Source of the DNA: an uncultured bacterium
GTDB lineage: Bacteria > Bacteroidota > Bacteroidia > Bacteroidales > Muribaculaceae
DNA: 64,000 bases
Reading direction: 5' to 3'
Assembly (NCBI GenBank): GCA_945612775.1
Contig: CALZAF010000001.1
Coordinates: 1-64,000 of the forward strand
Within the stretch, counting starts at the first letter, position 1, and each line of letters begins with the position of its first letter. Shown here in pieces: positions 1 through 64,000 of the stretch. The notes under the pieces were generated by a model that did not search any database, was not told the origin of the DNA, and saw only the letters and a program-made list of their open reading frames with translations. The position numbers and the translations under genes are program-made.

Positions 1-52
1 TTTTTGTCGGACGCATGTGTTTTGAAATAATGTTATGCAGAACAAAGCATAA

Positions 53-90
53 AAAAGATAGGGCATACTTTTCAGTAAGTCCTATCTTTT
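53..90 (-). terminator. clpB transcription terminator
   Basis: A 10-bp A/T-flanked stem (AAAAGATAGG pairing with CCTATCTTTT) lies 17 bases past the clpB stop codon. Read on the minus strand it ends in a T-rich stretch, as expected of an intrinsic terminator. Bases 1 to 52 show nothing else recognisable. Confidence 0.75.
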
Positions 91-106
91 AGTTTATTAT
101 TAACTC

Positions 107-2695
107 TTAGTTACGGAACACTAATTCATCGTTGATGGCGTCGATGGTGATTGGTTTGCCCACATGCACCTTTTGGGCTATAATGTCTTTCGACAATTGA
201 TTGAGCACCAATTTTTGGATGGCTCGTTTCACTGGTCGTGCACCAAATTCTGGATTATAACCTACAGCGGCCAAGTAATCGAGGGCATCGTCGGTGATAC
301 GCAAATCTACCTGATTCTTAGCAAGCATAGCCGTGACGCCTGCAATTTGCAGTTTCACAATCTCCCTAATCTCACCAGCTGTAAGAGGAGTGAACATTAT
401 GATTTCGTCTATTCGGTTTAGGAACTCTGGACGAATCGTCTGCTTCAACATTTCGAGCACTTGATTTTTGGTGCTTTCTATAACCTCTTCGCGATTGTCG
501 GCAGTCATCTTTTCCATGTTTTCTCGAATTAGGCTTGAACCCATATTCGATGTCATGATGATGATTGTGTTTTTGAAGTTTACTACACGCCCCTTATTAT
601 CAGTAAGACGTCCATCGTCGAGCACTTGAAGTAGAATGTTGAACACATCGGGATGTGCTTTTTCTATTTCATCGAACAAGACTACAGAATATGGCTTGCG
701 GCGCACAGCTTCGGTCAACTGACCACCTTCATCGTATCCCACATATCCTGGAGGCGAACCGATAAGGCGGGTGACGGAGAATTTCTCTTGATATTCGCTC
801 ATATCGATACGCGTCATCATATTTTCGTCGTCGAACATATAGTCGGCAAGAGCCTTTGCAAGTTCGGTTTTACCCACACCGGTTGTGCCGAGGAAGATAA
901 ACGAACCGATAGGGCGTCGAGGGTCGTTAAGACCAGCACGGCTGCGGCGCACAGCGTCAGCTATAGCAGTAATGGCGTCGTCTTGACCAATTACTCGCTT
1001 GTGCAGTTCATCCTCGAGGTGAAGAAGCTTCTCTTTCTCGCTTAAAGCCATTTTTGTGACAGGTATGCCGGTCCAGCGCGACACAATGTCAGCTATATCT
1101 TCGGCATCTACTTCTTCTTTGATGAGAGCTTTGTCGCCCTGCATATCGCGAAGTTGCTTTTGTATAGCCTCGTTTTCGTCGGTCTTATTCTTTATTCGAG
1201 AATACCGGATTTCAGCCACCTTGGCATAATCGCCATCGCGTTCGGCACGCTCTGCTTCGAATTTTAGCGACTCTATGTCGGATTTGTTCTGCTGTATGCG
1301 GTTGATTAAATCTTTTTCCGACTTCCATTTTGCGCTTATTTCTCTTTCGTGATCCTTTAGTTCGGCAATTTGCTTTTCAAGAGTCTGAACCTTTTCGTTG
1401 TCGCCTTCGCGCTTTATAGCTTCGCGTTCGATTTCGAGCTGCGAAATTCGTCGTGTGATTTCATCGAGCGACTGTGGCACTGAGTCCATCTCAAGGCGGA
1501 GCTTCGAAGCTGCTTCGTCGATCAAGTCGATAGCCTTATCTGGCAAGAAACGGTCGGTGATATATCGTTCGGATAATTGCACGGCGGCAATTACTGCCTC
1601 ATCTAAGATTCTCACCTTATGGTGGTTCTCGTAGCGTTCTTTCAGACCTCGTAAAATGGCAATGGCGCTTTCTTCGTCTGGTTCATCGACCATAACTTTC
1701 TGGAATCGGCGTTCAAGAGCCTTATCCTTTTCGAAGTATTTTTGATACTCGTCGAGGGTAGTGGCACCTATGCTGCGCAATTCGCCACGCGCCAAGGCTG
1801 GTTTCAAAATGTTGGCTGCGTCCATAGCACCTTCGCCTTTGCCGGCGCCCACCAGGGTATGGATTTCGTCAATAAAGAGGATTATGTCGCCGTTCGACTC
1901 GATAACCTCGTTTACTATCGCTTTCAGTCGTTCCTCAAACTCGCCTTTGTACTTTGCTCCTGCCACAAGTGCGCCCATATCGAGCGAATACACCTGTTTC
2001 ATCTTTAGGTTCTCTGGGACATCGCCGCGAACAATACGCTGAGCGAGGCCTTCGGCAATGGCGGTTTTACCAGTACCAGGTTCACCTATCAGCATAGGGT
2101 TGTTCTTGGTGCGTCGGCTCAAAATCTGAAGCACGCGACGAATCTCGTCGTCACGGCCGATTACTGGGTCAAGTTTGCCGCTACGAGCTCTCTCGTTAAG
2201 GTTGATGGCGTATTTGCTGAGTGCATTATATTGCTCCTCAGCCGATTGCTCCGAAGCGTTTTTACCCTTGCGTAGCTCTTGAATTGCCAAGCGCAATTCC
2301 TTCTCTGACATACCGCAATCGTTAAAGATGTTAGATACTTCCGACTTCACCTTAAGCAGAGCCAAAAGAATCATTTCAACGGGCACATATTGATCGCCCG
2401 CTTTTTGCGATTCATTGATGGCGGTTTCAAGCACTTCGTTAGCCTTGCTCGACAAATATGGCTCAGCATTGCTTACTTTAGGCAGCGAAGCCAGTTCTCG
2501 GTCGAGCCGTTGCTCAACAAGGTCTTTAGATATGCCAAGTTTTTGGAATATGAACTTGACAAGCGAATCGCCTTGATGCAAAATTGCTTTTGCAATGGTG
2601 GCAGGCTCAATGGCTTGATTGCCACCGCGTCGAGTAATTTCAACAGCCTTCTGAATTACCTCTTGTGATTTGATTGTAAAATTATTGAAGTTCAT
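107..2695 (-). CDS. clpB: ATP-dependent chaperone ClpB (862 aa)
   Basis: Hsp100 disaggregase: a hexameric cytosolic AAA+ machine that threads aggregated proteins and works with the DnaK system. The protein has the full order: Clp-N repeats (about residues 1-145), first AAA+ domain with GEPGTGKT Walker A near residue 205, the coiled-coil middle domain (about 400-530) and a second AAA+ domain with GTTGVGKT and MSEYQEK. The middle domain separates it from ClpA and ClpC. I chose the ATG at 2693-2695, giving [11 protein letters not shown], the normal ClpB beginning; an in-frame ATG at 2761 would add 22 residues unlike the family. It is transcribed alone and followed by a terminator. No exact TAnnTTTG element lies upstream; the closest is a CAATTTTG-type sequence near 2825-2832. 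Confidence 0.97.
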
Positions 2696-2873
2696 ATTAT
2701 ATTGGTTTTTACTTGTTTCTAATTGTTTGTTCGCCATTAGAATAAACAATTTATGTACCAATAATGTTTTCTTGGGGATTATGTGTTGATTGTCAGATAT
2801 TTATGTGCGAAATTGACTGTCTGCCAAAATTGCATTATTGTGTCACATAGCATGTAATTAATGTCATACGCAA

Positions 2874-2906
2874 AAGGCGCCGAATCGCTAACTGATTCGA
2901 CGCCTT
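2874..2906 (-). terminator. Terminator of the Wza-like gene
   Basis: A 13-bp stem with one mismatch (arms 2874-2886 and 2894-2906) starts 34 bases beyond the stop of the polysaccharide export gene. On the minus strand it is followed by a short T run (TTTTG). It separates that gene from clpB. Confidence 0.7.
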
Positions 2907-2940
2907 GAGGTTATAATGCAATATTTTGTGTGCAGAATGG

Positions 2941-3738
2941 TTATTTGAAGAGTGTTAAGCCTAATGTCGCTAACGATACCAAAAAGCCCACAGAACTCAT
3001 AATGAGTGATAATGCTGGAGGAATAGACCATGACGAGCGTTTCTTCGAACCGTTAGGCTCTACATACACCACGTCGTTTTGCTGAAGGTTATAGTATGGC
3101 GATAGCGTCAGTTGCGGGTCGTTAAGGTTGATTGTGTGAATGGTGCGGACACCATCGGCCGATGTTCTAACCAAACGAACCTTTTCGCGCTCACCGTTAA
3201 TGGTAAGGTCGCCTGCCGATGCTATTGCCTCAAGAATGTTGATTCGCTCGTTTGATACGGTGATTGTACCTGGCGATTTCACTTCACCCAGCAAGGTGAC
3301 TTGGAAATTCTTGAAACGGACCTCTACGGATGGACGTTCCGATAGATGATTAGGGTAGAGCTTAGATAGCACAAGTTCCTTAATCTCTGCCTTCGACAAT
3401 CCTTTGATTTGCAGTTTGCCTATCACTGGAAATTCAATTTCACCATTATTATCTACTAAGTAGCATTGCAGGTCTTGGCTGCTGCTTGTAGATGTAGTAG
3501 AGATACTGTTTATATAGGTAGATTTGTTGTATGGTTTTGCAGCCTCGGGATTTCGGCTCGAAACTATGATTTGAATCAAATCGCCCGGCATAGCGTGTGG
3601 TTCACTCGGATTATTTGCTTTGTTTAGAACCTCTTGAGGTAGTTTGGCTGCGTCTTTCATATAGACAACTGATGTTCCGCAACTGCTTAATAGAACAGAT
3701 GTAATTACGATTGACAAAAGTCGATTGGTAAATTTCAT
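2941..3738 (-). CDS. Wza-like polysaccharide export lipoprotein (265 aa)
   Basis: Outer-membrane polysaccharide export protein of the Wza/PES family, expected to form a channel for capsule or exopolysaccharide. The N-terminus is a lipoprotein signal with lipobox LLSSC, followed by a polysaccharide-export domain (about residues 45-140, MPGDLIQI), an SLBB-like domain (about 150-215, VTLLGEVKSPGTI) and a C-terminal hydrophobic helix (about 240-262). The start at 3736-3738 puts the signal peptide at the N-terminus; an ATG at 3771 would prepend 11 residues lying over the promoter. It stands alone here, with no glycosyltransferases, Wzc kinase or flippase nearby, so its cognate polysaccharide cannot be told. 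Confidence 0.88.
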   Translation of the reverse strand: MKFTNRLLSIVITSVLLSSCGTSVVYMKDAAKLPQEVLNKANNPSEPHAMPGDLIQIIVSSRNPEAAKPYNKSTYINSISTTSTSSSQDLQCYLVDNNGEIEFPVIGKLQIKGLSKAEIKELVLSKLYPNHLSERPSVEVRFKNFQVTLLGEVKSPGTITVSNERINILEAIASAGDLTINGEREKVRLVRTSADGVRTIHTINLNDPQLTLSPYYNLQQNDVVYVEPNGSKKRSSWSIPPALSLIMSSVGFLVSLATLGLTLFK

Positions 3739-3768
3739 GTCTGATAATAATTTAGATGTTTGTTGTTG

Positions 3769-3776
3769 CAAAATTA
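3769..3776 (-). promoter_or_regulatory. Bacteroidetes -7 element for the Wza-like gene
   Basis: TAATTTTG on the minus strand, about 30 bases upstream of the chosen ATG. It matches the TAnnTTTG consensus for the Bacteroidetes primary sigma factor. No good -33 element at the usual 19-21 bp spacing. Confidence 0.55.
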
Positions 3777-3850
3777 ATAATTAAATCTCAAAATTGTTAA
3801 TGTTTTTGATTTTAAGCAAATAAAAAACGAAAAAATTGAGTCATTTCTAT

Positions 3851-3858
3851 TACTTTTG
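3851..3858 (+). promoter_or_regulatory. -7 element for the UDG-like gene
   Basis: TACTTTTG, an exact TAnnTTTG match, 25 bases upstream of the ATG at 3884. It supports the shorter start, because the alternative ATG at 3836 lies upstream of this element. Confidence 0.5.
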
Positions 3859-3883
3859 TGCTCAAAATTACCTCTATAAATAT

Positions 3884-4468
3884 ATGGATATCGCTATTGA
3901 GAATCACCCTTTTGAACCATTTGTGCCCATAAATGCCAAAATTCTTATGCTTGGCACTTTCCCGCCTAAAGCAGAGAAGTGGTCGATGAACTTTTTCTAC
4001 CCAAATTGGATTAACGACATGTGGCGAATAATGGGAATCGTGTTTTACGATGACCCGCAACATTTCGTCAAAGCTAACGAAAAGGCGTTTAATCTTGAGA
4101 TGATAAAGCAATTTCTGTGTCAAACTGGGATTGCGCTGTTCGACACAGCACAGCGTGTTCGACGCCTTAAAGATAATGCTTCCGATAAATTTCTCGACAT
4201 TGTGGAGCGGGTGGATCTTGAGGGCATTTTAACTGCGCATCCAACGATAACTGCAGTGGTTACAACAGGCGAAAAAGCAGCAACTGTGGTGGCGGAAATC
4301 ACAGGTTCGGAATTGCCTAAAATGGGGGAGAGCTGCATGGTGGAATTCTGCGGCAAAATGCTCACGCACTATCGAATGCCATCGTCTTCGCGAGCTTATC
4401 CGATGAATATTCGCAAGAAAGCGGAATTTTATAGAAGTATGTTGGCCAAAAATGATATTCATTTGTAA
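3884..4468 (+). CDS. Uracil-DNA glycosylase superfamily protein (194 aa)
   Basis: A UDG-fold protein resembling the Mug/TDG side of the superfamily, which removes mismatched or damaged bases in base excision repair. Visible motifs are LMLGTFPP (about residues 19-26, the glycosylase motif 1 region) and RMPSSSRAYP (about residues 165-174, equivalent to the DNA-intercalating motif 2 loop). Substrate range cannot be read from sequence. The start at 3884 follows a -7 promoter element; a longer reading from 3836 is unlikely. The next gene, DedA, begins 21 bases after the stop, so the two could be cotranscribed although DedA has its own -7 element. Confidence 0.75.
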   Translation: MDIAIENHPFEPFVPINAKILMLGTFPPKAEKWSMNFFYPNWINDMWRIMGIVFYDDPQHFVKANEKAFNLEMIKQFLCQTGIALFDTAQRVRRLKDNASDKFLDIVERVDLEGILTAHPTITAVVTTGEKAATVVAEITGSELPKMGESCMVEFCGKMLTHYRMPSSSRAYPMNIRKKAEFYRSMLAKNDIHL

Positions 4469-4477
4469 AAGTTTGCG

Positions 4478-4485
4478 TAACTTTG
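4478..4485 (+). promoter_or_regulatory. -7 element directly before the DedA start codon
   Basis: TAACTTTG followed by GCAAC and then ATG at 4490. With normal spacing the transcript would start at or within a few bases of the A of the start codon, giving a leaderless mRNA. Confidence 0.5.
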
Positions 4486-4489
4486 CAAC

Positions 4490-5212
4490 ATGAAACAGAG
4501 TTATATAAAAATTCTATTGGCTTGTGTTGTGTTGTTAGGGATAATAGCTGGTGTGGCTATGTATATGCCAAGCATCACAATGCAAGACGTAATTTTGTGG
4601 TATAAGGAGCATCTCAATTATTGGACTGTGATGATGCTGATGGCTATCGAAAGCTCTTTTATCCCATTCCCTTCCGAAATTGTAATCCCGCCAGCTGCCT
4701 ATTTTTCGATGCACAATGGCAATTTGAGCATCTATCTTATTGTGTTGTTTGCCACACTTGGTGCAATCGTGGGCGCTTTGGTTAACTATTTTTTGGCAAA
4801 GATTATAGGTCGTCCGCTTATTCATGCCTTAGCCGAAAGCCGTTTCGGCCACATCTGCATGCTGTCGTCGGAGAAGGTTACTAAGGCTGAAGAGTATTTC
4901 GAGAAGCATGGCGCCATTTCCACATTCTTGGGCCGACTGATTCCAGCTGTTCGACAGCTAATCTCTATTCCTGCAGGCCTTGCCCGCATGTCGCTTGTGA
5001 AATTTTGTGTGTTTACAGCCCTTGGCGCAGGAATCTGGAATGTGGTTTTAGCCCTTTTGGGCTATTGGTTGAGCCTATTCGTTCCCGAAGCTGAACTCTT
5101 CGATCAGATAGAACATTATAATAAGTATCTCACTTATGCAGGTTACGCATTGGCGGGAATTATACTTATATATATAATGTATCACATTTTTAAGAAAAAA
5201 GGTAATAAGTAA
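4490..5212 (+). CDS. DedA family (VTT domain) membrane protein (240 aa)
   Basis: Inner-membrane DedA/SNARE-associated protein. Members are linked to lipid carrier recycling, membrane homeostasis and proton-motive-force maintenance. It has an N-terminal hydrophobic helix (residues about 7-27), the amphipathic re-entrant region with ESSFIPFPSE (about 54-63), and FLGRLIPAVRQLISIPAG (about 147-164), which carries the conserved arginines, followed by two more helices. The basic tail KKKGNK is typical. It begins 21 bases after the UDG-like gene and is followed after 26 bases by rpe; the three may form one unit. Individual substrate cannot be assigned. Confidence 0.88.
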   Translation: MKQSYIKILLACVVLLGIIAGVAMYMPSITMQDVILWYKEHLNYWTVMMLMAIESSFIPFPSEIVIPPAAYFSMHNGNLSIYLIVLFATLGAIVGALVNYFLAKIIGRPLIHALAESRFGHICMLSSEKVTKAEEYFEKHGAISTFLGRLIPAVRQLISIPAGLARMSLVKFCVFTALGAGIWNVVLALLGYWLSLFVPEAELFDQIEHYNKYLTYAGYALAGIILIYIMYHIFKKKGNK

Positions 5213-5238
5213 AATTAAATATAAACAAATAGCTTAAT

Positions 5239-5883
5239 ATGATAGTATCGCCTTCTCTTTTATCCGCCGATTTTGGCTATCTTGCCAAGGAGTTAGAGAT
5301 GCTCGACAAAAGCGAGGCCGAGTATCTGCATATCGATGTGATGGATGGGGTGTTCGTGCCAAATATCTCGTTTGCGTTTCCTGTGATGAAATGCATCGAT
5401 CGCCTGAGCGACAAGATCCTCGACGTTCACTTGATGATAGTGGAACCGCATAAATACATCGATGAAGTAAAGAAGTGCGGCGGCGACATTATGACCGTTC
5501 ATTACGAAGCCTGCACCCACATTCACCGCACTATTCAGCAGATTAAAGACGCCGGAATGAAAGCCGGCGTGGCTCTAAATCCTGGCACGCCGGTGTGCTT
5601 GTTGTCGGAAATTATCGCCGACCTCGATATGGTGTGCATAATGTCGGTAAATCCCGGTTACAGTGGTCAAGAATTTATCGAGAATGCTGTCAACAAGGTA
5701 AGAGAAGCCAAAGAACTAATCGTAAAGAAGGGTTCTAAGGCGCTTATTCAGGTAGATGGCGGAATTAATGTCGAGACAGGCAAGCTTGTGGCAGATGCTG
5801 GCGCCGATATCGTAGTGGCAGGCAGTTATGTCTTTAGCTCTCCTGACCCAATCGAGGCTGTAAGGTTGCTCCACAACCTATAG
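5239..5883 (+). CDS. rpe: Ribulose-phosphate 3-epimerase (214 aa)
   Basis: Interconverts D-ribulose 5-phosphate and D-xylulose 5-phosphate in the pentose phosphate pathway. The TIM-barrel protein starts IVSPSLLSADF and shows the metal and acid/base motifs HIDVMDG (about residues 32-38), VHLMI (about 64-68), SVNPGYSGQ (about 138-146) and VDGGI (about 173-177). Length is normal. It lies 26 bases downstream of DedA and probably depends on that unit for transcription. No clear terminator follows; only short inverted repeats (GCAAA/TTTGC and CCAAA/TTTGG) near 5883-5912. Confidence 0.95.
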   Translation: MIVSPSLLSADFGYLAKELEMLDKSEAEYLHIDVMDGVFVPNISFAFPVMKCIDRLSDKILDVHLMIVEPHKYIDEVKKCGGDIMTVHYEACTHIHRTIQQIKDAGMKAGVALNPGTPVCLLSEIIADLDMVCIMSVNPGYSGQEFIENAVNKVREAKELIVKKGSKALIQVDGGINVETGKLVADAGADIVVAGSYVFSSPDPIEAVRLLHNL

Positions 5884-6191
5884 CAAAACTTTGCATAACC
5901 AAAATTTGGCATTCGCCACTTGCCGTGATAGTAATCTGGCGATTGCACGAATAGATTAGCGGAATAAATTTGGGCATATTGCCGATGCTGATGTGATTTT
6001 TCGAGACGAAAGCGCAAAGCCGCAATTGCTGTCATCAACCAGCTAATTTATTAACAGTTGATAACATATTGCCATTAAAATAGTCAAAAATGTGGCAAAT
6101 TAGAGTCGATATTCATCTCTATTTAAACGAGCGAATATTGACTATAGTTGCTAAATATGGCTGAAAATTAGGCAAATAAGAATTTTTTTTG
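5884..6191. other. Intergenic region with a composition-shifted block
   Basis: No convincing gene is seen here. Bases about 5884-6045 are richer in G+C than the AT-rich stretch that follows and contain short inverted repeats near 5883-5912. Short reading frames on the minus strand (5826-6038 and 5834-6025) show no family resemblance and overlap the 3' end of rpe. Bases 6046-6191 are plain AT-rich upstream sequence of the glycogen synthase gene. Confidence 0.4.
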
Positions 6192-6199
6192 TAATTTTG
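6192..6199 (+). promoter_or_regulatory. -7 element for the glycogen operon
   Basis: TAATTTTG followed by C, an exact match to the Bacteroidetes -7 consensus, 33 bases upstream of the glycogen synthase ATG. No exact TTTG sits 19-21 bp upstream. Confidence 0.6.
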
Positions 6200-6232
6200 C
6201 ACTTTCAATATTTAAAGGTATAATTTTTTACT

Positions 6233-7876
6233 ATGGTTAAGTCAAATACAACGCCCGACATGCTTTTTGAAGTTAGTTGGGAAGTATGCAACAAGGTTGG
6301 TGGCATCTACGCAGTGCTCTCGACTAAGGCAAAGACTCTCCAAAAACAAAACAAAGACAGCGTAATATTTATAGGTCCAGACTTGTGGACCGATTCTGAA
6401 TCTCCATATTTTAAAGAGTCGAAGACTCTACTTGCCGATTGGAAAAAGTCGGCTAAACTACCTAAAGGAGTGTCGGTAAGAGTTGGACGCTGGGAAGTTC
6501 CAGGCAAGCCAATTGCAATACTTGTAAATTACAAGGGATTGGCTGACGACAAAAACGACCTGTATGCGAAAATGTGGGAAGAATACAAAGTGGATTCACT
6601 CCACGCATACGGCGACTACGATGAATCGTGCATTTTCGGCTATGGAAGCGCGCTTGTGATTGAAAGCCTTGCCAAGCACATGGGCAAAGGCAAAAATATG
6701 GTGGCTCACTTCAATGAGTGGACTGTGGGTATGGGACTCCTCTATCTGAAGTCGAAGATGCCTAAGATTGCCACCGTGTTCACCACACATGCCACAAGCA
6801 TCGGTCGCAGCATCTGCGGCAACAACAAACCTCTTTACGACTATATGGCAGGCTACAATGGCGACCAAATGGCTGAAGAGTTGAATATGCAATCGAAGCA
6901 CTCAATTGAAAAGACGGCGGCTCATCAAGCCGATGCGTTCACCACAGTGAGCGAAGTTACGGCAGCCGAGTGTCGCCAGTTGCTCGAAATCGACCCTTAT
7001 GTTACACCTAATGCATTCGAGCAAAATTTTGTGCCCAAAGGAGAAAAATATAAGCAAGCCCGTGCTGAAGCTCGTGCCAAGATGCTCGGTGTGGCTTCGG
7101 CTCTGCTCGGCGAGAAGTTTGGCGATGACACTCTAATTGTTGCCACCTCAGGCCGACACGAATTCCGCAACAAAGGCCTCGATGCATTTATCGACAGCAT
7201 CAATGTGCTACGCAACGATTTGCGCGGCAACCACCGCAGAGTGATAGCCTTCATCATGGTGCCAGCTTGGACCGATGAAGCTTGCCCCGAACTGGTGGAA
7301 GCCATAGCAAAAGGCAAATGCGAGCGTCAGGCTAATGCACTTACCACTCACAGCGTATTTAATTTCGGAAGCGACAGCGTATATCAAAAGATGGTATCGC
7401 TCAATTTCACCAACCTTACTGAGGACAATGTGAAACTTATCTACGTTCCATGCTACCTTAACGGTAACGATGGAATATTCAACCTAAGCTACTACGACTT
7501 AATCCCCGGTTTTGACCTCACCATGTTTGCTTCGTATTACGAACCATGGGGTTACACTCCACTTGAGAGCATAGCTTTCGGTGTGCCTACCGTCACTACC
7601 GACTTGGCAGGCTTCGGTCAGTGGATTAAGGATAATTTCGAGAACGAAAGTTGCGGCGTGAGCGTGATACATCGCACCGACTCAAATTACAGCGAGCTCG
7701 TGATGACTATGGCCGACAAGGTAAAAGCGTTCTACTCGATGAGCGACGACGAAGTTGCTAAGCTTCGTGCTGCGGCATCTAAGACATCGAAGTGCGCTTC
7801 TTGGGAAAACTTTATAAAGTATTACCAAGATGTCTATTCAATAGCAATTAAGAATTCAAAATCAAGAAAACAATAA
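6233..7876 (+). CDS. Glycogen synthase, GT3 (eukaryote-like) type (547 aa)
   Basis: Transfers glucosyl units to growing alpha-1,4-glucan. The protein belongs to the GT3 family typified by yeast and animal glycogen synthase rather than to bacterial GlgA (GT5): it has the N-terminal EVSWEVCNKVGGIYAVLSTK segment, the long insert with VTTVSEVTAAE-like sequence, and the C-terminal SYYEPWGYTPLES block, where E437 and E445 form the GT-B E-x7-E motif. GT3 homologues are known across Bacteroidetes. Length is shorter than the eukaryotic enzymes, which carry regulatory extensions. It is followed after 18 bases by the phosphorylase gene, forming a synthesis/breakdown pair. The donor, UDP-glucose or ADP-glucose, cannot be settled from sequence alone. 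Confidence 0.9.
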   Translation: MVKSNTTPDMLFEVSWEVCNKVGGIYAVLSTKAKTLQKQNKDSVIFIGPDLWTDSESPYFKESKTLLADWKKSAKLPKGVSVRVGRWEVPGKPIAILVNYKGLADDKNDLYAKMWEEYKVDSLHAYGDYDESCIFGYGSALVIESLAKHMGKGKNMVAHFNEWTVGMGLLYLKSKMPKIATVFTTHATSIGRSICGNNKPLYDYMAGYNGDQMAEELNMQSKHSIEKTAAHQADAFTTVSEVTAAECRQLLEIDPYVTPNAFEQNFVPKGEKYKQARAEARAKMLGVASALLGEKFGDDTLIVATSGRHEFRNKGLDAFIDSINVLRNDLRGNHRRVIAFIMVPAWTDEACPELVEAIAKGKCERQANALTTHSVFNFGSDSVYQKMVSLNFTNLTEDNVKLIYVPCYLNGNDGIFNLSYYDLIPGFDLTMFASYYEPWGYTPLESIAFGVPTVTTDLAGFGQWIKDNFENESCGVSVIHRTDSNYSELVMTMADKVKAFYSMSDDEVAKLRAAASKTSKCASWENFIKYYQDVYSIAIKNSKSRKQ

Positions 7877-7894
7877 GTTATAATTATAATTTGT

Positions 7895-10450
7895 ATGAAA
7901 CTACAAGCAAGTTACACTAATGCTCCTGCATGGAGAAACATTACAGTGAAGGCAGAACTTCCAGCCGAACTTAAGAAGCTCGAAGAATTGTCGAAGAACC
8001 TATGGTGGGTATGGAATAGCGAAGCAAAGTCGTTGTTCCGTGACCTTAACCCAGATTTGTGGCGTAGCACAGGTGAAAACCCTGTAATGGTGCTACAACA
8101 ACTCAGCACCGACCGTTTCGACGAAATCTTGAACGACAAGGACATGATGGCTCGCATCGAAAAGGTTTATAATAATTTCAAGGCATATATGGCAGTGCCA
8201 ATGCGCAACGATATTCCTTCTGTTTCTTACTTCAGCATGGAATATGGTTTGTGCAATGCACTTAAGATCTACTCAGGTGGTCTTGGCGTTCTTGCCGGCG
8301 ACTACATCAAGGAAGCTTCTGACTCTCGCGTTCCTATGACAGCCGTTGGTTTTATGTATCGCTATGGCTATTTCACCCAGACTCTTTCGATGGACGGCCA
8401 GCAAGTAGCTAACTACGAAGCTCAAAACTTCAACCAACTTCCTATCGATGCTGTTCTTGACGAAAACGGCAACCAGTTGGTACTTGAAGTGCCTTATCCA
8501 GGCCGCATAATCTATGCTAACGTATGGCGAGTTAATGTAGGCCGTATGAACCTATACCTTCTTGACACCGATATGGACAAGAACTCAGAATGGGATCGCG
8601 CTATCACTCACAAGCTCTACGGTGGTGACTGGGAAAACCGCATCAAGCAAGAATATATGCTCGGTATCGGTGGTGTGCTTATGCTAAAGCGCCTCGGTAT
8701 TAAGAATCAACTATATCACTGCAACGAAGGTCACGCAGCTCTTCTCAACTTGCAACGCCTCGTTGATTACGTTAACGAAGAACACCTTAACTTCAACGAA
8801 GCACTCGAAATGGTGCGTGCTACTTCACTCTACACAGTGCACACTCCAGTTCCTGCCGGACACGACTACTTCGAAGAAGGTCTATTTGGCAAGTATATGG
8901 GTGAATTCCCTAACAAGCTTGGCATTTCTTGGCAAGATCTCATGAACATGGGCCGCGAAAACCCAGACACCAACGAAAAGTTCTCGATGAGCGTATTCGC
9001 ATTGAATACTTGCCAAGAGTCAAACGGTGTTAGCTGGTTGCACGGCGAAGTTTCGAAGAAGATGTTCCAAGGCGTTTGGAAGGGTTATGCACCTGAAGAA
9101 TCTCACGTATCTTACGTAACTAACGGTGTTCACATGCCTACTTGGGCTGCTTCGGAATGGAAGGAATACTACGAAAAGAACCTCGGTAAGGATTTCTACA
9201 CTACTCAGGACAAGGAATCTACTTGGGCTCCTATCATGAATATGCCTGATGAAGAAATTTGGGCTATGCGCAAGCAGATGAAGAACAAGTTCATCAACTT
9301 TATCAAGCGTGACTTCCGTCAAAACTGGATTAAGAACCAAGGCGACCCAGCTCGCGTGGTTGAAATCCTCGAAAGCATCAACCCTAATGCTCTTATGATT
9401 GGTTTCGCTCGTCGTTTTGCTACTTACAAGCGCGCTCACTTGCTCTTCACCGACCTTGATCGCCTTTCTAAGATTGTAAACAACGAGAAATATCCAGTAC
9501 AATTCGTATTTGCCGGAAAGGCTCACCCAGCCGACGGCGCAGGTCAAGGTTTGATTAAGCGCATCATCGAAATTTCTAAGATGCCTCAATTCCTTGGCAA
9601 GATTATCTTCCTCGAAAACTACGATATGGTAGTGGCTAAGCGCCTTGTAACTGGCGTTGACATCTGGTTGAATACTCCAACTCGTCCTCTTGAGGCATCG
9701 GGTACATCTGGCGAAAAGGCTGAGATGAACGGCGTGCTCAACTTCTCAGTACTCGATGGATGGTGGTATGAAGGTTATCGCGAAGGTGCAGGTTGGGCAT
9801 TGACCGACAAGCGCACATTCACCGACCAAAGCCAGCAAGACCGTCTTGATGCTGCTACTATCTATTCAACTCTCGAGAACGAAATCATCCCATTGTATTT
9901 CAACACCAACGAGAAGGGTTATTCAACCGAATGGATTCAATACATCAAGAACTCTATCGCTCACATCGCTCCTAACTTCACAATGACTCGTATGATCAAC
10001 GATTATATCGATCGTTTCTACAGCAAGGAAGGCGAACGTTCTGACAAGCTTAAGGCTAACAACTATGCATTGGCTAAGGAATTGGCTGCTTGGAAGGAAA
10101 ATGTGGCACAGAAGTGGAATGACATCAACGTGGTTGATATCCAAGTAAGCGACAGCTTGCGCCAAGCTACTACAAACAACGAAGGCATCGAAGCTACTGT
10201 GGTGCTTAATACAGTTGGTTTGGGTCGCTCATTGGGCGTTGATATGGTGGTTTACGAACAAGAGAACGACCAATTCAAGTTCTCAAGAAGCATCGATATG
10301 GAAATTGTTAAGGAAGACGGCGTATTCGTAACTTATCAATTGAAGGATAAGATTAAGAATCCTGGCACCTTCCGTTATGCATTCCGCATCTATCCATTCA
10401 ATGCTAACATGGCTCACCGTCAAGATTTCGCTTACGTTAAGTGGATTTAA
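7895..10450 (+). CDS. glgP: Alpha-glucan phosphorylase, GT35 (851 aa)
   Basis: Phosphorolyses alpha-1,4-glucan to glucose 1-phosphate. It is the short phosphorylase type with an N-terminal DUF3417 domain (about residues 20-110, [11 protein letters not shown]) and the PLP segment [11 protein letters not shown], where K608 is the expected Schiff-base lysine, followed by LDGWW. FSMEYGL and [10 protein letters not shown] mark the glucan phosphorylase core. Codon use is strongly biased toward AAC, AAG, TTC and similar codons compared with neighbours, suggesting high expression. It follows glycogen synthase by 18 bases and ends at a strong terminator. No glycogen branching or debranching gene is adjacent. 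Confidence 0.95.
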
Positions 10451-10473
10451 TCTGGTACAACATAGCATACTAA

Positions 10474-10509
10474 CAAAAAAACGAGACCAAGTGGTCTCGT
10501 TTTTTTTTT
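10474..10509. terminator. Bidirectional terminator between glgP and the LuxR gene
   Basis: A GC-rich 8-bp stem (ACGAGACC/GGTCTCGT, 10481-10500) with a 4-base loop is flanked by an A run on the left and a long T run on the right. It can terminate glgP on the plus strand and the LuxR operon on the minus strand. Confidence 0.88.
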
Positions 10510-10538
10510 GTGTCTTATGATGATAGCTTATCGATTTA

Positions 10539-11081
10539 CTATTTAGGGGCTATTATGCCATTCATCATGGCGTAGAAAGTCAAGCCCGAAACGCTTCGAA
10601 TACCAAGTTTGTTCGTAATATTTTTTCGGTGGGTGAGAACGGTGTTAATGCTTATACCCAGACTCTCTGCTATTTCCTTATTGATCATTCCCGAGGCTAT
10701 GAGGCGAAGCACATCTATTTCGCGTTGGCTCAGTTCGTCTTGATGGTCAACAGCATTGCGTTCTATGTTAGCGAACCAGGCATTTATCGAATCGATAATT
10801 GTGCTTTCGTCGTCGTTAGCGCACAAAACATTAGCTTCGTCGTCGCGAGGAGAAGATGTAACTGTTATTACTTTTTGGCGGCGAGGCAAAAAGAAATCGA
10901 GATGTTTCACAAATAGTTCGGGACTCGTAAAATAGAAGTCAAACAAATCACTCCCCACATCCGGTACTTGACCAAGTGCGGAGAATACTTGGGGTGATAT
11001 CGAAAACGCATCCTCAAGTATATGTTTTATGCCCAACGCTTCAAGCGTGTTGCGCATTATTATAGCCACTCTGTAAGTCAT
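10539..11081 (-). CDS. LuxR-type regulator with degenerate receiver (180 aa)
   Basis: DNA-binding response-regulator-like protein. The C-terminal third is a clear LuxR/FixJ helix-turn-helix (about residues 115-175: LSQREIDVLRLIASG, NKEIAESLGISINTV). The N-terminal region has the length and secondary-structure rhythm of a receiver domain, but the acidic pair is replaced by MRN and the usual phospho-aspartate position reads as Ser or Tyr in FDFYFTSPE, so ordinary phosphorylation is unlikely. It begins 5 bases after the stop of the hemerythrin-like gene, which suggests translational coupling and a functional pair. Targets are unknown. Confidence 0.82.
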   Translation of the reverse strand: MTYRVAIIMRNTLEALGIKHILEDAFSISPQVFSALGQVPDVGSDLFDFYFTSPELFVKHLDFFLPRRQKVITVTSSPRDDEANVLCANDDESTIIDSINAWFANIERNAVDHQDELSQREIDVLRLIASGMINKEIAESLGISINTVLTHRKNITNKLGIRSVSGLTFYAMMNGIIAPK

Positions 11082-11086
11082 GATAT

Positions 11087-11785
11087 TCAGTCGGTTACGG
11101 CATCTATGGCTACTACTATTGGGTTAAGCATGCGCTCGCGGATGCGATTGTTCTGGTTGATGTCTTTCTTCAAGCCGAACAACGCTATCAATACGGCATG
11201 CGCCAAATTGCTGTCGTAAGTTCCGGAGAGGTGCATTACAAGCATATTCAGCAGGTCGCTTATTTTAGATTCTATCGAATCTTCCTGTATGGCTTTTGCT
11301 GCCGAATCATTCTTGGCATTTGCCTCAAGGCGGGTACTTCCGGAGTGCATTAGCAACTTAGGGAATAGCTGCTCTTTATCATCATTGATGCGCGCCATAA
11401 GTTCTTCCTTTACTTCAAGAAAGAATTTATATATAATTGACAGAGAAGTGTTTGAATTGTTGCTTTTTGCCATCAAGAAGTTAAAGTGGCGCTCGATATT
11501 AGGAATCAGATAATGTTCGTAGTATGCATTGGTCTGTTGCAAGTAGCTGACTATTTTATCGGCACTAAAACGGTTGTGCACATCACTTGGCACATACTCT
11601 TCGTTGATAAAAGTATTCAAGATGGTAGTAAGAAAGTCTTTGTCGATGCCTTTCTCATCGCATACGCGTGCTATCGTTTTATCGCCCACGCCTAATGCTA
11701 TCCCAAATCGGTTGAACACAGCAATTAGCGTAGGGTCGTTAACCAGCAAATCGCAAAGTTTAGAGTCGTAGTTCACTATCTGCAT
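11087..11785 (-). CDS. RIC/hemerythrin-like protein with degenerate metal site (232 aa)
   Basis: Resembles the ScdA/YtfE (RIC) family, which repairs iron-sulfur clusters after nitrosative or oxidative stress. An N-terminal DUF542-like part (about residues 5-45, CDLLVNDPTLIAVFNRFGIAL) is followed by a helical hemerythrin-like region (about 75-230). By eye the key residues are lost: no CC pair after FGI, N86 where TH(x)Y is usual, R132 where the LFP helix normally has His, and N212 and R216 in the last helix where H and E are expected. It may therefore be a sensor or scaffold rather than a di-iron enzyme. It lies 21 bases from the cyclo-ligase gene and 5 bases from the LuxR gene. The alignment is mental, so the family call is moderate. 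Confidence 0.68.
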   Translation of the reverse strand: MQIVNYDSKLCDLLVNDPTLIAVFNRFGIALGVGDKTIARVCDEKGIDKDFLTTILNTFINEEYVPSDVHNRFSADKIVSYLQQTNAYYEHYLIPNIERHFNFLMAKSNNSNTSLSIIYKFFLEVKEELMARINDDKEQLFPKLLMHSGSTRLEANAKNDSAAKAIQEDSIESKISDLLNMLVMHLSGTYDSNLAHAVLIALFGLKKDINQNNRIRERMLNPIVVAIDAVTD

Positions 11786-11806
11786 ATATCATTGTTGTTT
11801 AGGTTT

Positions 11807-12376
11807 CTATGGTTTAATGTAAATGTGCGAAGCGCTTATCACCTTGTCCATGCGTATGTCGTGGTTGCAATGTGGCACCGAATCCACTATCTGGCAGTCG
11901 AAAGCCACACCTATGAGTTTGGTGGCATCGTCTTTATTGCTCAACAACCTGTCGTAAAACCCCTTTCCGTGCCCCATGCGGTTACATTCCACATCGAATC
12001 CCACTCCAGGCACTATGACAAGCTGAATTTCGCTCAAATTCACAGGGGAACAATCGAGCGAAGGTTCACATATCCCATATTTGCCTATGTCGAGCTTGTC
12101 AGGAGAGAATTCTAATAGCAGCAAGTCATCGCCTTTAACTCTCGGTAGCACTACAGTTTTAGATTGAGCCCATCGCTTTATGGCCTCGTGTGTGCCAAGT
12201 TCATTAGGCATAGAGTGATAGCACATTATGGTAGTAGCCGACTGAAATTCGGGCAGGCTCTCGATAATCTGCATCACTTTGTCCGATTCTGCTTTGCGAC
12301 AATCGAGGCTTAGCTGTGAAATCCTTTTCGCAATTATGCGGCGTAATTCAGTTTTGCTTGCTGCTGTATTATTCAT
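11807..12376 (-). CDS. 5-formyltetrahydrofolate cyclo-ligase (189 aa)
   Basis: ATP-dependent conversion of 5-formyl-THF to 5,10-methenyl-THF in folate one-carbon metabolism. The family hallmarks are an N-terminal basic helix (KTELRRIIAKR), YHSMPNELGT (about residues 53-62), VIVPGVGFD (about 120-128) and the nucleotide-binding GHGKGFYDRLL (about 135-145). Length fits the family. The start codon overlaps the stop of the S41 protease gene upstream by 8 bases, so the genes are translated from one mRNA. Nothing unusual is seen. Confidence 0.95.
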   Translation of the reverse strand: MNNTAASKTELRRIIAKRISQLSLDCRKAESDKVMQIIESLPEFQSATTIMCYHSMPNELGTHEAIKRWAQSKTVVLPRVKGDDLLLLEFSPDKLDIGKYGICEPSLDCSPVNLSEIQLVIVPGVGFDVECNRMGHGKGFYDRLLSNKDDATKLIGVAFDCQIVDSVPHCNHDIRMDKVISASHIYIKP

Positions 12377-13994
12377 CTTCTGGCAGGATAGGGAAAGCGG
12401 TTTTATGCTTATTGATAGCCTTTAATGCGGTTTCTATATCCTTGTCGTTGCGGTTATAGATAGGGTAGAAGGCATCGTTGCCATACAGGTCGCGAGCCAT
12501 GAGAGCTTTGATTTGTGTCAAAATCAGGTTACGCGATTGGTTGATGTAGTACCAACGAGCAGGAACACCGTTTTGTGCCGCAAATGTCACGAAATCATAT
12601 AGAAGAGCATCGTTGTTTGGCAGTACGCGCAAGAATTGCTTGTAGTCGCTTAGCTTCATATACTGTTCTCGATTTCTATCGGCAAGGTTATATGCAAACT
12701 TGTTGATAAGGCCTGCATTTGCTACTGCTGCATAATATGAAGTGAAGCCAACAGTGTCGCGAGGTACAAATATGTCGGGCACAATACCACCGCCACCATA
12801 CACTGTGCGACCGCTTAAGGTCTGATAAACTTTGCTCTTATCTATCTTCATGCTGTCGGCGGTATAAAGCTCTCCGCTGTCGAAGCGGTTGATAAGTTCA
12901 TTGTCGTAGGCAGCATTTTTCTTCGTGTAATCTTTCTGAATTGAACGGCCCGAAGGAGTGTAATAGCGCGCAATGGTCATACGCACCGCGCTGCTATCTG
13001 GCAAGGTGAATTGGCGTTGCACAAGGCCCTTGCCAAATGAGCGGCAACCTATTATGAGGCCTCGGTCATTATCTTGAATAGCTCCCGCAAAAATTTCGCT
13101 GGCACTCGCCGAGAATTCGTCGATTAGCACCACAAGTTCTGATTCTTGAAATGATCCGTTGCCATCGCTCCACACTTCTGAGTCGTTGCGCTTATCTCGG
13201 CTCTTGGTATAGACGATGAGCTGGTCGGATGGGAGGAACTCGTTAGCCATAAGAATAGCCATTTCCATGATGCCACCGCCGTTGCCACGCAAATCGACGA
13301 TGTAATTCTTTGCACCTTCGCTCTTAAGATTTATTAGCCCCATAAGGAACTCGTCGTAGGTGGTGCGGCTAAACTTATTAACCTTGATATATCCCGTAGA
13401 TTTATCCATCATATATGCCACATCTACCGATTTTACAGGTATGTCGCCACGAGTGACATTAAATGACTTTAATTTCTTAGCGTGTCCGCGCTTGATGCCA
13501 AGTTTAACTATGCTTTCACGAGCACCGCGTAGGTTAGAACGAACATCGGTGTCCTTGATATTTGGACCTGTGAAAACAGAATCGTTGATTGTTACAATAC
13601 GGTCGCCAGCCATGATGCCTGCTTTTTCGGCAGGTCCTTCGGGAATCACTTCTACCACGTGAATTGTGTCGCTGTTAACTATAAACGAGATGCCTATGCC
13701 GCTAAACACGCCTTCAATATCCTCGTTGGCTTCACGAAGGGCATCCGCATTTAGGTAGGTAGTGTGTGGGTCGAGGTTGCTTAGCAGCTCGGGTATAGTA
13801 AGTTCCACCAAGTCGCTAATCTTCATAGTATCTACATAGTCGTCGGCAATAAGATTAAGAATCATATTGAGTTTTCGGTCGTGGTCAGCAATGAACTTGT
13901 TACTTGCAAATCGGGTGCCCACAAACACACCTAAAACCACCGACACGGCTATGATTAATGGTAACCAAACAACTGGTTGTTTCGACGAACTCAT
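12369..13994 (-). CDS. S41 family C-terminal processing peptidase (541 aa)
   Basis: Periplasmic serine protease of the CtpA/Prc type. It has a signal anchor (about residues 8-26, WLPLIIAVSVVLGVFVG), a PDZ domain (about 85-170, GIGISF and AGIMAGDRIV) and the S41 catalytic domain, where the Ser lies in FSASASEIF and the Lys in RSFGKG. A C-terminal extension of about 130 residues follows the core, as in Bacteroidetes homologues. It sits between the dCMP deaminase gene (34 bases) and the cyclo-ligase gene (8-base overlap). The substrate is unknown. Confidence 0.93.
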   Translation of the reverse strand: MSSSKQPVVWLPLIIAVSVVLGVFVGTRFASNKFIADHDRKLNMILNLIADDYVDTMKISDLVELTIPELLSNLDPHTTYLNADALREANEDIEGVFSGIGISFIVNSDTIHVVEVIPEGPAEKAGIMAGDRIVTINDSVFTGPNIKDTDVRSNLRGARESIVKLGIKRGHAKKLKSFNVTRGDIPVKSVDVAYMMDKSTGYIKVNKFSRTTYDEFLMGLINLKSEGAKNYIVDLRGNGGGIMEMAILMANEFLPSDQLIVYTKSRDKRNDSEVWSDGNGSFQESELVVLIDEFSASASEIFAGAIQDNDRGLIIGCRSFGKGLVQRQFTLPDSSAVRMTIARYYTPSGRSIQKDYTKKNAAYDNELINRFDSGELYTADSMKIDKSKVYQTLSGRTVYGGGGIVPDIFVPRDTVGFTSYYAAVANAGLINKFAYNLADRNREQYMKLSDYKQFLRVLPNNDALLYDFVTFAAQNGVPARWYYINQSRNLILTQIKALMARDLYGNDAFYPIYNRNDKDIETALKAINKHKTAFPILPEDE

Positions 13995-14028
13995 TTCTAT
14001 AAAAACAAATGTAAAAAATTTCCCTTAT

Positions 14029-14463
14029 TTACTTATCTATGTCTATTCTAATGCATTGCACTCCGGCACGCTCAAGCAGGTCGATGCCATCGTGTATGCG
14101 ATATAGTTCATTATACACTACACGCTTTATGCCCGATTGGATAATTAGCTTTGCGCACTCAATGCATGGCGAAGTGGTTACGTAGAGTGTGGCGCCATTG
14201 CTGCTATTGCCGCTTCGGGCAACTTTGGTGATGGCGTTAGCCTCGGCGTGAAGTACGTAAGCCTTGGTATTGCCGTCTTCGTCTTCGCACACATTTTCAA
14301 ATCCCGATGGCGTGCCATTGAAGCCGTCGGAGATTATCATTTTTTCTTTCACAATTATCGCACCCACTTGGCGGCGACGACAATATGAATTTTCAGCCCA
14401 TATCCTTGCCATACGCAGATATCGGGCATCGAGAAGGTGTTGCTTGTCAGAACAATTATCCAT
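14029..14463 (-). CDS. dCMP deaminase family protein (144 aa)
   Basis: Zinc-dependent deaminase of the deoxycytidylate/ComEB type, supplying dUMP for thymidylate synthesis. The zinc site is complete: HAEANA (about residues 72-77, with the catalytic Glu) and PCIEC (about 99-103). RRRQVGAIIV and GFNGTPSG are typical of dCMP deaminases rather than cytidine or guanine deaminases. It heads a minus-strand run with the S41 protease and cyclo-ligase, and has a -7 element about 75 bases upstream. Confidence 0.9.
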   Translation of the reverse strand: MDNCSDKQHLLDARYLRMARIWAENSYCRRRQVGAIIVKEKMIISDGFNGTPSGFENVCEDEDGNTKAYVLHAEANAITKVARSGNSSNGATLYVTTSPCIECAKLIIQSGIKRVVYNELYRIHDGIDLLERAGVQCIRIDIDK

Positions 14464-14537
14464 CGTAGTAACTAAAAAATACTCGCATTTTGTCAGCCGT
14501 TTTAATGGCGACTGATCGAATACGCATTAATACTACA

Positions 14538-14545
14538 CAAAATTA
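14538..14545 (-). promoter_or_regulatory. -7 element for the dCMP deaminase operon
   Basis: TAATTTTG on the minus strand between the dcp terminator and the deaminase gene. A TTTG lies 23 bases further upstream, inside the terminator loop, which is slightly longer than the usual 19-21 spacing. Confidence 0.5.
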
Positions 14546-14555
14546 ATGAAAATAA

Positions 14556-14584
14556 AAATAAGGAGCATCAAATGCTCCTTATTT
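14556..14584 (-). terminator. dcp terminator
   Basis: A perfect 13-bp stem (AAATAAGGAGCAT and its complement) with a 3-base loop, followed on the minus strand by TTTTATTTT. It lies 57 bases beyond the M3 peptidase stop codon. Confidence 0.85.
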
Positions 14585-14641
14585 TATCAACAAATATTGC
14601 AAATTTAAGTTTATTTTCAATATAAATTTGTTGTTCGATGG

Positions 14642-16735
14642 TTATTTCTTGATACCGTCACGTATGAGTAGTGCATCTACCGAAGGAGCTTTACCTCTAA
14701 ATCTCTTGTAGAGCACCATAGGATCTTCGCTGCCGCCTCGCTTCAAAATGTTGTCGCGGAACGAATGTGCAGTGGCTTGGTTGAATATACCATCCTCCAA
14801 GAATTTTGCAAATGCATCGGCATCGAGAACCTCAGCCCACTTATATCCATAGTAGCCTGCTGCATATCCGCCAGAGAAAATATGTGTAAACTTAGGCGAA
14901 ATGGCTGTACCTTCTACTGGAGCAAAGATTTCTACATTCTTGATAGCATTTTCCTCAAACTTGATTGGGTCGGTTACAGGCGCGGTAATAGTGTGCCATG
15001 CCATATCCAAATATCCGAAGTTAAGCTGGCGTATGCATGAGTATGCTGCACCAAACTGCGAAGAAGCAATGATTTTGTCAATCATCTCCTGAGGAATCTT
15101 TTCGCCAGTCTGATAGTGCTTAGCGAAGCTGTCGAGGAATTCCTTTTGGGTAAGATAGTTTTCGTTGAATTGTGATGGCAATTCCACAAAGTCGTGATAT
15201 ACGCTTGTTCCCGAAAGAGATGAATACTTACAATTGGTTAGCAATCCGTGCAAAGCGTGACCAAACTCGTGTAAGAATGTCTCAACCTCGTAGAATGTCA
15301 ATAATGATGGCTTATTATCGGTAGGAGGGGTAAAGTTGGTAACGATAGTGATCAATGGGCGAATGTTCTTGCCGGTTTCATCGATGCTCTGTCCGCCAAA
15401 TTCGGTCATCCAAGCGCCACTGCGCTTAGTGTCGCGAGGGAAGAAGTCGGCATAAAGCATACCCACAAACTCGCCGTTTTCATCTGTTACGTCATACACC
15501 TTAACATCAGGGTGATATACCTGAGCATCGTGGTTCTCATTAAACTGAAGTCCATACATCTTTGTAGCGAAACCAAACACGCCTTTAATCACGTTATTGA
15601 GTTCGAAATATGGGCGAAGCACTTCGTCGTTGAAGCTATATTTGCTGTCTTTAAGCTTTTCGTAGTAGTATGAGTAGTCCCAAGGCATAATTTTCATAGG
15701 TTTGCCTTCTAACTGGGTAGCATATTGCTCAAGTTCGGCAATTTCGGCTTTCTGGGCATCACGATAAGAGTCGCGGAGTTGGTCGAGAAGGTTATAAACA
15801 TTTGCCGGATTAGCGGCCATGGTATTAACCAAGTTGTATTCTGCAAAGTTGTTGAATCCGAGTAGTTTTGCCAACTCATAGCGCAATTCTGTGATTTCCG
15901 ACATCAGTGCAAGGTTGTCATATTCGCCGCCAATGCATTGCGAGTTGTATGCTTTGTAGAGCTTCTCGCGAAGGTCGCGGTGAGTAGAGTACTTCATAAA
16001 TGCCGAGTAACTTGGGAATTGAAGAGTGATAAGATACTTTCCGCCTTCATTGTTCTTGTTCTTGGCATCTACTTCAGCAGCTTCGATGGCGCTTTCTGGA
16101 AGTCCGTCGAGTTCATCATCTTTAAGCCATAAGCTGAATGCAGATGTTGCCTTCAAGGCATTTTGTCCGAATTTCAATGTTGCCAACGACAAACGCTGCA
16201 TGATATCGCGATATTTGCCTCGGGCATCACCTTCGAGCGATGCACCATTGTTAACAAATTCTGAGTACATCTTATTCAAGAGCATTTTGTCCTCGCAGTC
16301 GAGATTTGTGGTGTCGCAATTGTTGTGTACATACTCTATGCGTTTCCACAATTTTTCGTTAAGAATAATGCTTGTGGAGTGCTCCGATACCATAGGAGTA
16401 ACGCGTTCCGAGATTGCCAAGAGTTCATCATCGCCATCGGCGTTTAGCAGCGCATCGAACACGCGCATTACTCTTGCCAAGTCCTTACCGCTGCGGTCGA
16501 ATGCTACAATAGTGTTTTCGAAGGTTGGCTCTTCGGGATTGCTGGTGATTTCTTCAATTTCGGCTACATTTTTCTTAATTGCCCACTCAAAAGCGGGTTC
16601 GTAGTCTGACTTTTTGATTTTGTCGAACGGAATCGCACCATTTGTGGTTTTGAATTCGCTCATTAAGATGTTGTTATCGTTCATATTTGATGCACATGAA
16701 GATAAAAGGGCGAGCCCAATTAATAATTTTTTCAT
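14642..16735 (-). CDS. dcp: M3 family peptidyl-dipeptidase lipoprotein (697 aa)
   Basis: Zinc metallopeptidase of the thimet oligopeptidase/Dcp family that degrades short peptides. The zinc motif HEFGH lies in ETFLHEFGHALHG (about residue 480), with the downstream Glu in the following helix. An N-terminal lipoprotein signal (MKKLLIGLALLSSC) indicates export to the periplasm or outer membrane, as in many Bacteroidales homologues. Length is normal. It is probably monocistronic: own -7 element at 16776-16783 and a strong terminator. Dcp activity as opposed to oligopeptidase A activity is inferred from family resemblance. Confidence 0.93.
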   Translation of the reverse strand: MKKLLIGLALLSSCASNMNDNNILMSEFKTTNGAIPFDKIKKSDYEPAFEWAIKKNVAEIEEITSNPEEPTFENTIVAFDRSGKDLARVMRVFDALLNADGDDELLAISERVTPMVSEHSTSIILNEKLWKRIEYVHNNCDTTNLDCEDKMLLNKMYSEFVNNGASLEGDARGKYRDIMQRLSLATLKFGQNALKATSAFSLWLKDDELDGLPESAIEAAEVDAKNKNNEGGKYLITLQFPSYSAFMKYSTHRDLREKLYKAYNSQCIGGEYDNLALMSEITELRYELAKLLGFNNFAEYNLVNTMAANPANVYNLLDQLRDSYRDAQKAEIAELEQYATQLEGKPMKIMPWDYSYYYEKLKDSKYSFNDEVLRPYFELNNVIKGVFGFATKMYGLQFNENHDAQVYHPDVKVYDVTDENGEFVGMLYADFFPRDTKRSGAWMTEFGGQSIDETGKNIRPLITIVTNFTPPTDNKPSLLTFYEVETFLHEFGHALHGLLTNCKYSSLSGTSVYHDFVELPSQFNENYLTQKEFLDSFAKHYQTGEKIPQEMIDKIIASSQFGAAYSCIRQLNFGYLDMAWHTITAPVTDPIKFEENAIKNVEIFAPVEGTAISPKFTHIFSGGYAAGYYGYKWAEVLDADAFAKFLEDGIFNQATAHSFRDNILKRGGSEDPMVLYKRFRGKAPSVDALLIRDGIKK

Positions 16736-16775
16736 TATGTTTGTGTTAAGTTGATTGTTTGTACCGTATTATTTG

Positions 16776-16783
16776 CAAAATTA
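16776..16783 (-). promoter_or_regulatory. -7 element for dcp
   Basis: TAATTTTG followed by C on the minus strand, 41 bases upstream of the start codon. A TTG core is 22 bases further upstream, slightly off consensus spacing. The rest of 16784-16877 shows nothing recognisable. Confidence 0.5.
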
Positions 16784-16877
16784 AGAAAAATTTATGCAAA
16801 TATCGCAATGTCGGCTGCCATATTTTCTTTTGCCTTTATTAGCAGTCTCTATAAAAGGGCAGCTACTCCAGAAGTCA

Positions 16878-19082
16878 TCATATATTACTTGTCAGACGCA
16901 TGGCTATTGCGTCAGATAGAAGTGAGATGTCTTGTCGGTCGATACCAGCTGCTGTAAGTGCCTTTGCATCGCCATTCCACATGCGTGTGAATTTTTTCAC
17001 ATCGCTATCGCATAGGGTAAAGGCGTTGTAGTAATATGCCATAGCTTCCTCAAATCGGTGCTCGGCAAGGCACAGGTGCCCAAAGTTCATGTAGTCCGAC
17101 ACTTCATGCTTAAGATTGTCGATTACTTTATTAAAGTAATTGCGACTTTGCTCGAAATCTTTCTTTAAGAAAAGACACCAAGCAAGTGGCCGCCATGCGG
17201 CGTGATCTTTGTCGTCGAGGTAATCTGCTTTATAATATAATGTTATAGCTTCGTCGATTTTCTCGTCATCAAGCAGATAATGTCCTGCCAACAGATTGAG
17301 TTGAACGCTATCGGGACGCAATTCGAGGGCTTTTAGCATATATTTTGCAGCGTCCTCGGTTTGCTTTAGTGCCTTATAGCATTGGGCTATATGCTTCAAG
17401 TTCCACAAATCATCTTCTTTTACAAGCGAATACTTGAGATAGCATTTTAGTGCCTTGCGATATTCTTGCTTGTTTTGATATGCAAACGCCAACTTTTGTA
17501 AATAGATGTTGTTAACATTCTTACACGACATGAGCAGTTCGGTGTAATAGATAGCGGCTTCATCATATTGTTTCAGTTCAAAGTAAGTGTCTGCCATAGA
17601 TGTTATTACATCTTCTTTTTTCAAGTAAGATTCTAATGCGGCAATCGCTATCAGATTCATGTTACTTTTGAAAATATCAGCAAATTCAGAACGGCGTGAG
17701 AACAGCTTGAAGAAGCGATAAAGATCCTTTACCACGCTATTTACTGCAAATAGCCTTTCCTCTTGAGGATTTGGCACATTCGACAGTTCCCCAAGTTCTT
17801 GGTCGGGCAGGTCGAATTGCTGCTGAAGCATTTCGCGCTGCATATTGGCTAATTGCCCCATCGACAATGCAAATGAATATTTATCGCTGTCGCATAGATA
17901 GCTCGACTTATCGATAATGTTTTTTATTGAGTCGGTAGCACCTTCGAGTGCTTTGGCTACAGCTGCATTGTCGTAATGGAAAGGACGGAACCAGTTGAAA
18001 AGTTGCTTAAAGAAAGGGAAATTCTTAAGCTGGATAAATGTGTTCATAAATACGTCGTTTCCCTTACTTTGCAACTCTCCGAACTTCCTAATTTTATCAC
18101 TAATACCCGATTTATCGAGTTTCTCTTTCCATTCTGGATTTTCTTCGAAGCTTGCCAAATCGATTATGCCATTACCTTTCTTCGCTTCATTTATGATGTC
18201 GGGGGCAATGTTCATAAGACCGGGCATTATGTCTTTTTCGAGTTGGCGAGTGATGTTGTCGGTGTATTTTGCCTTAATAAGATTGATGCAAATACCCTGC
18301 AAATCATCATTAAAACTATCTATTTCGCTTAGAAGCGCCAACTGATTCTTAATATCGGTGCTTATTGCTGTGCGGCGATTGTGGCGATAGATGGCAATAA
18401 CTGCATACACAAGTGCACGCATAGCAATCTGAGCATTTTGATGGCTGCCAGGCAACACGTGCTCGCGGTAAGCATTGAGTAGAATTAAAAGTTTCTTCTC
18501 GTCGAAGAATTTTAGCAAACTCAAAAACATTGCACCAAGCACTAATTGTTTAAACTGGGCAGGGTAGAGTGCTTCGCTGCCAACAATCGATTTCATCATA
18601 TCGATATCTTCATCTGTAGATGGAAAAGAGGTCCAGATGAAATTAAATAGGTCGCACTCCAACTTCTCGCGGCGCTCATATAGAGAGATCTTGTCGGCGA
18701 TATCGGTATCGGCGATAAGAATATTGCAGTTGCGATAATCTTCAAGAAGGGCTTTGGCATTGGCGATGCGATTGCTTCGGCGAATATAGAATAATTCAGT
18801 TGAATCTGCCGAACAAATTTCGACTACTGCACGATCGGTAAGCAAAAATAGTTCTTTTTCAATCTTGTTTAATATACCACTGCGCCCAGGGTCTTCATAG
18901 CCCTTAACCATATAGTCGAGCATGTATTTATATGATTCGAAAAGCGACGAATACTCGCGCTTTATGGTGTCGTTGCCGGTTTTTTCTACGATAGGTTTAA
19001 GCCGAGTAAATGCATCGAAATAGTTGCGATTCAAAATCGACTTACTTATCTCATTTTTCTCGTTCTGTAGAGTAATGTTCAT
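16878..19082 (-). CDS. Large TPR-repeat protein of unknown function (734 aa)
   Basis: No signal peptide is visible, so it is probably cytoplasmic. The first 480 residues are helical and match nothing I recognise, with short hydrophobic helices (for example LVLGAMFLSLLKFF near 190) but no convincing membrane segment. The last 230 residues contain about five to six tetratricopeptide repeats (for example ADTYFELKQYDEAAIYYTEL, AQCYKALKQTEDAAKYMLKA, GHLCLAEHRFEEAMAYYYNA), a protein-binding scaffold. It is divergent from the DUF4293 gene and 142 bases from dcp. No terminator is evident downstream. Function should not be guessed beyond protein interaction. Confidence 0.75.
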   Translation of the reverse strand: MNITLQNEKNEISKSILNRNYFDAFTRLKPIVEKTGNDTIKREYSSLFESYKYMLDYMVKGYEDPGRSGILNKIEKELFLLTDRAVVEICSADSTELFYIRRSNRIANAKALLEDYRNCNILIADTDIADKISLYERREKLECDLFNFIWTSFPSTDEDIDMMKSIVGSEALYPAQFKQLVLGAMFLSLLKFFDEKKLLILLNAYREHVLPGSHQNAQIAMRALVYAVIAIYRHNRRTAISTDIKNQLALLSEIDSFNDDLQGICINLIKAKYTDNITRQLEKDIMPGLMNIAPDIINEAKKGNGIIDLASFEENPEWKEKLDKSGISDKIRKFGELQSKGNDVFMNTFIQLKNFPFFKQLFNWFRPFHYDNAAVAKALEGATDSIKNIIDKSSYLCDSDKYSFALSMGQLANMQREMLQQQFDLPDQELGELSNVPNPQEERLFAVNSVVKDLYRFFKLFSRRSEFADIFKSNMNLIAIAALESYLKKEDVITSMADTYFELKQYDEAAIYYTELLMSCKNVNNIYLQKLAFAYQNKQEYRKALKCYLKYSLVKEDDLWNLKHIAQCYKALKQTEDAAKYMLKALELRPDSVQLNLLAGHYLLDDEKIDEAITLYYKADYLDDKDHAAWRPLAWCLFLKKDFEQSRNYFNKVIDNLKHEVSDYMNFGHLCLAEHRFEEAMAYYYNAFTLCDSDVKKFTRMWNGDAKALTAAGIDRQDISLLSDAIAMRLTSNI

Positions 19083-19170
19083 GTGCAGAATGATAATAAT
19101 TATATATGATTTTAACGGTCCACAATAATAATTTTGTGTCCCATTGGTCTATTATTCGCAAATTTTATGC

Positions 19171-19178
19171 CAAAGATA
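19171..19178 (-). promoter_or_regulatory. Possible -7 element for the TPR gene
   Basis: TATCTTTG on the minus strand, 88 bases upstream of the TPR start codon, matches TAnnTTTG. No partner -33 element is found at the normal distance. Confidence 0.35.
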
Positions 19179-19217
19179 AACACAAAGTTTTTTATTAAAA
19201 AAAATCGAAACGCAATA

Positions 19218-19249
19218 ATTGATTATTTAACTTTAAAGATGTAATTTTG
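19218..19249 (+). promoter_or_regulatory. Promoter for DUF4293-nhaD
   Basis: An ATTG core at 19218-19221, 20 bp spacer and TAATTTTG at 19242-19249, followed by C. Spacing and -7 both fit the Bacteroidetes consensus. The leader to the ATG at 19301 is about 45 bases. Confidence 0.62.
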
Positions 19250-19300
19250 CACAATAAACTTAACATGTACTATAAACATTAACTAATCATATATTTTATC

Positions 19301-19747
19301 ATGGTAATCCAACGATTGCAGAACCTTTATCTGTTCCTATCGGCTGTATTGATGGCAGTTTTTGCATATATCAATGTGTTCTACGTCAATGCACCCGAAT
19401 CTTCATTGTCAGTTAGCTGTTTGGGGATTTATGACCTCAATGGCATCGACTTATCGCCAGTTTCGATAGTGCTTGCCATCTTGGCTGTGGTGTTCCCATT
19501 GCTAACAATTTCAAAGTTCAAGATTTTAAAGTTGCAAAAATCTCTTTGCAGCGTTTGCGTTGTTATCAATTTAGGATTGATGGCATACCTTGCTGTAACG
19601 GCTTATGTGAATTATTCAGAAATGACAGTATCTCTGAATTATACAGCTGTAGTATTACTGGTATTAGCCATTGTACTCGACATATTAGCACGTCGTGGCG
19701 TTATGCACGACATAAAGTTGCTCCGCGATAGCGACCGTATTCGATAA
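19301..19747 (+). CDS. DUF4293 family membrane protein (148 aa)
   Basis: Small integral membrane protein of a Bacteroidetes-specific family with unknown function. It starts with the characteristic IQRLQNLYLFLSA and has four hydrophobic helices (about residues 9-25, 52-70, 80-101 and 112-130), ending in a charged cytoplasmic tail (LLRDSDRIR). Its own promoter precedes it, and nhaD begins 81 bases later, so the two are possibly cotranscribed. Confidence 0.82.
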   Translation: MVIQRLQNLYLFLSAVLMAVFAYINVFYVNAPESSLSVSCLGIYDLNGIDLSPVSIVLAILAVVFPLLTISKFKILKLQKSLCSVCVVINLGLMAYLAVTAYVNYSEMTVSLNYTAVVLLVLAIVLDILARRGVMHDIKLLRDSDRIR

Positions 19748-19828
19748 CCCATACTGAATAGTCTAATTTTTTAAGTTAATCTTTATTTTAGCGGTAAAAC
19801 ACAAAAGAGTCATTTATAATTATAATTT

Positions 19829-21166
19829 ATGGTAGCAATAATGATAATAGTGTTCGTTATTGGTTATCTTATGATAGCTTCCGAACACGTGCTGAAAATC
19901 AACAAAGCGGTATTTGCGCTTTTAATGTGCGGTCTGCTATGGGCAACCTATTCTATAGGCACTCATGATCAAGACCTTTCATATCGCTTGGTAGAAGCCC
20001 TTGGAGATACTTGTGAGATTGTAGTGTTTTTGATTGGGGCAATGACCATCGTTGAACTTATCGACAAGTACGACGGCTTTGCTTTTATCACTCGTCGCAT
20101 AACGGCTCAGAACAAGCGCAACTTGATGTGGGTGATTGCCTTCCTATCGTTTTTTATGTCGGCAATTCTCGACAACATGACCACCACCATCATTATGGTG
20201 ATGATGTTGCGCCGCATGTTTAGCAACAATCGCGAACGATGGAAATATGCTGGCGTAATCATCATTGCGGCTAATAGTGGAGGTGCTTGGTCGCCAATCG
20301 GTGACGTTACCACCATTATGCTGTGGATGAAGAACTATGTGACGTCGCTCAATCTGATTACCTATTTGATAGTGCCGTGCATTGTTTCGGTGGTGGTGCC
20401 TGTGCTCATTGCTTCGCGATGCGTGAAGGACGAACCGCTCGAACCGCTCAATGAGAATGATAAGCGCGTGGGCGAATCGCTTTCGGTAACTCGTCCGCGC
20501 TTGAGCAAGCTGATTCTTATTTCTGGTGTTATCTCGCTTCTGTTCGTACCTGTTTTCAAATCGATAACCGGGCTGCCTCCCTATATGGGTATTTTGATTT
20601 CACTTGGCGCAATGTGGTTGTTGACCGAAATTGTGGTGAATAAATACGACCTCGACAAGATGATGAAGGGTCGCATCTCGTCGGCTCTTCGCAGCATCGA
20701 TATGTCAACTATTCTTTTCTTCCTTGGCATCTTGATGGCAGTGAGCGCATTGCAGCAGGCTAACCTTTTGAGCACATTAGCTCATCTGCTCGACACTGAG
20801 ATTCACGAGCCATATACTATAAATGGCATTATTGGCGTTTTGTCGTCGATAGTGGATAATGTGCCACTTGTGGCGGCTTGTATGAATATGTATCCTGTTA
20901 CCACCGAGGCAATCATGCTTGCATCGAGTGATCCGGCTTATCTGCAATACTTCATTCAAGACGGCTTGTTCTGGCACTTGCTTACATTCTGTGCCGGCGT
21001 GGGCGGTAGCATTATGATTATCGGCTCTGCTGCAGGCGTTGTGGCAATGGGTATCGAGAAGATTCCGTTCATGTGGTATCTAAAGCGTTTCTCAGCCATG
21101 GCTTTCGCCGGATATATGGCGGGTATTTTCACCATTTGGCTCGAAAGTCTCATAATTGAATTCTAA
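19829..21166 (+). CDS. nhaD: NhaD-type sodium/proton antiporter (445 aa)
   Basis: Inner-membrane Na+/H+ antiporter of the ion transporter superfamily. About twelve hydrophobic helices are visible. The diagnostic segments are SAILDNMTTT (about residues 111-120), NSGGAWSPIGDVTT (about 149-162) and, in the second half, LSSIVDNVPLVAA (about 336-348), which mirrors the first DN motif. These match NhaD rather than NhaA or NhaB. It is followed by a strong terminator. Confidence 0.92.
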   Translation: MVAIMIIVFVIGYLMIASEHVLKINKAVFALLMCGLLWATYSIGTHDQDLSYRLVEALGDTCEIVVFLIGAMTIVELIDKYDGFAFITRRITAQNKRNLMWVIAFLSFFMSAILDNMTTTIIMVMMLRRMFSNNRERWKYAGVIIIAANSGGAWSPIGDVTTIMLWMKNYVTSLNLITYLIVPCIVSVVVPVLIASRCVKDEPLEPLNENDKRVGESLSVTRPRLSKLILISGVISLLFVPVFKSITGLPPYMGILISLGAMWLLTEIVVNKYDLDKMMKGRISSALRSIDMSTILFFLGILMAVSALQQANLLSTLAHLLDTEIHEPYTINGIIGVLSSIVDNVPLVAACMNMYPVTTEAIMLASSDPAYLQYFIQDGLFWHLLTFCAGVGGSIMIIGSAAGVVAMGIEKIPFMWYLKRFSAMAFAGYMAGIFTIWLESLIIEF

Positions 21167-21193
21167 CCATACGGGATTTGACACATAATAAGA

Positions 21194-21232
21194 ACAAAAG
21201 CAGAATAGGCCGAATGTCTATTCTGCTTTTGT
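21194..21232. terminator. nhaD terminator, possibly bidirectional
   Basis: A 15-bp uninterrupted stem (arms 21194-21208 and 21218-21232) with a 9-base loop and a TTTTG tail. It sits between the convergent nhaD and AlkD-like genes, so it may serve both. Confidence 0.85.
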
Positions 21233-21255
21233 TTTGAAGTGGGATTAATGCGACT

Positions 21256-21795
21256 CTATTCTGTTTCGCAATAGTCTTTGATTACAGACACTACTGACGC
21301 GAGGGCATCGTTGCAAGCATATTGCTGTGCTATTTGCCACAATTCTGCTTTATCTGCCACTTTCCCGATAGCCAGGCGGTTCGCCCATAAGCGTAGCGCC
21401 AAGTATTGCATCATCACGTTGCTGCTTGCCATTAAATTTTGCGCTAATTGGTTGGCATACGATGTGTTGCGAAGCAGTCGATGGCATAATACATCTGCCA
21501 CTTCTATGCATTCAACGCTCTGGCACCACTGGAGAGCCTCATCTATTGTAAACTCCTCGCCGGGCATTAGCATAGGAGCCAATAGGCGGCTTTCGCGGCA
21601 ACCGTTTTCGTCGGTCCAGAATGCTGTAGCAAGGTCTTTGTTTTTGCCAAGCATAGCACCTATCTGCATGATTTGAGGCAGATTAAGCCCGAATATCACC
21701 TTGTGCGGGTCGCCGGCTTTTCGCAGATGGTCGGCAACTATGCCATTACGATAGGCAAAAAATTGCTGTTTAGTGTTTTTTACAATTTCTTTCAT
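21256..21795 (-). CDS. AlkD-like HEAT-repeat protein (179 aa)
   Basis: Helical protein that resembles the DNA alkylation repair (AlkD/DUF) HEAT-like family: FGLNLPQIMQIG corresponds to the conserved LPQ/VPELRKIA region, and TDENGCRESRLLAPML to the W-x-S-x-x-x-E-x-R-LLA helix. It is shorter than typical AlkD (about 230 residues), so catalytic activity is uncertain. The gene is alone, convergent with nhaD across a shared terminator. An alternative is a non-catalytic HEAT-repeat protein. Confidence 0.6.
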   Translation of the reverse strand: MKEIVKNTKQQFFAYRNGIVADHLRKAGDPHKVIFGLNLPQIMQIGAMLGKNKDLATAFWTDENGCRESRLLAPMLMPGEEFTIDEALQWCQSVECIEVADVLCHRLLRNTSYANQLAQNLMASSNVMMQYLALRLWANRLAIGKVADKAELWQIAQQYACNDALASVVSVIKDYCETE

Positions 21796-21817
21796 CTTCT
21801 AAAATAGTAATCTAAAA

Positions 21818-21861
21818 AAGGAAGGCATCACGCCAGATATTCATCTACCGATGCCTTCCTT
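21818..21861 (-). terminator. Dipeptidyl peptidase III terminator
   Basis: A perfect 12-bp stem (AAGGAAGGCATC and its complement) with a 20-base loop. On the minus strand it is followed by a six-base T run. It lies 22 bases past the peptidase stop codon. Confidence 0.85.
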
Positions 21862-21882
21862 GAGTATCTTATTTCACCTAAA

Positions 21883-23910
21883 TTACTTGGTGAGTGGAGA
21901 ATAGTCGCGTGAGTAGCGAAGCATTTGGTCGATATAATTCTCTGTGTAAGAGATTTTTACATCGATAATATTGCCATCCTTATCGGTTACAGCCTCATAA
22001 ACAGGATTAACAAAGCCCTTGTAAGGCGCAATATCAAGTTTAGCGTAGCGGTCAAGAATTTCCTTGTGTAGATTTCGGTCGAGACGTATAGCATAGTCTT
22101 CTACAAGTTTCTTGCCTGCAGCATAGTCACCTTCGCTCTTGATGCGCTGAATTTCGGCAAGCAATTTGCCGAATAGTTCGCGAAGCTTCTCATAATCGTT
22201 GATGCGAATATAAGTTTTGCCGTCGCGCTTCACATATTCAATCACGTTGTCGGCTTTGCCGTGCTGATATGCCCATTCGCTGATTAGTTTGCGGTTGCGC
22301 ATGTGCGATTCTTCGATATCTTTGCCGAGTTCGATGCGAGTATTTTGAGTCATCAAACCGTTCATGATATACTTGTAGTATTCTGCCTTGTAGGTGTCGG
22401 GGTGCTCAAAGATGCCGAGTTCGATAAGCTTGTTGTCGGCCATGTAATAGAGCGCAAACAAGTCAGCTCGTGTCTCTTCGAGTGTAGAACCGTGTTCGCC
22501 AAGTGCGTTAGGGTCAACACCTGGAAGCAGCTGGCCTGAACCGTGGCCAAGACATTCGTGAAGGTCGGTGTGAAGCTTGTCGGCAAGGGTGAGGTATTTC
22601 TCCATAAGTTCGCACTCTTCATTTGAGTAAGCAAATTCGGCGTTCATACCGTTGCCGGCAGCAACTTCATCATATGCATCGGTGATATTTTCGATTGTTA
22701 CCGATTTCGAACCGTGCTGGGCGCGAATCCAGTCGGCATTAGGCAAGTTGATGCCAATAGGAGTGGCTGGATAAGCATCTCCTGCAAGCATGGCTGCTGT
22801 GATAACCTTAGCCGATACTCCTTTCACCTCCTTTTTCTTGAATCGAGAATCTACTGGAGAGTGGTCTTCGAACCATTGCGCATTGGCGCTGATAAGCTGA
22901 GTGCGATGTGATGCTTCTTGATTCTTGAAGTTGACAATCGATTCCCATGCGCCAGTCATACCCAATGGGTCGTCGTATGATTCAATAAAGCCATTCACAA
23001 AATCTACAGTGCAGTCGGTATCTTCAGCCCAAAGGATTGAATATTCATCGAATTTGCGAAGATCACCAGTTGTATAGTAATCCACAAGAGCAGTGATGTA
23101 AGTCTTTTGCTTGTCGGTTTCAGCATATTCCTTAGCCTTGTTTAGGTAATAAACAATCTTTTCGATGGCTGCGCCATACAGACCGCCAATCTTATATTGT
23201 TGTTCCTGAACCTTTCCATCAATCTTTACGACTTTAGCGTTAAGGCCGTAAGATATTGGCGTAGAGTCGTTAACGTCCTTGATTGAACGATAATAATCTT
23301 CCACATCTTTTTGAGTTACGCCTTCATATAGGTTGTTGGCAGATGTGAGCACAAGGTCTTGTCCATCGGCTTGATTTACTCGCTTCTGCATATATGTTGG
23401 ATCGAAAATCACCTTGCTGAGAGTCTCGATAAGTTGATCCACGGTCTCGCCTTCGTTGAGAGGCAACTTGTCGGCTGGCAAAGCCTTAACTTGTTCTGCG
23501 AAGAACTCTTGTGAGAATTCAGGTACAAACTTATCGGTAGAGTAGTGGTGGTGAATGCCGTTGGCAAACCACACTTGCTTCATATATTTTACAATCGCAT
23601 TGTAGTCAGCCGAATTCTTATCGCCCGAATAGTTTTGATAGATGTTTTCGAGCAGTTGGCGGATTTGCAAATTGTATTTACCATGTTGGTCGAACAAGAT
23701 ATCGCGGCCATAGATGGCAGCTTCGGTCAGGTAATACACATAAATCTTTTGATTTAGTGTCAGCTGGTCGAATCCCGGCACCTGATAGCGCAATACTTGA
23801 ATGTCGGCGAAGCGATCGACGTTGTAGTCGAACTTTTCATTTTCTTGCGTCATACACGAGTTTAATGATACTGCAGCTATTACTGCTGCTGATAATAATG
23901 TTTTCTTCAT
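21883..23910 (-). CDS. Dipeptidyl peptidase III, M49 family lipoprotein (675 aa)
   Basis: Zinc exopeptidase that releases dipeptides from peptide N-termini. The M49 motif has the short bacterial form H451-E-C-L-G-H456, as in the characterised Bacteroides enzyme, and the third ligand region EETRADLFALYY follows about 27 residues later. The N-terminus (MKKTLLSAAVIAAVSLNSC) is a lipoprotein signal, so the enzyme is expected in the cell envelope. Length is that of the family. It follows rlmI by 39 bases on the same strand and may share its mRNA; a strong terminator ends it. Confidence 0.95.
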   Translation of the reverse strand: MKKTLLSAAVIAAVSLNSCMTQENEKFDYNVDRFADIQVLRYQVPGFDQLTLNQKIYVYYLTEAAIYGRDILFDQHGKYNLQIRQLLENIYQNYSGDKNSADYNAIVKYMKQVWFANGIHHHYSTDKFVPEFSQEFFAEQVKALPADKLPLNEGETVDQLIETLSKVIFDPTYMQKRVNQADGQDLVLTSANNLYEGVTQKDVEDYYRSIKDVNDSTPISYGLNAKVVKIDGKVQEQQYKIGGLYGAAIEKIVYYLNKAKEYAETDKQKTYITALVDYYTTGDLRKFDEYSILWAEDTDCTVDFVNGFIESYDDPLGMTGAWESIVNFKNQEASHRTQLISANAQWFEDHSPVDSRFKKKEVKGVSAKVITAAMLAGDAYPATPIGINLPNADWIRAQHGSKSVTIENITDAYDEVAAGNGMNAEFAYSNEECELMEKYLTLADKLHTDLHECLGHGSGQLLPGVDPNALGEHGSTLEETRADLFALYYMADNKLIELGIFEHPDTYKAEYYKYIMNGLMTQNTRIELGKDIEESHMRNRKLISEWAYQHGKADNVIEYVKRDGKTYIRINDYEKLRELFGKLLAEIQRIKSEGDYAAGKKLVEDYAIRLDRNLHKEILDRYAKLDIAPYKGFVNPVYEAVTDKDGNIIDVKISYTENYIDQMLRYSRDYSPLTK

Positions 23911-23949
23911 GTTATACGTTAGTATTTTTTGTTATGTTGGAGAATAAGA

Positions 23950-25125
23950 TTATTCCACATATAGCACCAATCCCTTTAGATATTCACCTTCGGGATGATA
24001 GATATTAATAGGGTGGTCGGCTGGTTGAGTAAGTTGATGCAGTATGCGTACCTTACGGCCCGATTGCGCCGCTGCACTAAACACCGCCAAACGGAATTGC
24101 TCTTTCGACACTGCTTGCGAACAAGAGAAAGTGAACAGAATGCCACCTTTCTGAATTTTCTCGAATGCCTTAGCGTTGATTTTGCGATAACCGATTAGGG
24201 CATTCTTGAGTGCGCTCTTGTGCTTGGCAAATGCCGGCGGGTCGAGAATTATAAGGTCGTAGCTATTGTCCATTTCATTCAAATACTTGAATGCGTCTTC
24301 GGCGAAGGCTTCGTGGCGTGTATCACCAGGGAAATTGAGTTCTACATTTTCGCGAGTTAGTGAGATGGCTTTCGACGAACTATCTACCGAGTGAACCATC
24401 TTAGCCCCTCCGCGCATTGCGTAGAATGAGAATCCACCTGTGTAACAGAACATGTTTAGCACTTTGCGGCCATTGGCATACGATTCAAGCAGACTGCGAT
24501 TCTCGCGTTGATCCACGAAGAATCCTGTCTTTTGACCTCTAAGCCAATCTACATGAAATTTTAAGCCGTTTTCGAGTGCTATGTTTGTGTCGTAACCACC
24601 TATTATATAATAGTTCTCAGTATCGCGAGTAATGTAGGGCAGAGTGGTCTCTGACTTATAATACACATTCTTAACGATGCCATCGGGCAGTTTCACGAGC
24701 GCTTCGGCTATGGTGTTGCGAGCAAAGTGCATACCCGGTGAGTGGGCTTGCATCACAGCTGTATTGCCATAGATGTCCACCACCAAGCCGGGTAAGAAAT
24801 CACCTTCGCCGTGAACCAGACGGAACGAATTGTTGTCCTTGCGAATGAGATTTAAGCTGATGCGGGTGTTGTAGGCAGCCAAAAGTCGGTCGTAATAATA
24901 GTCGCCATCGATGGTCGTATCGTCAAAACTGAGCATACGCACGGCTATGCTGCCAAGCTGATAATGCCCATTGCCGATGAGTTCGCCAGCATGGGTATAT
25001 ACCGTTACCAAGTCTCCATCATCGCATGGTTCCATCTTGCTAATTGCGCCCGAAAAAACCCATGGATGGAAACGCTTCAAAAACTCTTCGCTACCTTTCT
25101 TTAATATTATTTTCTTGTATGTCAT
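23950..25125 (-). CDS. rlmI: RlmI-like 23S rRNA (cytosine-C5) methyltransferase (391 aa)
   Basis: SAM-dependent RNA methyltransferase of the RlmI family (m5C1962 of 23S rRNA in E. coli). An N-terminal PUA domain (about residues 1-75, RFHPWVFSGAI) precedes an EEHEE-like region and the Rossmann methyltransferase domain with LNMFCYTGGFS (about 219-229) and LDPPAF (about 295-300). FSCSQAVS near 345 contains the catalytic cysteine region. Five bases separate it from rseP. The exact rRNA target is transferred from the E. coli homologue. Confidence 0.88.
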   Translation of the reverse strand: MTYKKIILKKGSEEFLKRFHPWVFSGAISKMEPCDDGDLVTVYTHAGELIGNGHYQLGSIAVRMLSFDDTTIDGDYYYDRLLAAYNTRISLNLIRKDNNSFRLVHGEGDFLPGLVVDIYGNTAVMQAHSPGMHFARNTIAEALVKLPDGIVKNVYYKSETTLPYITRDTENYYIIGGYDTNIALENGLKFHVDWLRGQKTGFFVDQRENRSLLESYANGRKVLNMFCYTGGFSFYAMRGGAKMVHSVDSSSKAISLTRENVELNFPGDTRHEAFAEDAFKYLNEMDNSYDLIILDPPAFAKHKSALKNALIGYRKINAKAFEKIQKGGILFTFSCSQAVSKEQFRLAVFSAAAQSGRKVRILHQLTQPADHPINIYHPEGEYLKGLVLYVE

Positions 25126-25130
25126 AATCG

Positions 25131-26567
25131 TTATTTGATGAAAAAGCGATATATATCGTTAGCATTTGCATATAATAGTAGCCCGAAAAGTATCATCATG
25201 CCGGCTATCTGTGCATTTTCTAAGAATTTATCGCTTGGTTTGCGGCGAGTGACAATTTCCCACAATAGGAACAGCACATGGCCTCCGTCGAGTGCTGGAA
25301 TAGGCAAAATGTTCATCACTGCCAAAATAAGTGAGAAAAATGCTGTTGTATTCCAAAATTCAAGCCAATTCCATTTGTCGGGGAATATGCTGCCAAGTGT
25401 GCCAAATCCGCCTATACTTTGAGCGCCTTCCTTCGATGTAAACACATATTTAAGCGAAGACACATAGTTGCTTACGGTGTTCCATCCCATAGAGATGCCT
25501 CTTGGCACCGATTGGAATATGTTATAGTGATTTACCACCACATCATATATTTCTGTTGGGCTGCAAAGCATTATGCCTATCTTGCCGTTGTCGTCAACAG
25601 CAACATTAGACGACATCTCTCTACCATTACGCAAATATTTGATTTCTATTGTCTTGCTGGCATTCTTGTCAAGTTCTGGTTTAAATAGGTCATAGCCAGG
25701 TGTAGCCACGCCTGCCACCGAAAGAATGCGGTCTCCGTTCTGCAAACCTGCTTCTTCGGCTCCCATGCGAGGTTGCACCTGCTTTACAACCACAGGAACA
25801 CGATAAACCATAAATTGCTGCTTGCTTTTATCGTATTCTTTATCAAGACTCAAAACGAAATCTTTAGGCAGAGCTATGTTAACAGTGTCGGATTGATTGC
25901 GAAGCACAGTAACATTCTTTGCCATCAACATTCTGCTTTGGTCTTCATAATTGTCAACCCCTTTGCCATCGGCAGCCAATGGAATATCGCCATCTTCGAA
26001 ACCTACTGTATGAGCATAATCGCTAAAAATCATACCAGCATAGGCATTTTTAAAAGGCACATATTCTTCACCGTAAGCAAATACAATGCCGGCATATATT
26101 ACGATTGCCAACAAGAAGTTGAAAAGCACACCGCCCACCATAATCATTAGTCGCTGGAAGGCTGGCTTTGAGCGAAATTCCCATGGCTTTGGAGGCAGAG
26201 CCATTTGCTCTTTATCCATCGATTCATCTATCATGCCAGCTATTTTGCAATATCCGCCAAGGGGTAGCCATCCGATGCCGTATTCGGTGTCGCGCCATGT
26301 GGCTTGATTGTCGCCCGATGCATTTAGTTGTTCTAAACGTTCTTTCTCTTGTTCCTCGGTGTCGTTCTTACAGAAGAATGACCATTTCTTCCCATTGCTC
26401 TTTGGCGTATATTTTGCCAACTTAAACCATGGGTGGAAGAACATGTAGAATTTCTCCACTCTCACCTTAAATACTCGTGAAAAGAAATAGTGTCCGAACT
26501 CGTGAATCAAAACGAGAATACTTAAAGCAAAAATTAATTGGAGAGCCTTAATAAAAAATGTTTCCAT
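25131..26567 (-). CDS. rseP: RseP-like site-2 metalloprotease (478 aa)
   Basis: Intramembrane zinc protease of the M50B family that cleaves membrane-anchored regulators. HEFGH lies in the first membrane helix (about residues 22-26) and the second zinc site is NILPIPALDGGH (about 422-433). Between them are a long periplasmic part with PDZ-like sequence (AGLQNGDRILSV near 285) and a lineage-specific insert near residues 50-85. The C-terminus ends in a membrane helix. It lies 15 bases after dxr, the common bacterial dxr-rseP arrangement, and 5 bases before rlmI. No anti-sigma substrate is in the window. Confidence 0.94.
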   Translation of the reverse strand: METFFIKALQLIFALSILVLIHEFGHYFFSRVFKVRVEKFYMFFHPWFKLAKYTPKSNGKKWSFFCKNDTEEQEKERLEQLNASGDNQATWRDTEYGIGWLPLGGYCKIAGMIDESMDKEQMALPPKPWEFRSKPAFQRLMIMVGGVLFNFLLAIVIYAGIVFAYGEEYVPFKNAYAGMIFSDYAHTVGFEDGDIPLAADGKGVDNYEDQSRMLMAKNVTVLRNQSDTVNIALPKDFVLSLDKEYDKSKQQFMVYRVPVVVKQVQPRMGAEEAGLQNGDRILSVAGVATPGYDLFKPELDKNASKTIEIKYLRNGREMSSNVAVDDNGKIGIMLCSPTEIYDVVVNHYNIFQSVPRGISMGWNTVSNYVSSLKYVFTSKEGAQSIGGFGTLGSIFPDKWNWLEFWNTTAFFSLILAVMNILPIPALDGGHVLFLLWEIVTRRKPSDKFLENAQIAGMMILFGLLLYANANDIYRFFIK

Positions 26568-26582
26568 TCAGTCTAAATCAAA

Positions 26583-27740
26583 TTATTTAATTAGAGTCTC
26601 GGCATATCGACGAGCCTCGATGTTAGTATTTACATAGTCTTCATAGGTTGGTTTAGCCACGTATGGAGCCCATTGCATGGTTTTAACCACCGTTTCAGCT
26701 ATATCGTTATATCCAATTTTGTCGTGTAAGAATGCCGCTACAGCTATTTCATTGGCAGCATTTAGCACGCAAGGCATATTGCCTCCGGCACGCGAAGCCT
26801 TATATGCGAGTCCGAGCATCGGAAATTTCTGCAAATCCGGTTCCTCGAATGTGAGGTTGCGATAGTCGCTTACGTGCATGCGCTGTGCATCGCTATATAG
26901 GCGTTCGGGATAACCCAATGCGTAGCGAATGGGGATGCGCATATCGGGCAAACCAAGTTGTGCCTTTACCGAGCCGTCGATGAATTCTATCATGGAATGA
27001 ACTATCGATTGTGGATGCACCACCACCTCAATTCTGTCGAGGTCGATGTCGAAAAGCCATTTTGCCTCCATTACCTCGAAGCCTTTATTCATCATTGTGG
27101 CACTATCGATGGTTATTTTTGCGCCCATTGACCAATTTGGGTGTTTTAGGGCATCTGCTTTAGTCACATTGGCAAGTTCTTCGATAGTCTTTGTGCGGAA
27201 GGGACCTCCTGATGCAGTGAGGATTAATTTATATATGTCGCTATGCTTTTCGCCAGCCAAGCATTGCCATATTGCTCCGTGCTCCGAATCCACCGGATAG
27301 AGTTTCGATGCAGAATTGGCAAGCAGGTCGTTGATTAGCGCACCAGCCACCACAAGGGTCTCCTTATTGGCAAGCGCTATGATCTTATTGTGCTTGATAG
27401 CATTTATGGTAGGTGCGAGGCCTGCATAACCCACCATAGCTGTCACCACAGTATCTATTGCCGGGTCCGACATGGCTTCAACTATCGCATCCATGCCTGC
27501 CTTAACTATTGTATCACTACCTTGTAATGCTTCTCTAAGTGTCTGATAATATGCCTCGTTGGCTATTATCACATATTTAGGCTTTAATAATCGAGCCTGC
27601 TGCACAAGCAGGTCAACACTCGAATTGGCTGTCAGAAGATATGCGTTAAATTTGTCGGGATATTCGCATATTATGTCCACTGTCTGACGGCCTATCGAAC
27701 CCGTACTGCCTAAAATTGCTATATTGCGTTTCTGTTCCAC
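26583..27740 (-). CDS. dxr: 1-deoxy-D-xylulose 5-phosphate reductoisomerase (385 aa)
   Basis: NADPH-dependent second step of the MEP isoprenoid pathway. The Rossmann nucleotide motif is GSTGSIGRQT (about residues 11-20). The substrate and metal region PVDSEHGAIWQCL (about 149-161) and the flexible loop with HPNWSMGAKITIDSATMMNKG (about 194-214) are intact. Length is standard. It is followed by rseP after 15 bases and lies 64 bases after mlaF, so it may belong to a mlaE-mlaF-dxr-rseP-rlmI run. No -7 consensus is found in the 64-base gap. Confidence 0.97.
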   Translation of the reverse strand: MEQKRNIAILGSTGSIGRQTVDIICEYPDKFNAYLLTANSSVDLLVQQARLLKPKYVIIANEAYYQTLREALQGSDTIVKAGMDAIVEAMSDPAIDTVVTAMVGYAGLAPTINAIKHNKIIALANKETLVVAGALINDLLANSASKLYPVDSEHGAIWQCLAGEKHSDIYKLILTASGGPFRTKTIEELANVTKADALKHPNWSMGAKITIDSATMMNKGFEVMEAKWLFDIDLDRIEVVVHPQSIVHSMIEFIDGSVKAQLGLPDMRIPIRYALGYPERLYSDAQRMHVSDYRNLTFEEPDLQKFPMLGLAYKASRAGGNMPCVLNAANEIAVAAFLHDKIGYNDIAETVVKTMQWAPYVAKPTYEDYVNTNIEARRYAETLIK

Positions 27741-27804
27741 AATTTTTGTGTTGTAGTTATTATTTATTTCAAGTTTTGCCCTAAATGTCTTTGTCGCTTC
27801 TGGT

Positions 27805-28575
27805 TTATTTGTCGTTGGTGAGATTTACGTATTTCTTCACTTTCTTAAACAAATCGTTGGCAAACACGAAGTCGTTTAGAGTCTCGTTGTCACTGTCGTA
27901 CACCTGATCCTTGTTTCCAGTCCATGCCAAATGGCCTTTGTTAAGGAACACTATGTTTTCACCAATGCCGAGCACCGAGTTCATATCGTGGGTATTGATT
28001 ACAGTGGTAATGCCGTATTCGTGCGTGATATCTACGAGCAGTTCGTCAATAAGAATCGATGTCTTCGGGTCCAAACCAGAGTTTGGCTCGTCGCAGAACA
28101 GGTATTTGGGATTGAGCGCAATAGCTCGTGCAATAGCCACACGCTTCTGCATACCGCCACTTATTTCCGATGGATACTTGTCGTCGGCTCCCACCAGGTT
28201 CACGCGCTTGATGCAGAAATGAGCGCGCTCGAGCTGCTCTTCATAACTCATGTCGGAGAACATTTTTAGTGGAAACATCACGTTGCCGAGCACAGTTTCC
28301 GAGTCGAATAGGGCAGAACCTTGGAAAAGCATGCCTATCTCTTTGCGTAGCTCTTTCTTTTGACTGTTGTTCATTTTCAGAAGATCGCGGCCATCATAAA
28401 GGATCTCTCCTTGGTCGGGTGTATGTAGTCCCACTAAGCTCTTCATCAACACGGTCTTACCCGAACCGCTCTGTCCGATAATAAGGTTGGTCAATCCGTC
28501 CTTAAACTGGGCGCTTACGCTATGCAATATTGTCTTGCCGTCGAACGACTTGCTTATATTCTTAACTTCTATCAT
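27805..28575 (-). CDS. mlaF: MlaF-like ABC transporter ATPase (256 aa)
   Basis: ATP-binding subunit of a Mla/Mkl-type phospholipid transporter at the inner membrane. It shows Walker A GQSGSGKT (about residues 34-41), signature ISGGMQKRVAIARAIA (about 138-153) and Walker B YLFCDEPNSGLDP (about 158-170). The GMQKR signature is typical of the MlaF family. Its ATG overlaps the stop of mlaE by one base (TAATG), which indicates coupling. The partner MCE-domain protein (MlaD) is not adjacent. Confidence 0.9.
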   Translation of the reverse strand: MIEVKNISKSFDGKTILHSVSAQFKDGLTNLIIGQSGSGKTVLMKSLVGLHTPDQGEILYDGRDLLKMNNSQKKELRKEIGMLFQGSALFDSETVLGNVMFPLKMFSDMSYEEQLERAHFCIKRVNLVGADDKYPSEISGGMQKRVAIARAIALNPKYLFCDEPNSGLDPKTSILIDELLVDITHEYGITTVINTHDMNSVLGIGENIVFLNKGHLAWTGNKDQVYDSDNETLNDFVFANDLFKKVKKYVNLTNDK

Positions 28576-29321
28576 TACTGCAACATTACTTTAGTACATA
28601 CCACATCCATCAACAATATCAAGATACTACTTGTCACTACTGCGCGAGTACTTGCAGTACCCACTTGCAATGCTCCGCCCTCGACGTAATATCCAAAAAA
28701 CGAAGAGACGCTGCTGATAATAAAAGCAAATATCAATGACTTTATGATTGCGTACCACACATACCATGGTGTGAACATAGTTTGAAGTCCATATATATAT
28801 ACATCTACCGACACCATGCCTGTAACTATACATATCAAATATCCGCCAAACAGACTGGTAACCATGCAAAACACTACTAAAACAGGAATATACGATACGA
28901 ATGCTGCTATTTTAGGAAATACCAAGAAATTAGCGGAATTCACACCCATGATTTCCAGTGCATCTATTTGTTCTGTAACGCGCATTGTGCCTATTTCCGA
29001 GGCTATGCTACTGCCCACCTTGCCCGCTAATATCAGACACAGAATCGATGATGAGAACTCAAGCAAGATAATCTCGCGGGTGGTCATGCCGATGGCATAT
29101 TTTGGTAGCAGTGGCGATGTGATGTTAAGTTTCATCTGTATAGTACACACTGCTCCAATGAACACCGATACTATAAGCACCAAAGGAATCGAGTCGATGC
29201 CCAATCGAAGCAATTCTTGCACATAACGGCGGAAAAATTCTCTCCATTTGTCGGGCACACTCATGCATTTCCACATGAATATGCAGTATCGACCAAACGA
29301 TTCTAACGATTTTTTCAACAT
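28575..29321 (-). CDS. mlaE: MlaE-like ABC transporter permease (248 aa)
   Basis: Membrane subunit partnered with MlaF, moving phospholipids between the membranes. The family features are an amphipathic N-terminal helix, five to six membrane segments and EIGTMRVTEQIDALEIMG (about residues 137-154), the conserved coupling region. VEGGALQVGTASTRAVV near 215-231 is the usual C-terminal block. It starts the minus-strand run and has a -7 element just upstream. Confidence 0.92.
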   Translation of the reverse strand: MLKKSLESFGRYCIFMWKCMSVPDKWREFFRRYVQELLRLGIDSIPLVLIVSVFIGAVCTIQMKLNITSPLLPKYAIGMTTREIILLEFSSSILCLILAGKVGSSIASEIGTMRVTEQIDALEIMGVNSANFLVFPKIAAFVSYIPVLVVFCMVTSLFGGYLICIVTGMVSVDVYIYGLQTMFTPWYVWYAIIKSLIFAFIISSVSSFFGYYVEGGALQVGTASTRAVVTSSILILLMDVVCTKVMLQ

Positions 29322-29347
29322 AATTTTTACATTTTATATCCAATTTA

Positions 29348-29355
29348 CAAAGTTA
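29348..29355 (-). promoter_or_regulatory. -7 element for mlaE
   Basis: TAACTTTG on the minus strand, 26 bases upstream of the mlaE start codon. No clear -33 element. Confidence 0.5.
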
Positions 29356-29453
29356 CGCAAAAAATTCATCGCTTTATTAATGTTTGCCACCTTATTTTCA
29401 CACAACTCCCTCCATTTAGGTTTAATTATAATTTTATTGTGATTTTTGGGTAA

Positions 29454-29483
29454 TCACATACCAATCTAAATTGTGCTATGTGA
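29454..29483. repeat. Inverted repeat in the mlaE-udk intergenic region
   Basis: TCACATA at 29454-29460 and its exact reverse complement TATGTGA at 29477-29483, separated by 16 bases. It lies midway between divergent promoters and has the form of an operator or a weak hairpin. The rest of the 298-base gap is AT-rich with no gene. Confidence 0.35.
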
Positions 29484-29547
29484 CAAAATCAGCTTACTCA
29501 AATTATTTTTTTTTGCCTAATATGAAATATTCGTAACAATTAATCAC

Positions 29548-29555
29548 TATCTTTG
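29548..29555 (+). promoter_or_regulatory. -7 element for udk
   Basis: TATCTTTG, an exact consensus match, 64 bases upstream of the udk start. The expected leader is about 60 bases. Confidence 0.52.
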
Positions 29556-29619
29556 TTCAACGAATCGGTTGAATGCCCATTCGTAGAGAATTTTTAATAA
29601 ACATAAAGGTATTAACGCA

Positions 29620-30234
29620 ATGCTTATCATAGGAATCGCCGGAGGAACAGGCTCGGGCAAGACTACAGTAGTAAGAAAGATTATGGAACACCTTCCCGCT
29701 GGTGAGGTGGGCGTAATTTCGCAAGACAATTATTATAAGGATTCGAGCCATGTGCCAATGGAAGAACGTCAGAAAATCAATTTCGACGAACCTGCAGCAT
29801 TCGATTGGGACCTTCTTCTTGCTCATCTTAACGATTTGAAGGCAGGTAAAGCCATCGACATGCCCACATACGATTATATTACCAGCTCACGCCAAAAAGA
29901 AACTATCCATATGGGGCCTCATGATGTGGTAGTGCTCGAAGGCATACTTGTGATGTCGGATGAGCGCCTACGCGACCTGATGGACATCAAAGTGTTTGTA
30001 GATGCCGATGCCGACGACCGACTAATTCGCGTTATCAGCCGCGACTGCATAGAGCGTGGCCGCACCGCACAGATGGTTATCGACCGCTATGAAAAGGTGC
30101 TTAAGCCTATGCACCTTAAGCACATTGAACCCGGCAAGCGCTTCTGCGACTTGATTATTCCTCAAGGTGGACACAACGAGGTGGCGATTAACTTGCTTAC
30201 CGACTACATAAAAGGACGACTCAATAGAGTATAA
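29620..30234 (+). CDS. udk: Uridine kinase (204 aa)
   Basis: Phosphorylates uridine and cytidine to UMP and CMP in pyrimidine salvage. The P-loop GGTGSGKTT (about residues 8-16), SQDNYYKD (about 34-41), the substrate segment FDEPAAFDWD (about 56-65) and MPTYDY (about 80-85) are all present. Length matches the family. lptB begins 25 bases downstream, probably in the same transcript. Confidence 0.96.
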   Translation: MLIIGIAGGTGSGKTTVVRKIMEHLPAGEVGVISQDNYYKDSSHVPMEERQKINFDEPAAFDWDLLLAHLNDLKAGKAIDMPTYDYITSSRQKETIHMGPHDVVVLEGILVMSDERLRDLMDIKVFVDADADDRLIRVISRDCIERGRTAQMVIDRYEKVLKPMHLKHIEPGKRFCDLIIPQGGHNEVAINLLTDYIKGRLNRV

Positions 30235-30259
30235 ATGCACTATATAGTAGAACCCTATA

Positions 30260-31108
30260 ATGAAGATTATTCCATTACTCGCAAAATACACTAAATTTAA
30301 AACTCCAGCCGAACGCAAGGCTGAGGAGCAGCAGCTTAAAGAACTCGACCGCCTTGGCGAGGAAGGTAAGCTTGTGCTCCGAACAAGCGATTTGGTGAAA
30401 AAGTATCATCAGCGCACTGTGGTGAACCACGTGTCGATAAATGTGCGCCAAGGTGAGATTGTGGGTTTGCTCGGCCCCAATGGAGCTGGCAAAACCACCA
30501 CATTCTATATGGCTACTGGCTTGATTATCCCAAATTCCGGTCAGATATTTCTTAACGATTTCAATATCACAGGTTTTCCTGTGTATAAGCGCGCCCAGCA
30601 CGGTATTGGATATCTTGCTCAAGAGGCTTCGGTGTTCCGAAAGCTCACGGTTGAAGAGAACATTAAATGCATTCTCGAGATGACTGATGCCACTCCCGAA
30701 GAGCAGAAAGAACGCCTTGAATCGCTAATTAGCGAATTCAGCCTTGAGAAATTCCGCAAGAACACTGGCGACCGTCTCTCAGGCGGTGAACGGCGCCGTA
30801 CCGAGATTGCACGTTGCTTGGCTATTAACCCTCGATTTATAATGCTCGATGAGCCTTTTGCAGGTGTTGACCCTATCGCTGTAGAAGAAATTCAGAGGGT
30901 AGTGTACAAACTGAAGGAAAAGAACATAGGCATACTTATCACTGACCATAACGCTCCTGAAACTTTGAGTATTACCGACCGAGCATACTTGCTTTTCGAG
31001 GGTAAAATCCTGTTTCAAGGCACGAGCGAAGAGTTGGCGGCCAATCCCATTGTTCGAGAAAAGTATCTTGGCAGGGATTTCATATTCCGCCGCAAGAATT
31101 TCACTTAA
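30260..31108 (+). CDS. lptB: LptB-like LPS export ABC ATPase (282 aa)
   Basis: ATPase that powers lipopolysaccharide extraction by LptFG. Walker A is GPNGAGKTT (about residues 72-80); the signature [16 protein letters not shown] and [17 protein letters not shown], with the LptB-specific FAGVDP, are intact, as are [17 protein letters not shown] and the H-loop. It has about 40 extra N-terminal residues compared with E. coli LptB, a charged segment common in Bacteroidetes homologues. It lies 25 bases after udk and ends at a bidirectional terminator. The LptFG genes are not here. Confidence 0.94.
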
Positions 31109-31133
31109 GTATGATGGAACTATAAATCGCTAT

Positions 31134-31168
31134 AAAATAGGAGCTTAATCCGATTAAGTTCCTATTTT
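31134..31168. terminator. Bidirectional terminator between lptB and the CAAX protease
   Basis: A nearly perfect 16-bp stem (AAAATAGGA plus CTTAATC, with one G-T wobble) with a tight loop, A-rich on the left and T-rich on the right. It serves convergent genes. Confidence 0.85.
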
Positions 31169-31178
31169 TTTTGTTAAC

Positions 31179-32042
31179 CTACTCAACGAAGATGCGACGA
31201 TATTTAAGCAAAGCTGCAAATGCAATCACACTCACTATCGAAAGCCACCATGCACATTGCGTAGTGCCATAAACGTCAAGCGACTGACTTAACTTGCCTT
31301 GCTCCAATAGGTAGGTAAAAAGCACTACCATCGAATTATTGAGAGCATGTGCTATAATTGGCACCCATAGAGAACCTGTCCAAACCAAAAGATACCCAAA
31401 CATTGCGCCCATCAGCACGCGAGGCACAAATCCGAAAAACTGAAAGTGCATAAAGCTAAACACTATTGCACCCAGCCATATGGCAATGTGCTTATTCATA
31501 GGGCGATCTATGAATAGGCGAGTCAACATACCTCGGAAAAATATTTCCTCGCCAAAACCGGTTAAACATCCCAAAATAAGCATTAAAACAAGCACTCCGA
31601 GCAGGTTTTGCCCCTGGATTAATTGGTCAGTAACAGCTTTGGCTGCCTCTTCATAATTTCTCAGAATGACTTCTAATGCAGCAAACGATTCGGGCAATGT
31701 GATACTTTCGTTAAGTTCCACAATCAAATTCATAAATGGTGTGCTTGCCACATATAGTAGCAACACATACAGTATGTGTTTAGCTTTGGGCGATTGTGAT
31801 AGCGAAAGATATTGGAAAGGTTTCCTTACAATAAATGCAGCCACCAACAAGGCTGGTAGGGCAAATGTCAACAGATTTTGCAGCGCAATCTGAGTCAATA
31901 CTACAGGATTAGTTGCTCCATAACGGTTAACCAGCATCGACGCTAATGTGGCAGTTAAAAAAAAGCACACGAAGAAAACCGAAAAGAAGAATCCAATCTT
32001 CATCATAAAACTAATGCCCAAAAATCTGTTGTTATTTTCCAT
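31179..32042 (-). CDS. CPBP family intramembrane metalloprotease (287 aa)
   Basis: Membrane protein of the CAAX protease/bacteriocin-processing (Abi, Rce1-like) family. The three motifs are visible: EEIFFRG (about residues 180-186), FSFMHFQFF (about 213-221) and HALNN (about 251-255). Seven to eight hydrophobic helices are present. The ATG at 32040-32042 (MENNNRFLG) is chosen because a -7 element lies 28 bases upstream; an ATG at 32114 would lie beyond that promoter. Substrate unknown; such proteins range from prenyl-protein processing to peptide maturation or immunity. Confidence 0.87.
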   Translation of the reverse strand: MENNNRFLGISFMMKIGFFFSVFFVCFFLTATLASMLVNRYGATNPVVLTQIALQNLLTFALPALLVAAFIVRKPFQYLSLSQSPKAKHILYVLLLYVASTPFMNLIVELNESITLPESFAALEVILRNYEEAAKAVTDQLIQGQNLLGVLVLMLILGCLTGFGEEIFFRGMLTRLFIDRPMNKHIAIWLGAIVFSFMHFQFFGFVPRVLMGAMFGYLLVWTGSLWVPIIAHALNNSMVVLFTYLLEQGKLSQSLDVYGTTQCAWWLSIVSVIAFAALLKYRRIFVE

Positions 32043-32055
32043 TGTTTCGCTATTA

Positions 32056-32087
32056 TTTGTTTCTGAGCGCAAAATTAAATAAATTTG
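32056..32087 (+). promoter_or_regulatory. Promoter for the guanylate-kinase-like gene
   Basis: TTTG at 32056-32059, a 20-base spacer and TAAATTTG at 32080-32087: a full Bacteroidetes consensus. The ATG at 32108 follows 20 bases later. It overlaps the opposite promoter for the CAAX protease. Confidence 0.72.
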
Positions 32088-32101
32088 TAGAATTAAAACA
32101 A
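32070..32101 (-). promoter_or_regulatory. Promoter for the CAAX protease
   Basis: On the minus strand TAATTTTG occupies 32070-32077, and a TTG core lies about 21 bases upstream at 32099-32101. It is interleaved with the plus-strand promoter at 32056-32087. Confidence 0.6.
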
Positions 32102-32107
32102 GAATAT

Positions 32108-32617
32108 ATGGCAAAACCTTTGATATATGCAGTAGTGGGAGCTTCGGGCTGCGGCAAAAACACTGCCACCCAGATTATGGAAGAACTCGGCATTCCGAGT
32201 CTCGTGTCGTTTACTACGCGCGATATGCGCCCAGATGAAACCAATGGCAAAGAGCACTGGTTTGTAACAGATAGTGAGATTCCACCCAAGGATCGTATGC
32301 TTGCCTACACGTATTTTGGCGGCAAACATTATTGGACCACCATCGACCAAATTCCAGCCGAGGGGGGATGCACCTATATAATAGATGAAGTGGCCCTTGT
32401 GGAAATGCTCGAAAAATTTGGCAAAGAAATTGATTTTGTCACCGTCTTAATAAAGAAAGATGCACATCAGATAGGGCAGTTGGTCGATGCCGAACGCATG
32501 AAGCGCGATGAGCAACGATTAAAACTCGACGATGATTTTTACGACATTGTAATTACTAACAATGGTACTATTGCCGACCTGCGCAAACAGATTGAAGAAA
32601 AAATGTTTGCCAAATAA
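32108..32617 (+). CDS. Guanylate-kinase-like protein (169 aa)
   Basis: Resembles guanylate kinase, which converts GMP to GDP. The P-loop GASGCGKNT (about residues 10-18) has Asn where Ser is usual, and the nucleotide-binding segment SFTTRDMRPDETNGKEHWFV (about 33-52) follows the GMK pattern TTR-x-x-R-x-x-E-x-G-x-x-Y/H-F. It is about 20-30 residues shorter than standard Gmk, mainly in the GMP-binding and lid regions, so it may be a paralogue with altered specificity; whether the genome has a full-length Gmk elsewhere is unknown. The start at 32108 is set by the promoter; an ATG at 32042 would precede it. Confidence 0.75.
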   Translation: MAKPLIYAVVGASGCGKNTATQIMEELGIPSLVSFTTRDMRPDETNGKEHWFVTDSEIPPKDRMLAYTYFGGKHYWTTIDQIPAEGGCTYIIDEVALVEMLEKFGKEIDFVTVLIKKDAHQIGQLVDAERMKRDEQRLKLDDDFYDIVITNNGTIADLRKQIEEKMFAK

Positions 32618-32676
32618 ACTTTTCATGCAATATATTGTCTAAATTATTAGAACATTTTTAATCATTTTACACTGCA

Positions 32677-33204
32677 ATGAAAAGAAACACATTATTCATA
32701 TCCATATTGCTTTCAGCACTTTTTGCCTTATGTTCGTGCCAATCGTCGAAGACCGATGAAGAGCGCGCATTAGAGTATCGCGTCGATTCACTGGCGCATA
32801 TCAAGGCTGATAGGGCACTTCAAAACAGGCGTTTTGTGATCATGGCGGAGCGTGTGTCAATCGGAAGGGCAGGGATAATGCTCAATAACCTGCGCCGTGA
32901 AACTAATTTTGTGTATGTGGTTGATAACGATGCTGTCATACAGCTCGCTTTAGAAAACGGCAACATTGGTTTTAATGGTCTTGGCGGTATCACTCTTCGC
33001 GGATCAGTAAGCAAACCTCGTTACCGTGTTGATAAAAAAGGCAATATATCATATTCGTACACTGTATTTGGCAATGGGGCAAATGCCGAAGTTGACATCC
33101 GTCTTTTTGCCGGTAGCGATGATGCTCAGGCATATATCAATTCTCCATTCCACAGCGATAGAATGGTTATTTATGGCAAGGTTCAACCCTATAATGGCCA
33201 ATAA
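32677..33204 (+). CDS. DUF4251 lipoprotein (175 aa)
   Basis: Small lipoprotein of a Bacteroidetes family of unknown function. The signal peptide ends in a Cys-rich stretch (LFALCSC, about residues 14-20). The mature part contains ALQNRRFVIMAERV, NFVYVVDNDAVIQLA and the downstream beta-rich GNGANAEVDIRLFAGSDDA, all typical of DUF4251. It follows the guanylate-kinase-like gene by 59 bases and is closed by a terminator. It is probably periplasmic or outer-membrane attached. Confidence 0.8.
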   Translation: MKRNTLFISILLSALFALCSCQSSKTDEERALEYRVDSLAHIKADRALQNRRFVIMAERVSIGRAGIMLNNLRRETNFVYVVDNDAVIQLALENGNIGFNGLGGITLRGSVSKPRYRVDKKGNISYSYTVFGNGANAEVDIRLFAGSDDAQAYINSPFHSDRMVIYGKVQPYNGQ

Positions 33205-33229
33205 ATTCGCTATACATATATCATAATAC

Positions 33230-33275
33230 AACAAATCTCGTGCCGATAGTTTATTTTATTGACACGAGATTTGTT
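33230..33275. terminator. Bidirectional terminator between the DUF4251 gene and ligA
   Basis: A 13-bp perfect stem (AACAAATCTCGTG and its complement) with a 20-base AT-rich loop and a TTTT tail. It lies between convergent genes and ends 20 bases before the ligA stop. Confidence 0.82.
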
Positions 33276-33295
33276 TTATGGTTTGCTTTTCAAGC

Positions 33296-35305
33296 TTAGT
33301 CGGCAAGCATATTCAGGAATGTATCCTCGTCTATAATTTTAATGCCGAGCTTATTGGCCTTTTCGAGTTTTGATGGCCCCATATTCTCGCCAGCGAGCAC
33401 AAAATCGGTAGCACTTGAAATAGAACCTATATTTTTGCCTCCATTTTGCTCTATCATCCGCTTATATTCATCGCGCGAATGCTTGGCAAACACACCACTA
33501 ATCACAATCTTCTTGCCTGCAAGTTTGTCGCTTGTTATTTCAGGTGCTGATGCCGCAGAATTTTCAAACTGCAAGCCGGCTTGGCGAAGACTTTCTATAA
33601 TCTCTCGGTTGATAGGTTCGGCAAAGTATTCTACTATGCTTTCAGCTATGATTGGTCCGATTTCATCAATATTCGACAATTCGTCCACGCTCATCGACAT
33701 TAGACGGTTCATCGAGCCAGATGCTTTTGCCAAAAGTTTGGCTGTGGTTTCGCCTACGTTTGGTATCGACAAGGCAAATATCACTCTTGCAAAAGGCACT
33801 TCCTTTGATTTTTCTATGCCCGAAATCAATCTTTCAGCCGATTTTTCTTGTATGCCATACAGCGTGAGCAAATCTTCTTTAGTCAGGCTATATAGGTCAG
33901 AAATATATTCAACTCGTCCCGATGTATATAATTGATATACAAGCTCTTCGCCAATTCCGTCGATGTTCATCATGCGCCTTCCCACAAAGTGCTCTATTCT
34001 TCCAGCAATCTGTGGTGGACAATGGTATTTGTTAGGGCATATCCATGCTGCCTCGCCATCCACACGCTGTAGGGGAGTGCCGCAGATTGGGCAGTGAGTG
34101 ACAAACTCTACAGGTTGTGTGTCTTTTTGCCGCGACTTCAAGTCAACGCCTACAATTTTCGGGATGATTTCTCCGCCTTTTTCCACGTAAAGCATATCAT
34201 TATCATGAATGTCGAGCGACTTTATGATATCGGCATTATGTAGCGATGCGCGTTTTACTATAGTGCCCGATAGCAAAACCGGTTTGAGGTTTGCAACAGG
34301 AGTCACCACACCAGTTCTACCAACTTCAAACGATACCGAAATCAGCTGTGTACATTCACGCTCTGGCGCAAATTTATAAGCAATAGCCCATCTTGGTGAT
34401 TTTGCTGTGTATCCAAGTGTTATCTGTTGCTCTATGTTGTTGATTTTAAACACCAAACCGTCTGTTGCAACAGGCAATTTCTTGCGTTCTTCGTCCCAAT
34501 ACATGATATAATCATGCACTTCGTCTATCGAATTGAGAATCTTCATTTGTTCTGCAACTTTAAATCCCCACGATTTTACAGCCATCATATTGTCGTAGTG
34601 ATTGTCGTAAGGCAGATTCTCACCGAGGAGATAATAGAAATAAGCATCAAGACCACGGCGAGCTACTTCAGAGGATTTTTGCAGTTTCAGAGTGCCTGCT
34701 GCAGCATTTCGAGGATTGGCAAATAGCGGTTCTTCGTTGAAATGGCGCTCTTGGTTGAGTTCCTCAAAATTTTTCCATGGAAGCAGAATTTCGCCCCTGA
34801 TTTCAAACTTATCGGGGTAGTTGCCTGGCTTTAATTGTAGTGGTATGCTCTTGATAGTAATAATGTTATTTGTTACATCATCACCGCGTGTGCCATCACC
34901 TCGAGTAACGGCGCGTACCAATCGCCCATGTTCATAAGTAAGCGAAATCGATGTGCCATCAAATTTCATTTCTCCCACAATCTGACATTTTTCGCCATCA
35001 AGGCCATTCTGCGCTCTGCGCAAAAAATCTTCAACTTCTTCGATAGAATATGAGTTGCCAAGCGACATCATAGGCCGTTCATGTAGCACATGTTCAAAAC
35101 CTTTGGTTAAGTCACTTCCTACGCGTTGCGTTGGCGAATATGGGTCATAGTATTCAGGATACTTAGCCTCTAAGTCCTGCAATGACTTCAGCAGAGCATC
35201 AAATTCTTTATCACTTATCGTGGGGGAGTTATATATGTAATAATTGTCGTTGTGCTTATTAATTTCCGCACGAAGATTCTCTATCTGTTCCTTTATGATA
35301 TCCAT
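33296..35305 (-). CDS. ligA: NAD-dependent DNA ligase LigA (669 aa)
   Basis: Seals nicks in replication and repair using NAD+. All domains are visible in order: Ia domain (HNDNYY), adenylation domain with K114 in EMKFDG, OB fold, the four-cysteine zinc finger (CPICG ... CPNKYHC, about residues 404-427), helix-hairpin-helix repeats and a C-terminal BRCT domain (about 590-669, GKKIVISGVFA). The start at 35303-35305 gives MDIIKEQIENL, the family-normal N-terminus; a longer reading to 35401 adds 32 hydrophobic residues with no counterpart. It is transcribed alone. Confidence 0.97.
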   Translation of the reverse strand: MDIIKEQIENLRAEINKHNDNYYIYNSPTISDKEFDALLKSLQDLEAKYPEYYDPYSPTQRVGSDLTKGFEHVLHERPMMSLGNSYSIEEVEDFLRRAQNGLDGEKCQIVGEMKFDGTSISLTYEHGRLVRAVTRGDGTRGDDVTNNIITIKSIPLQLKPGNYPDKFEIRGEILLPWKNFEELNQERHFNEEPLFANPRNAAAGTLKLQKSSEVARRGLDAYFYYLLGENLPYDNHYDNMMAVKSWGFKVAEQMKILNSIDEVHDYIMYWDEERKKLPVATDGLVFKINNIEQQITLGYTAKSPRWAIAYKFAPERECTQLISVSFEVGRTGVVTPVANLKPVLLSGTIVKRASLHNADIIKSLDIHDNDMLYVEKGGEIIPKIVGVDLKSRQKDTQPVEFVTHCPICGTPLQRVDGEAAWICPNKYHCPPQIAGRIEHFVGRRMMNIDGIGEELVYQLYTSGRVEYISDLYSLTKEDLLTLYGIQEKSAERLISGIEKSKEVPFARVIFALSIPNVGETTAKLLAKASGSMNRLMSMSVDELSNIDEIGPIIAESIVEYFAEPINREIIESLRQAGLQFENSAASAPEITSDKLAGKKIVISGVFAKHSRDEYKRMIEQNGGKNIGSISSATDFVLAGENMGPSKLEKANKLGIKIIDEDTFLNMLAD

Positions 35306-35589
35306 TTTTTGAGATATTTTCAAATTCAATGTAAATTTACAAAAATTAAAGCAATATATTGTCATTAAGAGGTAAATTGAAATAATTTCGATAATAAACA
35401 AATCGAAGAAAGACAGAAATACATATTATTAATGTAAAGGGCTCGTTATTTATGTTAATATGCACAGTTCGTGGATCAAATTACCATAAAAGGGAGAATA
35501 TATTTTATCTTCTCGTATCTACTTAACATAATATTAATTATAGAACATTAATTCTCAAAATCAAATGAGCTGACTGACGCGATTTACAC
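35306..35589. other. Intergenic region upstream of ligA and the methyltransferase gene
   Basis: The divergent ligA and methyltransferase genes are separated by 346 bases of very AT-rich DNA with no gene. A weak, one-base-too-long -7 element for ligA (TAATTTTTG on the minus strand) lies at 35340-35348. A small inverted repeat, GAGAA/TTCTC, near 35494-35514 is of uncertain meaning. The region ends at the plus-strand promoter. Confidence 0.5.
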
Positions 35590-35620
35590 TTTGATGATAT
35601 TTCGATATTTCTTACCTTTG
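35590..35620 (+). promoter_or_regulatory. Promoter for the THUMP-like methyltransferase gene
   Basis: TTTG at 35590-35593, a 19-base spacer and TACCTTTG at 35613-35620, one of the best Bacteroidetes promoter matches in the window. The ATG at 35652 follows 31 bases later. Confidence 0.75.
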
Positions 35621-35651
35621 TATCGATTTAGTGTAAATTTCTAATTCTCAG

Positions 35652-36875
35652 ATGCAACAAACAATAGCAAATCATATTATCAACGATTCGTTTTTTGAGT
35701 ACATTCAAAAAAACATTGATTGTAAAGATACCTCACGCCTTATTCTAAAGCGTGACAAAGTTGATTTCGATAAAAATTTTGCTGTTCTGCAAATTGAGTG
35801 TCGAGCTAAAACGAAATCTAAACTCCCTGAGATTTTAAAATTTGAAAAATATCTGTTCCCTAAATCAATTAGCGCCGAGCAATGCACTCCAGAATTAGTG
35901 GCGAAATTTCATGGCAAACTATTTGAAGGTTGTGATAATGTTCTTGATATGACTATGGGTCTTGGCATTGACAGTTATTATATTTCTAAATATGCTAAAT
36001 CTTTAACGGCGATTGAGATTGATCAAGAAATTGCTGAGATTGGCAAATACAATTTTTCGAATATCGCAGAAAACGTTGCTGTAGTAAATGCAAACTCCGA
36101 GGATTTCATACGCGACTGTTCGGATTTCTATTCTGCAATATTTATCGACCCGGCTCGCCGTGACTCCAATAATAAGCGTATGTTTGGCTTTGCCGATTGT
36201 TTGCCTAATGTACTTGACCTCATGCCACATATTCGTCGTTGCACCAATCGCCTTATCATAAAGGCTTCGCCGATGCTCGACATTTCGAAATCCATCGATG
36301 AATTGCAATTTGTCACCGATATTTGGATTCTCGGCATAAAGAATAGCTGTAAAGAACTATTATATGAGCTCCAGTTCGACGAAAATACCGATAATGAGTG
36401 TGTTAACATTCACACCATTAATTTTGATACGCATATCCAAATCGTTGATTTCAAGCATTTTACACCCGATGTAAACGAATCTGCTGATTTCGCTAATCCC
36501 GAAGCTGGAAATCTCTTGTTTGAACCTAATGTGTGCGTAATGAAGTCGGGTAAAACCGCTCAGCTTCTATCCTATTTCCCCGCGCTTCGAAAAATTGACG
36601 TGTCATCACACCTATTTATAGTTAATGATCAAGCAATCGCAAGCGAGCTTCCTGGACGTTGTTTCTGCATCGAGCAAGTTATACCATTCAAGGATAAAGA
36701 TATTAAGCAACTGCGTGTCTATAAGGAAATTAATGTTGCAACTCGTAATTTCAAGCTGACTGCAGAGCAATTAAAAAGCCGTCTTCGAGTGAAAGACGGC
36801 GGAAATAAGTATCTTTTCGGAACCACGCTGCATACAGGAGAGATGGTACTGCTTCTTTGTTCGAAATTAGGCTAA
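35652..36875 (+). CDS. THUMP-like class I SAM methyltransferase (407 aa)
   Basis: Predicted nucleic-acid-modifying methyltransferase. The SAM-binding motif VLDMTMGLGID (about residues 98-108) and the catalytic-type motif FIDPARRD (about 160-167) identify the class I fold. The C-terminal segment (about 330-405, ending in GTTLHTGEMVLLLCSK) matches the THUMP-like domain found in Bacteroidetes homologues. The substrate, probably an RNA base, is unknown. A minus-strand terminator for smpB lies within its last 100 bases, and its stop is only 10 bases from the smpB stop. Confidence 0.85.
   Translation: MQQTIANHIINDSFFEYIQKNIDCKDTSRLILKRDKVDFDKNFAVLQIECRAKTKSKLPEILKFEKYLFPKSISAEQCTPELVAKFHGKLFEGCDNVLDMTMGLGIDSYYISKYAKSLTAIEIDQEIAEIGKYNFSNIAENVAVVNANSEDFIRDCSDFYSAIFIDPARRDSNNKRMFGFADCLPNVLDLMPHIRRCTNRLIIKASPMLDISKSIDELQFVTDIWILGIKNSCKELLYELQFDENTDNECVNIHTINFDTHIQIVDFKHFTPDVNESADFANPEAGNLLFEPNVCVMKSGKTAQLLSYFPALRKIDVSSHLFIVNDQAIASELPGRCFCIEQVIPFKDKDIKQLRVYKEINVATRNFKLTAEQLKSRLRVKDGGNKYLFGTTLHTGEMVLLLCSKLG
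36778..36800 (-). terminator. smpB terminator encoded inside the opposite methyltransferase gene
   Basis: A perfect 8-bp GC-rich stem (GCCGTCTT/AAGACGGC) with a 7-base loop, followed on the minus strand by TTTTTAATT. It lies 86 bases past the smpB stop codon and within codons for LKSRLRVKDGG of the plus-strand gene. It is a textbook intrinsic terminator for smpB. Confidence 0.75.
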
Positions 36876-36885
36876 CAGCACTCTC

Positions 36886-37335
36886 CTATCGCTTCATGAT
36901 GCGAGCAAGCATGCGCTTATCCTCTTTTTCCTTTATCGACTGGCGCTTGTCGTATTCCTTCTTACCTTTTGCTATGGCTACAACCATTTTTGCAAGTCCT
37001 TTATCGTTGATAAACACGCGCATAGGGATTAGCGAAAACCCGCTTTGCTGATTATACTTGTTCATCTCGGTTATCTCCTTGCGGTTAAGTAGCAACTTTC
37101 GATCGCGTCGAACATTGTGGTTGTTGTAACTGCCGAAGAAATATTCAGCAATATACATATTCTTTACCCATACGCCGTTGCCCTCTATATAGCAAAAAGT
37201 ATCCACCAGGCTTGCTTTGCCCAGACGTATCGACTTTATCTCTGTGCCTGTCAGCACTATTCCGGCTGTGAACGTTTCGATTATCTCATAATCGAATGTG
37301 GCACGACGATTCTTTATATTTATATTATTCGACAT
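36886..37335 (-). CDS. smpB: SsrA-binding protein SmpB (149 aa)
   Basis: Partner of tmRNA in trans-translation, which frees stalled ribosomes and tags the nascent protein for ClpXP. The OB-fold core includes [10 protein letters not shown] (about residues 8-17), [16 protein letters not shown] (about 30-45) and [21 protein letters not shown] (about 112-132), and the basic C-terminal tail. The start codon overlaps the stop of the upstream membrane-protein gene by 11 bases. The tmRNA gene (ssrA) is not in the window. ClpX and ClpP, which degrade the tagged products, lie at the right end. Confidence 0.97.
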
Positions 37336-37867
37336 AGACTAATATTTCTAAAAGATATTTAATAATTGTAGGCGTCAATAGCATCAATATCGAAGTGCCT
37401 ACTATAAAAACAGTCGATTTTCCTACATAATTGATGTAATCGATACCCTTGAAAATTATAAATCCCACATAAAGCGATGCAAAGTCGAGAACTGAAAAAC
37501 GAGTAGGAAGCAGATTGCTAACCACGCTGAGCATAGCCAAGTATTCAAAACCAAAAATTAGCAAATTATCCATTCTGTCCTTGGCTTCATGATTCTCACC
37601 CGGCAGGAAAAAGTTTAGCACCACGCTACTGATGTGAAATGCAAAGAAATATGATGCAAAAGCTATTATAGCATTTATCACGGTTCTGGTTAAAGTCAAA
37701 CCTTCGTCATAGAAAAGGCGCACAAACACCGATACAGCCACAACCGCAAGCGTGGGAAAAAACACACTACTTAGCAAGATGCGTGAGGGAATATTGAGTT
37801 TGTTTATCTTTTCCCAACCGACGGTTGGCGAAACTATCATTAACAGTATTTTCTTAAATAAATCCAT
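37325..37867 (-). CDS. Yip1-like small membrane protein (180 aa)
   Basis: Integral membrane protein with about five hydrophobic helices (about residues 30-50, 62-85, 103-122, 128-142 and 150-170). The N-terminal [10 protein letters not shown] resembles the SP-x-x-xW opening of bacterial Yip1-domain proteins. Function is unknown. It overlaps smpB by 11 bases on the same strand, so the two are cotranscribed. A -7 element lies 20 bases upstream. Confidence 0.62.
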
Positions 37868-37886
37868 ATTTTTGCACTTAGTTCTG

Positions 37887-37894
37887 CAAAATTA
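37887..37894 (-). promoter_or_regulatory. -7 element for the Yip1-like gene and smpB
   Basis: TAATTTTG on the minus strand, 20 bases upstream of the start codon, implying a leader of roughly 12-15 bases. Confidence 0.5.
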
Positions 37895-37969
37895 CACAAT
37901 CTTCGATAAATTCACGAATATCTTTATTCCTTACGAGCAAATTTTTTTAGACTTTCCACCTATTTGTAT

Positions 37970-37977
37970 TAATTTTG
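37970..37977 (+). promoter_or_regulatory. -7 element for the FtsX-like permease gene
   Basis: TAATTTTG, an exact consensus match, 28 bases before the TTG start codon at 38005. Confidence 0.5.
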
Positions 37978-38004
37978 TACAGATTATTAAGTATGCAGGT
38001 ATAA

Positions 38005-39249
38005 TTGAAAACCGAAATCTTCATAGCGCAACGCCTTCAGCTGAAGGCAAACGATGGCGAGCAAAAGTCTTCGCCAAGCCTTGCCATAGCCACTATTGGC
38101 ATAGTGCTTGCCATTACGGTCATGATTCTTTCGCTAACTATTGTTAGCGGATTTAAATCGGAAATTTCCAATAAGATATATGCTTTAGATTCGCATATCA
38201 AGGTGTCGAATGCTTCAGTCAATGAAGCGGCCGGCGTCTCTACGGTGGATATTTCTGACGTCTTGCCGGTTATTCAGTCATCAGTTACCGACATTAAGTC
38301 GGTGTCGCTCATCGCGGAGCAGCCGGTAATCATAAAAACCGAAAGCGATTTCAAGGGAATTGCTTTTAAAGGTGTAGATGCTAATTACGATTGGAGCACC
38401 ATATCCCAGGCATTAACCGATGGTAACGTGCCGCGTAACGATGCGGTTAACGAGGTGGTAATATCTCAAAAGACAGCCAATCTGCTTAACCTTAAAGTTG
38501 GAGATTCTTTCTATGCCTATCACATTGCCGATAAGATAAAGACGCGAAAATGCACAATTTCCGGCATATTTTGCACCAATTTCGATGAGTTTGATTCTAA
38601 TTATGTACTTGGCAATATTGCCTTTGTTCAGGGTCTGAATAAGTGGAAAGATTCAGAAGGTTGCTATGTGTCGATAGATATGAATAATGTAAATGATATA
38701 CTCATCGCCAGCAACGATATCTATACCGCTCTCGCTCGTGCATGCTTCATCGACCGCAGCAGCAACACTGCATATAATGTCACAAATACACTTAACAACA
38801 ATGCCTCATTTTTTTCATGGCTCGACTTGCTCGACATGAATGTGGTGATTATTATTATTTTAATGGCTGCGGTATCGGCATTCACGCTGATATCTGTGCT
38901 ATTGATGATTGTGCTCGAACGCATCAAGATGGTTGGTTTGCTCAAGACACTCGGGGCAACCAATCAATCGATTCGCCACATATTTATATATCTCACGCAT
39001 AAAATCATATTAAAATCTGTGGTTTATGGCAACATCATCGGCATAGGTCTCTCGGTGCTGCAAAATATGTTTCATGTTGTAAAGCTCAATCCTGAGGCTT
39101 ATTATATGCCATATGTGCCTATCGAGATTGATGTAGTTACACTTATAGTGTTAAATGTGTGCATTTTGGCTATCTCATATCTCACACTTTTGGGCCCTTC
39201 ACACATAATCTCGAGCATTAAACCCACTACTACAATGCGATTTGAATAA
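38005..39249 (+). CDS. LolC/LolE-type ABC permease (414 aa)
   Basis: FtsX-family membrane subunit resembling the lipoprotein-releasing LolCDE complex, which sends lipoproteins from the inner to the outer membrane. A membrane helix at about residues 27-49 is followed by a large periplasmic domain (about 50-270) and three C-terminal helices (about 275-300, 325-350 and 370-395). The ERIKMVGLLKTLGATNQSIR block (about 307-326) is the FtsX/LolE coupling signature. The start codon is TTG at 38005; the upstream ATG at 37993 runs into a stop after three codons. The partner ATPase LolD is not adjacent. Confidence 0.85.
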   Translation: MKTEIFIAQRLQLKANDGEQKSSPSLAIATIGIVLAITVMILSLTIVSGFKSEISNKIYALDSHIKVSNASVNEAAGVSTVDISDVLPVIQSSVTDIKSVSLIAEQPVIIKTESDFKGIAFKGVDANYDWSTISQALTDGNVPRNDAVNEVVISQKTANLLNLKVGDSFYAYHIADKIKTRKCTISGIFCTNFDEFDSNYVLGNIAFVQGLNKWKDSEGCYVSIDMNNVNDILIASNDIYTALARACFIDRSSNTAYNVTNTLNNNASFFSWLDLLDMNVVIIIILMAAVSAFTLISVLLMIVLERIKMVGLLKTLGATNQSIRHIFIYLTHKIILKSVVYGNIIGIGLSVLQNMFHVVKLNPEAYYMPYVPIEIDVVTLIVLNVCILAISYLTLLGPSHIISSIKPTTTMRFE

Positions 39250-39387
39250 TGTGGCCGTATTCGCAAGAGCTGCAGATTACAAAATGATTATAATTGACAA
39301 ATCTTATAGCCGAATATTTCCATTATTCGCCGAAAATTACTAATTTAGCATCACAATAAAAACAAGAATTTTTATCAATATACAATT

Positions 39388-39750
39388 ATGGCAAATAAAA
39401 GAAATTTGAAAAAGAACATAGCTTATATATGCTCTGACATAGTAGGCGAATGTATTTTTGCTCAACAAGCATTTGAAGGTATCGACATCGAAAAGATGGA
39501 CGAAGTAATAGTTAAGGTCGCTCTTCTTCAAGACGCTGCTATCAAGAAGATTTCGGTAAATTACGATAAGCAAGAAAAAGACTTTAAGAACAACAAGTCG
39601 GTATATCGCAAAGGTCGCCGAGCTTACTTCAAGGCCGTAGAGAAAGCAATTGCTGAATTTGTTAACGAAGGCGTTGAAGCAATTGTTAAAGAAATGAATG
39701 CATTGCTTCCTGCTGCACAACGCGAAGCAAATAAGCAAGCAATTCAATAA
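39388..39750 (+). CDS. Conserved small protein of unknown function (120 aa)
   Basis: Helical, lysine-rich, no signal peptide and no membrane segment, so probably cytoplasmic. The opening KRNLKKNIAYICSDIVGECIFA resembles hypothetical proteins I associate with Bacteroidales, but no function is known. Its stop codon overlaps the start of the acyltransferase gene (TAATG), implying translational coupling. Codon use (GAA, AAG, GTT/GTA) suggests moderate to high expression. A weak -7-like element, TAATTTAG, is at 39351-39358. Confidence 0.7.
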   Translation: MANKRNLKKNIAYICSDIVGECIFAQQAFEGIDIEKMDEVIVKVALLQDAAIKKISVNYDKQEKDFKNNKSVYRKGRRAYFKAVEKAIAEFVNEGVEAIVKEMNALLPAAQREANKQAIQ

Positions 39751-40307
39751 TGTTGATCAAAAAATTAGCACAGACGATATTGAAATTAGCGAAGTGGGAT
39801 GTTGTAATCAATGTCAACATTCCACTTCCTAATAAATGCGTTATTAGTATAGCACCACACACCAGCAATTGGGACTTTATTTTATGCCAGTTGGCTATCA
39901 AATCGGTGGGCATCAAGTCGGGATTCTTAATGAAAGAAACTTGGTTTTTCTGGCCATTGGGCAACTTATTTCGTGCCATGGGCGGAATTGCAGTACCTCG
40001 CAAGAAAGGCGGGCGACTCACCACATCGATTATTGAAGCTGCTCAGAAGAACGACAAGTTTGTAATAGCAGTTACTCCCGAAGGCACTCGCAGCTACAAC
40101 GAACATTGGCGTAAAGGCTTCTTGCATATAGCCTACGGAGCTAACCTGCCCATCTATTTAGCTTATCTGGATTTTAAAAATAAAGTGGTGGCTCTCGACC
40201 GAGAATTCGTTTATACTGGCGATATCGAAGAAGATATTAAGGCGGTAAAGACGTATTATAAAGATATACCAGCCAAGTATCCCGAAAAATTTGGCACTGG
40301 ACTTTAA
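39750..40307 (+). CDS. 1-acyl-glycerol-3-phosphate acyltransferase family protein (185 aa)
   Basis: PlsC-superfamily acyltransferase. The catalytic H-x4-D motif is H37-TSNW-D42 and the second block is TPEGTRS (about residues 110-116). GGIAVPRKKGG (about 77-87) lies between. It is shorter than PlsC (about 240 residues) and lacks an N-terminal membrane segment, like a sub-group that acts on various lipids or lysophospholipids. It overlaps the preceding small gene by one base and is followed after 26 bases by the omega-amidase gene. The acceptor is unknown. Confidence 0.85.
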   Translation: MLIKKLAQTILKLAKWDVVINVNIPLPNKCVISIAPHTSNWDFILCQLAIKSVGIKSGFLMKETWFFWPLGNLFRAMGGIAVPRKKGGRLTTSIIEAAQKNDKFVIAVTPEGTRSYNEHWRKGFLHIAYGANLPIYLAYLDFKNKVVALDREFVYTGDIEEDIKAVKTYYKDIPAKYPEKFGTGL

Positions 40308-40333
40308 TCCTACCCTTTTCCCCCTCCTGTTTT

Positions 40334-41131
40334 ATGGCTTTCAGCATACTAAATATCGGATTGATTGAGACAGAAATTGCCGACCGAGATGTGGCTCGCA
40401 ATCTCAGCAATATAGATGTGCGCATATCGCAACTCCCAGAGCAATGCGATTTGGCTATATTGCCCGAACTCGTTACTACTGGTTTTGTTAGCGATGTCGA
40501 TGTCGCTCATTCGCTGGCGCAACGCAATACTGGCGACTCTATGCGAAGCATTTGCCAAATGGCGAACAAGAATAGTTGTGCCATTTGTGGCAGTTTTTTG
40601 GCAAGCACAGCCGGAAGAGTATTTAACCGTGCTTTTTTTATTGAGCCCAATGGTGATGACACCTTTTACGATAAAAAGCACTTGTTTACAATGGGTGGAG
40701 AGTGCGAAGTATTTGCATCAAGCGACAGACAGTCGCCTATAATTCGATTTAGAGGCTGGAACATCAAACCCATAATTTGCTACGACTTGCGCTTTCCTGT
40801 ATTTTGCCGCAATGTGGATAACGGCTATGACCTTATGGTGGTGGTTGCAAATTGGCCAAAAGCAAGATACAATGCATGGAAAAGTTTGCTCGTGGCACGA
40901 GCCATCGAGAATTGCTGCTACGTATGCGGAGTTAACCGATGTGGTGTGAATACCGAGGGTTTGGACTTTGGCAATGGGTCGTCGATAGTGGTTGACTATA
41001 AAGGTAACATTGTTGCAGAGACATCGATTGATAATCCTACGGCAATAGCATCTTTAAGCATCGAGAAGTTAAATAGCTTTAGAAAGGCATTCCCGGTTTG
41101 GAAAGACGCCGACCGATTTACTCTCGAATGA
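40334..41131 (+). CDS. Nitrilase family amidase, omega-amidase type (265 aa)
   Basis: Carbon-nitrogen hydrolase likely removing the amide from alpha-keto-glutaramate or related amides, as YafV/Nit2 does in metabolite repair. The catalytic triad is complete: E45 (PELVTTGF), K114 (YDKKHLF) and C149 (ICYDLRFP). The YDLRFP motif is typical of the omega-amidase group. Its stop is one base from the stop of the convergent U32 gene, so no terminator fits between them. Confidence 0.88.
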   Translation: MAFSILNIGLIETEIADRDVARNLSNIDVRISQLPEQCDLAILPELVTTGFVSDVDVAHSLAQRNTGDSMRSICQMANKNSCAICGSFLASTAGRVFNRAFFIEPNGDDTFYDKKHLFTMGGECEVFASSDRQSPIIRFRGWNIKPIICYDLRFPVFCRNVDNGYDLMVVVANWPKARYNAWKSLLVARAIENCCYVCGVNRCGVNTEGLDFGNGSSIVVDYKGNIVAETSIDNPTAIASLSIEKLNSFRKAFPVWKDADRFTLE

Positions 41132-41132
41132 G

Positions 41133-42989
41133 TTAGCGACTATGGCGTTTCTTGGCTAACGTAATAAACATTTCACATCTTGAACAATCGCAGTTCACAG
41201 CAAGCAGAGTCTTGCCGCTGCGTAAGAAGATTTTGTCGGGTAAGGCTTTTGCCGAGCCCGATTTTTTGCATGCTCCGAGCTCTCGGCGTATGCAGTATCG
41301 AGTATGCATTAACGGTTGCTCCGGTTTAGCTTTAGCCACTTCTATGGCATACTCTTTAACCGATGCACCATGGTCAACATATAATGATTTTGCTAAGCTG
41401 TTTGCCACATTATCTGCTGAAACCAATTCCTTGGTGAAGCATGGCGATGATTTATCTTCGCTTTTGCGCAATTCTTGACGATAAGTTATATTTTGTGCCT
41501 TGTCGAGCAGTTCTATTGCATCTCGGCGCAACTGCGATAGCACTGACGCGGGGATAAACGCATCGGTAAGGATCTCACACTCACCTAACGTGTAAATGGT
41601 ATTACCCAACTTGGCAAGAGTTTCCCGTTGGCGAACTTTTTGGTCGGATTTTGATTTTTCGAGTCCTTCGGTATCGGTAATGCACGATATGCTATTCCCC
41701 CTTTCGTCAGTCAAATCGAGAACCAAGGAATTGCCTGCCACGCGAAGTGTGGCTTTAATCTCGATTTTCCGTTCGGTCTTTGATTTATTGATGCTGTCGT
41801 CGTGCTGCTTATCGTAGGTTCGATATATCACTGTGCCTTGCTGCAAATTCAATGGAGCATTGGCGAATATGATGCCATTTTCTACTTTATTAACTCGAAA
41901 CCCATCAAAATTCTCCCCATTAAAATAGCTTAATCCATCACCGTTATTAATGGTTCGATTGGTATCGATGCTCAATCTTATGCCTCGGCATTGGTTTACA
42001 GTGCCTATCTTCTCGCCAAGCGATTTAGGTGTTATAAGCGATGCCATCTTAAAGCCATTCTTGTGATTTCGCTCCGTCAAGAAATAGTTGGTGTAAGATC
42101 GGTTGAAGCATCGTTCAAGGGCTGGTACAAAGTCACAAACTGAAGTTCCGCAGCTCGACCGTACATACCGGTCGGCATTAGCTTCAAGAATTGAGTCTAT
42201 CTCTCGGCGAAAATATGCTACCGAATTGCGAACATAATTTGAGTCTTTCAATCGGCCTTCGATTTTAAACGACGACACACCGCTATCCATCATTTCAAGC
42301 AAATGTCCGCTCTGATTTAAGTCGCGAAGCGACAGCAGATGTCGGCCTTTCACCAATTCATTACCGTACTGATCTATCAAGTCGTATGGCATACGGCAAA
42401 GCTGCGAACACTCTCCCCTATTGGCGCTTCGACCTTTCGTGGCATAGCTCAACTGGCATCTGCCGCTATAACTAACGCACAATGCGCCATAGATAAATGC
42501 CTCCAATTTTGCATCAGTTGCCTTGTGGATAGCATTTATTTCGTCGAGCGACAATTCTCGAGCCATCACCAATTGCGAAAAGCCGAGAGAACTCAAGAAT
42601 TGAGCCTTTTCGGGCGTGCGCAAATCGCATTGCGTGCTCGAATGAAGCTCGATTGGCGGTATGTCAAGGCGCAAAATCGACATGTCTTGCACTATCAGAG
42701 CATCAACACCTGCATTGTAGAGATCAGTAATCAGATGCTCTACGTCTTTCAATTCGTCGTCGTAAATGATAGTGTTGACCGTAGCATATAGTTTTGCATT
42801 AAACTTATGGGCATAGTCAGCTACGCGAGCTAAGTCACTGACATTATTGCCAGCTAAGGCTCTCGCGCCGAACCTGTTAGCACCCATATATACCGCATCT
42901 GCACCGAAATTGATTGCATCAATTGCCGTAGCAGCATCCTTGGCTGGCGCCAACAGCTCTATTTGTCTCTTTGCCATAAGTTTAGCCAT
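41133..42989 (-). CDS. U32 family peptidase/RlhA-like protein (618 aa)
   Basis: Member of the U32 (YegQ/YhbU/RlhA) family; several members act in RNA hydroxylation (tRNA ho5U or 23S rRNA C2501) rather than proteolysis. The TIM-barrel part starts ELLAPAKDAATAIDAINFGADAVY-like and includes YGALCVSYSGRCQLS (about residues 168-182), RGECSQLCR (about 192-200) and SFKIEGRLK (about 244-252). The conserved cysteines are consistent with an iron-sulfur site. A long DUF3656-type C-terminus ends in a Cys-rich tail (CDCSRC). The start codon overlaps the metA stop (TAATG), so the two are coupled. Choice of start between the first Met and Met5 is open. Confidence 0.88.
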   Translation of the reverse strand: MAKLMAKRQIELLAPAKDAATAIDAINFGADAVYMGANRFGARALAGNNVSDLARVADYAHKFNAKLYATVNTIIYDDELKDVEHLITDLYNAGVDALIVQDMSILRLDIPPIELHSSTQCDLRTPEKAQFLSSLGFSQLVMARELSLDEINAIHKATDAKLEAFIYGALCVSYSGRCQLSYATKGRSANRGECSQLCRMPYDLIDQYGNELVKGRHLLSLRDLNQSGHLLEMMDSGVSSFKIEGRLKDSNYVRNSVAYFRREIDSILEANADRYVRSSCGTSVCDFVPALERCFNRSYTNYFLTERNHKNGFKMASLITPKSLGEKIGTVNQCRGIRLSIDTNRTINNGDGLSYFNGENFDGFRVNKVENGIIFANAPLNLQQGTVIYRTYDKQHDDSINKSKTERKIEIKATLRVAGNSLVLDLTDERGNSISCITDTEGLEKSKSDQKVRQRETLAKLGNTIYTLGECEILTDAFIPASVLSQLRRDAIELLDKAQNITYRQELRKSEDKSSPCFTKELVSADNVANSLAKSLYVDHGASVKEYAIEVAKAKPEQPLMHTRYCIRRELGACKKSGSAKALPDKIFLRSGKTLLAVNCDCSRCEMFITLAKKRHSR

Positions 42990-43906
42990 TATTTAATGTT
43001 ACGTATGTCGTAAGGTGTCGCTTGATACACAAAGTAGTTTAACCAATTAGAAAACAGCAGGTTGGCATGCGAACGCCAACGCACTATTGGGGGCAAAGAT
43101 GGGTCATCGTTCTGATAATAGTTAACCGGAATCTTAGGATTTACGCCTTTTGCCGTATCGCGGCGATATTCGAAATCAAGGGTATAAGGAGAATACTCCG
43201 AATGGCCGGTAATATAAAACTCCCTACCATTGCGAGCCATAACCATATAAACTCCACTATCTTCGCTTTCGGCTATTATCGATAGTTCGGGACGCTTAGC
43301 TATGTCCTCGCGGCGTACTTCGCTAAATCGGCTATGCGGAACATAGAATTCGTCGTCGAATCCACGGAATATAGGATTTTGCTTTTCCAGTATATGATGC
43401 TTAAACACACCCGATATTTTCGACCCTATTACATGCTTTGGAATACCGTAATTATGATACAAACCGGCAAATGCAGCCCAACAGATATATAGAGTGGATG
43501 TAACATGCTTTTTCGACCAATCGAAAATCTCTATCAACTCATCCCAATAATCCACTTCGTTAAAATCGAGTTTTTCTACCGGCGCGCCTGTCACTATAAA
43601 CCCGTCATAATTGTTATATTTGATCTCATCAAATTTCTTATAGAATGTCTCTATGTGCTCGCGTGGAGTGTTCTTGCAGACGTAAGTATCTGTGTCAACC
43701 AAATCGAGTTCAACCTGCAGCGGCGTGTTCGACAGTAGTCGAAGCAAGTCGGTTTCGGTCATAATCTTTAGTGGCATCAGGTTGAGAATGGCTATCTTAA
43801 GCGGACGGATGTCCTGAGTGGATGCCCTATTCTCATCTATTACAAATATGTTCTCTCTGCGCAATTGTTCCACTGCGGGAAGCGATGCTGGTACAGTTAC
43901 TGGCAT
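42989..43906 (-). CDS. metAA: Homoserine O-acetyltransferase, MetA type (305 aa)
   Basis: Activates homoserine for methionine synthesis. The catalytic residues line up at standard positions: C142 (LYICWAAFAG), H235 and E237 (TGHSEYSP). Residue 111, which decides the acyl donor, is Glu (APVEKLDF), the acetyl-CoA type, whereas E. coli MetA has Gly and uses succinyl-CoA. Hence acetylation is predicted. Length is normal. It has a -7 element 33 bases upstream and is followed by the U32 gene with a TAATG overlap. Confidence 0.93.
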   Translation of the reverse strand: MPVTVPASLPAVEQLRRENIFVIDENRASTQDIRPLKIAILNLMPLKIMTETDLLRLLSNTPLQVELDLVDTDTYVCKNTPREHIETFYKKFDEIKYNNYDGFIVTGAPVEKLDFNEVDYWDELIEIFDWSKKHVTSTLYICWAAFAGLYHNYGIPKHVIGSKISGVFKHHILEKQNPIFRGFDDEFYVPHSRFSEVRREDIAKRPELSIIAESEDSGVYMVMARNGREFYITGHSEYSPYTLDFEYRRDTAKGVNPKIPVNYYQNDDPSLPPIVRWRSHANLLFSNWLNYFVYQATPYDIRNIK

Positions 43907-43938
43907 TGTTACTTATTATTTCTTTTGGTTTTGTATCA

Positions 43939-43946
43939 CAAATTTA
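43939..43946 (-). promoter_or_regulatory. -7 element for metA
   Basis: TAAATTTG on the minus strand, an exact consensus match, in the 46-base gap between the PHP phosphatase stop and the metA start. No clear -33 element. Confidence 0.45.
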
Positions 43947-43952
43947 GTACAA

Positions 43953-44783
43953 TCATTCGGTTTCGCCAATGTTTTTAATTTCTTTAAACATAGCCATTGC
44001 TTCATCTCGGCCCGAATTTATCAGCTCTGGGAAATGGGCGTCACTGTTAAATAATACAGGAGCGTCATATTTCTTCAATAAATTCCAGAACTGCTGATGT
44101 GGGAAGAAAATACCGCCTTTCTCGTATGCTTTGGTGTTGATTTCTATCCAATAGCCATGATCCATTATGGCATCGAATGTCTCCCTTACAAGATTCTTAT
44201 ACCAAATTTGGTTATCAATCCCAGGGCAGAACATACTCGCATTGAAGCCTATCTTGTCGAAGTGCCCTATTATGTCGAAGCCGCCCTTTTCAATCATATT
44301 CAGCGTCTGGGTGTAGAACGACAGTACCACGCCTTCAATATCATTGTAGAAATATTTTTCCATCTTGGGTTTGAAATTATCAAAACTGCCATCAATATCT
44401 ACATATCCTTCGCCTTCAAACGATGGAATGAAATGAACTGAGCCAATGCGGTAATCTAAGTCCATATTTTGGAAATAATCATTGCTCGGCCCCCAATCGT
44501 CGAGATAATCTATCTCAAGCGAACGGTAAATATTGATTTTATCTCCGTAGATGCCTCTCAACCGCTCTATTTCATCGAAATATGGCTTTATGTCGTCGCT
44601 ACTCATGTTGCAAGGCGACTGCAGTGGAACTGGCGAATGAGGCGAAAATCCCCAGTCGGTAAATCCATGATTTAATGCTGATAATAGTATGTTCTCCATC
44701 ACGTCTCTGCCATCGCAGAATTGTGTATGGGAATGAAAATTATATTTGTCGCTATTTTCTACAATCTTTCGAAAGTCAATCAT
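43953..44783 (-). CDS. PHP-family histidinol-phosphatase (276 aa)
   Basis: Polymerase-and-histidinol-phosphatase domain protein of the HisK type, which removes phosphate from L-histidinol phosphate. Metal-binding motifs are HSHTQFCDG (about residues 17-25), SPHSP (about 47-51), EIDYL (about 90-94), GSVHFI (about 114-119), GHFDKIG (about 173-179) and NSDAH (about 248-252). The HisK assignment is by similarity; other PHP phosphatases remain possible because no other his genes are near. It lies 7 bases after mscS on the same strand. Confidence 0.82.
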   Translation of the reverse strand: MIDFRKIVENSDKYNFHSHTQFCDGRDVMENILLSALNHGFTDWGFSPHSPVPLQSPCNMSSDDIKPYFDEIERLRGIYGDKINIYRSLEIDYLDDWGPSNDYFQNMDLDYRIGSVHFIPSFEGEGYVDIDGSFDNFKPKMEKYFYNDIEGVVLSFYTQTLNMIEKGGFDIIGHFDKIGFNASMFCPGIDNQIWYKNLVRETFDAIMDHGYWIEINTKAYEKGGIFFPHQQFWNLLKKYDAPVLFNSDAHFPELINSGRDEAMAMFKEIKNIGETE

Positions 44784-44790
44784 AACTAAT

Positions 44791-45981
44791 TTATTTCAAA
44801 TTGCTTTTGGTTATGCTTTGATAAATCTTTAAATCAAATTCTGCTGCCGATGCAAGGCAGTATTCATATATCTCTGCCGAAAGTTCTTCAAACCGCACAA
44901 AGTCGTGCTCTTTTACATAGAAGTACATCTCAATAGGCATTCCAAATCCTTCGGTAGGTGTCTGACGCACCATAAGCCACTGATTGGCATCAACCATATG
45001 GTTCTCCGACAGAAAGCGTTCCACAAATTTTCGATATAAGGTGACGTTTGCCATTCGGTTATATGTGGTTTTTGCATCATCATCAGTGATTAGATTGCTC
45101 GATTTCAGCCTTTTGAGCAAATCCTCGTCGGCGAAATGTACCGAGTCCACGTCGATAAGCACCTTCATACGTGCTTGTCGGCCTCCGAATTTCTTTATCC
45201 CCTCCCAGTTGCGGAATGAGTTCTGGATTAATCTATAAGGCGGAATGGTAGAGATAGAATTATCGAAATTCTTTATTTTGATGGTGGTCAACGACACCTT
45301 TATCACATATCCATTAATGCCGCAGTCGCGAATCTCAACCCAATCGCCCACTTTTAGCATCTTATTGATGTTGAGTTGAACTCCAGCCACAAAGCCTAAT
45401 ATGCTATCCTGGAATACGAGCAACAATATGGTTGCCATTGCGCCTAATCCGGCAAGCATTGTGGTTGGATTCTTGTCGAGTATCACTGCCAGCATTATTA
45501 TTGTTGCAAAGAAGTAGATTACCACCTTGCAGAATTGCATCACTACATCTAAATAGTGATTATTCCTATCTTTGTGTTCCGACTTTGAGTAATTAAGATA
45601 GTTATTGAGCGCCAGCGAAATCAGCTTAGCCACAAGCAGCACGATATATACGTTGATGCTTCGGTAGAGCACTACATAAAGCAACGATGTAGCGTCTTTA
45701 CCGAAGTATAGCAATGGCATAATCAGCGATATAAATAGCGCGGGTATCAGTCGCGATATTACGCCAATAACGTTGTCGGTAAAGAGATAATCGTCGATTC
45801 GTAGCGATGTGCGTCGAGCTATGCTAACAAGGAGCGGACCGATAATCTTTCTTACTATCACTCCTATAAGCACTGCCACAAGCAATATGAGAAAAATGTA
45901 GATGTAATGGTGCACAAAATCGGATGAGATGTCATATCTCATTGCCAATTCGTTGATGTAGTCTTGTATGATTTTTATCAT
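44791..45981 (-). CDS. MscS-family mechanosensitive ion channel (396 aa)
   Basis: Inner-membrane channel that opens under osmotic stretch. It has three to five membrane helices (residues about 25-190) and the MscS pore and beta domain with GLGAMATILLLVFQDSILGFVAG (about 171-193), where Gly/Ala spacing fits the pore-lining helix, then GDWVEI (about 206-211). It is of the YbdG-like subgroup with an extended C-terminal domain. I chose the ATG at 45979-45981 (MIKIIQDYINEL); a start at 46044 would begin beyond the floA terminator. Confidence 0.88.
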   Translation of the reverse strand: MIKIIQDYINELAMRYDISSDFVHHYIYIFLILLVAVLIGVIVRKIIGPLLVSIARRTSLRIDDYLFTDNVIGVISRLIPALFISLIMPLLYFGKDATSLLYVVLYRSINVYIVLLVAKLISLALNNYLNYSKSEHKDRNNHYLDVVMQFCKVVIYFFATIIMLAVILDKNPTTMLAGLGAMATILLLVFQDSILGFVAGVQLNINKMLKVGDWVEIRDCGINGYVIKVSLTTIKIKNFDNSISTIPPYRLIQNSFRNWEGIKKFGGRQARMKVLIDVDSVHFADEDLLKRLKSSNLITDDDAKTTYNRMANVTLYRKFVERFLSENHMVDANQWLMVRQTPTEGFGMPIEMYFYVKEHDFVRFEELSAEIYEYCLASAAEFDLKIYQSITKSNLK

Positions 45982-46007
45982 ATTGCGTTTGCTGATTATT
46001 TCAAAAA

Positions 46008-46041
46008 GTTGGTATGCAGAGCATTTGCCATGCATACCAAC
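46008..46041 (-). terminator. floA terminator
   Basis: An 11-bp perfect stem (GTTGGTATGCA and its complement) with a 12-base loop and a TTTTTG tail on the minus strand. It ends the TPR/PD40-floA unit 45 bases beyond the floA stop. Confidence 0.85.
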
Positions 46042-46085
46042 CAATGTATATACTTTTTCCCGTTATCGAATTTGATTCGAGAAAA

Positions 46086-47057
46086 TTACTTTTCGCTTGG
46101 AGCACCGCCTGCTATCGATTCTCGCATGTTGGTATCCGATTCAATATTCTTGATTCGGTAGTAATCCATTATGCCAAGATTGCCAGCTCGGAATGCTTCA
46201 GCTATCGATTGTGGTACTTGTGCTTCTGCTTCTATCACTTTTGCGCGGGCTTCTTGTGCCTTTGCCTTCATTTCTTGCTCGAGCGCTATAGCCATTGCAC
46301 GGCGTTCTTCTGCCTTTGCTTGTGCTATGTTCTTATCGGCTTGCGCCTGGTCTATTTGCAAGGTTGCGCCTATGTTCTTACCTATATCGATGTCGGCAAT
46401 GTCAATCGACAGGATTTCGAATGCCGTACCTGAGTCAAGACCTTTCTTAAGCACGAGCTTAGAAATAGAATCCGGATTTTCAAGCACTTGCTTGTGGCTT
46501 TCCGACGAACCGATAGATGAAACGATGCCTTCGCCTACGCGAGCGAGCACGGTGTCTTCACCTGCACCACCCACCAGTTGGCGTATGTTGGCGCGTACGG
46601 TAACACGAGCCTTAGCGATCAGCTGAATACCATCTTTCGCTACGGCTGTAACAGGTGGCGTGTCTATCACTTTTGGATTTACCGACATCTGCACTGCCTG
46701 AAATACATCACGACCAGCCAAGTCGATAGCTGTTGCCATCTTAAAACCAAGGTCGATATTTGCTTTGGCTGCCGACACTAACGCATGCACAACTTTTTCT
46801 ACATTACCGCCAGCCAAAAAGTGAGCTTCGAGGTCATCGCGATTCACTTCGCTCAGTCCTGCCTTATGGGCCTCAATCATTGCCTGCACTATCACTCTTG
46901 CGGGCACCTTACGGATGCGCATCAAGAACAATTGTATTAATGAGATTCTTACTCCCGACACTCTTGCCGAAATCCATAGGAAGAAAGGCACGTAGTAGAA
47001 AAATATGCATACTGCTACTACCGCCAATATTCCAATTAACATAATTGTCATTTCCAT
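46086..47057 (-). CDS. floA: Flotillin-like protein FloA (323 aa)
   Basis: SPFH/PHB-domain scaffold that organises membrane microdomains. A single N-terminal membrane helix (about residues 4-25) is followed by the SPFH domain and by an Ala/Glu/Lys-rich coiled coil (about 235-290, [20 protein letters not shown]). The [19 protein letters not shown] segment is typical of YqfA/FloA proteins. Partner NfeD proteins are usually encoded next to floA; here the upstream gene is a TPR/PD40 protein 12 bases away. A strong terminator follows. Confidence 0.93.
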
Positions 47058-47069
47058 AAATATTTAGTT

Positions 47070-48518
47070 TTAACGGTTCTTATTTCTTTTGCCTTCTATT
47101 TTAATCACATTATTTGAAATACTCTTTAAGTCTTTTTCTCGTTTAATCACTGCATTTTCGAGATTCAGAATCTTCGATTTTAGCTGTGTGCGTTCGGATG
47201 CACTACCTTCGGCATATTCCTTGCGCAATCCTTTTAATTGTGCCTTTGCGCTGGTTAATGATTCTTTCACCTCAAGGTATTGCTCAAGATAATTGCGACC
47301 TTCACTGGTCTTTGCATCGTCGAGCGATGTGTAAATCACGCCTTTTGCTACTTCAAATTCAAATCCTACCGCATCTGTTGTCTCAGCCTTGCTGATGGCT
47401 TCAAGTCGCTCGAAGTATTCTGAATAATCGGCTCCTTCAGCCCATGTGTCTTTAATTGAATTTACATTGGCGTATGAATACAGGTTTGGATCGTCGATGC
47501 TATAATTCTCGCGAACCTCATTTGGAATAAACACATAGATAGTTAACTTGCCAGGTATCTGGTTTCGGTCAGTTGCCCACCATCCCAAGCCTGTCACTTC
47601 GTCTATTACAAGCAAATAGTCGTCGTATGGCGAATTATAAGGCATACCAAGGTTCTGAGGTTGGAAGAAAGAGCCATCTTCGCTATTTTTTCGCGACATA
47701 AATATGTCATATCCGCCAAGTGAGCCGTCGCCGTTGCTCGAATAATAGAGCGTTGACCCATCGGGCATCATAAATGGATATGCTATGTCGCCATTTAGAT
47801 TCAGATTGCCATCCACAGCTTGATACTCTTCCCACGAGTTGTCAAGCAGACGGTTCGATTCCATAAGTTGTGTGTCGCCAATGCTGTCGCAACCCACCCA
47901 CATCATACGGTCGCCATTCTCGGGAATAAACACCGAAGTGGTTGAGTCGGGCTTTGCGTATGGCAATATGTCGCTTGTGACAAATCTGCCGGTTTCTGGC
48001 GATATCTTATATGCGAGAAAGAAGTCTTGCTTATCTACCACAAGGCTATCTATAATCACTATCTTTTCCACATGTTCATACATCGATTTCGCAGAGCGAG
48101 CTGCATCGAGGTGCAGCGATGCCTCTTCAGAGATTTCCTTGTCTGCTTCGCGCATCATGTCAACATATTCTTCCATGTAGGAATATGCTTTGTCAAATTC
48201 GTGTTTTGAATATGCAATCTTGCTTAAATACATTTTTGATTCTGCCACACTCTTAGATGCTGCATACTCAAAATATTTTTCCGATTCGGCTGTAGAACCC
48301 GTCTTATAAAGGCATACGCCCAACCAGTGGTTTATCGATGCATTCTTCTTATTGCTGGCACTTTTTTTATAGAGTTCTTCAAAGGCTACCAGAGCCTCTT
48401 CGTATTTCTCCTTCTGGTACAATGCCTTTGCCTGCTGTAAAGTCACTGCTCCTGCTGCTAAGGTGCACGTTGCCAAACACAAGGCTATAATATGTCTTCT
48501 TAGACTTTCTTTCATCAT
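47070..48518 (-). CDS. Exported TPR/PD40 repeat protein (482 aa)
   Basis: Secreted or periplasmic protein with an N-terminal signal peptide (about residues 1-23), TPR-like helices (about 25-150, AKALYQKEKYEEALVAFEEL and CLYKTGSTAESEKYFEYA), WD40-like PD40 beta-propeller motifs (about 190-330, AYPFMMPDGSTLYYSSNGDG and GGYDIFMSRKNSEDGS) and a C-terminal coiled coil (about 415-475). The layout resembles the TPR-PD40-OmpA envelope proteins of Bacteroidetes, but no OmpA domain follows. The start may be the first or second of two adjacent Met codons. It shares a promoter with floA. Confidence 0.8.
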   Translation of the reverse strand: MMKESLRRHIIALCLATCTLAAGAVTLQQAKALYQKEKYEEALVAFEELYKKSASNKKNASINHWLGVCLYKTGSTAESEKYFEYAASKSVAESKMYLSKIAYSKHEFDKAYSYMEEYVDMMREADKEISEEASLHLDAARSAKSMYEHVEKIVIIDSLVVDKQDFFLAYKISPETGRFVTSDILPYAKPDSTTSVFIPENGDRMMWVGCDSIGDTQLMESNRLLDNSWEEYQAVDGNLNLNGDIAYPFMMPDGSTLYYSSNGDGSLGGYDIFMSRKNSEDGSFFQPQNLGMPYNSPYDDYLLVIDEVTGLGWWATDRNQIPGKLTIYVFIPNEVRENYSIDDPNLYSYANVNSIKDTWAEGADYSEYFERLEAISKAETTDAVGFEFEVAKGVIYTSLDDAKTSEGRNYLEQYLEVKESLTSAKAQLKGLRKEYAEGSASERTQLKSKILNLENAVIKREKDLKSISNNVIKIEGKRNKNR

Positions 48519-48537
48519 CGTTTCTCTGTGTACTACA

Positions 48538-48569
48538 CAAAATTAGCAAATTTTATCGGCTAAAACAAA
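48538..48569 (-). promoter_or_regulatory. Promoter for the TPR/PD40-floA operon
   Basis: On the minus strand TAATTTTG at 48538-48545 with TTTG at 48566-48569, spacer 20: a full Bacteroidetes promoter. The -7 element lies 20 bases from the start codon. Confidence 0.72.
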
Positions 48570-48607
48570 TGTATAATATAACATCAATAGTTTTAAGGGT
48601 AAATATA

Positions 48608-49603
48608 TTACTTTAACTTACTCGCCTTCACTCCTTCAAATGTCATTTTTACAGGTTTTATTTTGCCGTCTTCGTTGAAATATAAACGGTCGATGCAAGT
48701 TACTCGCTCGTTAGCATCGGTTTTACCTAATGGCCTACGATGATACACTATATAGTATTCATCATCGCCTTTACCTTTTATCACCGAGTGATGGCCTGCG
48801 CCGGTAGCCACATTCTCGTCTTGCTGCAGTATCTTACCGATGCGTTTAAAGGGCCCGTACACTGAATCGGATATTGCATAGGCTACGCAATAATCCGGAC
48901 CACCCCATCCGCCTTCGCTCCACATAAAGTAATACTTGCCGTTGCGCTTAAGCATAAATGGACCTTCTACATAGTTCTCCGGAGTCACTTCTTTATACAT
49001 TTCACCGTCGCTGTGCGGCTGCAGGCTCAGCAAATCGGGCGAAAGACGCACCATGTTGCAGTGACGCCATCCGCCATAAAACATATAATACTGCCCGTCG
49101 TCATCTTTGAAGACGAATTGGTCGATAGGCTGTGCTCCGTTTACTATCTCGCCTATCAGCGGATGCCCAAGTGCATCTTTAAACGGACCGGCTGGGCTGT
49201 CTGACACCGCTACGCCTATGCCACCTATCATATCATTGTTCTGGATGTCGTTTCCACCAAAGAAAAAGTAATATTTGCCATTTGCATGTATCACAGATGG
49301 CGCCCATAAGCAGCGATTTAGCCAACTTATATTCTCTATGGCTATAACCGAACTATGCTTTGTCCAATTTACAAGGTCCTTCGATGAGAATGCATCGGCA
49401 AAAAGTTGTTCGTTATATGGCGCTGAATATGTCGGGTATATCCAATATTCGTCACCAAACACGACTCCTTCTGGGTCGGCATACCAGCCCTCAAATAGGG
49501 GATTGCCGCTTGTTCTACCTTTGGCTGACACATTCACTGCATTCGACAGTGCCAAGACTGTCACAATAAAGCCTTTAATGTATTTTTTTATCATTTCACT
49601 CAA
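48608..49603 (-). CDS. Glycoside hydrolase family 43 protein (331 aa)
   Basis: Five-bladed beta-propeller glycosidase, probably acting on arabinose- or xylose-containing glycans. An N-terminal signal peptide (FIVTVLALSNAVNVSA, about residues 12-27) indicates export. The three catalytic acids are in YADPEG (D43, base), QPIDQF (pKa modulator) and YVEGPF (Glu, acid). WAPSV and the H-H-S-V block fit GH43. The annotated start overlaps the upstream gene by 8 bases; an internal Met4 start at 49594 would avoid overlap and is equally plausible. Substrate unknown; no SusCD pair or other polysaccharide genes are near. Confidence 0.88.
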   Translation of the reverse strand: MSEMIKKYIKGFIVTVLALSNAVNVSAKGRTSGNPLFEGWYADPEGVVFGDEYWIYPTYSAPYNEQLFADAFSSKDLVNWTKHSSVIAIENISWLNRCLWAPSVIHANGKYYFFFGGNDIQNNDMIGGIGVAVSDSPAGPFKDALGHPLIGEIVNGAQPIDQFVFKDDDGQYYMFYGGWRHCNMVRLSPDLLSLQPHSDGEMYKEVTPENYVEGPFMLKRNGKYYFMWSEGGWGGPDYCVAYAISDSVYGPFKRIGKILQQDENVATGAGHHSVIKGKGDDEYYIVYHRRPLGKTDANERVTCIDRLYFNEDGKIKPVKMTFEGVKASKLK

Positions 49604-50816
49604 GTATTTTCTGTTCTTTTAATATTCGTTCTATCTCAAGTTGGGTGCTCCACCGGTCTACATCATTGCGATTCTCAAACATTATAACATTAACCTTATT
49701 CTTTAAATATTTACATGCATATGCCTGAAAACCACCATTATCGCCTGTATGATATATCTTTGTATCGCCATCGTAGGATTTGTCGATGAACCATCCCAAA
49801 CCATAGAATGTGTTCTCTCTATTTTGATATCCACAATACTTGCTTCCGCTGACCTTAGTTTGCTCTGAATAAGCCATATCGCGATACCTCTCACCCACTA
49901 TTTTGTTTTGCGCCAAAGCATTCTCCCAACGCAGAAAGTCGTGAGTGGTAGTATAAATGCCACCATCGGCTTTTGTGGCGAAGAATGTTTCTTCTCCGTA
50001 ATCACATTCTGCCCAATGTTTGCCGGCGCTATCAGCATAGTCGATTTGTGAAACTTCGCGCTGCTTTGCATAATCGCTGTCGCTACCCGACGTGGTGATA
50101 GCCTCGTTTATAATATAACCATGTGCCATATTGCTAATCTTGGCATCTGCAGAGAAATATTGCACATTTTCCATGCCAGCAACATCAAAAATCACTCGTT
50201 TCTGATAATCTTCGAATTGCTCTCCTGTGATTTTCTTTATTAGCGCGTAGAATAGATCGAAAGTCGGGTTAATATAGTCGTAATTGGAGCCTGGTTCAAA
50301 CTTCAGACTGTCGAGTTCTGCCATGTAACCTATGCTTTGCATGTCAGTGGCATGCAGCATAAAGTCGTAATCATCTCGAGGTCGTGCATCAGGAACGCCT
50401 GAAGAATGACTCAAAAGATGGCGCAGTTTCACACGTTGCCAAATGTCGCTTTTAAATTCGGGAAAATGCTTAGCCACGCTATCGTCGAGAGATAATTTGC
50501 CTTCCTCGCATAACTTTAGAACTCCGATTGCTGTAAACTGCTTCGTTATCGAGGCGATATTAAATGCTGTATTGCCATCGATGGGTGTCTTTGCTTCCAT
50601 ATCAGCCATGCCTCGTGCTGAGTCATATAGAACCTCGCCATTTTTTGCAATCAAAAGTGCCGCACCAGGTGCATCAGCGCTATAATGAGCATCCATCAAT
50701 GAGTCTAATCTTTCAACGAGTAATACACTGCTATCAGTATTGCCATTCCCGCAGGAAATCATCAATGTACTCATCACCGCCGTAAATGCTATGGGTAATA
50801 CTGCAAATCTCTTCAT
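49596..50816 (-). CDS. Serine hydrolase of the beta-lactamase/DD-peptidase fold, lipoprotein (406 aa)
   Basis: Class C beta-lactamase-like serine hydrolase (penicillin-binding or esterase type), anchored as a lipoprotein (MISCGNG, about residues 19-25). Catalytic motifs are S89-I-T-K92 (SxxK), Y181-I-N183 (YxN) and HTGDNGG (about 350-356, the third motif as HTG). The family includes peptidases, esterases and amidases, so antibiotic resistance is not implied. It lies 7 bases from mutL and overlaps the GH43 gene, so it is cotranscribed with both. Confidence 0.86.
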   Translation of the reverse strand: MKRFAVLPIAFTAVMSTLMISCGNGNTDSSVLLVERLDSLMDAHYSADAPGAALLIAKNGEVLYDSARGMADMEAKTPIDGNTAFNIASITKQFTAIGVLKLCEEGKLSLDDSVAKHFPEFKSDIWQRVKLRHLLSHSSGVPDARPRDDYDFMLHATDMQSIGYMAELDSLKFEPGSNYDYINPTFDLFYALIKKITGEQFEDYQKRVIFDVAGMENVQYFSADAKISNMAHGYIINEAITTSGSDSDYAKQREVSQIDYADSAGKHWAECDYGEETFFATKADGGIYTTTHDFLRWENALAQNKIVGERYRDMAYSEQTKVSGSKYCGYQNRENTFYGLGWFIDKSYDGDTKIYHTGDNGGFQAYACKYLKNKVNVIMFENRNDVDRWSTQLEIERILKEQKILE

Positions 50817-50823
50817 AATCTCA

Positions 50824-52731
50824 TCAAAATAGTTTGGCTATTTGGCTGAATGTAAAGACATTATAGGTTCGTTTGCCGTCGGGTGTAAAATTCGGCTCTT
50901 TACGCGAAAACAAGTCAGTGACAAGTGCTTCCATCTCATCATCATTCAGCGAACGGCCATAGGCAAATGCGCCAGCTTGTGCCACTTTTAAAGCAATGTG
51001 CTGATAAACCATGTTCTGCAACGAAACCCCGCCCGACTCTACTGAATCTAATATCTGAAGTATCAAATCCTTGATATTAACGCCGCTAAGACCTTGTGGA
51101 ATGCCATTGATTGCCCAGTCCATAGCACTTAGTTCCGATAGGCTGAAGCCGAGTTTTGCCATATCGGGCTCAAGTTCGAGCATTAGTGCATTTTGCGCCG
51201 GCGAAAGGTTGATAATCTCAGGGAAAAGTATTCGCTGTGATATTACATTCTCTCCGCTCATTTGCATCATGTAATTGTCATATAGCACTTTGATGTGAGC
51301 ACGATGTTGATCCACAATCAGAAGCCCATCTTCTTGCGGCGATAATATATATTTGCCTTTTAGCTGCATGTATTTTCGAGATGCCTCAATGAGAATTTGC
51401 TCCCTGGGCGCATCTTCCTCGTCGATAATGTTGTGCTTAGAGCTTACTATAATCTCTTCAAGGTCGAGGCTGCTACTTTTAACAGTTTCGCTTTGTTCAT
51501 TTGCCCCCTTTGTGAAGTTGCCATACAGGCTCTGCCAATCGACATCCACCGTAGCACTTCGTCCTTTACCCGAGCGATAGTCATTTCCTCCGCCAGGTGC
51601 AGTGGTTTTGCCCGATGAAGATGCAGCAAACGGATTATAGTTTGGATCAACATTTATCGATGGTGTATCTACGTTTTCTATCCCCCTAAATATAGGAATT
51701 GCGAGTGCATCTTCATTATCGAAGTCGATTGATGGCACAACATTGTATTTTCCCAGTGCTTCTTTCACAGCAGCTGAGATAATTTGCCATATCGGACCTT
51801 CGTTTTCAAATTTTATCTCATTCTTTGTAGGATGTATATTTACATCAATCGAATTTGGGTCAACAGTGAAATTCAAGAAGTAATTTGGTTGCGCTTCGTT
51901 GGAAATCAACTGCTCATAGCACGAAATCACCGCCTTATGGAAATATGGGTGGCGCATGTGTCTGCCGTTTACGAAGAAGTATTGCAAGAAGTTTCGCTTA
52001 CGAGCTCCTTCTGGACGGCAGATAAACCCTTCAATCTTAACCAACGATGTATCAACGCTTAGCGGTATTAATTGCGCATCAAGGTTCTTGCCGAGCAGTG
52101 CAGTTATTCGGGTCTTGAATGTGCCGGGCAAGAGCTTGTAGAGCACATTATCGTTATGTACTACGGTAAACTCCACATTGTGATTCACAAGGGCGAGCTT
52201 TTCGAATTCTCGGATTATATTATTAAGTTCTACCGAATTAGCTTTGAGAAACTTTCTGCGAGCAGGAACATTGAAAAAGATGTTCTTAATCATGAAATTG
52301 CTTCCTTCGGGGCACACTTCGGGCTCCTGCTTAACGCATTTTGAGGCGTTAATCTCTATCATTGTACCAAGCTGCTCTCCACGCTTGCATGTGCGCAGTT
52401 CCACTTGAGCGATGGCTGCTATTGAGGCTAAAGCCTCGCCTCGAAATCCCATTGTATGAAGATTGAAAAGGTCCTCAGCCTTGCGTATTTTCGATGTGCT
52501 ATGTCGCTCAAAAGCTAATCGGGCATCGGTGTCGCTCATACCCACGCCATTATCGATGACTTGAATAAGCGTCCTACCAGCCTCTTTTAATATAATTTGT
52601 ATCTCTGTTGCTCCTGCATCCACAGCATTTTCCACCAGTTCTTTTATAACCGATGCCGGTCGCTGGATTACTTCACCTGCTGCTATTTGGTTGGCAACTG
52701 AGTCGGGCAACAACTTTATTATATCGCTCAT
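50824..52731 (-). CDS. mutL: DNA mismatch repair protein MutL (635 aa)
   Basis: ATPase that links MutS recognition to strand removal. The N-terminal GHKL motifs are intact: ELVENAVDAGA, DNGVGM and GFRGEALASIAA, followed by the transducer domain to about residue 330. The linker (about 340-430) is low complexity. In the C-terminal domain the endonuclease motif DQHAxxExxxxE is altered to DQHRAH with Ile480 at the catalytic Glu position, and the CPHGRP region is T616-PDGK-R621. The nuclease is therefore probably absent. It lies 36 bases after the OstA-like gene and 7 bases before the beta-lactamase-fold gene. Confidence 0.95.
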   Translation of the reverse strand: MSDIIKLLPDSVANQIAAGEVIQRPASVIKELVENAVDAGATEIQIILKEAGRTLIQVIDNGVGMSDTDARLAFERHSTSKIRKAEDLFNLHTMGFRGEALASIAAIAQVELRTCKRGEQLGTMIEINASKCVKQEPEVCPEGSNFMIKNIFFNVPARRKFLKANSVELNNIIREFEKLALVNHNVEFTVVHNDNVLYKLLPGTFKTRITALLGKNLDAQLIPLSVDTSLVKIEGFICRPEGARKRNFLQYFFVNGRHMRHPYFHKAVISCYEQLISNEAQPNYFLNFTVDPNSIDVNIHPTKNEIKFENEGPIWQIISAAVKEALGKYNVVPSIDFDNEDALAIPIFRGIENVDTPSINVDPNYNPFAASSSGKTTAPGGGNDYRSGKGRSATVDVDWQSLYGNFTKGANEQSETVKSSSLDLEEIIVSSKHNIIDEEDAPREQILIEASRKYMQLKGKYILSPQEDGLLIVDQHRAHIKVLYDNYMMQMSGENVISQRILFPEIINLSPAQNALMLELEPDMAKLGFSLSELSAMDWAINGIPQGLSGVNIKDLILQILDSVESGGVSLQNMVYQHIALKVAQAGAFAYGRSLNDDEMEALVTDLFSRKEPNFTPDGKRTYNVFTFSQIAKLF

Positions 52732-52767
52732 ATCAAAAACTCCTTTTTCAGCTATAGTCTGTAAATG

Positions 52768-54510
52768 TTAGTTTGATTTTTTCTTTCGACGCGCGCTCTT
52801 CACTTCCTCATTCATCAGAGCATTCATTTCTTCATCCTTGCCGAAGATGTCGTCTGGGCATGTTGGACGAAGGTCTTCATACCATTTAAATTCGTCGAGA
52901 GTTAAATCCTTCTTTCGCGCCAAATATAGTGGCATCGCTTTGCCAACTACATCGGGCCATAGTATCATTTTGTCGATTTCTTGCTTAGGCTTTAGTGTCA
53001 CTATCAGAAAACTGCCCTCTGCTTTTATCAGCTTATTGTAAGTTGAATCGTTTTCCATAGGGTAAGTGAGAACTTTCACATTGCCTTTAACGTCGAGTTT
53101 GCGCAGTTCCTTTTCTTCAAAGAAGGCTTTCATCTCTTTACCCGTAAGTTGGTTAAAATAGACGTCCTCTATGCGTTCTGCCACAAATCCGAAGTCGGGC
53201 AATGTAGCCCAATCTGCTGTTGAATCATTCATGTGCACATTTATTTCGTTGCCCGACACCTGTCGTTCTCCACTCCATACCACTGGGTGTGAATACATGT
53301 TTAGTATGGTGTCACGTTCCGAAATCGACATCGAGTCACACACTCCTTGCAGGTCACTGCGGTAGAATCTCACTCTGTGATGCGCCATCAGAAGTCGTAG
53401 CGAATCACTATCGAGGCAAGTTCTTAATGTGTCGGCATGCAAGTAAAGGGTATCGCCCTGCGAAAACTCTCTTGCTCGAGCCCGTTTTGTGACAAACGAC
53501 TCGCCAGTTTGTTCATTGTGATAACCATAGTCTCCATCAAGTATCGAACTATTTGCAGTATCGGTCAGAATCACATTGCTGAATGCTTCGCCTATTCCTG
53601 AATTTCGGTCATAGTAAAGCGTGTCGCCCACCACAGTTTGGTTGTCCTTTGTGATGATTAATGAGCGTTCGTAGAGTGCACTATTTTCCTTTTCGGTGTT
53701 ATACCAGCCTTTGGTAGTGTGGATTATATTGCTGTCGGATTCTATAACAGTCTTTCCTACAATGTCGGCTATGTGTGTCGCAGTATTGTAGTGAAGGGTG
53801 TCGGTGCGCATCACATACTTCTCATTGCGAAGCTCTACGTCGTAGAGGAATTCCGCGTGCTTTGTGTCTGGCTCGTATTGACCAAAAACCGAGGAAAGTT
53901 CATTCTGTGAATCGATAATTTTTCCGCCCTCAAAATAGTAGCCAAGGTTGTTTGCCATATCATAGTCTAGGCTATCGGTATAGAGCGTAACGTCTTTGTT
54001 GATTAGTCGCACATTATAGCGAAGCTGCGCCATCTCGTCGAGACCACTGTAATAAAGCACATCGGCATACACGAATAGAGTATCGCCCTGCTCCATCTTC
54101 ACATTACCAAATGCGTCGAGTGAGTTGGTATTCTCGTAAAAATATGCACTATCGCAATACATAAACATGCCTTCCTTACGGAATTTCACGTTGCCTGTAA
54201 GCACCTGATAATCCTTGCTGATATTATAGTCGGCACTCAACACATCGGCATTTTCCAGGAAAATCTTGTTTTTCTGGTAGCGGTTGGCTGAAGGAATCTG
54301 TGGCGTCAATTTGCTATTCTTGCGATTGTCGATTCGTGCCGGACGCTTTGCTGTAATCGTAGTTTTGTTCTTGTCGGACTGCTTATCGGGCTTTTGTGCC
54401 CACGCAGTTTCGCCGAACATATTGTAAAATAGACTAAGAGCCAAAAGGCATAAGACCCCTAATCGAATCTTATGCCCAGTATGTCTATATGTTTTATTTT
54501 TCTTGTTCAC
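52768..54510 (-). CDS. OstA/LptA-like periplasmic protein (580 aa)
   Basis: Exported protein with OstA-like beta-jellyroll repeats, implicated in LPS transport across the periplasm. A signal peptide or anchor is at about residues 15-38. Repeats follow the pattern Y-D-x-x-T...VVYGN-type strands, for example YQVLTGNVKFRKEGMFMYCD, LDAFGNVKMEQGDTLFVYAD and LTDTANSSILDGDYGYHN. Bacteroidetes have such large OstA_2 proteins in place of a small LptA. It lies 24 bases after surA, consistent with an outer-membrane assembly operon. Its C-terminus is Lys-rich. Confidence 0.88.
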   Translation of the reverse strand: MNKKNKTYRHTGHKIRLGVLCLLALSLFYNMFGETAWAQKPDKQSDKNKTTITAKRPARIDNRKNSKLTPQIPSANRYQKNKIFLENADVLSADYNISKDYQVLTGNVKFRKEGMFMYCDSAYFYENTNSLDAFGNVKMEQGDTLFVYADVLYYSGLDEMAQLRYNVRLINKDVTLYTDSLDYDMANNLGYYFEGGKIIDSQNELSSVFGQYEPDTKHAEFLYDVELRNEKYVMRTDTLHYNTATHIADIVGKTVIESDSNIIHTTKGWYNTEKENSALYERSLIITKDNQTVVGDTLYYDRNSGIGEAFSNVILTDTANSSILDGDYGYHNEQTGESFVTKRARAREFSQGDTLYLHADTLRTCLDSDSLRLLMAHHRVRFYRSDLQGVCDSMSISERDTILNMYSHPVVWSGERQVSGNEINVHMNDSTADWATLPDFGFVAERIEDVYFNQLTGKEMKAFFEEKELRKLDVKGNVKVLTYPMENDSTYNKLIKAEGSFLIVTLKPKQEIDKMILWPDVVGKAMPLYLARKKDLTLDEFKWYEDLRPTCPDDIFGKDEEMNALMNEEVKSARRKKKSN

Positions 54511-54534
54511 TTATCGATAATCAGTAAGTTCTGT

Positions 54535-55878
54535 TTATTTGCCCCATTCATATTGGAATTCGCAGTTGCGCCAACCTTCTTCAATTCTCACATAGGTCTT
54601 TTTCTGCTTTTCCTTTATCCAGTCGGCTATAATTTTTTGTCGTTGACTATTTTCATACATTCCCTTAATCAACTGGTAGTCTTCGGCAAGTTCTGCCTTA
54701 TGGCCTTCGATTCGTCGTGTCAGTTTCACTATCGCCACCATTTCGCGGTTGGTCTTAGGATTCATCATAACGAATGGTTCCGACACATCGCCAACTTCCA
54801 TCTTATCCACAACCTTACCGATTTCCGGATTTAAGTCTGCCATTTCAAACTTTGGCGACATTGTCTTCTCGTTGGTCATTATACCTTTGTTGAGCTTCGA
54901 ATCTTTATCTTGCGAAACATATAGCGCTGCTTCTTCAAAAGTCACTTTGCCTTGGTCGATTTTGCTCTTTATTGAGTCTAATCGAGTGATTGCATCGGTA
55001 AGGTCCTTGTCTGAAACCTTTGGGCGAAGCAATATGTGACGGGTGTTTACGCGGTCTCCTCGCTTTTCGATTAATTGTATGATGTGAAAACCGGCATCGG
55101 TTTCTACAATCTTCGAAACTTTCTTGGTGTCATTTAAGTTAAATGCCACATTGGCATATTCGGGGAACAAGTCGGTCTTACCCATAAATCCGATTTCACC
55201 ACCGTAAACCGAACTGCCATCTTCAGAGTATAGGATAGCGAGAGTTGAGAATTCACTTTCGCCATTATTAACCTTGTTGGCGTAGTCGCGAAGGCGTGCC
55301 TTAACTTCGTCGATTTCCTGCTGAGGTATCACTGGATTGATTGATACTATCTGAACTTCTACCTGAAGCGGGACATATGGCAACGAGTCAACTGGCAGTG
55401 AGTTGAAATATTTGCGTATATCCGATGGAGTTGGCTTCACGCCCTTTGTCAAATTGTTTTGCACTTCTTGTATTGTGGCTTGATCCCTTACCATCGACAT
55501 TGTTTGCTCTCGAAGTTCCGGCATTGTCTTTCTGAAATACTCTTCCACCTTCTCCTTCGAGCCCAAGTTGTTGATAAAGAAATTGAGTCGTCGCTCAGCC
55601 TGCTGCACAACCATCGATTCCGGAATGTCGATAGAGTCGATTTTTGCTTGGTGTAGGAAGAGCTTTTCAATAGCTATACGTTCTGGAATAACGCAATATG
55701 GGTTACCTGTTATATTGGTGCGCTCATATTGCATCTGCATATATTGTTCTTCTATCTCCGATTTAAAAATAGGCTCATCACCTACCACCCAGGCCACTTC
55801 TTCTGCCACATTGTTCTGTGCATTGCCCGACATCACAGCCATAGCAAGTGCCACTAATGTTATTAATTTAAGTTTCAC
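54535..55878 (-). CDS. surA: SurA-like periplasmic peptidyl-prolyl isomerase (447 aa)
   Basis: Periplasmic chaperone/PPIase for outer-membrane proteins. Signal peptide (about residues 1-20), SurA N-terminal helical domain (about 25-160, AWVVGDEPIFKSEIEEQYMQ), then two parvulin domains (about 170-275, GGEIGFMGKTDLFPEYANVA and GFHIIQLIEKRGD; about 280-380, ARHILL-like NTRHILLRPKVSD). Length matches SurA. It is followed after 24 bases by the OstA-like gene. A 219-base region with a possible attenuator separates it from the PpiD-like gene. Confidence 0.92.
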   Translation of the reverse strand: MKLKLITLVALAMAVMSGNAQNNVAEEVAWVVGDEPIFKSEIEEQYMQMQYERTNITGNPYCVIPERIAIEKLFLHQAKIDSIDIPESMVVQQAERRLNFFINNLGSKEKVEEYFRKTMPELREQTMSMVRDQATIQEVQNNLTKGVKPTPSDIRKYFNSLPVDSLPYVPLQVEVQIVSINPVIPQQEIDEVKARLRDYANKVNNGESEFSTLAILYSEDGSSVYGGEIGFMGKTDLFPEYANVAFNLNDTKKVSKIVETDAGFHIIQLIEKRGDRVNTRHILLRPKVSDKDLTDAITRLDSIKSKIDQGKVTFEEAALYVSQDKDSKLNKGIMTNEKTMSPKFEMADLNPEIGKVVDKMEVGDVSEPFVMMNPKTNREMVAIVKLTRRIEGHKAELAEDYQLIKGMYENSQRQKIIADWIKEKQKKTYVRIEEGWRNCEFQYEWGK

Positions 55879-56004
55879 TTTCTTGTTGTATTTGATTTAT
55901 ACCACAAATTTCACTATTTTTTGTCAATCAGCAAAATCATATCGATATAATTGACACATTTAAAATCTTTTTTAACTAAATAGTGCTCTCTATTTGCTAA
56001 ATTG

Positions 56005-56072
56005 GGCGTTTAATCGCGATTAAAATAATTAAACGCCTTCCACAATTTCATTACTGAATGTGAAAGGCGTTT
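56005..56072 (-). terminator. Alternative hairpins between the PpiD-like gene and surA
   Basis: Hairpin A (56031-56072) is a 14-bp stem with one mismatch, with an A run before and an AATTATTTT tail on the minus strand, and can terminate the PpiD-like mRNA; it also has a six-T tail on the plus strand. Hairpin B (56005-56014 with 56028-56037) is a perfect 10-bp stem sharing the middle arm with hairpin A, so the two cannot form together. This is the form of an attenuator. Confidence 0.6.
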
Positions 56073-56097
56073 TTTACCAGAGGTTGTAAACGTGAGA

Positions 56098-58017
56098 TTA
56101 TTCTTTTACCATCCTAAGCACTTTCTGGTTGATTTTTACTGGATATTTAGCTTTCAATTCCTTAATCCATTGCTCTTCAAGATATGCCTGATAGTCGCTA
56201 ACAACTTGCATTTTAACATCAGCAGCACACTCAGGCTGTTCTTGCAATCCGCCTTCGGCGATGTAGAACTCTTTATATTTTTTTATCTCCGGCTTATCTC
56301 CAGATTTGAACACCAAGTAATCGACCGCCACATTTTCGCCTTGCGCAGCAAACACTTTCTGCACATTAACCTTTGCCTTGAATTCTTTCTTTAGCTTTGC
56401 GTATTTCTCGGCGTCGTTGGCGTTATCGTTAAGGAATTTTACCGCTTCTTGCATGATAGAATCGTTATATGCCATAATCACAAAGCCTTTAAATCGTGGC
56501 TTATCCCACTTATATTCGCTCTTATGAGCTTTGTAGTAGGCTTCAAGGCCTTCAGTATCCTTGCTTGCGCCTTCCCAAATGGTGCGATTGCTCACTTCAA
56601 AAAGAAGCATGCCATCGCGATACTCATTCATCAAATTGTGAAAATAAGCATCTTCTTTGTATAACTTATCCATATACAGCTGCGAAATCTTGTCTTCTAC
56701 AGCTTTTTCGAGTTGCATTTCTGTAAGAGATTTTTCTCCTTCTGCAGTAATGATGTTGCGTGGTTGCATGCCAGCCGCCAACTCTTTCATTGGCACTTTC
56801 ACTCCGTTGATTGTAAATGCAGTGAAATCCGATGACTTAAGTGAGTTTACAAACACAGTGTCATTTCCTGCAGCATTGGTTATCATCTTGGCAACATAAT
56901 CGTCGAAATCTTTGTTTGGGGAATATCCAAATTCCTTTTTCAAGACTTCCATTCTCGCATCTTTAGCCATAGTGGCGCGCTCATCGCGTTGCATCATTGC
57001 GAGGATGTCCTTCTTAACTTCTTCGAAGGATCCCACCGGTTGGCTCGAATATTTCTTGATGATATGCACGCCGTAGGCAGTTTCAAATGGACGAGAAATT
57101 TCGCCGTTGCCCAATTCGAATGCAGTCTTTTCAAATTCAGGAACCATCTCGCCCGATCCAAATGCTCTTAGCATACCGCCTTTACTTGCCGATCCTGGAT
57201 CTTCTGATTCAGCCTTCGCCAACGCATTGAAATCGGCGCCTCCAATAGCCTTTTCATACACGAGATTCATCTTATTCATAATCTCTGCCTTAACGCTATC
57301 GCTGGCATTTTGTGGATATAGCTTCAAAATGTGTGCACACACCACTTTACCTCTATCGTCACGCACATTTGTAACCTTTAGCAAGTGCCAACCAAAGTTT
57401 GTGCGGAATGGCTCCGAAAACTCTCCTACTGGAGTCTCGTAAGCCACTTTTTCAAAAGCATAAGGGAATGTGCCCGACTTGATATAGCCCAAGCTGCCTC
57501 TACGCTTCTTGGCGGTGCGATCTTCTGAATGTTTATATGCCAAGTCTTCGATGTTTTCGCCATTCTTAAGGCACTGATATAAGCTGTCGATGCGCTGTTT
57601 TTGAGCTGCTGCGCTTGTTTCGTCTCGACCTGGCGACAAAAATATGTTCACCACTTCCACATTCTTCAACATGCGCTGATAAGCTTCTTTTGCCAAGGTG
57701 TTGACCACAGTGCTATCTTCTAAATATGGCTTAAGCAAGTCTTTCTTATAGCCTTCAAATTCCTTTTGGAACGATTGCAATGTGTCTAAGCATTCGCTTT
57801 CGGCTTGAGCCACTTTCAACTTATACACCACAAAGCGCTCCACATACTGGTCGAGCGTTTCTTTTTCTATCTGTTGAGTGCTGTTCTTATGATAAAGGTA
57901 TTGAAACTCTGAGAGTTTCACGTCTTTACCGTTGATTTTCATCACTACTGGGTCTTTTGCCGCGTAGGTTAGCATCGCGGTACTCAATAGTGCACAGATG
58001 GCTAATTTTGTTCTCAT
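56098..58017 (-). CDS. PpiD-like parvulin peptidyl-prolyl isomerase (639 aa)
   Basis: Periplasmic folding factor with a signal peptide (about residues 1-20, CALLSTAMLTYAA) and two parvulin domains (about 110-225, GSLGYIKSGTFPYAFEKVAY and GWHLLKVTNVRD; about 228-335, AHILKLYPQN and GGMLRAFGSGEMVPEFEKTAF). The C-terminal 300 residues have SurA/PpiD-like helical character without a clear third PPIase domain. I chose the ATG at 58015-58017 because it begins the signal peptide; a start at 58068 adds 17 residues. It is followed by surA, suggesting a joint role in outer-membrane protein folding. Confidence 0.88.
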   Translation of the reverse strand: MRTKLAICALLSTAMLTYAAKDPVVMKINGKDVKLSEFQYLYHKNSTQQIEKETLDQYVERFVVYKLKVAQAESECLDTLQSFQKEFEGYKKDLLKPYLEDSTVVNTLAKEAYQRMLKNVEVVNIFLSPGRDETSAAAQKQRIDSLYQCLKNGENIEDLAYKHSEDRTAKKRRGSLGYIKSGTFPYAFEKVAYETPVGEFSEPFRTNFGWHLLKVTNVRDDRGKVVCAHILKLYPQNASDSVKAEIMNKMNLVYEKAIGGADFNALAKAESEDPGSASKGGMLRAFGSGEMVPEFEKTAFELGNGEISRPFETAYGVHIIKKYSSQPVGSFEEVKKDILAMMQRDERATMAKDARMEVLKKEFGYSPNKDFDDYVAKMITNAAGNDTVFVNSLKSSDFTAFTINGVKVPMKELAAGMQPRNIITAEGEKSLTEMQLEKAVEDKISQLYMDKLYKEDAYFHNLMNEYRDGMLLFEVSNRTIWEGASKDTEGLEAYYKAHKSEYKWDKPRFKGFVIMAYNDSIMQEAVKFLNDNANDAEKYAKLKKEFKAKVNVQKVFAAQGENVAVDYLVFKSGDKPEIKKYKEFYIAEGGLQEQPECAADVKMQVVSDYQAYLEEQWIKELKAKYPVKINQKVLRMVKE

Positions 58018-58077
58018 CGTTATATTAGAAATATTTTTTATTCTATAGTCTAACGAAAAAACCGCCATAAAATTATA

Positions 58078-58147
58078 CGATTCCGCAACTTTTCTATCCT
58101 CTTTCTTGCATTTAGTACAAGCAAATGAGTGAAAAATTGCGGAATCG
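58078..58147 (-). terminator. Large hairpin after guaB
   Basis: A 17-bp inverted repeat with a single mismatch (58078-58094 with 58131-58147) separated by 36 bases, which itself includes a small CTTG/CAAG hairpin. It lies 36 bases after the guaB stop and is followed on the minus strand by TATAATTTTA, so it probably terminates guaB. Confidence 0.6.
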
Positions 58148-58183
58148 AAATATATCTGTTGCTACGCTTATGCTAAATTGCTA

Positions 58184-59659
<1,476 letters not shown>

Positions 59660-59673
59660 TTAGGATTTATTTT

Positions 59674-59749
59674 GCCTTGCGGCGTTATTAAATATTTATT
59701 TTCTTCTCCAATAGACCCCAGATCAGGTGTTTCTCCCCCACATCTCGGG
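59674..59749 (-). promoter_or_regulatory. Structured 5' leader of guaB
   Basis: In the transcribed strand a CCC-G-AGAT/ATCT-G-GGG stem (59716-59723 with 59742-59749, one G-G mismatch) encloses a GTG/CAC extension with a 3-base bulge and a G-rich apical loop. A second mini-hairpin, GCC-GCAA-GGC (59674-59683), lies 18 bases before the start codon. The G/C-rich block stands out from AT-rich surroundings. No named riboswitch is recognised. Confidence 0.4.
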
Positions 59750-59770
59750 CGCTTTTTCTTTTATTGCGCA

Positions 59771-59778
59771 CAAAATTA
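59771..59778 (-). promoter_or_regulatory. -7 element for guaB
   Basis: TAATTTTG on the minus strand. It puts the transcription start near 59765, about 110 bases upstream of the guaB ATG. No good -33 element. Confidence 0.5.
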
Positions 59779-59821
59779 CAAACTTTTCACGAAATAACTA
59801 TGCTATTTCGTTTATTAAATT

Positions 59822-59868
59822 CTTTTTTTGCGCAAAAAAAGTCTTGCCGGACTATTGTCCAACAAGAC
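59822..59868 (-). terminator. recQ terminator with adjoining perfect palindrome
   Basis: GTCTTG/CAAGAC plus GGAC/GTCC stem (59841-59868, small internal loop) just past the recQ stop, followed on the minus strand by TTTTTTTG. The following 20 bases (59822-59841) form the perfect palindrome C-T7-GCGC-A7-G, which gives a T run on either strand. Confidence 0.8.
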
Positions 59869-59878
59869 ATATTTATCA

Positions 59879-62050
59879 CTAATTTCCGTGCTCGCTCACA
59901 AACTTCAGATGAACAAGCCTAATTTCATCTTCCGAGAATACGTCGCCCCATTCTTTGAATGCAGCCTTCAAGTCATCGGTTTCACATTCTCTAAAGTAAT
60001 CGGCAAGTTCGTTGATATCGTCTTCATCGATAATTTCATTTAGATAATAATCGATGTTAATGCGAGTGCCGGAATAGACTATTGTTTCTATTTCATCCAC
60101 AAGTTCGCTGAATGAGAGCAGAAGCGAGTCGGCAAGTGCGTCGAGCTGTATTTGTTTATCGATACCTCTAATGATATCCACTTTCTTCACGCTGCGCTTT
60201 GCCACAGTCTTCACCCTGATGTCAAGCGGGCGCTCTATCTCGTTTTCTTCCACATGATGAGCTATGAGCTCTATGAAATCTTTGCCATAACGATGTGCTT
60301 TACCTTCGCCTACGCCTGGAATGTTCTGCAATTCTTCCATCGTTATAGGATATGTGGTAGCCATCGCTTCAAGCGAGTTGTCTTGGAATACCACATACGG
60401 AGGCAGATTGTTTTTCTTGGCAATCTTCTTGCGTAAATCGCTCAGCATAGCATATAGCTCAGGGTCGAGTGCACTTGCTGCGCCCGATTTGCTCTCGTTA
60501 TCGGCGTCGATATCAGTGAAGTCCCTATCCTCAGCTACTTTAAACGATACTGGGCGCTTGAGATATTCTTTGCCCTTAGCGGTTATTTTGAGCATACCAT
60601 AGTTCTCGATGCCTTTTTCAATAAAGCCTTCAATTACGCCCTGATTAATCACAGAATTGATAAATTTAGGCTCTGCACTTGATTCCGACCCAAATAATTC
60701 GAGGTCTTCGTCCTTGATGTCCTCCAATGGTTTGCCAAGAAGCAGTTTCACCACATAGTCCGACTTACGGCGCTCTTTAAGCGCGATAATTGCTTCAAGC
60801 ACAGCGCATAATTCATCTTTTGCCTCAATGCGTACTTTGGGGTGTCGGCAGTTATCGCAGTTGCCGCAATCGCATTGGGTGTAATTCTCACCAAAATAGT
60901 GCAGCAGAGTCCTTCTTCGGCAAACCGACGATTCGGCATAAGCCGCAGTCTCTGCAAGTAGCTGTTTGCCTATCTCTTGCTCGTTGGTGGGCTTGCTCTG
61001 CATAAACTTCTCGAGTTTCTTCAAATCGCTCTTGGTGTAGAATGTAATGCACTCGCCTTCACCTCCGTCGCGACCAGCTCTACCAGTCTCTTGGTAATAA
61101 CCTTCGAGGCTCTTAGGAATATCGTAGTGAATCACAAATCTCACATCAGGCTTATCAATGCCCATACCAAAGGCTATGGTTGCCACTATCACATCCACTT
61201 TCTCGAGCAAGAATGCATCTTGGTTCTCGGTGCGCTTTGCACTATCCATACCAGCGTGATATGGTAGCGCTTTAATGTCGTTAACGCACAATGTTTCAGC
61301 CAATTCCTCCACCTTTTTGCGGCTCAGGCAATATATGATGCCCGACTTGCCCGGACGCGACTTAATGTAGCGGATAATGTCTTTATCTACATCTTTTGTC
61401 TTTGGGCGAACCTCATAGTAAAGATTCGGACGGTTGAACGACGACTTAAACACAGTTACATCGGTCATACCGAGGCTCTTCTGTATGTCGTGCTGCACCT
61501 TAGGCGTAGCAGTTGCAGTGAGCGCTATCACTGGACGAACGCCTATTTCCATGATTTTAGGACGTATGTTTCGGTATTCTGGACGGAAATCGTGTCCCCA
61601 CTCCGATATGCAATGAGCTTCGTCAACGGCGAAAAATGATATCTTTACGCTTTTTAGGAACTCTATATTCTCCTCTTTGGTTAGCGATTCGGGTGCCACA
61701 TATAGCAGCTTCGTTTTGCCACGGCGTACGTCCTCCTTTACTTCAAGCACAGCTTCGCGGGTCAACGACGAATTTAAGAAATGAGCTACGCCATCGTCTT
61801 CGCTATAATTTCTCATAGCGTCAACCTGATTCTTCATCAATGCAATTAGAGGAGAGATTACAATGGCCGTTCCTTCCATCATCAGTGACGGAAGCTGGTA
61901 GCACAACGATTTGCCGCCTCCCGTGGGCATAAGCACAAAGGTATCTCTTTCGGCGATTAGGTTCTCCACAATCGCTTCCTGATTACCCTTGAATGAATCG
62001 AATCCGAAGTGTTTCTTCAATTCTGCTACGAGTTGCTTGTTGTTGGCCAT
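59879..62050 (-). CDS. recQ: ATP-dependent DNA helicase RecQ (723 aa)
   Basis: 3'-5' helicase for recombination and replication-fork repair. Walker A is PTGGGKS (about residues 42-48), the DEAH box is VDEAHCISEWGHDFRPEY (about 138-155), motif VI is QETGRAGRDG (about 326-335). The RecQ zinc site (CRRRTLLHYFGE and CDCGNCDNC, about 370-395), winged helix region and an HRDC domain (about 540-625, LPPYVVF and IPGVGEGKAHRYG) follow. An acidic C-terminal extension of about 90 residues is beyond the HRDC domain. The promoter is immediately upstream. Confidence 0.96.
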   Translation of the reverse strand: MANNKQLVAELKKHFGFDSFKGNQEAIVENLIAERDTFVLMPTGGGKSLCYQLPSLMMEGTAIVISPLIALMKNQVDAMRNYSEDDGVAHFLNSSLTREAVLEVKEDVRRGKTKLLYVAPESLTKEENIEFLKSVKISFFAVDEAHCISEWGHDFRPEYRNIRPKIMEIGVRPVIALTATATPKVQHDIQKSLGMTDVTVFKSSFNRPNLYYEVRPKTKDVDKDIIRYIKSRPGKSGIIYCLSRKKVEELAETLCVNDIKALPYHAGMDSAKRTENQDAFLLEKVDVIVATIAFGMGIDKPDVRFVIHYDIPKSLEGYYQETGRAGRDGGEGECITFYTKSDLKKLEKFMQSKPTNEQEIGKQLLAETAAYAESSVCRRRTLLHYFGENYTQCDCGNCDNCRHPKVRIEAKDELCAVLEAIIALKERRKSDYVVKLLLGKPLEDIKDEDLELFGSESSAEPKFINSVINQGVIEGFIEKGIENYGMLKITAKGKEYLKRPVSFKVAEDRDFTDIDADNESKSGAASALDPELYAMLSDLRKKIAKKNNLPPYVVFQDNSLEAMATTYPITMEELQNIPGVGEGKAHRYGKDFIELIAHHVEENEIERPLDIRVKTVAKRSVKKVDIIRGIDKQIQLDALADSLLLSFSELVDEIETIVYSGTRINIDYYLNEIIDEDDINELADYFRECETDDLKAAFKEWGDVFSEDEIRLVHLKFVSEHGN

Positions 62051-62085
62051 GGTTAATAATTGATTGGTTCTTCGTTTTTGCTATA

Positions 62086-62116
62086 CAAATATAAAATAAA
62101 GGCTCAAAAATTGCAA
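62086..62116 (-). promoter_or_regulatory. Promoter for recQ, -33 in the clpX terminator loop
   Basis: On the minus strand TATATTTG at 62086-62093 and a TTG core at 62114-62116, spacer 20. The TTG core lies in the loop of the clpX terminator hairpin. The leader is about 30 bases. Confidence 0.58.
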
Positions 62117-62129
62117 GTTTTTGAGCCTT
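62099..62129 (-). terminator. clpX terminator
   Basis: A perfect 12-bp stem (AAGGCTCAAAAA and its complement) with a 7-base loop and a TTATTTTAT tail on the minus strand, 7 bases past the clpX stop. Confidence 0.85.
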
Positions 62130-62135
62130 AAAATA

Positions 62136-63383
62136 TCATATTTGATTAAATGATTCGAAATTAGCCTTTTTTAATTGTTTTTCGGCATAATCTCGAGTGA
62201 CCGAAAATTTACGTTTCTTAGTCGAAGGAACCTCATACATGGCGTCAATCATTATCGTTTCAACTATTGATCTCAAGCCGCGTGCTCCGAGTTTATACTC
62301 TATTGCTTTATCAACTATGAAGTCGAGCGTGTCGTCCTCAAATATCAACTGCACGCCATCCATCTTAAATAATTTAACGTACTGCTTAGTGATGGCATTC
62401 TTTGGTTCGGTTAGAATCTTGCGCAGTGCTGTTCGGTCGAGAGGCTCAAGATTAGTCAATATCGGCAGACGGCCCACTATTTCTGGGATTAAACCGTAAG
62501 ACTTCAAATCTTGTGGAGCCACATAGTGCAAGAGTCGCTCTCTGTCGATTCGCTTTTGCTCCGAACTTGCACCATATCCTACTACGTGGGTGTTAAGGCG
62601 AAGTGCTATCTTGCGCTCGATTCCTTCGAATGCCCCACCACATATAAATAATATGTTCTTGGTATCTACTGGAATCATTTTTTGCTCTGGGTGCTTGCGG
62701 CCTCCTTGTGGTGGCACATTCACCACCGAGCCTTCGAGCAGTTTGAGCAAACCTTGCTGAACGCCTTCGCCGCTCACGTCGCGAGTTATTGATGGGTTAT
62801 CGCTCTTGCGCGCTATCTTGTCGATTTCGTCGATAAACACTATACCTTTTTGCGCGAGTTCCACATTGTAATCGCATGCTTGAAGCAGACGCACCAGCAG
62901 GCTCTCAATGTCTTCACCCACATAACCGGCTTCAGTCAATACTGTGGCGTCAACAATTGCAAAAGGCACTTTGAGCAATCGTGCAATGGTCTTTGCGAGA
63001 AGTGTTTTGCCAGTTCCCGTTGGGCCTACAATGATGATGTTCGACTTTTCAATCTCCACATCATCTGCTTCCACGGTTTGCGTCAAACGCTTATAGTGGT
63101 TATACACAGCCACCGAGAGATACTTCTTTGCATCGTCCTGACCTATTACATACTGGTCGATATATTCCTTAATCTCTTGCGGAGTGGGAATTTCCTTAAT
63201 CGATTCGTTAGCTTTTGCTTCAAAACGCTTACTCTCTTCGTGAAAGTACTCTTTCACTATTTCGTTGGCTTGCTCGGCGCAATCGCTGCATATGCAACCG
63301 TCTTGACCCGGTATCAATAGACGCACATCACTTGCAGCGCGCCCGCAGAAACTACAATATAGTTCAGACTTGCTTTTCCTCAT
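62136..63383 (-). CDS. clpX: ATP-dependent protease ATPase subunit ClpX (415 aa)
   Basis: AAA+ unfoldase that delivers substrates, including SsrA-tagged proteins, to ClpP. The N-terminal zinc-binding domain has CxxC pairs C10/C13 and C32/C35. Walker A GPTGTGKT (about residues 115-122), Walker B FIDEID (about 180-185), the pore loop region and sensor 2 ([10 protein letters not shown], about 368-377) are all present. The 5' end overlaps clpP by 20 bases, so clpP and clpX are cotranscribed. A strong terminator follows. Confidence 0.97.
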
Positions 63384-64000
63384 TAGATGCTTTTGTTCTT
63401 TCTAGGATTTGGTCAATCATGCCATATTGCAATGCTTCGCCAGAAGTCATCCAGTAGTCACGATCCGAATCGCTTGCCACCTTATCGAATGGCTGTCCTG
63501 AGTGATTGGCTATGATTGAGTAAAGTTCGTTCTTCAATTTCAAGATCTCGCGAGCTGTGATTTCGATATCGCTTGCCTGTCCCTGAACACCGCCAAGTGG
63601 TTGGTGAATCATTACGCGAGAGTGCTTCAAAGCAAATCGCTTGCCTTGTTCGCCTGCCACAAGCAGCACTGCTGCCATCGAAGCTGCCATACCGGTGCAG
63701 ATGGTAGATACATTGCTCTGTATATACTGCATAGTATCGTAGATTCCGAGACCGGCATATACCGATCCGCCCGGCGAGTTGATGTAGATAGATACGTCTT
63801 TGCCAGGATCGGCTGAGTCGAGATATAGCAGCTGGGCTTGTATAACATTCGCAGTATAGTCGTCGATTTGTGTACCCAAGAAGATGATTCTATCCATCAT
63901 CAATCGAGAAAATACGTCCATTTGTGCCACGTTGAGTTGGCGTTCTTCCATGATGGTTGGGTTGATGTAACTGCTCGTAATATTAGCATACTGGTCGAGG
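63364..64000 (-). CDS. clpP: ATP-dependent Clp protease proteolytic subunit ClpP (5' end beyond window)
   Basis: Serine protease that forms a double heptamer and degrades substrates handed over by ClpX. The catalytic residues are visible: Ser in GMAASMAA, His in MIHQPLGG and Asp in DRDYWM. The frame stays open to the window edge with residues [23 protein letters not shown], matching the usual ClpP pro-region, so the ATG at 63949-63951 is internal and the true start lies beyond 64000. It overlaps clpX by 20 bases. Confidence 0.94.

Follow-up and report, generated by a model that had tools for sequence, protein, structure and literature searches.

The window, by which we mean the whole 64,000-nucleotide stretch of DNA analysed, carries two tightly coupled genes on its minus strand. 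The first (11087..11785) encodes a 232-aa protein recognised from its ORF, a RIC profile, a profile of its closest relatives (group A below) and an AlphaFold model. The second (10539..11081), recognised from its ORF and a GerE match, encodes a 180-aa LuxR-type regulator and lies downstream, its start 5 bases from the stop of the first gene, as the first-pass annotation had stated. Upstream on the same strand are genes for a 5-formyltetrahydrofolate cyclo-ligase (11807..12376; TIGR02727, 159.1 bits, cut-off 84.9), a CtpA/Prc-type C-terminal processing protease (12369..13994; TIGR00225, 277.5 bits, cut-off 218.6) and a dCMP/cytidine deaminase-family protein (14029..14463; PF00383, 2.8e-25). The last of these is small and scored above the Pfam dCMP deaminase cut-off and below the cut-offs of both NCBIfam matches. 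Terminator-like stem-loops were found 3′ of the regulator gene (10475..10506, detected on the plus strand and near-symmetric) and between the deaminase gene and a peptidase gene upstream (14555..14585, minus strand). Judging from the sequence, the five genes between these stem-loops may form one unit; terminator-like sites were no rarer in shuffled sequences, which held 4.1 on average against the 2 in the region.

The first protein matched the NCBIfam RIC profile TIGR03652 at 37.1 bits (E 2.8e-9), below the equivalog cut-off of 204.7, and ScdA_N at 15.8 bits, below the Pfam cut-off of 32.5. A PIN_8 match was at chance level. The Pfam Hemerythrin family (PF01814) gave no match in this protein; it likewise matched 0 of 28 group A proteins against 10 of 10 proteins of the related, ligand-bearing group B. 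A PDB search with the single sequence found no RIC protein, and profiles were needed: the 28-protein group A profile retrieved Staphylococcus aureus ScdA alone at E ≤0.1 (1e-6 and 1.9e-6), and a profile of 10 ligand-bearing relatives retrieved both YtfE and ScdA. The AlphaFold model (pLDDT 85.9, pTM 0.81) had YtfE as its top Foldseek match (E 5.7e-4; TM 0.34-0.51 across YtfE chains) and matched YtfE and ScdA at VIA Z 13.2-13.7, a small margin over the Z of 11.8 reached by unrelated or designed helical bundles, given that a Z below about 13 between helical bundles may be chance. Because of this margin, the fold assignment leans on profile and structure together. On both grounds, the first protein is a predicted member of the four-helix RIC (YtfE/ScdA) fold, in line with the resemblance proposed in the first-pass annotation.

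The helix-turn-helix of the regulator is normal, as had been claimed. GerE (PF00196) matched residues 116-170 (10572..10736) at E 2e-18, and it was found in 29 of 29 regulator relatives. The Pfam scan of the regulator returned no receiver match; in its model (pLDDT 92.5, pTM 0.68), residues 1-108 (10758..11081) matched CheY- and NtrC-type receivers at Z 11.3-12.6, which points to a receiver-like domain; the structural matches also support a LuxR helix-turn-helix in the model. The phosphorylation positions were placed by the predicted strands of the model together with the NarL pattern. So placed, M9/R10 stand at the acidic pair and S53 at the phospho-acceptor, and there is no Lys at 85-89; the window regulator thus lacks the acidic pair, the phospho-Asp and the Lys of a response regulator.

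Relatives of the first protein were collected from several samples. A match was present in 179 of the 198 genomes that make up the family sample, and 68 of them carried a closer, group A-type match by E-value, with the cut drawn between G154 and G179 (the latter belonging to group B by profile, locus L033). Of the 295 genomes in the order sample, 212 matched the group B profile and 205 the group A profile, similar counts because the two profiles overlap; 19 genomes reached at least 277 bits against the group A profile, and another 4 contained fused relatives. A single-sequence scan of genome contigs found no relative, and an alignment scan yielded 98 confirmed relatives, 80 of which were retained. 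These 80 named group A loci, many of them metagenome bins, are often labelled Muribaculaceae, and others carry the names Prevotellaceae, Porphyromonadaceae, Coprobacter, Barnesiella, Heminiphilus, Bacteroides and, once, Lachnospiraceae. For gene neighbourhoods, 209 records were reduced to 175 unique proteins by dropping 34 identical ones; this set consists of best matches and chosen places and is not a random draw. It comprises 102 group A, 53 group B and 16 mid proteins, labelled by score differences, and four fused relatives of group A (L203-L206).

Group A and its four fused relatives formed one clade (106/106, support 0.998). In the first-protein tree, group A without the fused forms had a support of 0.569, and group A joined with the mid proteins and three B-labelled proteins a support of 0.757. 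L192, L194 and L196, labelled B, fell outside B in the tree, and the mid proteins were not one clade. The partner regulators of group A formed one clade of 101 with one outsider (mid_L187; support 0.94). Distances between first proteins correlated with those between their regulators (r 0.71 across 101 pairs in group A and 0.92 across 45 in group B; in neither group did any of 500 permutations reach the observed value), a correlation that is expected from shared species history alone.

We then compared the metal-ligand positions. The iron ligands of YtfE are H84 with H204, H129 with H160, and the bridging E133 and E208 (PMC9268430). Five of the six aligned directly with group B; H84 lay beyond that local alignment, and Asn86 was set at its place through the invariant His of group B. 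The window protein has Asn86 (11528..11530) at H84, Arg132 (11390..11392) at H129, Asp136 (11378..11380) at E133, Asn212 (11150..11152) at H204 and Arg216 (11138..11140) at E208, all on the minus strand, and Glu in the H160 column, which sits in a variable loop. The first-pass annotation had named N86, R132, N212 and R216, all as found here, and the analysis added D136 and the Glu in the H160 column; its question of an intact di-iron site is answered by the sequence, which lacks these ligands. All six YtfE ligand types were kept in 52 of 53 group B proteins, a count made after L206 was transferred to the fused set, and in 16 of 16 mid proteins. Among the 102 group A proteins, no ligand of the H84, H129 or E208 type was seen at any readable position (86 was a gap in one protein, and 216 was unread in another, L051). 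Arg216 was present in 101, Asp136 in 100 (Glu in 2), Asn212 in 88 (His retained in 11), Arg132 in 80 and Asn86 in 78, and 4 had His in the H160 column. The conservation of the replacements, above all Arg216, indicates that the ligand-poor state of group A is maintained; the less fixed N86 and R132 and the residual His212, Glu136 and H160-column His indicate that the pocket is not strictly conserved as a single site. Among the fused group A relatives, L206 has Lys at 216 and the others have Gly at 136.

L051 (genome G027) is a shortened group A protein of 192 aa in which the loop ahead of the third helix is cut down. When the whole protein was aligned, it had Cys at 216, and its regulator still follows. 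Four genomes of its genus (G098, G067, G084 and G047) gave similarly short matches in the family-sample search.

The CC motif of RIC proteins is missing from the window protein, where L31-G32 stand in its place. This was observed correctly in the first-pass annotation, and it is not a special trait, since positions 31-32, which hold the cysteines of ScdA, were Leu-Gly in nearly all proteins of all groups, the ligand-bearing group B included. Cys42 (11660-11662, minus strand) was kept in 98/102 group A, 53/53 group B and 16/16 mid proteins. Its presence in almost every protein of each group, though the RIC cysteine pair is gone, might reflect a family-wide thiol switch. Two histidines are specific to group A: His100 (11486-11488, minus strand), present in 101 of 102 and replaced by or varying among Lys, His and Asn in group B, and His185 (11231-11233, minus strand), present in 98 of 102 and mostly Tyr in group B (49/53). 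The predicted helices would put both of them away from the lost metal site, at the opposite end of the bundle.

The regulators were read in the same way. Partners of group B mostly had Glu-Pro at the acidic-pair place (37/45 and 26/45), with Asn (38/45) or Asp (5/45) at the phospho-acceptor. Of the 101 group A partners, 57 retained Asp at the phospho-acceptor (position 53) and 51 carried an Asp at position 11, directly beyond the acidic-pair place, with no conserved pair at 9-10. The absence of acidic pair and phospho-aspartate reported in the first-pass annotation holds for the window regulator; across group A the acceptor Asp is not always lost, and phosphorylation may persist in those relatives that keep it. 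From these residues, receiver silencing looks general across the hemerythrin-LuxR family. The argument that degeneracy of both parts speaks against chance was not supported, because group B also has the silent receiver and lacks the cysteines; as group B keeps the six ligands, these traits were probably inherited and are not a second coincidence. The helix-turn-helix was the best-conserved region of the regulators.

Pairing with the regulator was constant in the examined loci. A regulator was scored as next when an ORF matching the LuxR profile followed on the same strand at a distance below 400 bases. By this measure, the 175 unique proteins had a regulator next in 162 cases and fused in 12, and one stood at a contig edge. 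Group A contributed 101 with a regulator next and the one at the contig edge, group B 45 next and 8 fused, and the mid proteins 16 of 16 next. None of the 175 was seen apart from a regulator, the separation that would have spoken against coupling. Spacing was tight, with 153 of the 162 pairs between 30 bases of overlap and 40 bases apart. Five group A loci that seemed partnerless each proved to have a regulator once long overlaps were allowed; in L007, L028, L067 and L132 the overlaps were 142-274 bases, taken as over-long ORF starts, and L102, whose protein is identical to that of L028, was removed as redundant.

All 12 fused proteins were 292-319 aa long, too short for an extra receiver, and in the 6 of 12 that were read whole the helix bundle ran directly into the helix-turn-helix. 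GerE was confirmed in the fused L203 and L037. The fused group B forms were not one clade in either tree (support 0.482 and 0.787), and with such weak support the number of fusion events is unsure. The fused relatives of group A (L203-L206, from G458, G316, G212 and G397) were 292-298 aa long and all came from one other family of the order (f16). The profile hit stops short in them and suggests half-length hemerythrin domains; read whole, the proteins contain a complete ligand-poor domain, and they are grouped accordingly.

Gene context also separated the groups. Of the 102 group A loci, 93 had the cyclo-ligase gene upstream, against 0/53 in group B, 0/16 in mid and 0/4 in the fused set. Within group A, 94 loci also had the protease gene upstream and 54 showed the deaminase gene, many loci being too short to reach it. 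Of the nine group A loci without the cyclo-ligase, L058 and L090 retain the protease, L055 and L128 begin near the gene, and five (L175 and L177-L180) come from other families; the folate/protease context is thus not universal. A DUF2023 gene, of which BT0516 is the example neighbouring the pair in Bacteroides thetaiotaomicron, occurred in 13 of 38 genomes searched and lay at most 1 kb from a group B gene in 2 of them (G249 and G257), which lends weak support to orthology of group B with the published pairs described below.

By sequence, group A is a ligand-poor branch of a wider Bacteroidales hemerythrin-LuxR system, and parsimony suggests that the di-iron site was probably lost once, in the group A ancestor. 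The window pair is a genuine and conserved variant, poor in ligands, of a known sensor-regulator pair, and its retention in relatives, together or fused, suggests a real gene switch. With moderate confidence, we favour a two-gene transcription switch in which a RIC-fold protein, presumably free of metal, controls its LuxR-type partner by direct contact. Such a pair would descend from a ligand-bearing Bacteroidales hemerythrin-LuxR pair after loss of the di-iron site. The helix bundle would set the state of the partner by contact, the phosphorylation-silent receiver domain would serve as the docking piece, and the helix-turn-helix would provide the output at its putative DNA targets. Contact and docking are suggested by the pairing, the fusions and the lack of a receiver domain in the fused proteins. 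The signal might be a small molecule at the former metal place with its Arg, Asp and Asn residues; other candidates are a different site near His100 and His185, both specific to group A, and the shared Cys42. A more specific version, in which the old di-iron cavity (Arg216, Arg132, Asp136 and Asn) binds a small anionic metabolite and a once-converted metal-free sensor drives the LuxR protein by contact, is a long shot. Since genes for a folate enzyme and a nucleotide-metabolism deaminase precede the pair in most examined loci, a folate- or pyrimidine-linked ligand is our boldest guess. The coupling proposed in the first-pass annotation, of a RIC-fold protein without ligands to a LuxR regulator without phosphorylation residues, was conserved in the examined loci and sometimes took the form of a fusion. 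Its observation is confirmed and its interpretation partly supported; the suggested redox or iron sensing found no support, and the published iron link concerns hemerythrin-domain pairs of other species (PMC10434189).

Other readings of the same evidence were weighed. Group A may still bind metal elsewhere, through His100, His185 and perhaps Asp191 at the other end of the bundle. Both histidines are conserved in group A alone, and the predicted helix limits would place them toward the same end; two His and one Asp are nevertheless few for a stable site, and H185 is Leu in the fused L206, which leaves us regarding such a site as unlikely. We are about equally doubtful that group A tunes the ligand-bearing pair, for example through mixed dimers or competition for DNA sites. 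The strong conservation of the helix-turn-helix would fit such tuning, and 57 of the 68 group A genomes in the family sample had a second or third query match, not all of them classified. However, the other 11, some of them incomplete assemblies, had a single match; they include the window genome and G005, in which the group B profile likewise gave one match. Neither the query nor the group B profile found a second copy in the window genome (a 94%-complete assembly), and group A seems to work there without group B unless assembly gaps hide one.

The RIC fold and the weak RIC profile score would also suit an Fe-S repair protein working on iron with a small set of ligands beside an incidental LuxR neighbour, but with the ligands and the CC motif lost, the pairing constant and the domain fused to a DNA-binding domain in relatives, we consider this very improbable. 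Least credible of all is a decaying gene on its way out. Ligand loss taken alone, and the shortened proteins in L051 and its genus, might suggest decay, yet the replacements are conserved, the clade spans several families, and the 68 group A rows of a search that read through stops contained no internal stop. The one stop reported in an order-sample group A row (G005) is absent from its shorter family-sample match, which places it at the end. The two branches would offer a natural experiment, as sensor-regulator pairs with and without the six iron ligand types are both paired and both sometimes fused. A comparison of the two would reveal the part played by iron in hemerythrin-LuxR (CdhR-like) signalling and whether a receiver domain can draw its input from a neighbouring protein in place of phosphate. 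They also carry a warning: judged by sequence, one branch of the hemerythrin-LuxR pairs in gut Bacteroidales is not expected to bind iron. A literature search limited to open-licence papers found no description of a ligand-less hemerythrin-LuxR branch.

Compared with known systems, the first protein shares its predicted fold with the RIC proteins YtfE of Escherichia coli and ScdA of S. aureus over about residues 48-228, and the group A profile is similar in sequence to ScdA over residues 3-155. It differs from them in lacking the CC motif, in having H84, H129, H160, H204 and E208 all replaced, in a RIC score far below the cut-off, and in the tie of its gene to a regulator gene. The regulator has a receiver fold, as modelled, and a GerE helix-turn-helix in common with NarL/FixJ-type response regulators, but lacks their acidic pair, phospho-Asp, Lys and Pfam receiver match. 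VpsT, a c-di-GMP-bound receiver-LuxR protein among the structural matches, has the same combination of receiver-like domain and LuxR helix-turn-helix. VpsT is controlled by a ligand and not by phosphate, whereas the input of the window regulator seems to be the partner protein encoded next door.

The nearest published parallels are operons of a hemerythrin-domain gene and a regulator, described as PG1236-PG1237 (CdhR) in Porphyromonas gingivalis and BT0519-BT0520 in B. thetaiotaomicron, with a fused form, PIN17_RS10465, in Prevotella intermedia (PMC10434189). The same paper reports that iron depletion raises the P. gingivalis and B. thetaiotaomicron pairs about 7-fold and 16- to 20-fold (PMC10434189), and another describes CdhR as a repressor of mfa1 and luxS (PMC4082711). 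These adjacent and fused arrangements, as described there, are the two found in group B, which by architecture and published description looks like the PG1236-CdhR/BT0519-BT0520 iron-starvation pair. PG1236 and BT0519 are annotated as hemerythrin-domain proteins, whereas the window protein has neither a Pfam Hemerythrin match nor the ligand set, and, unlike the published hemerythrin-CdhR pairs, the window pair follows folate-enzyme and protease genes.
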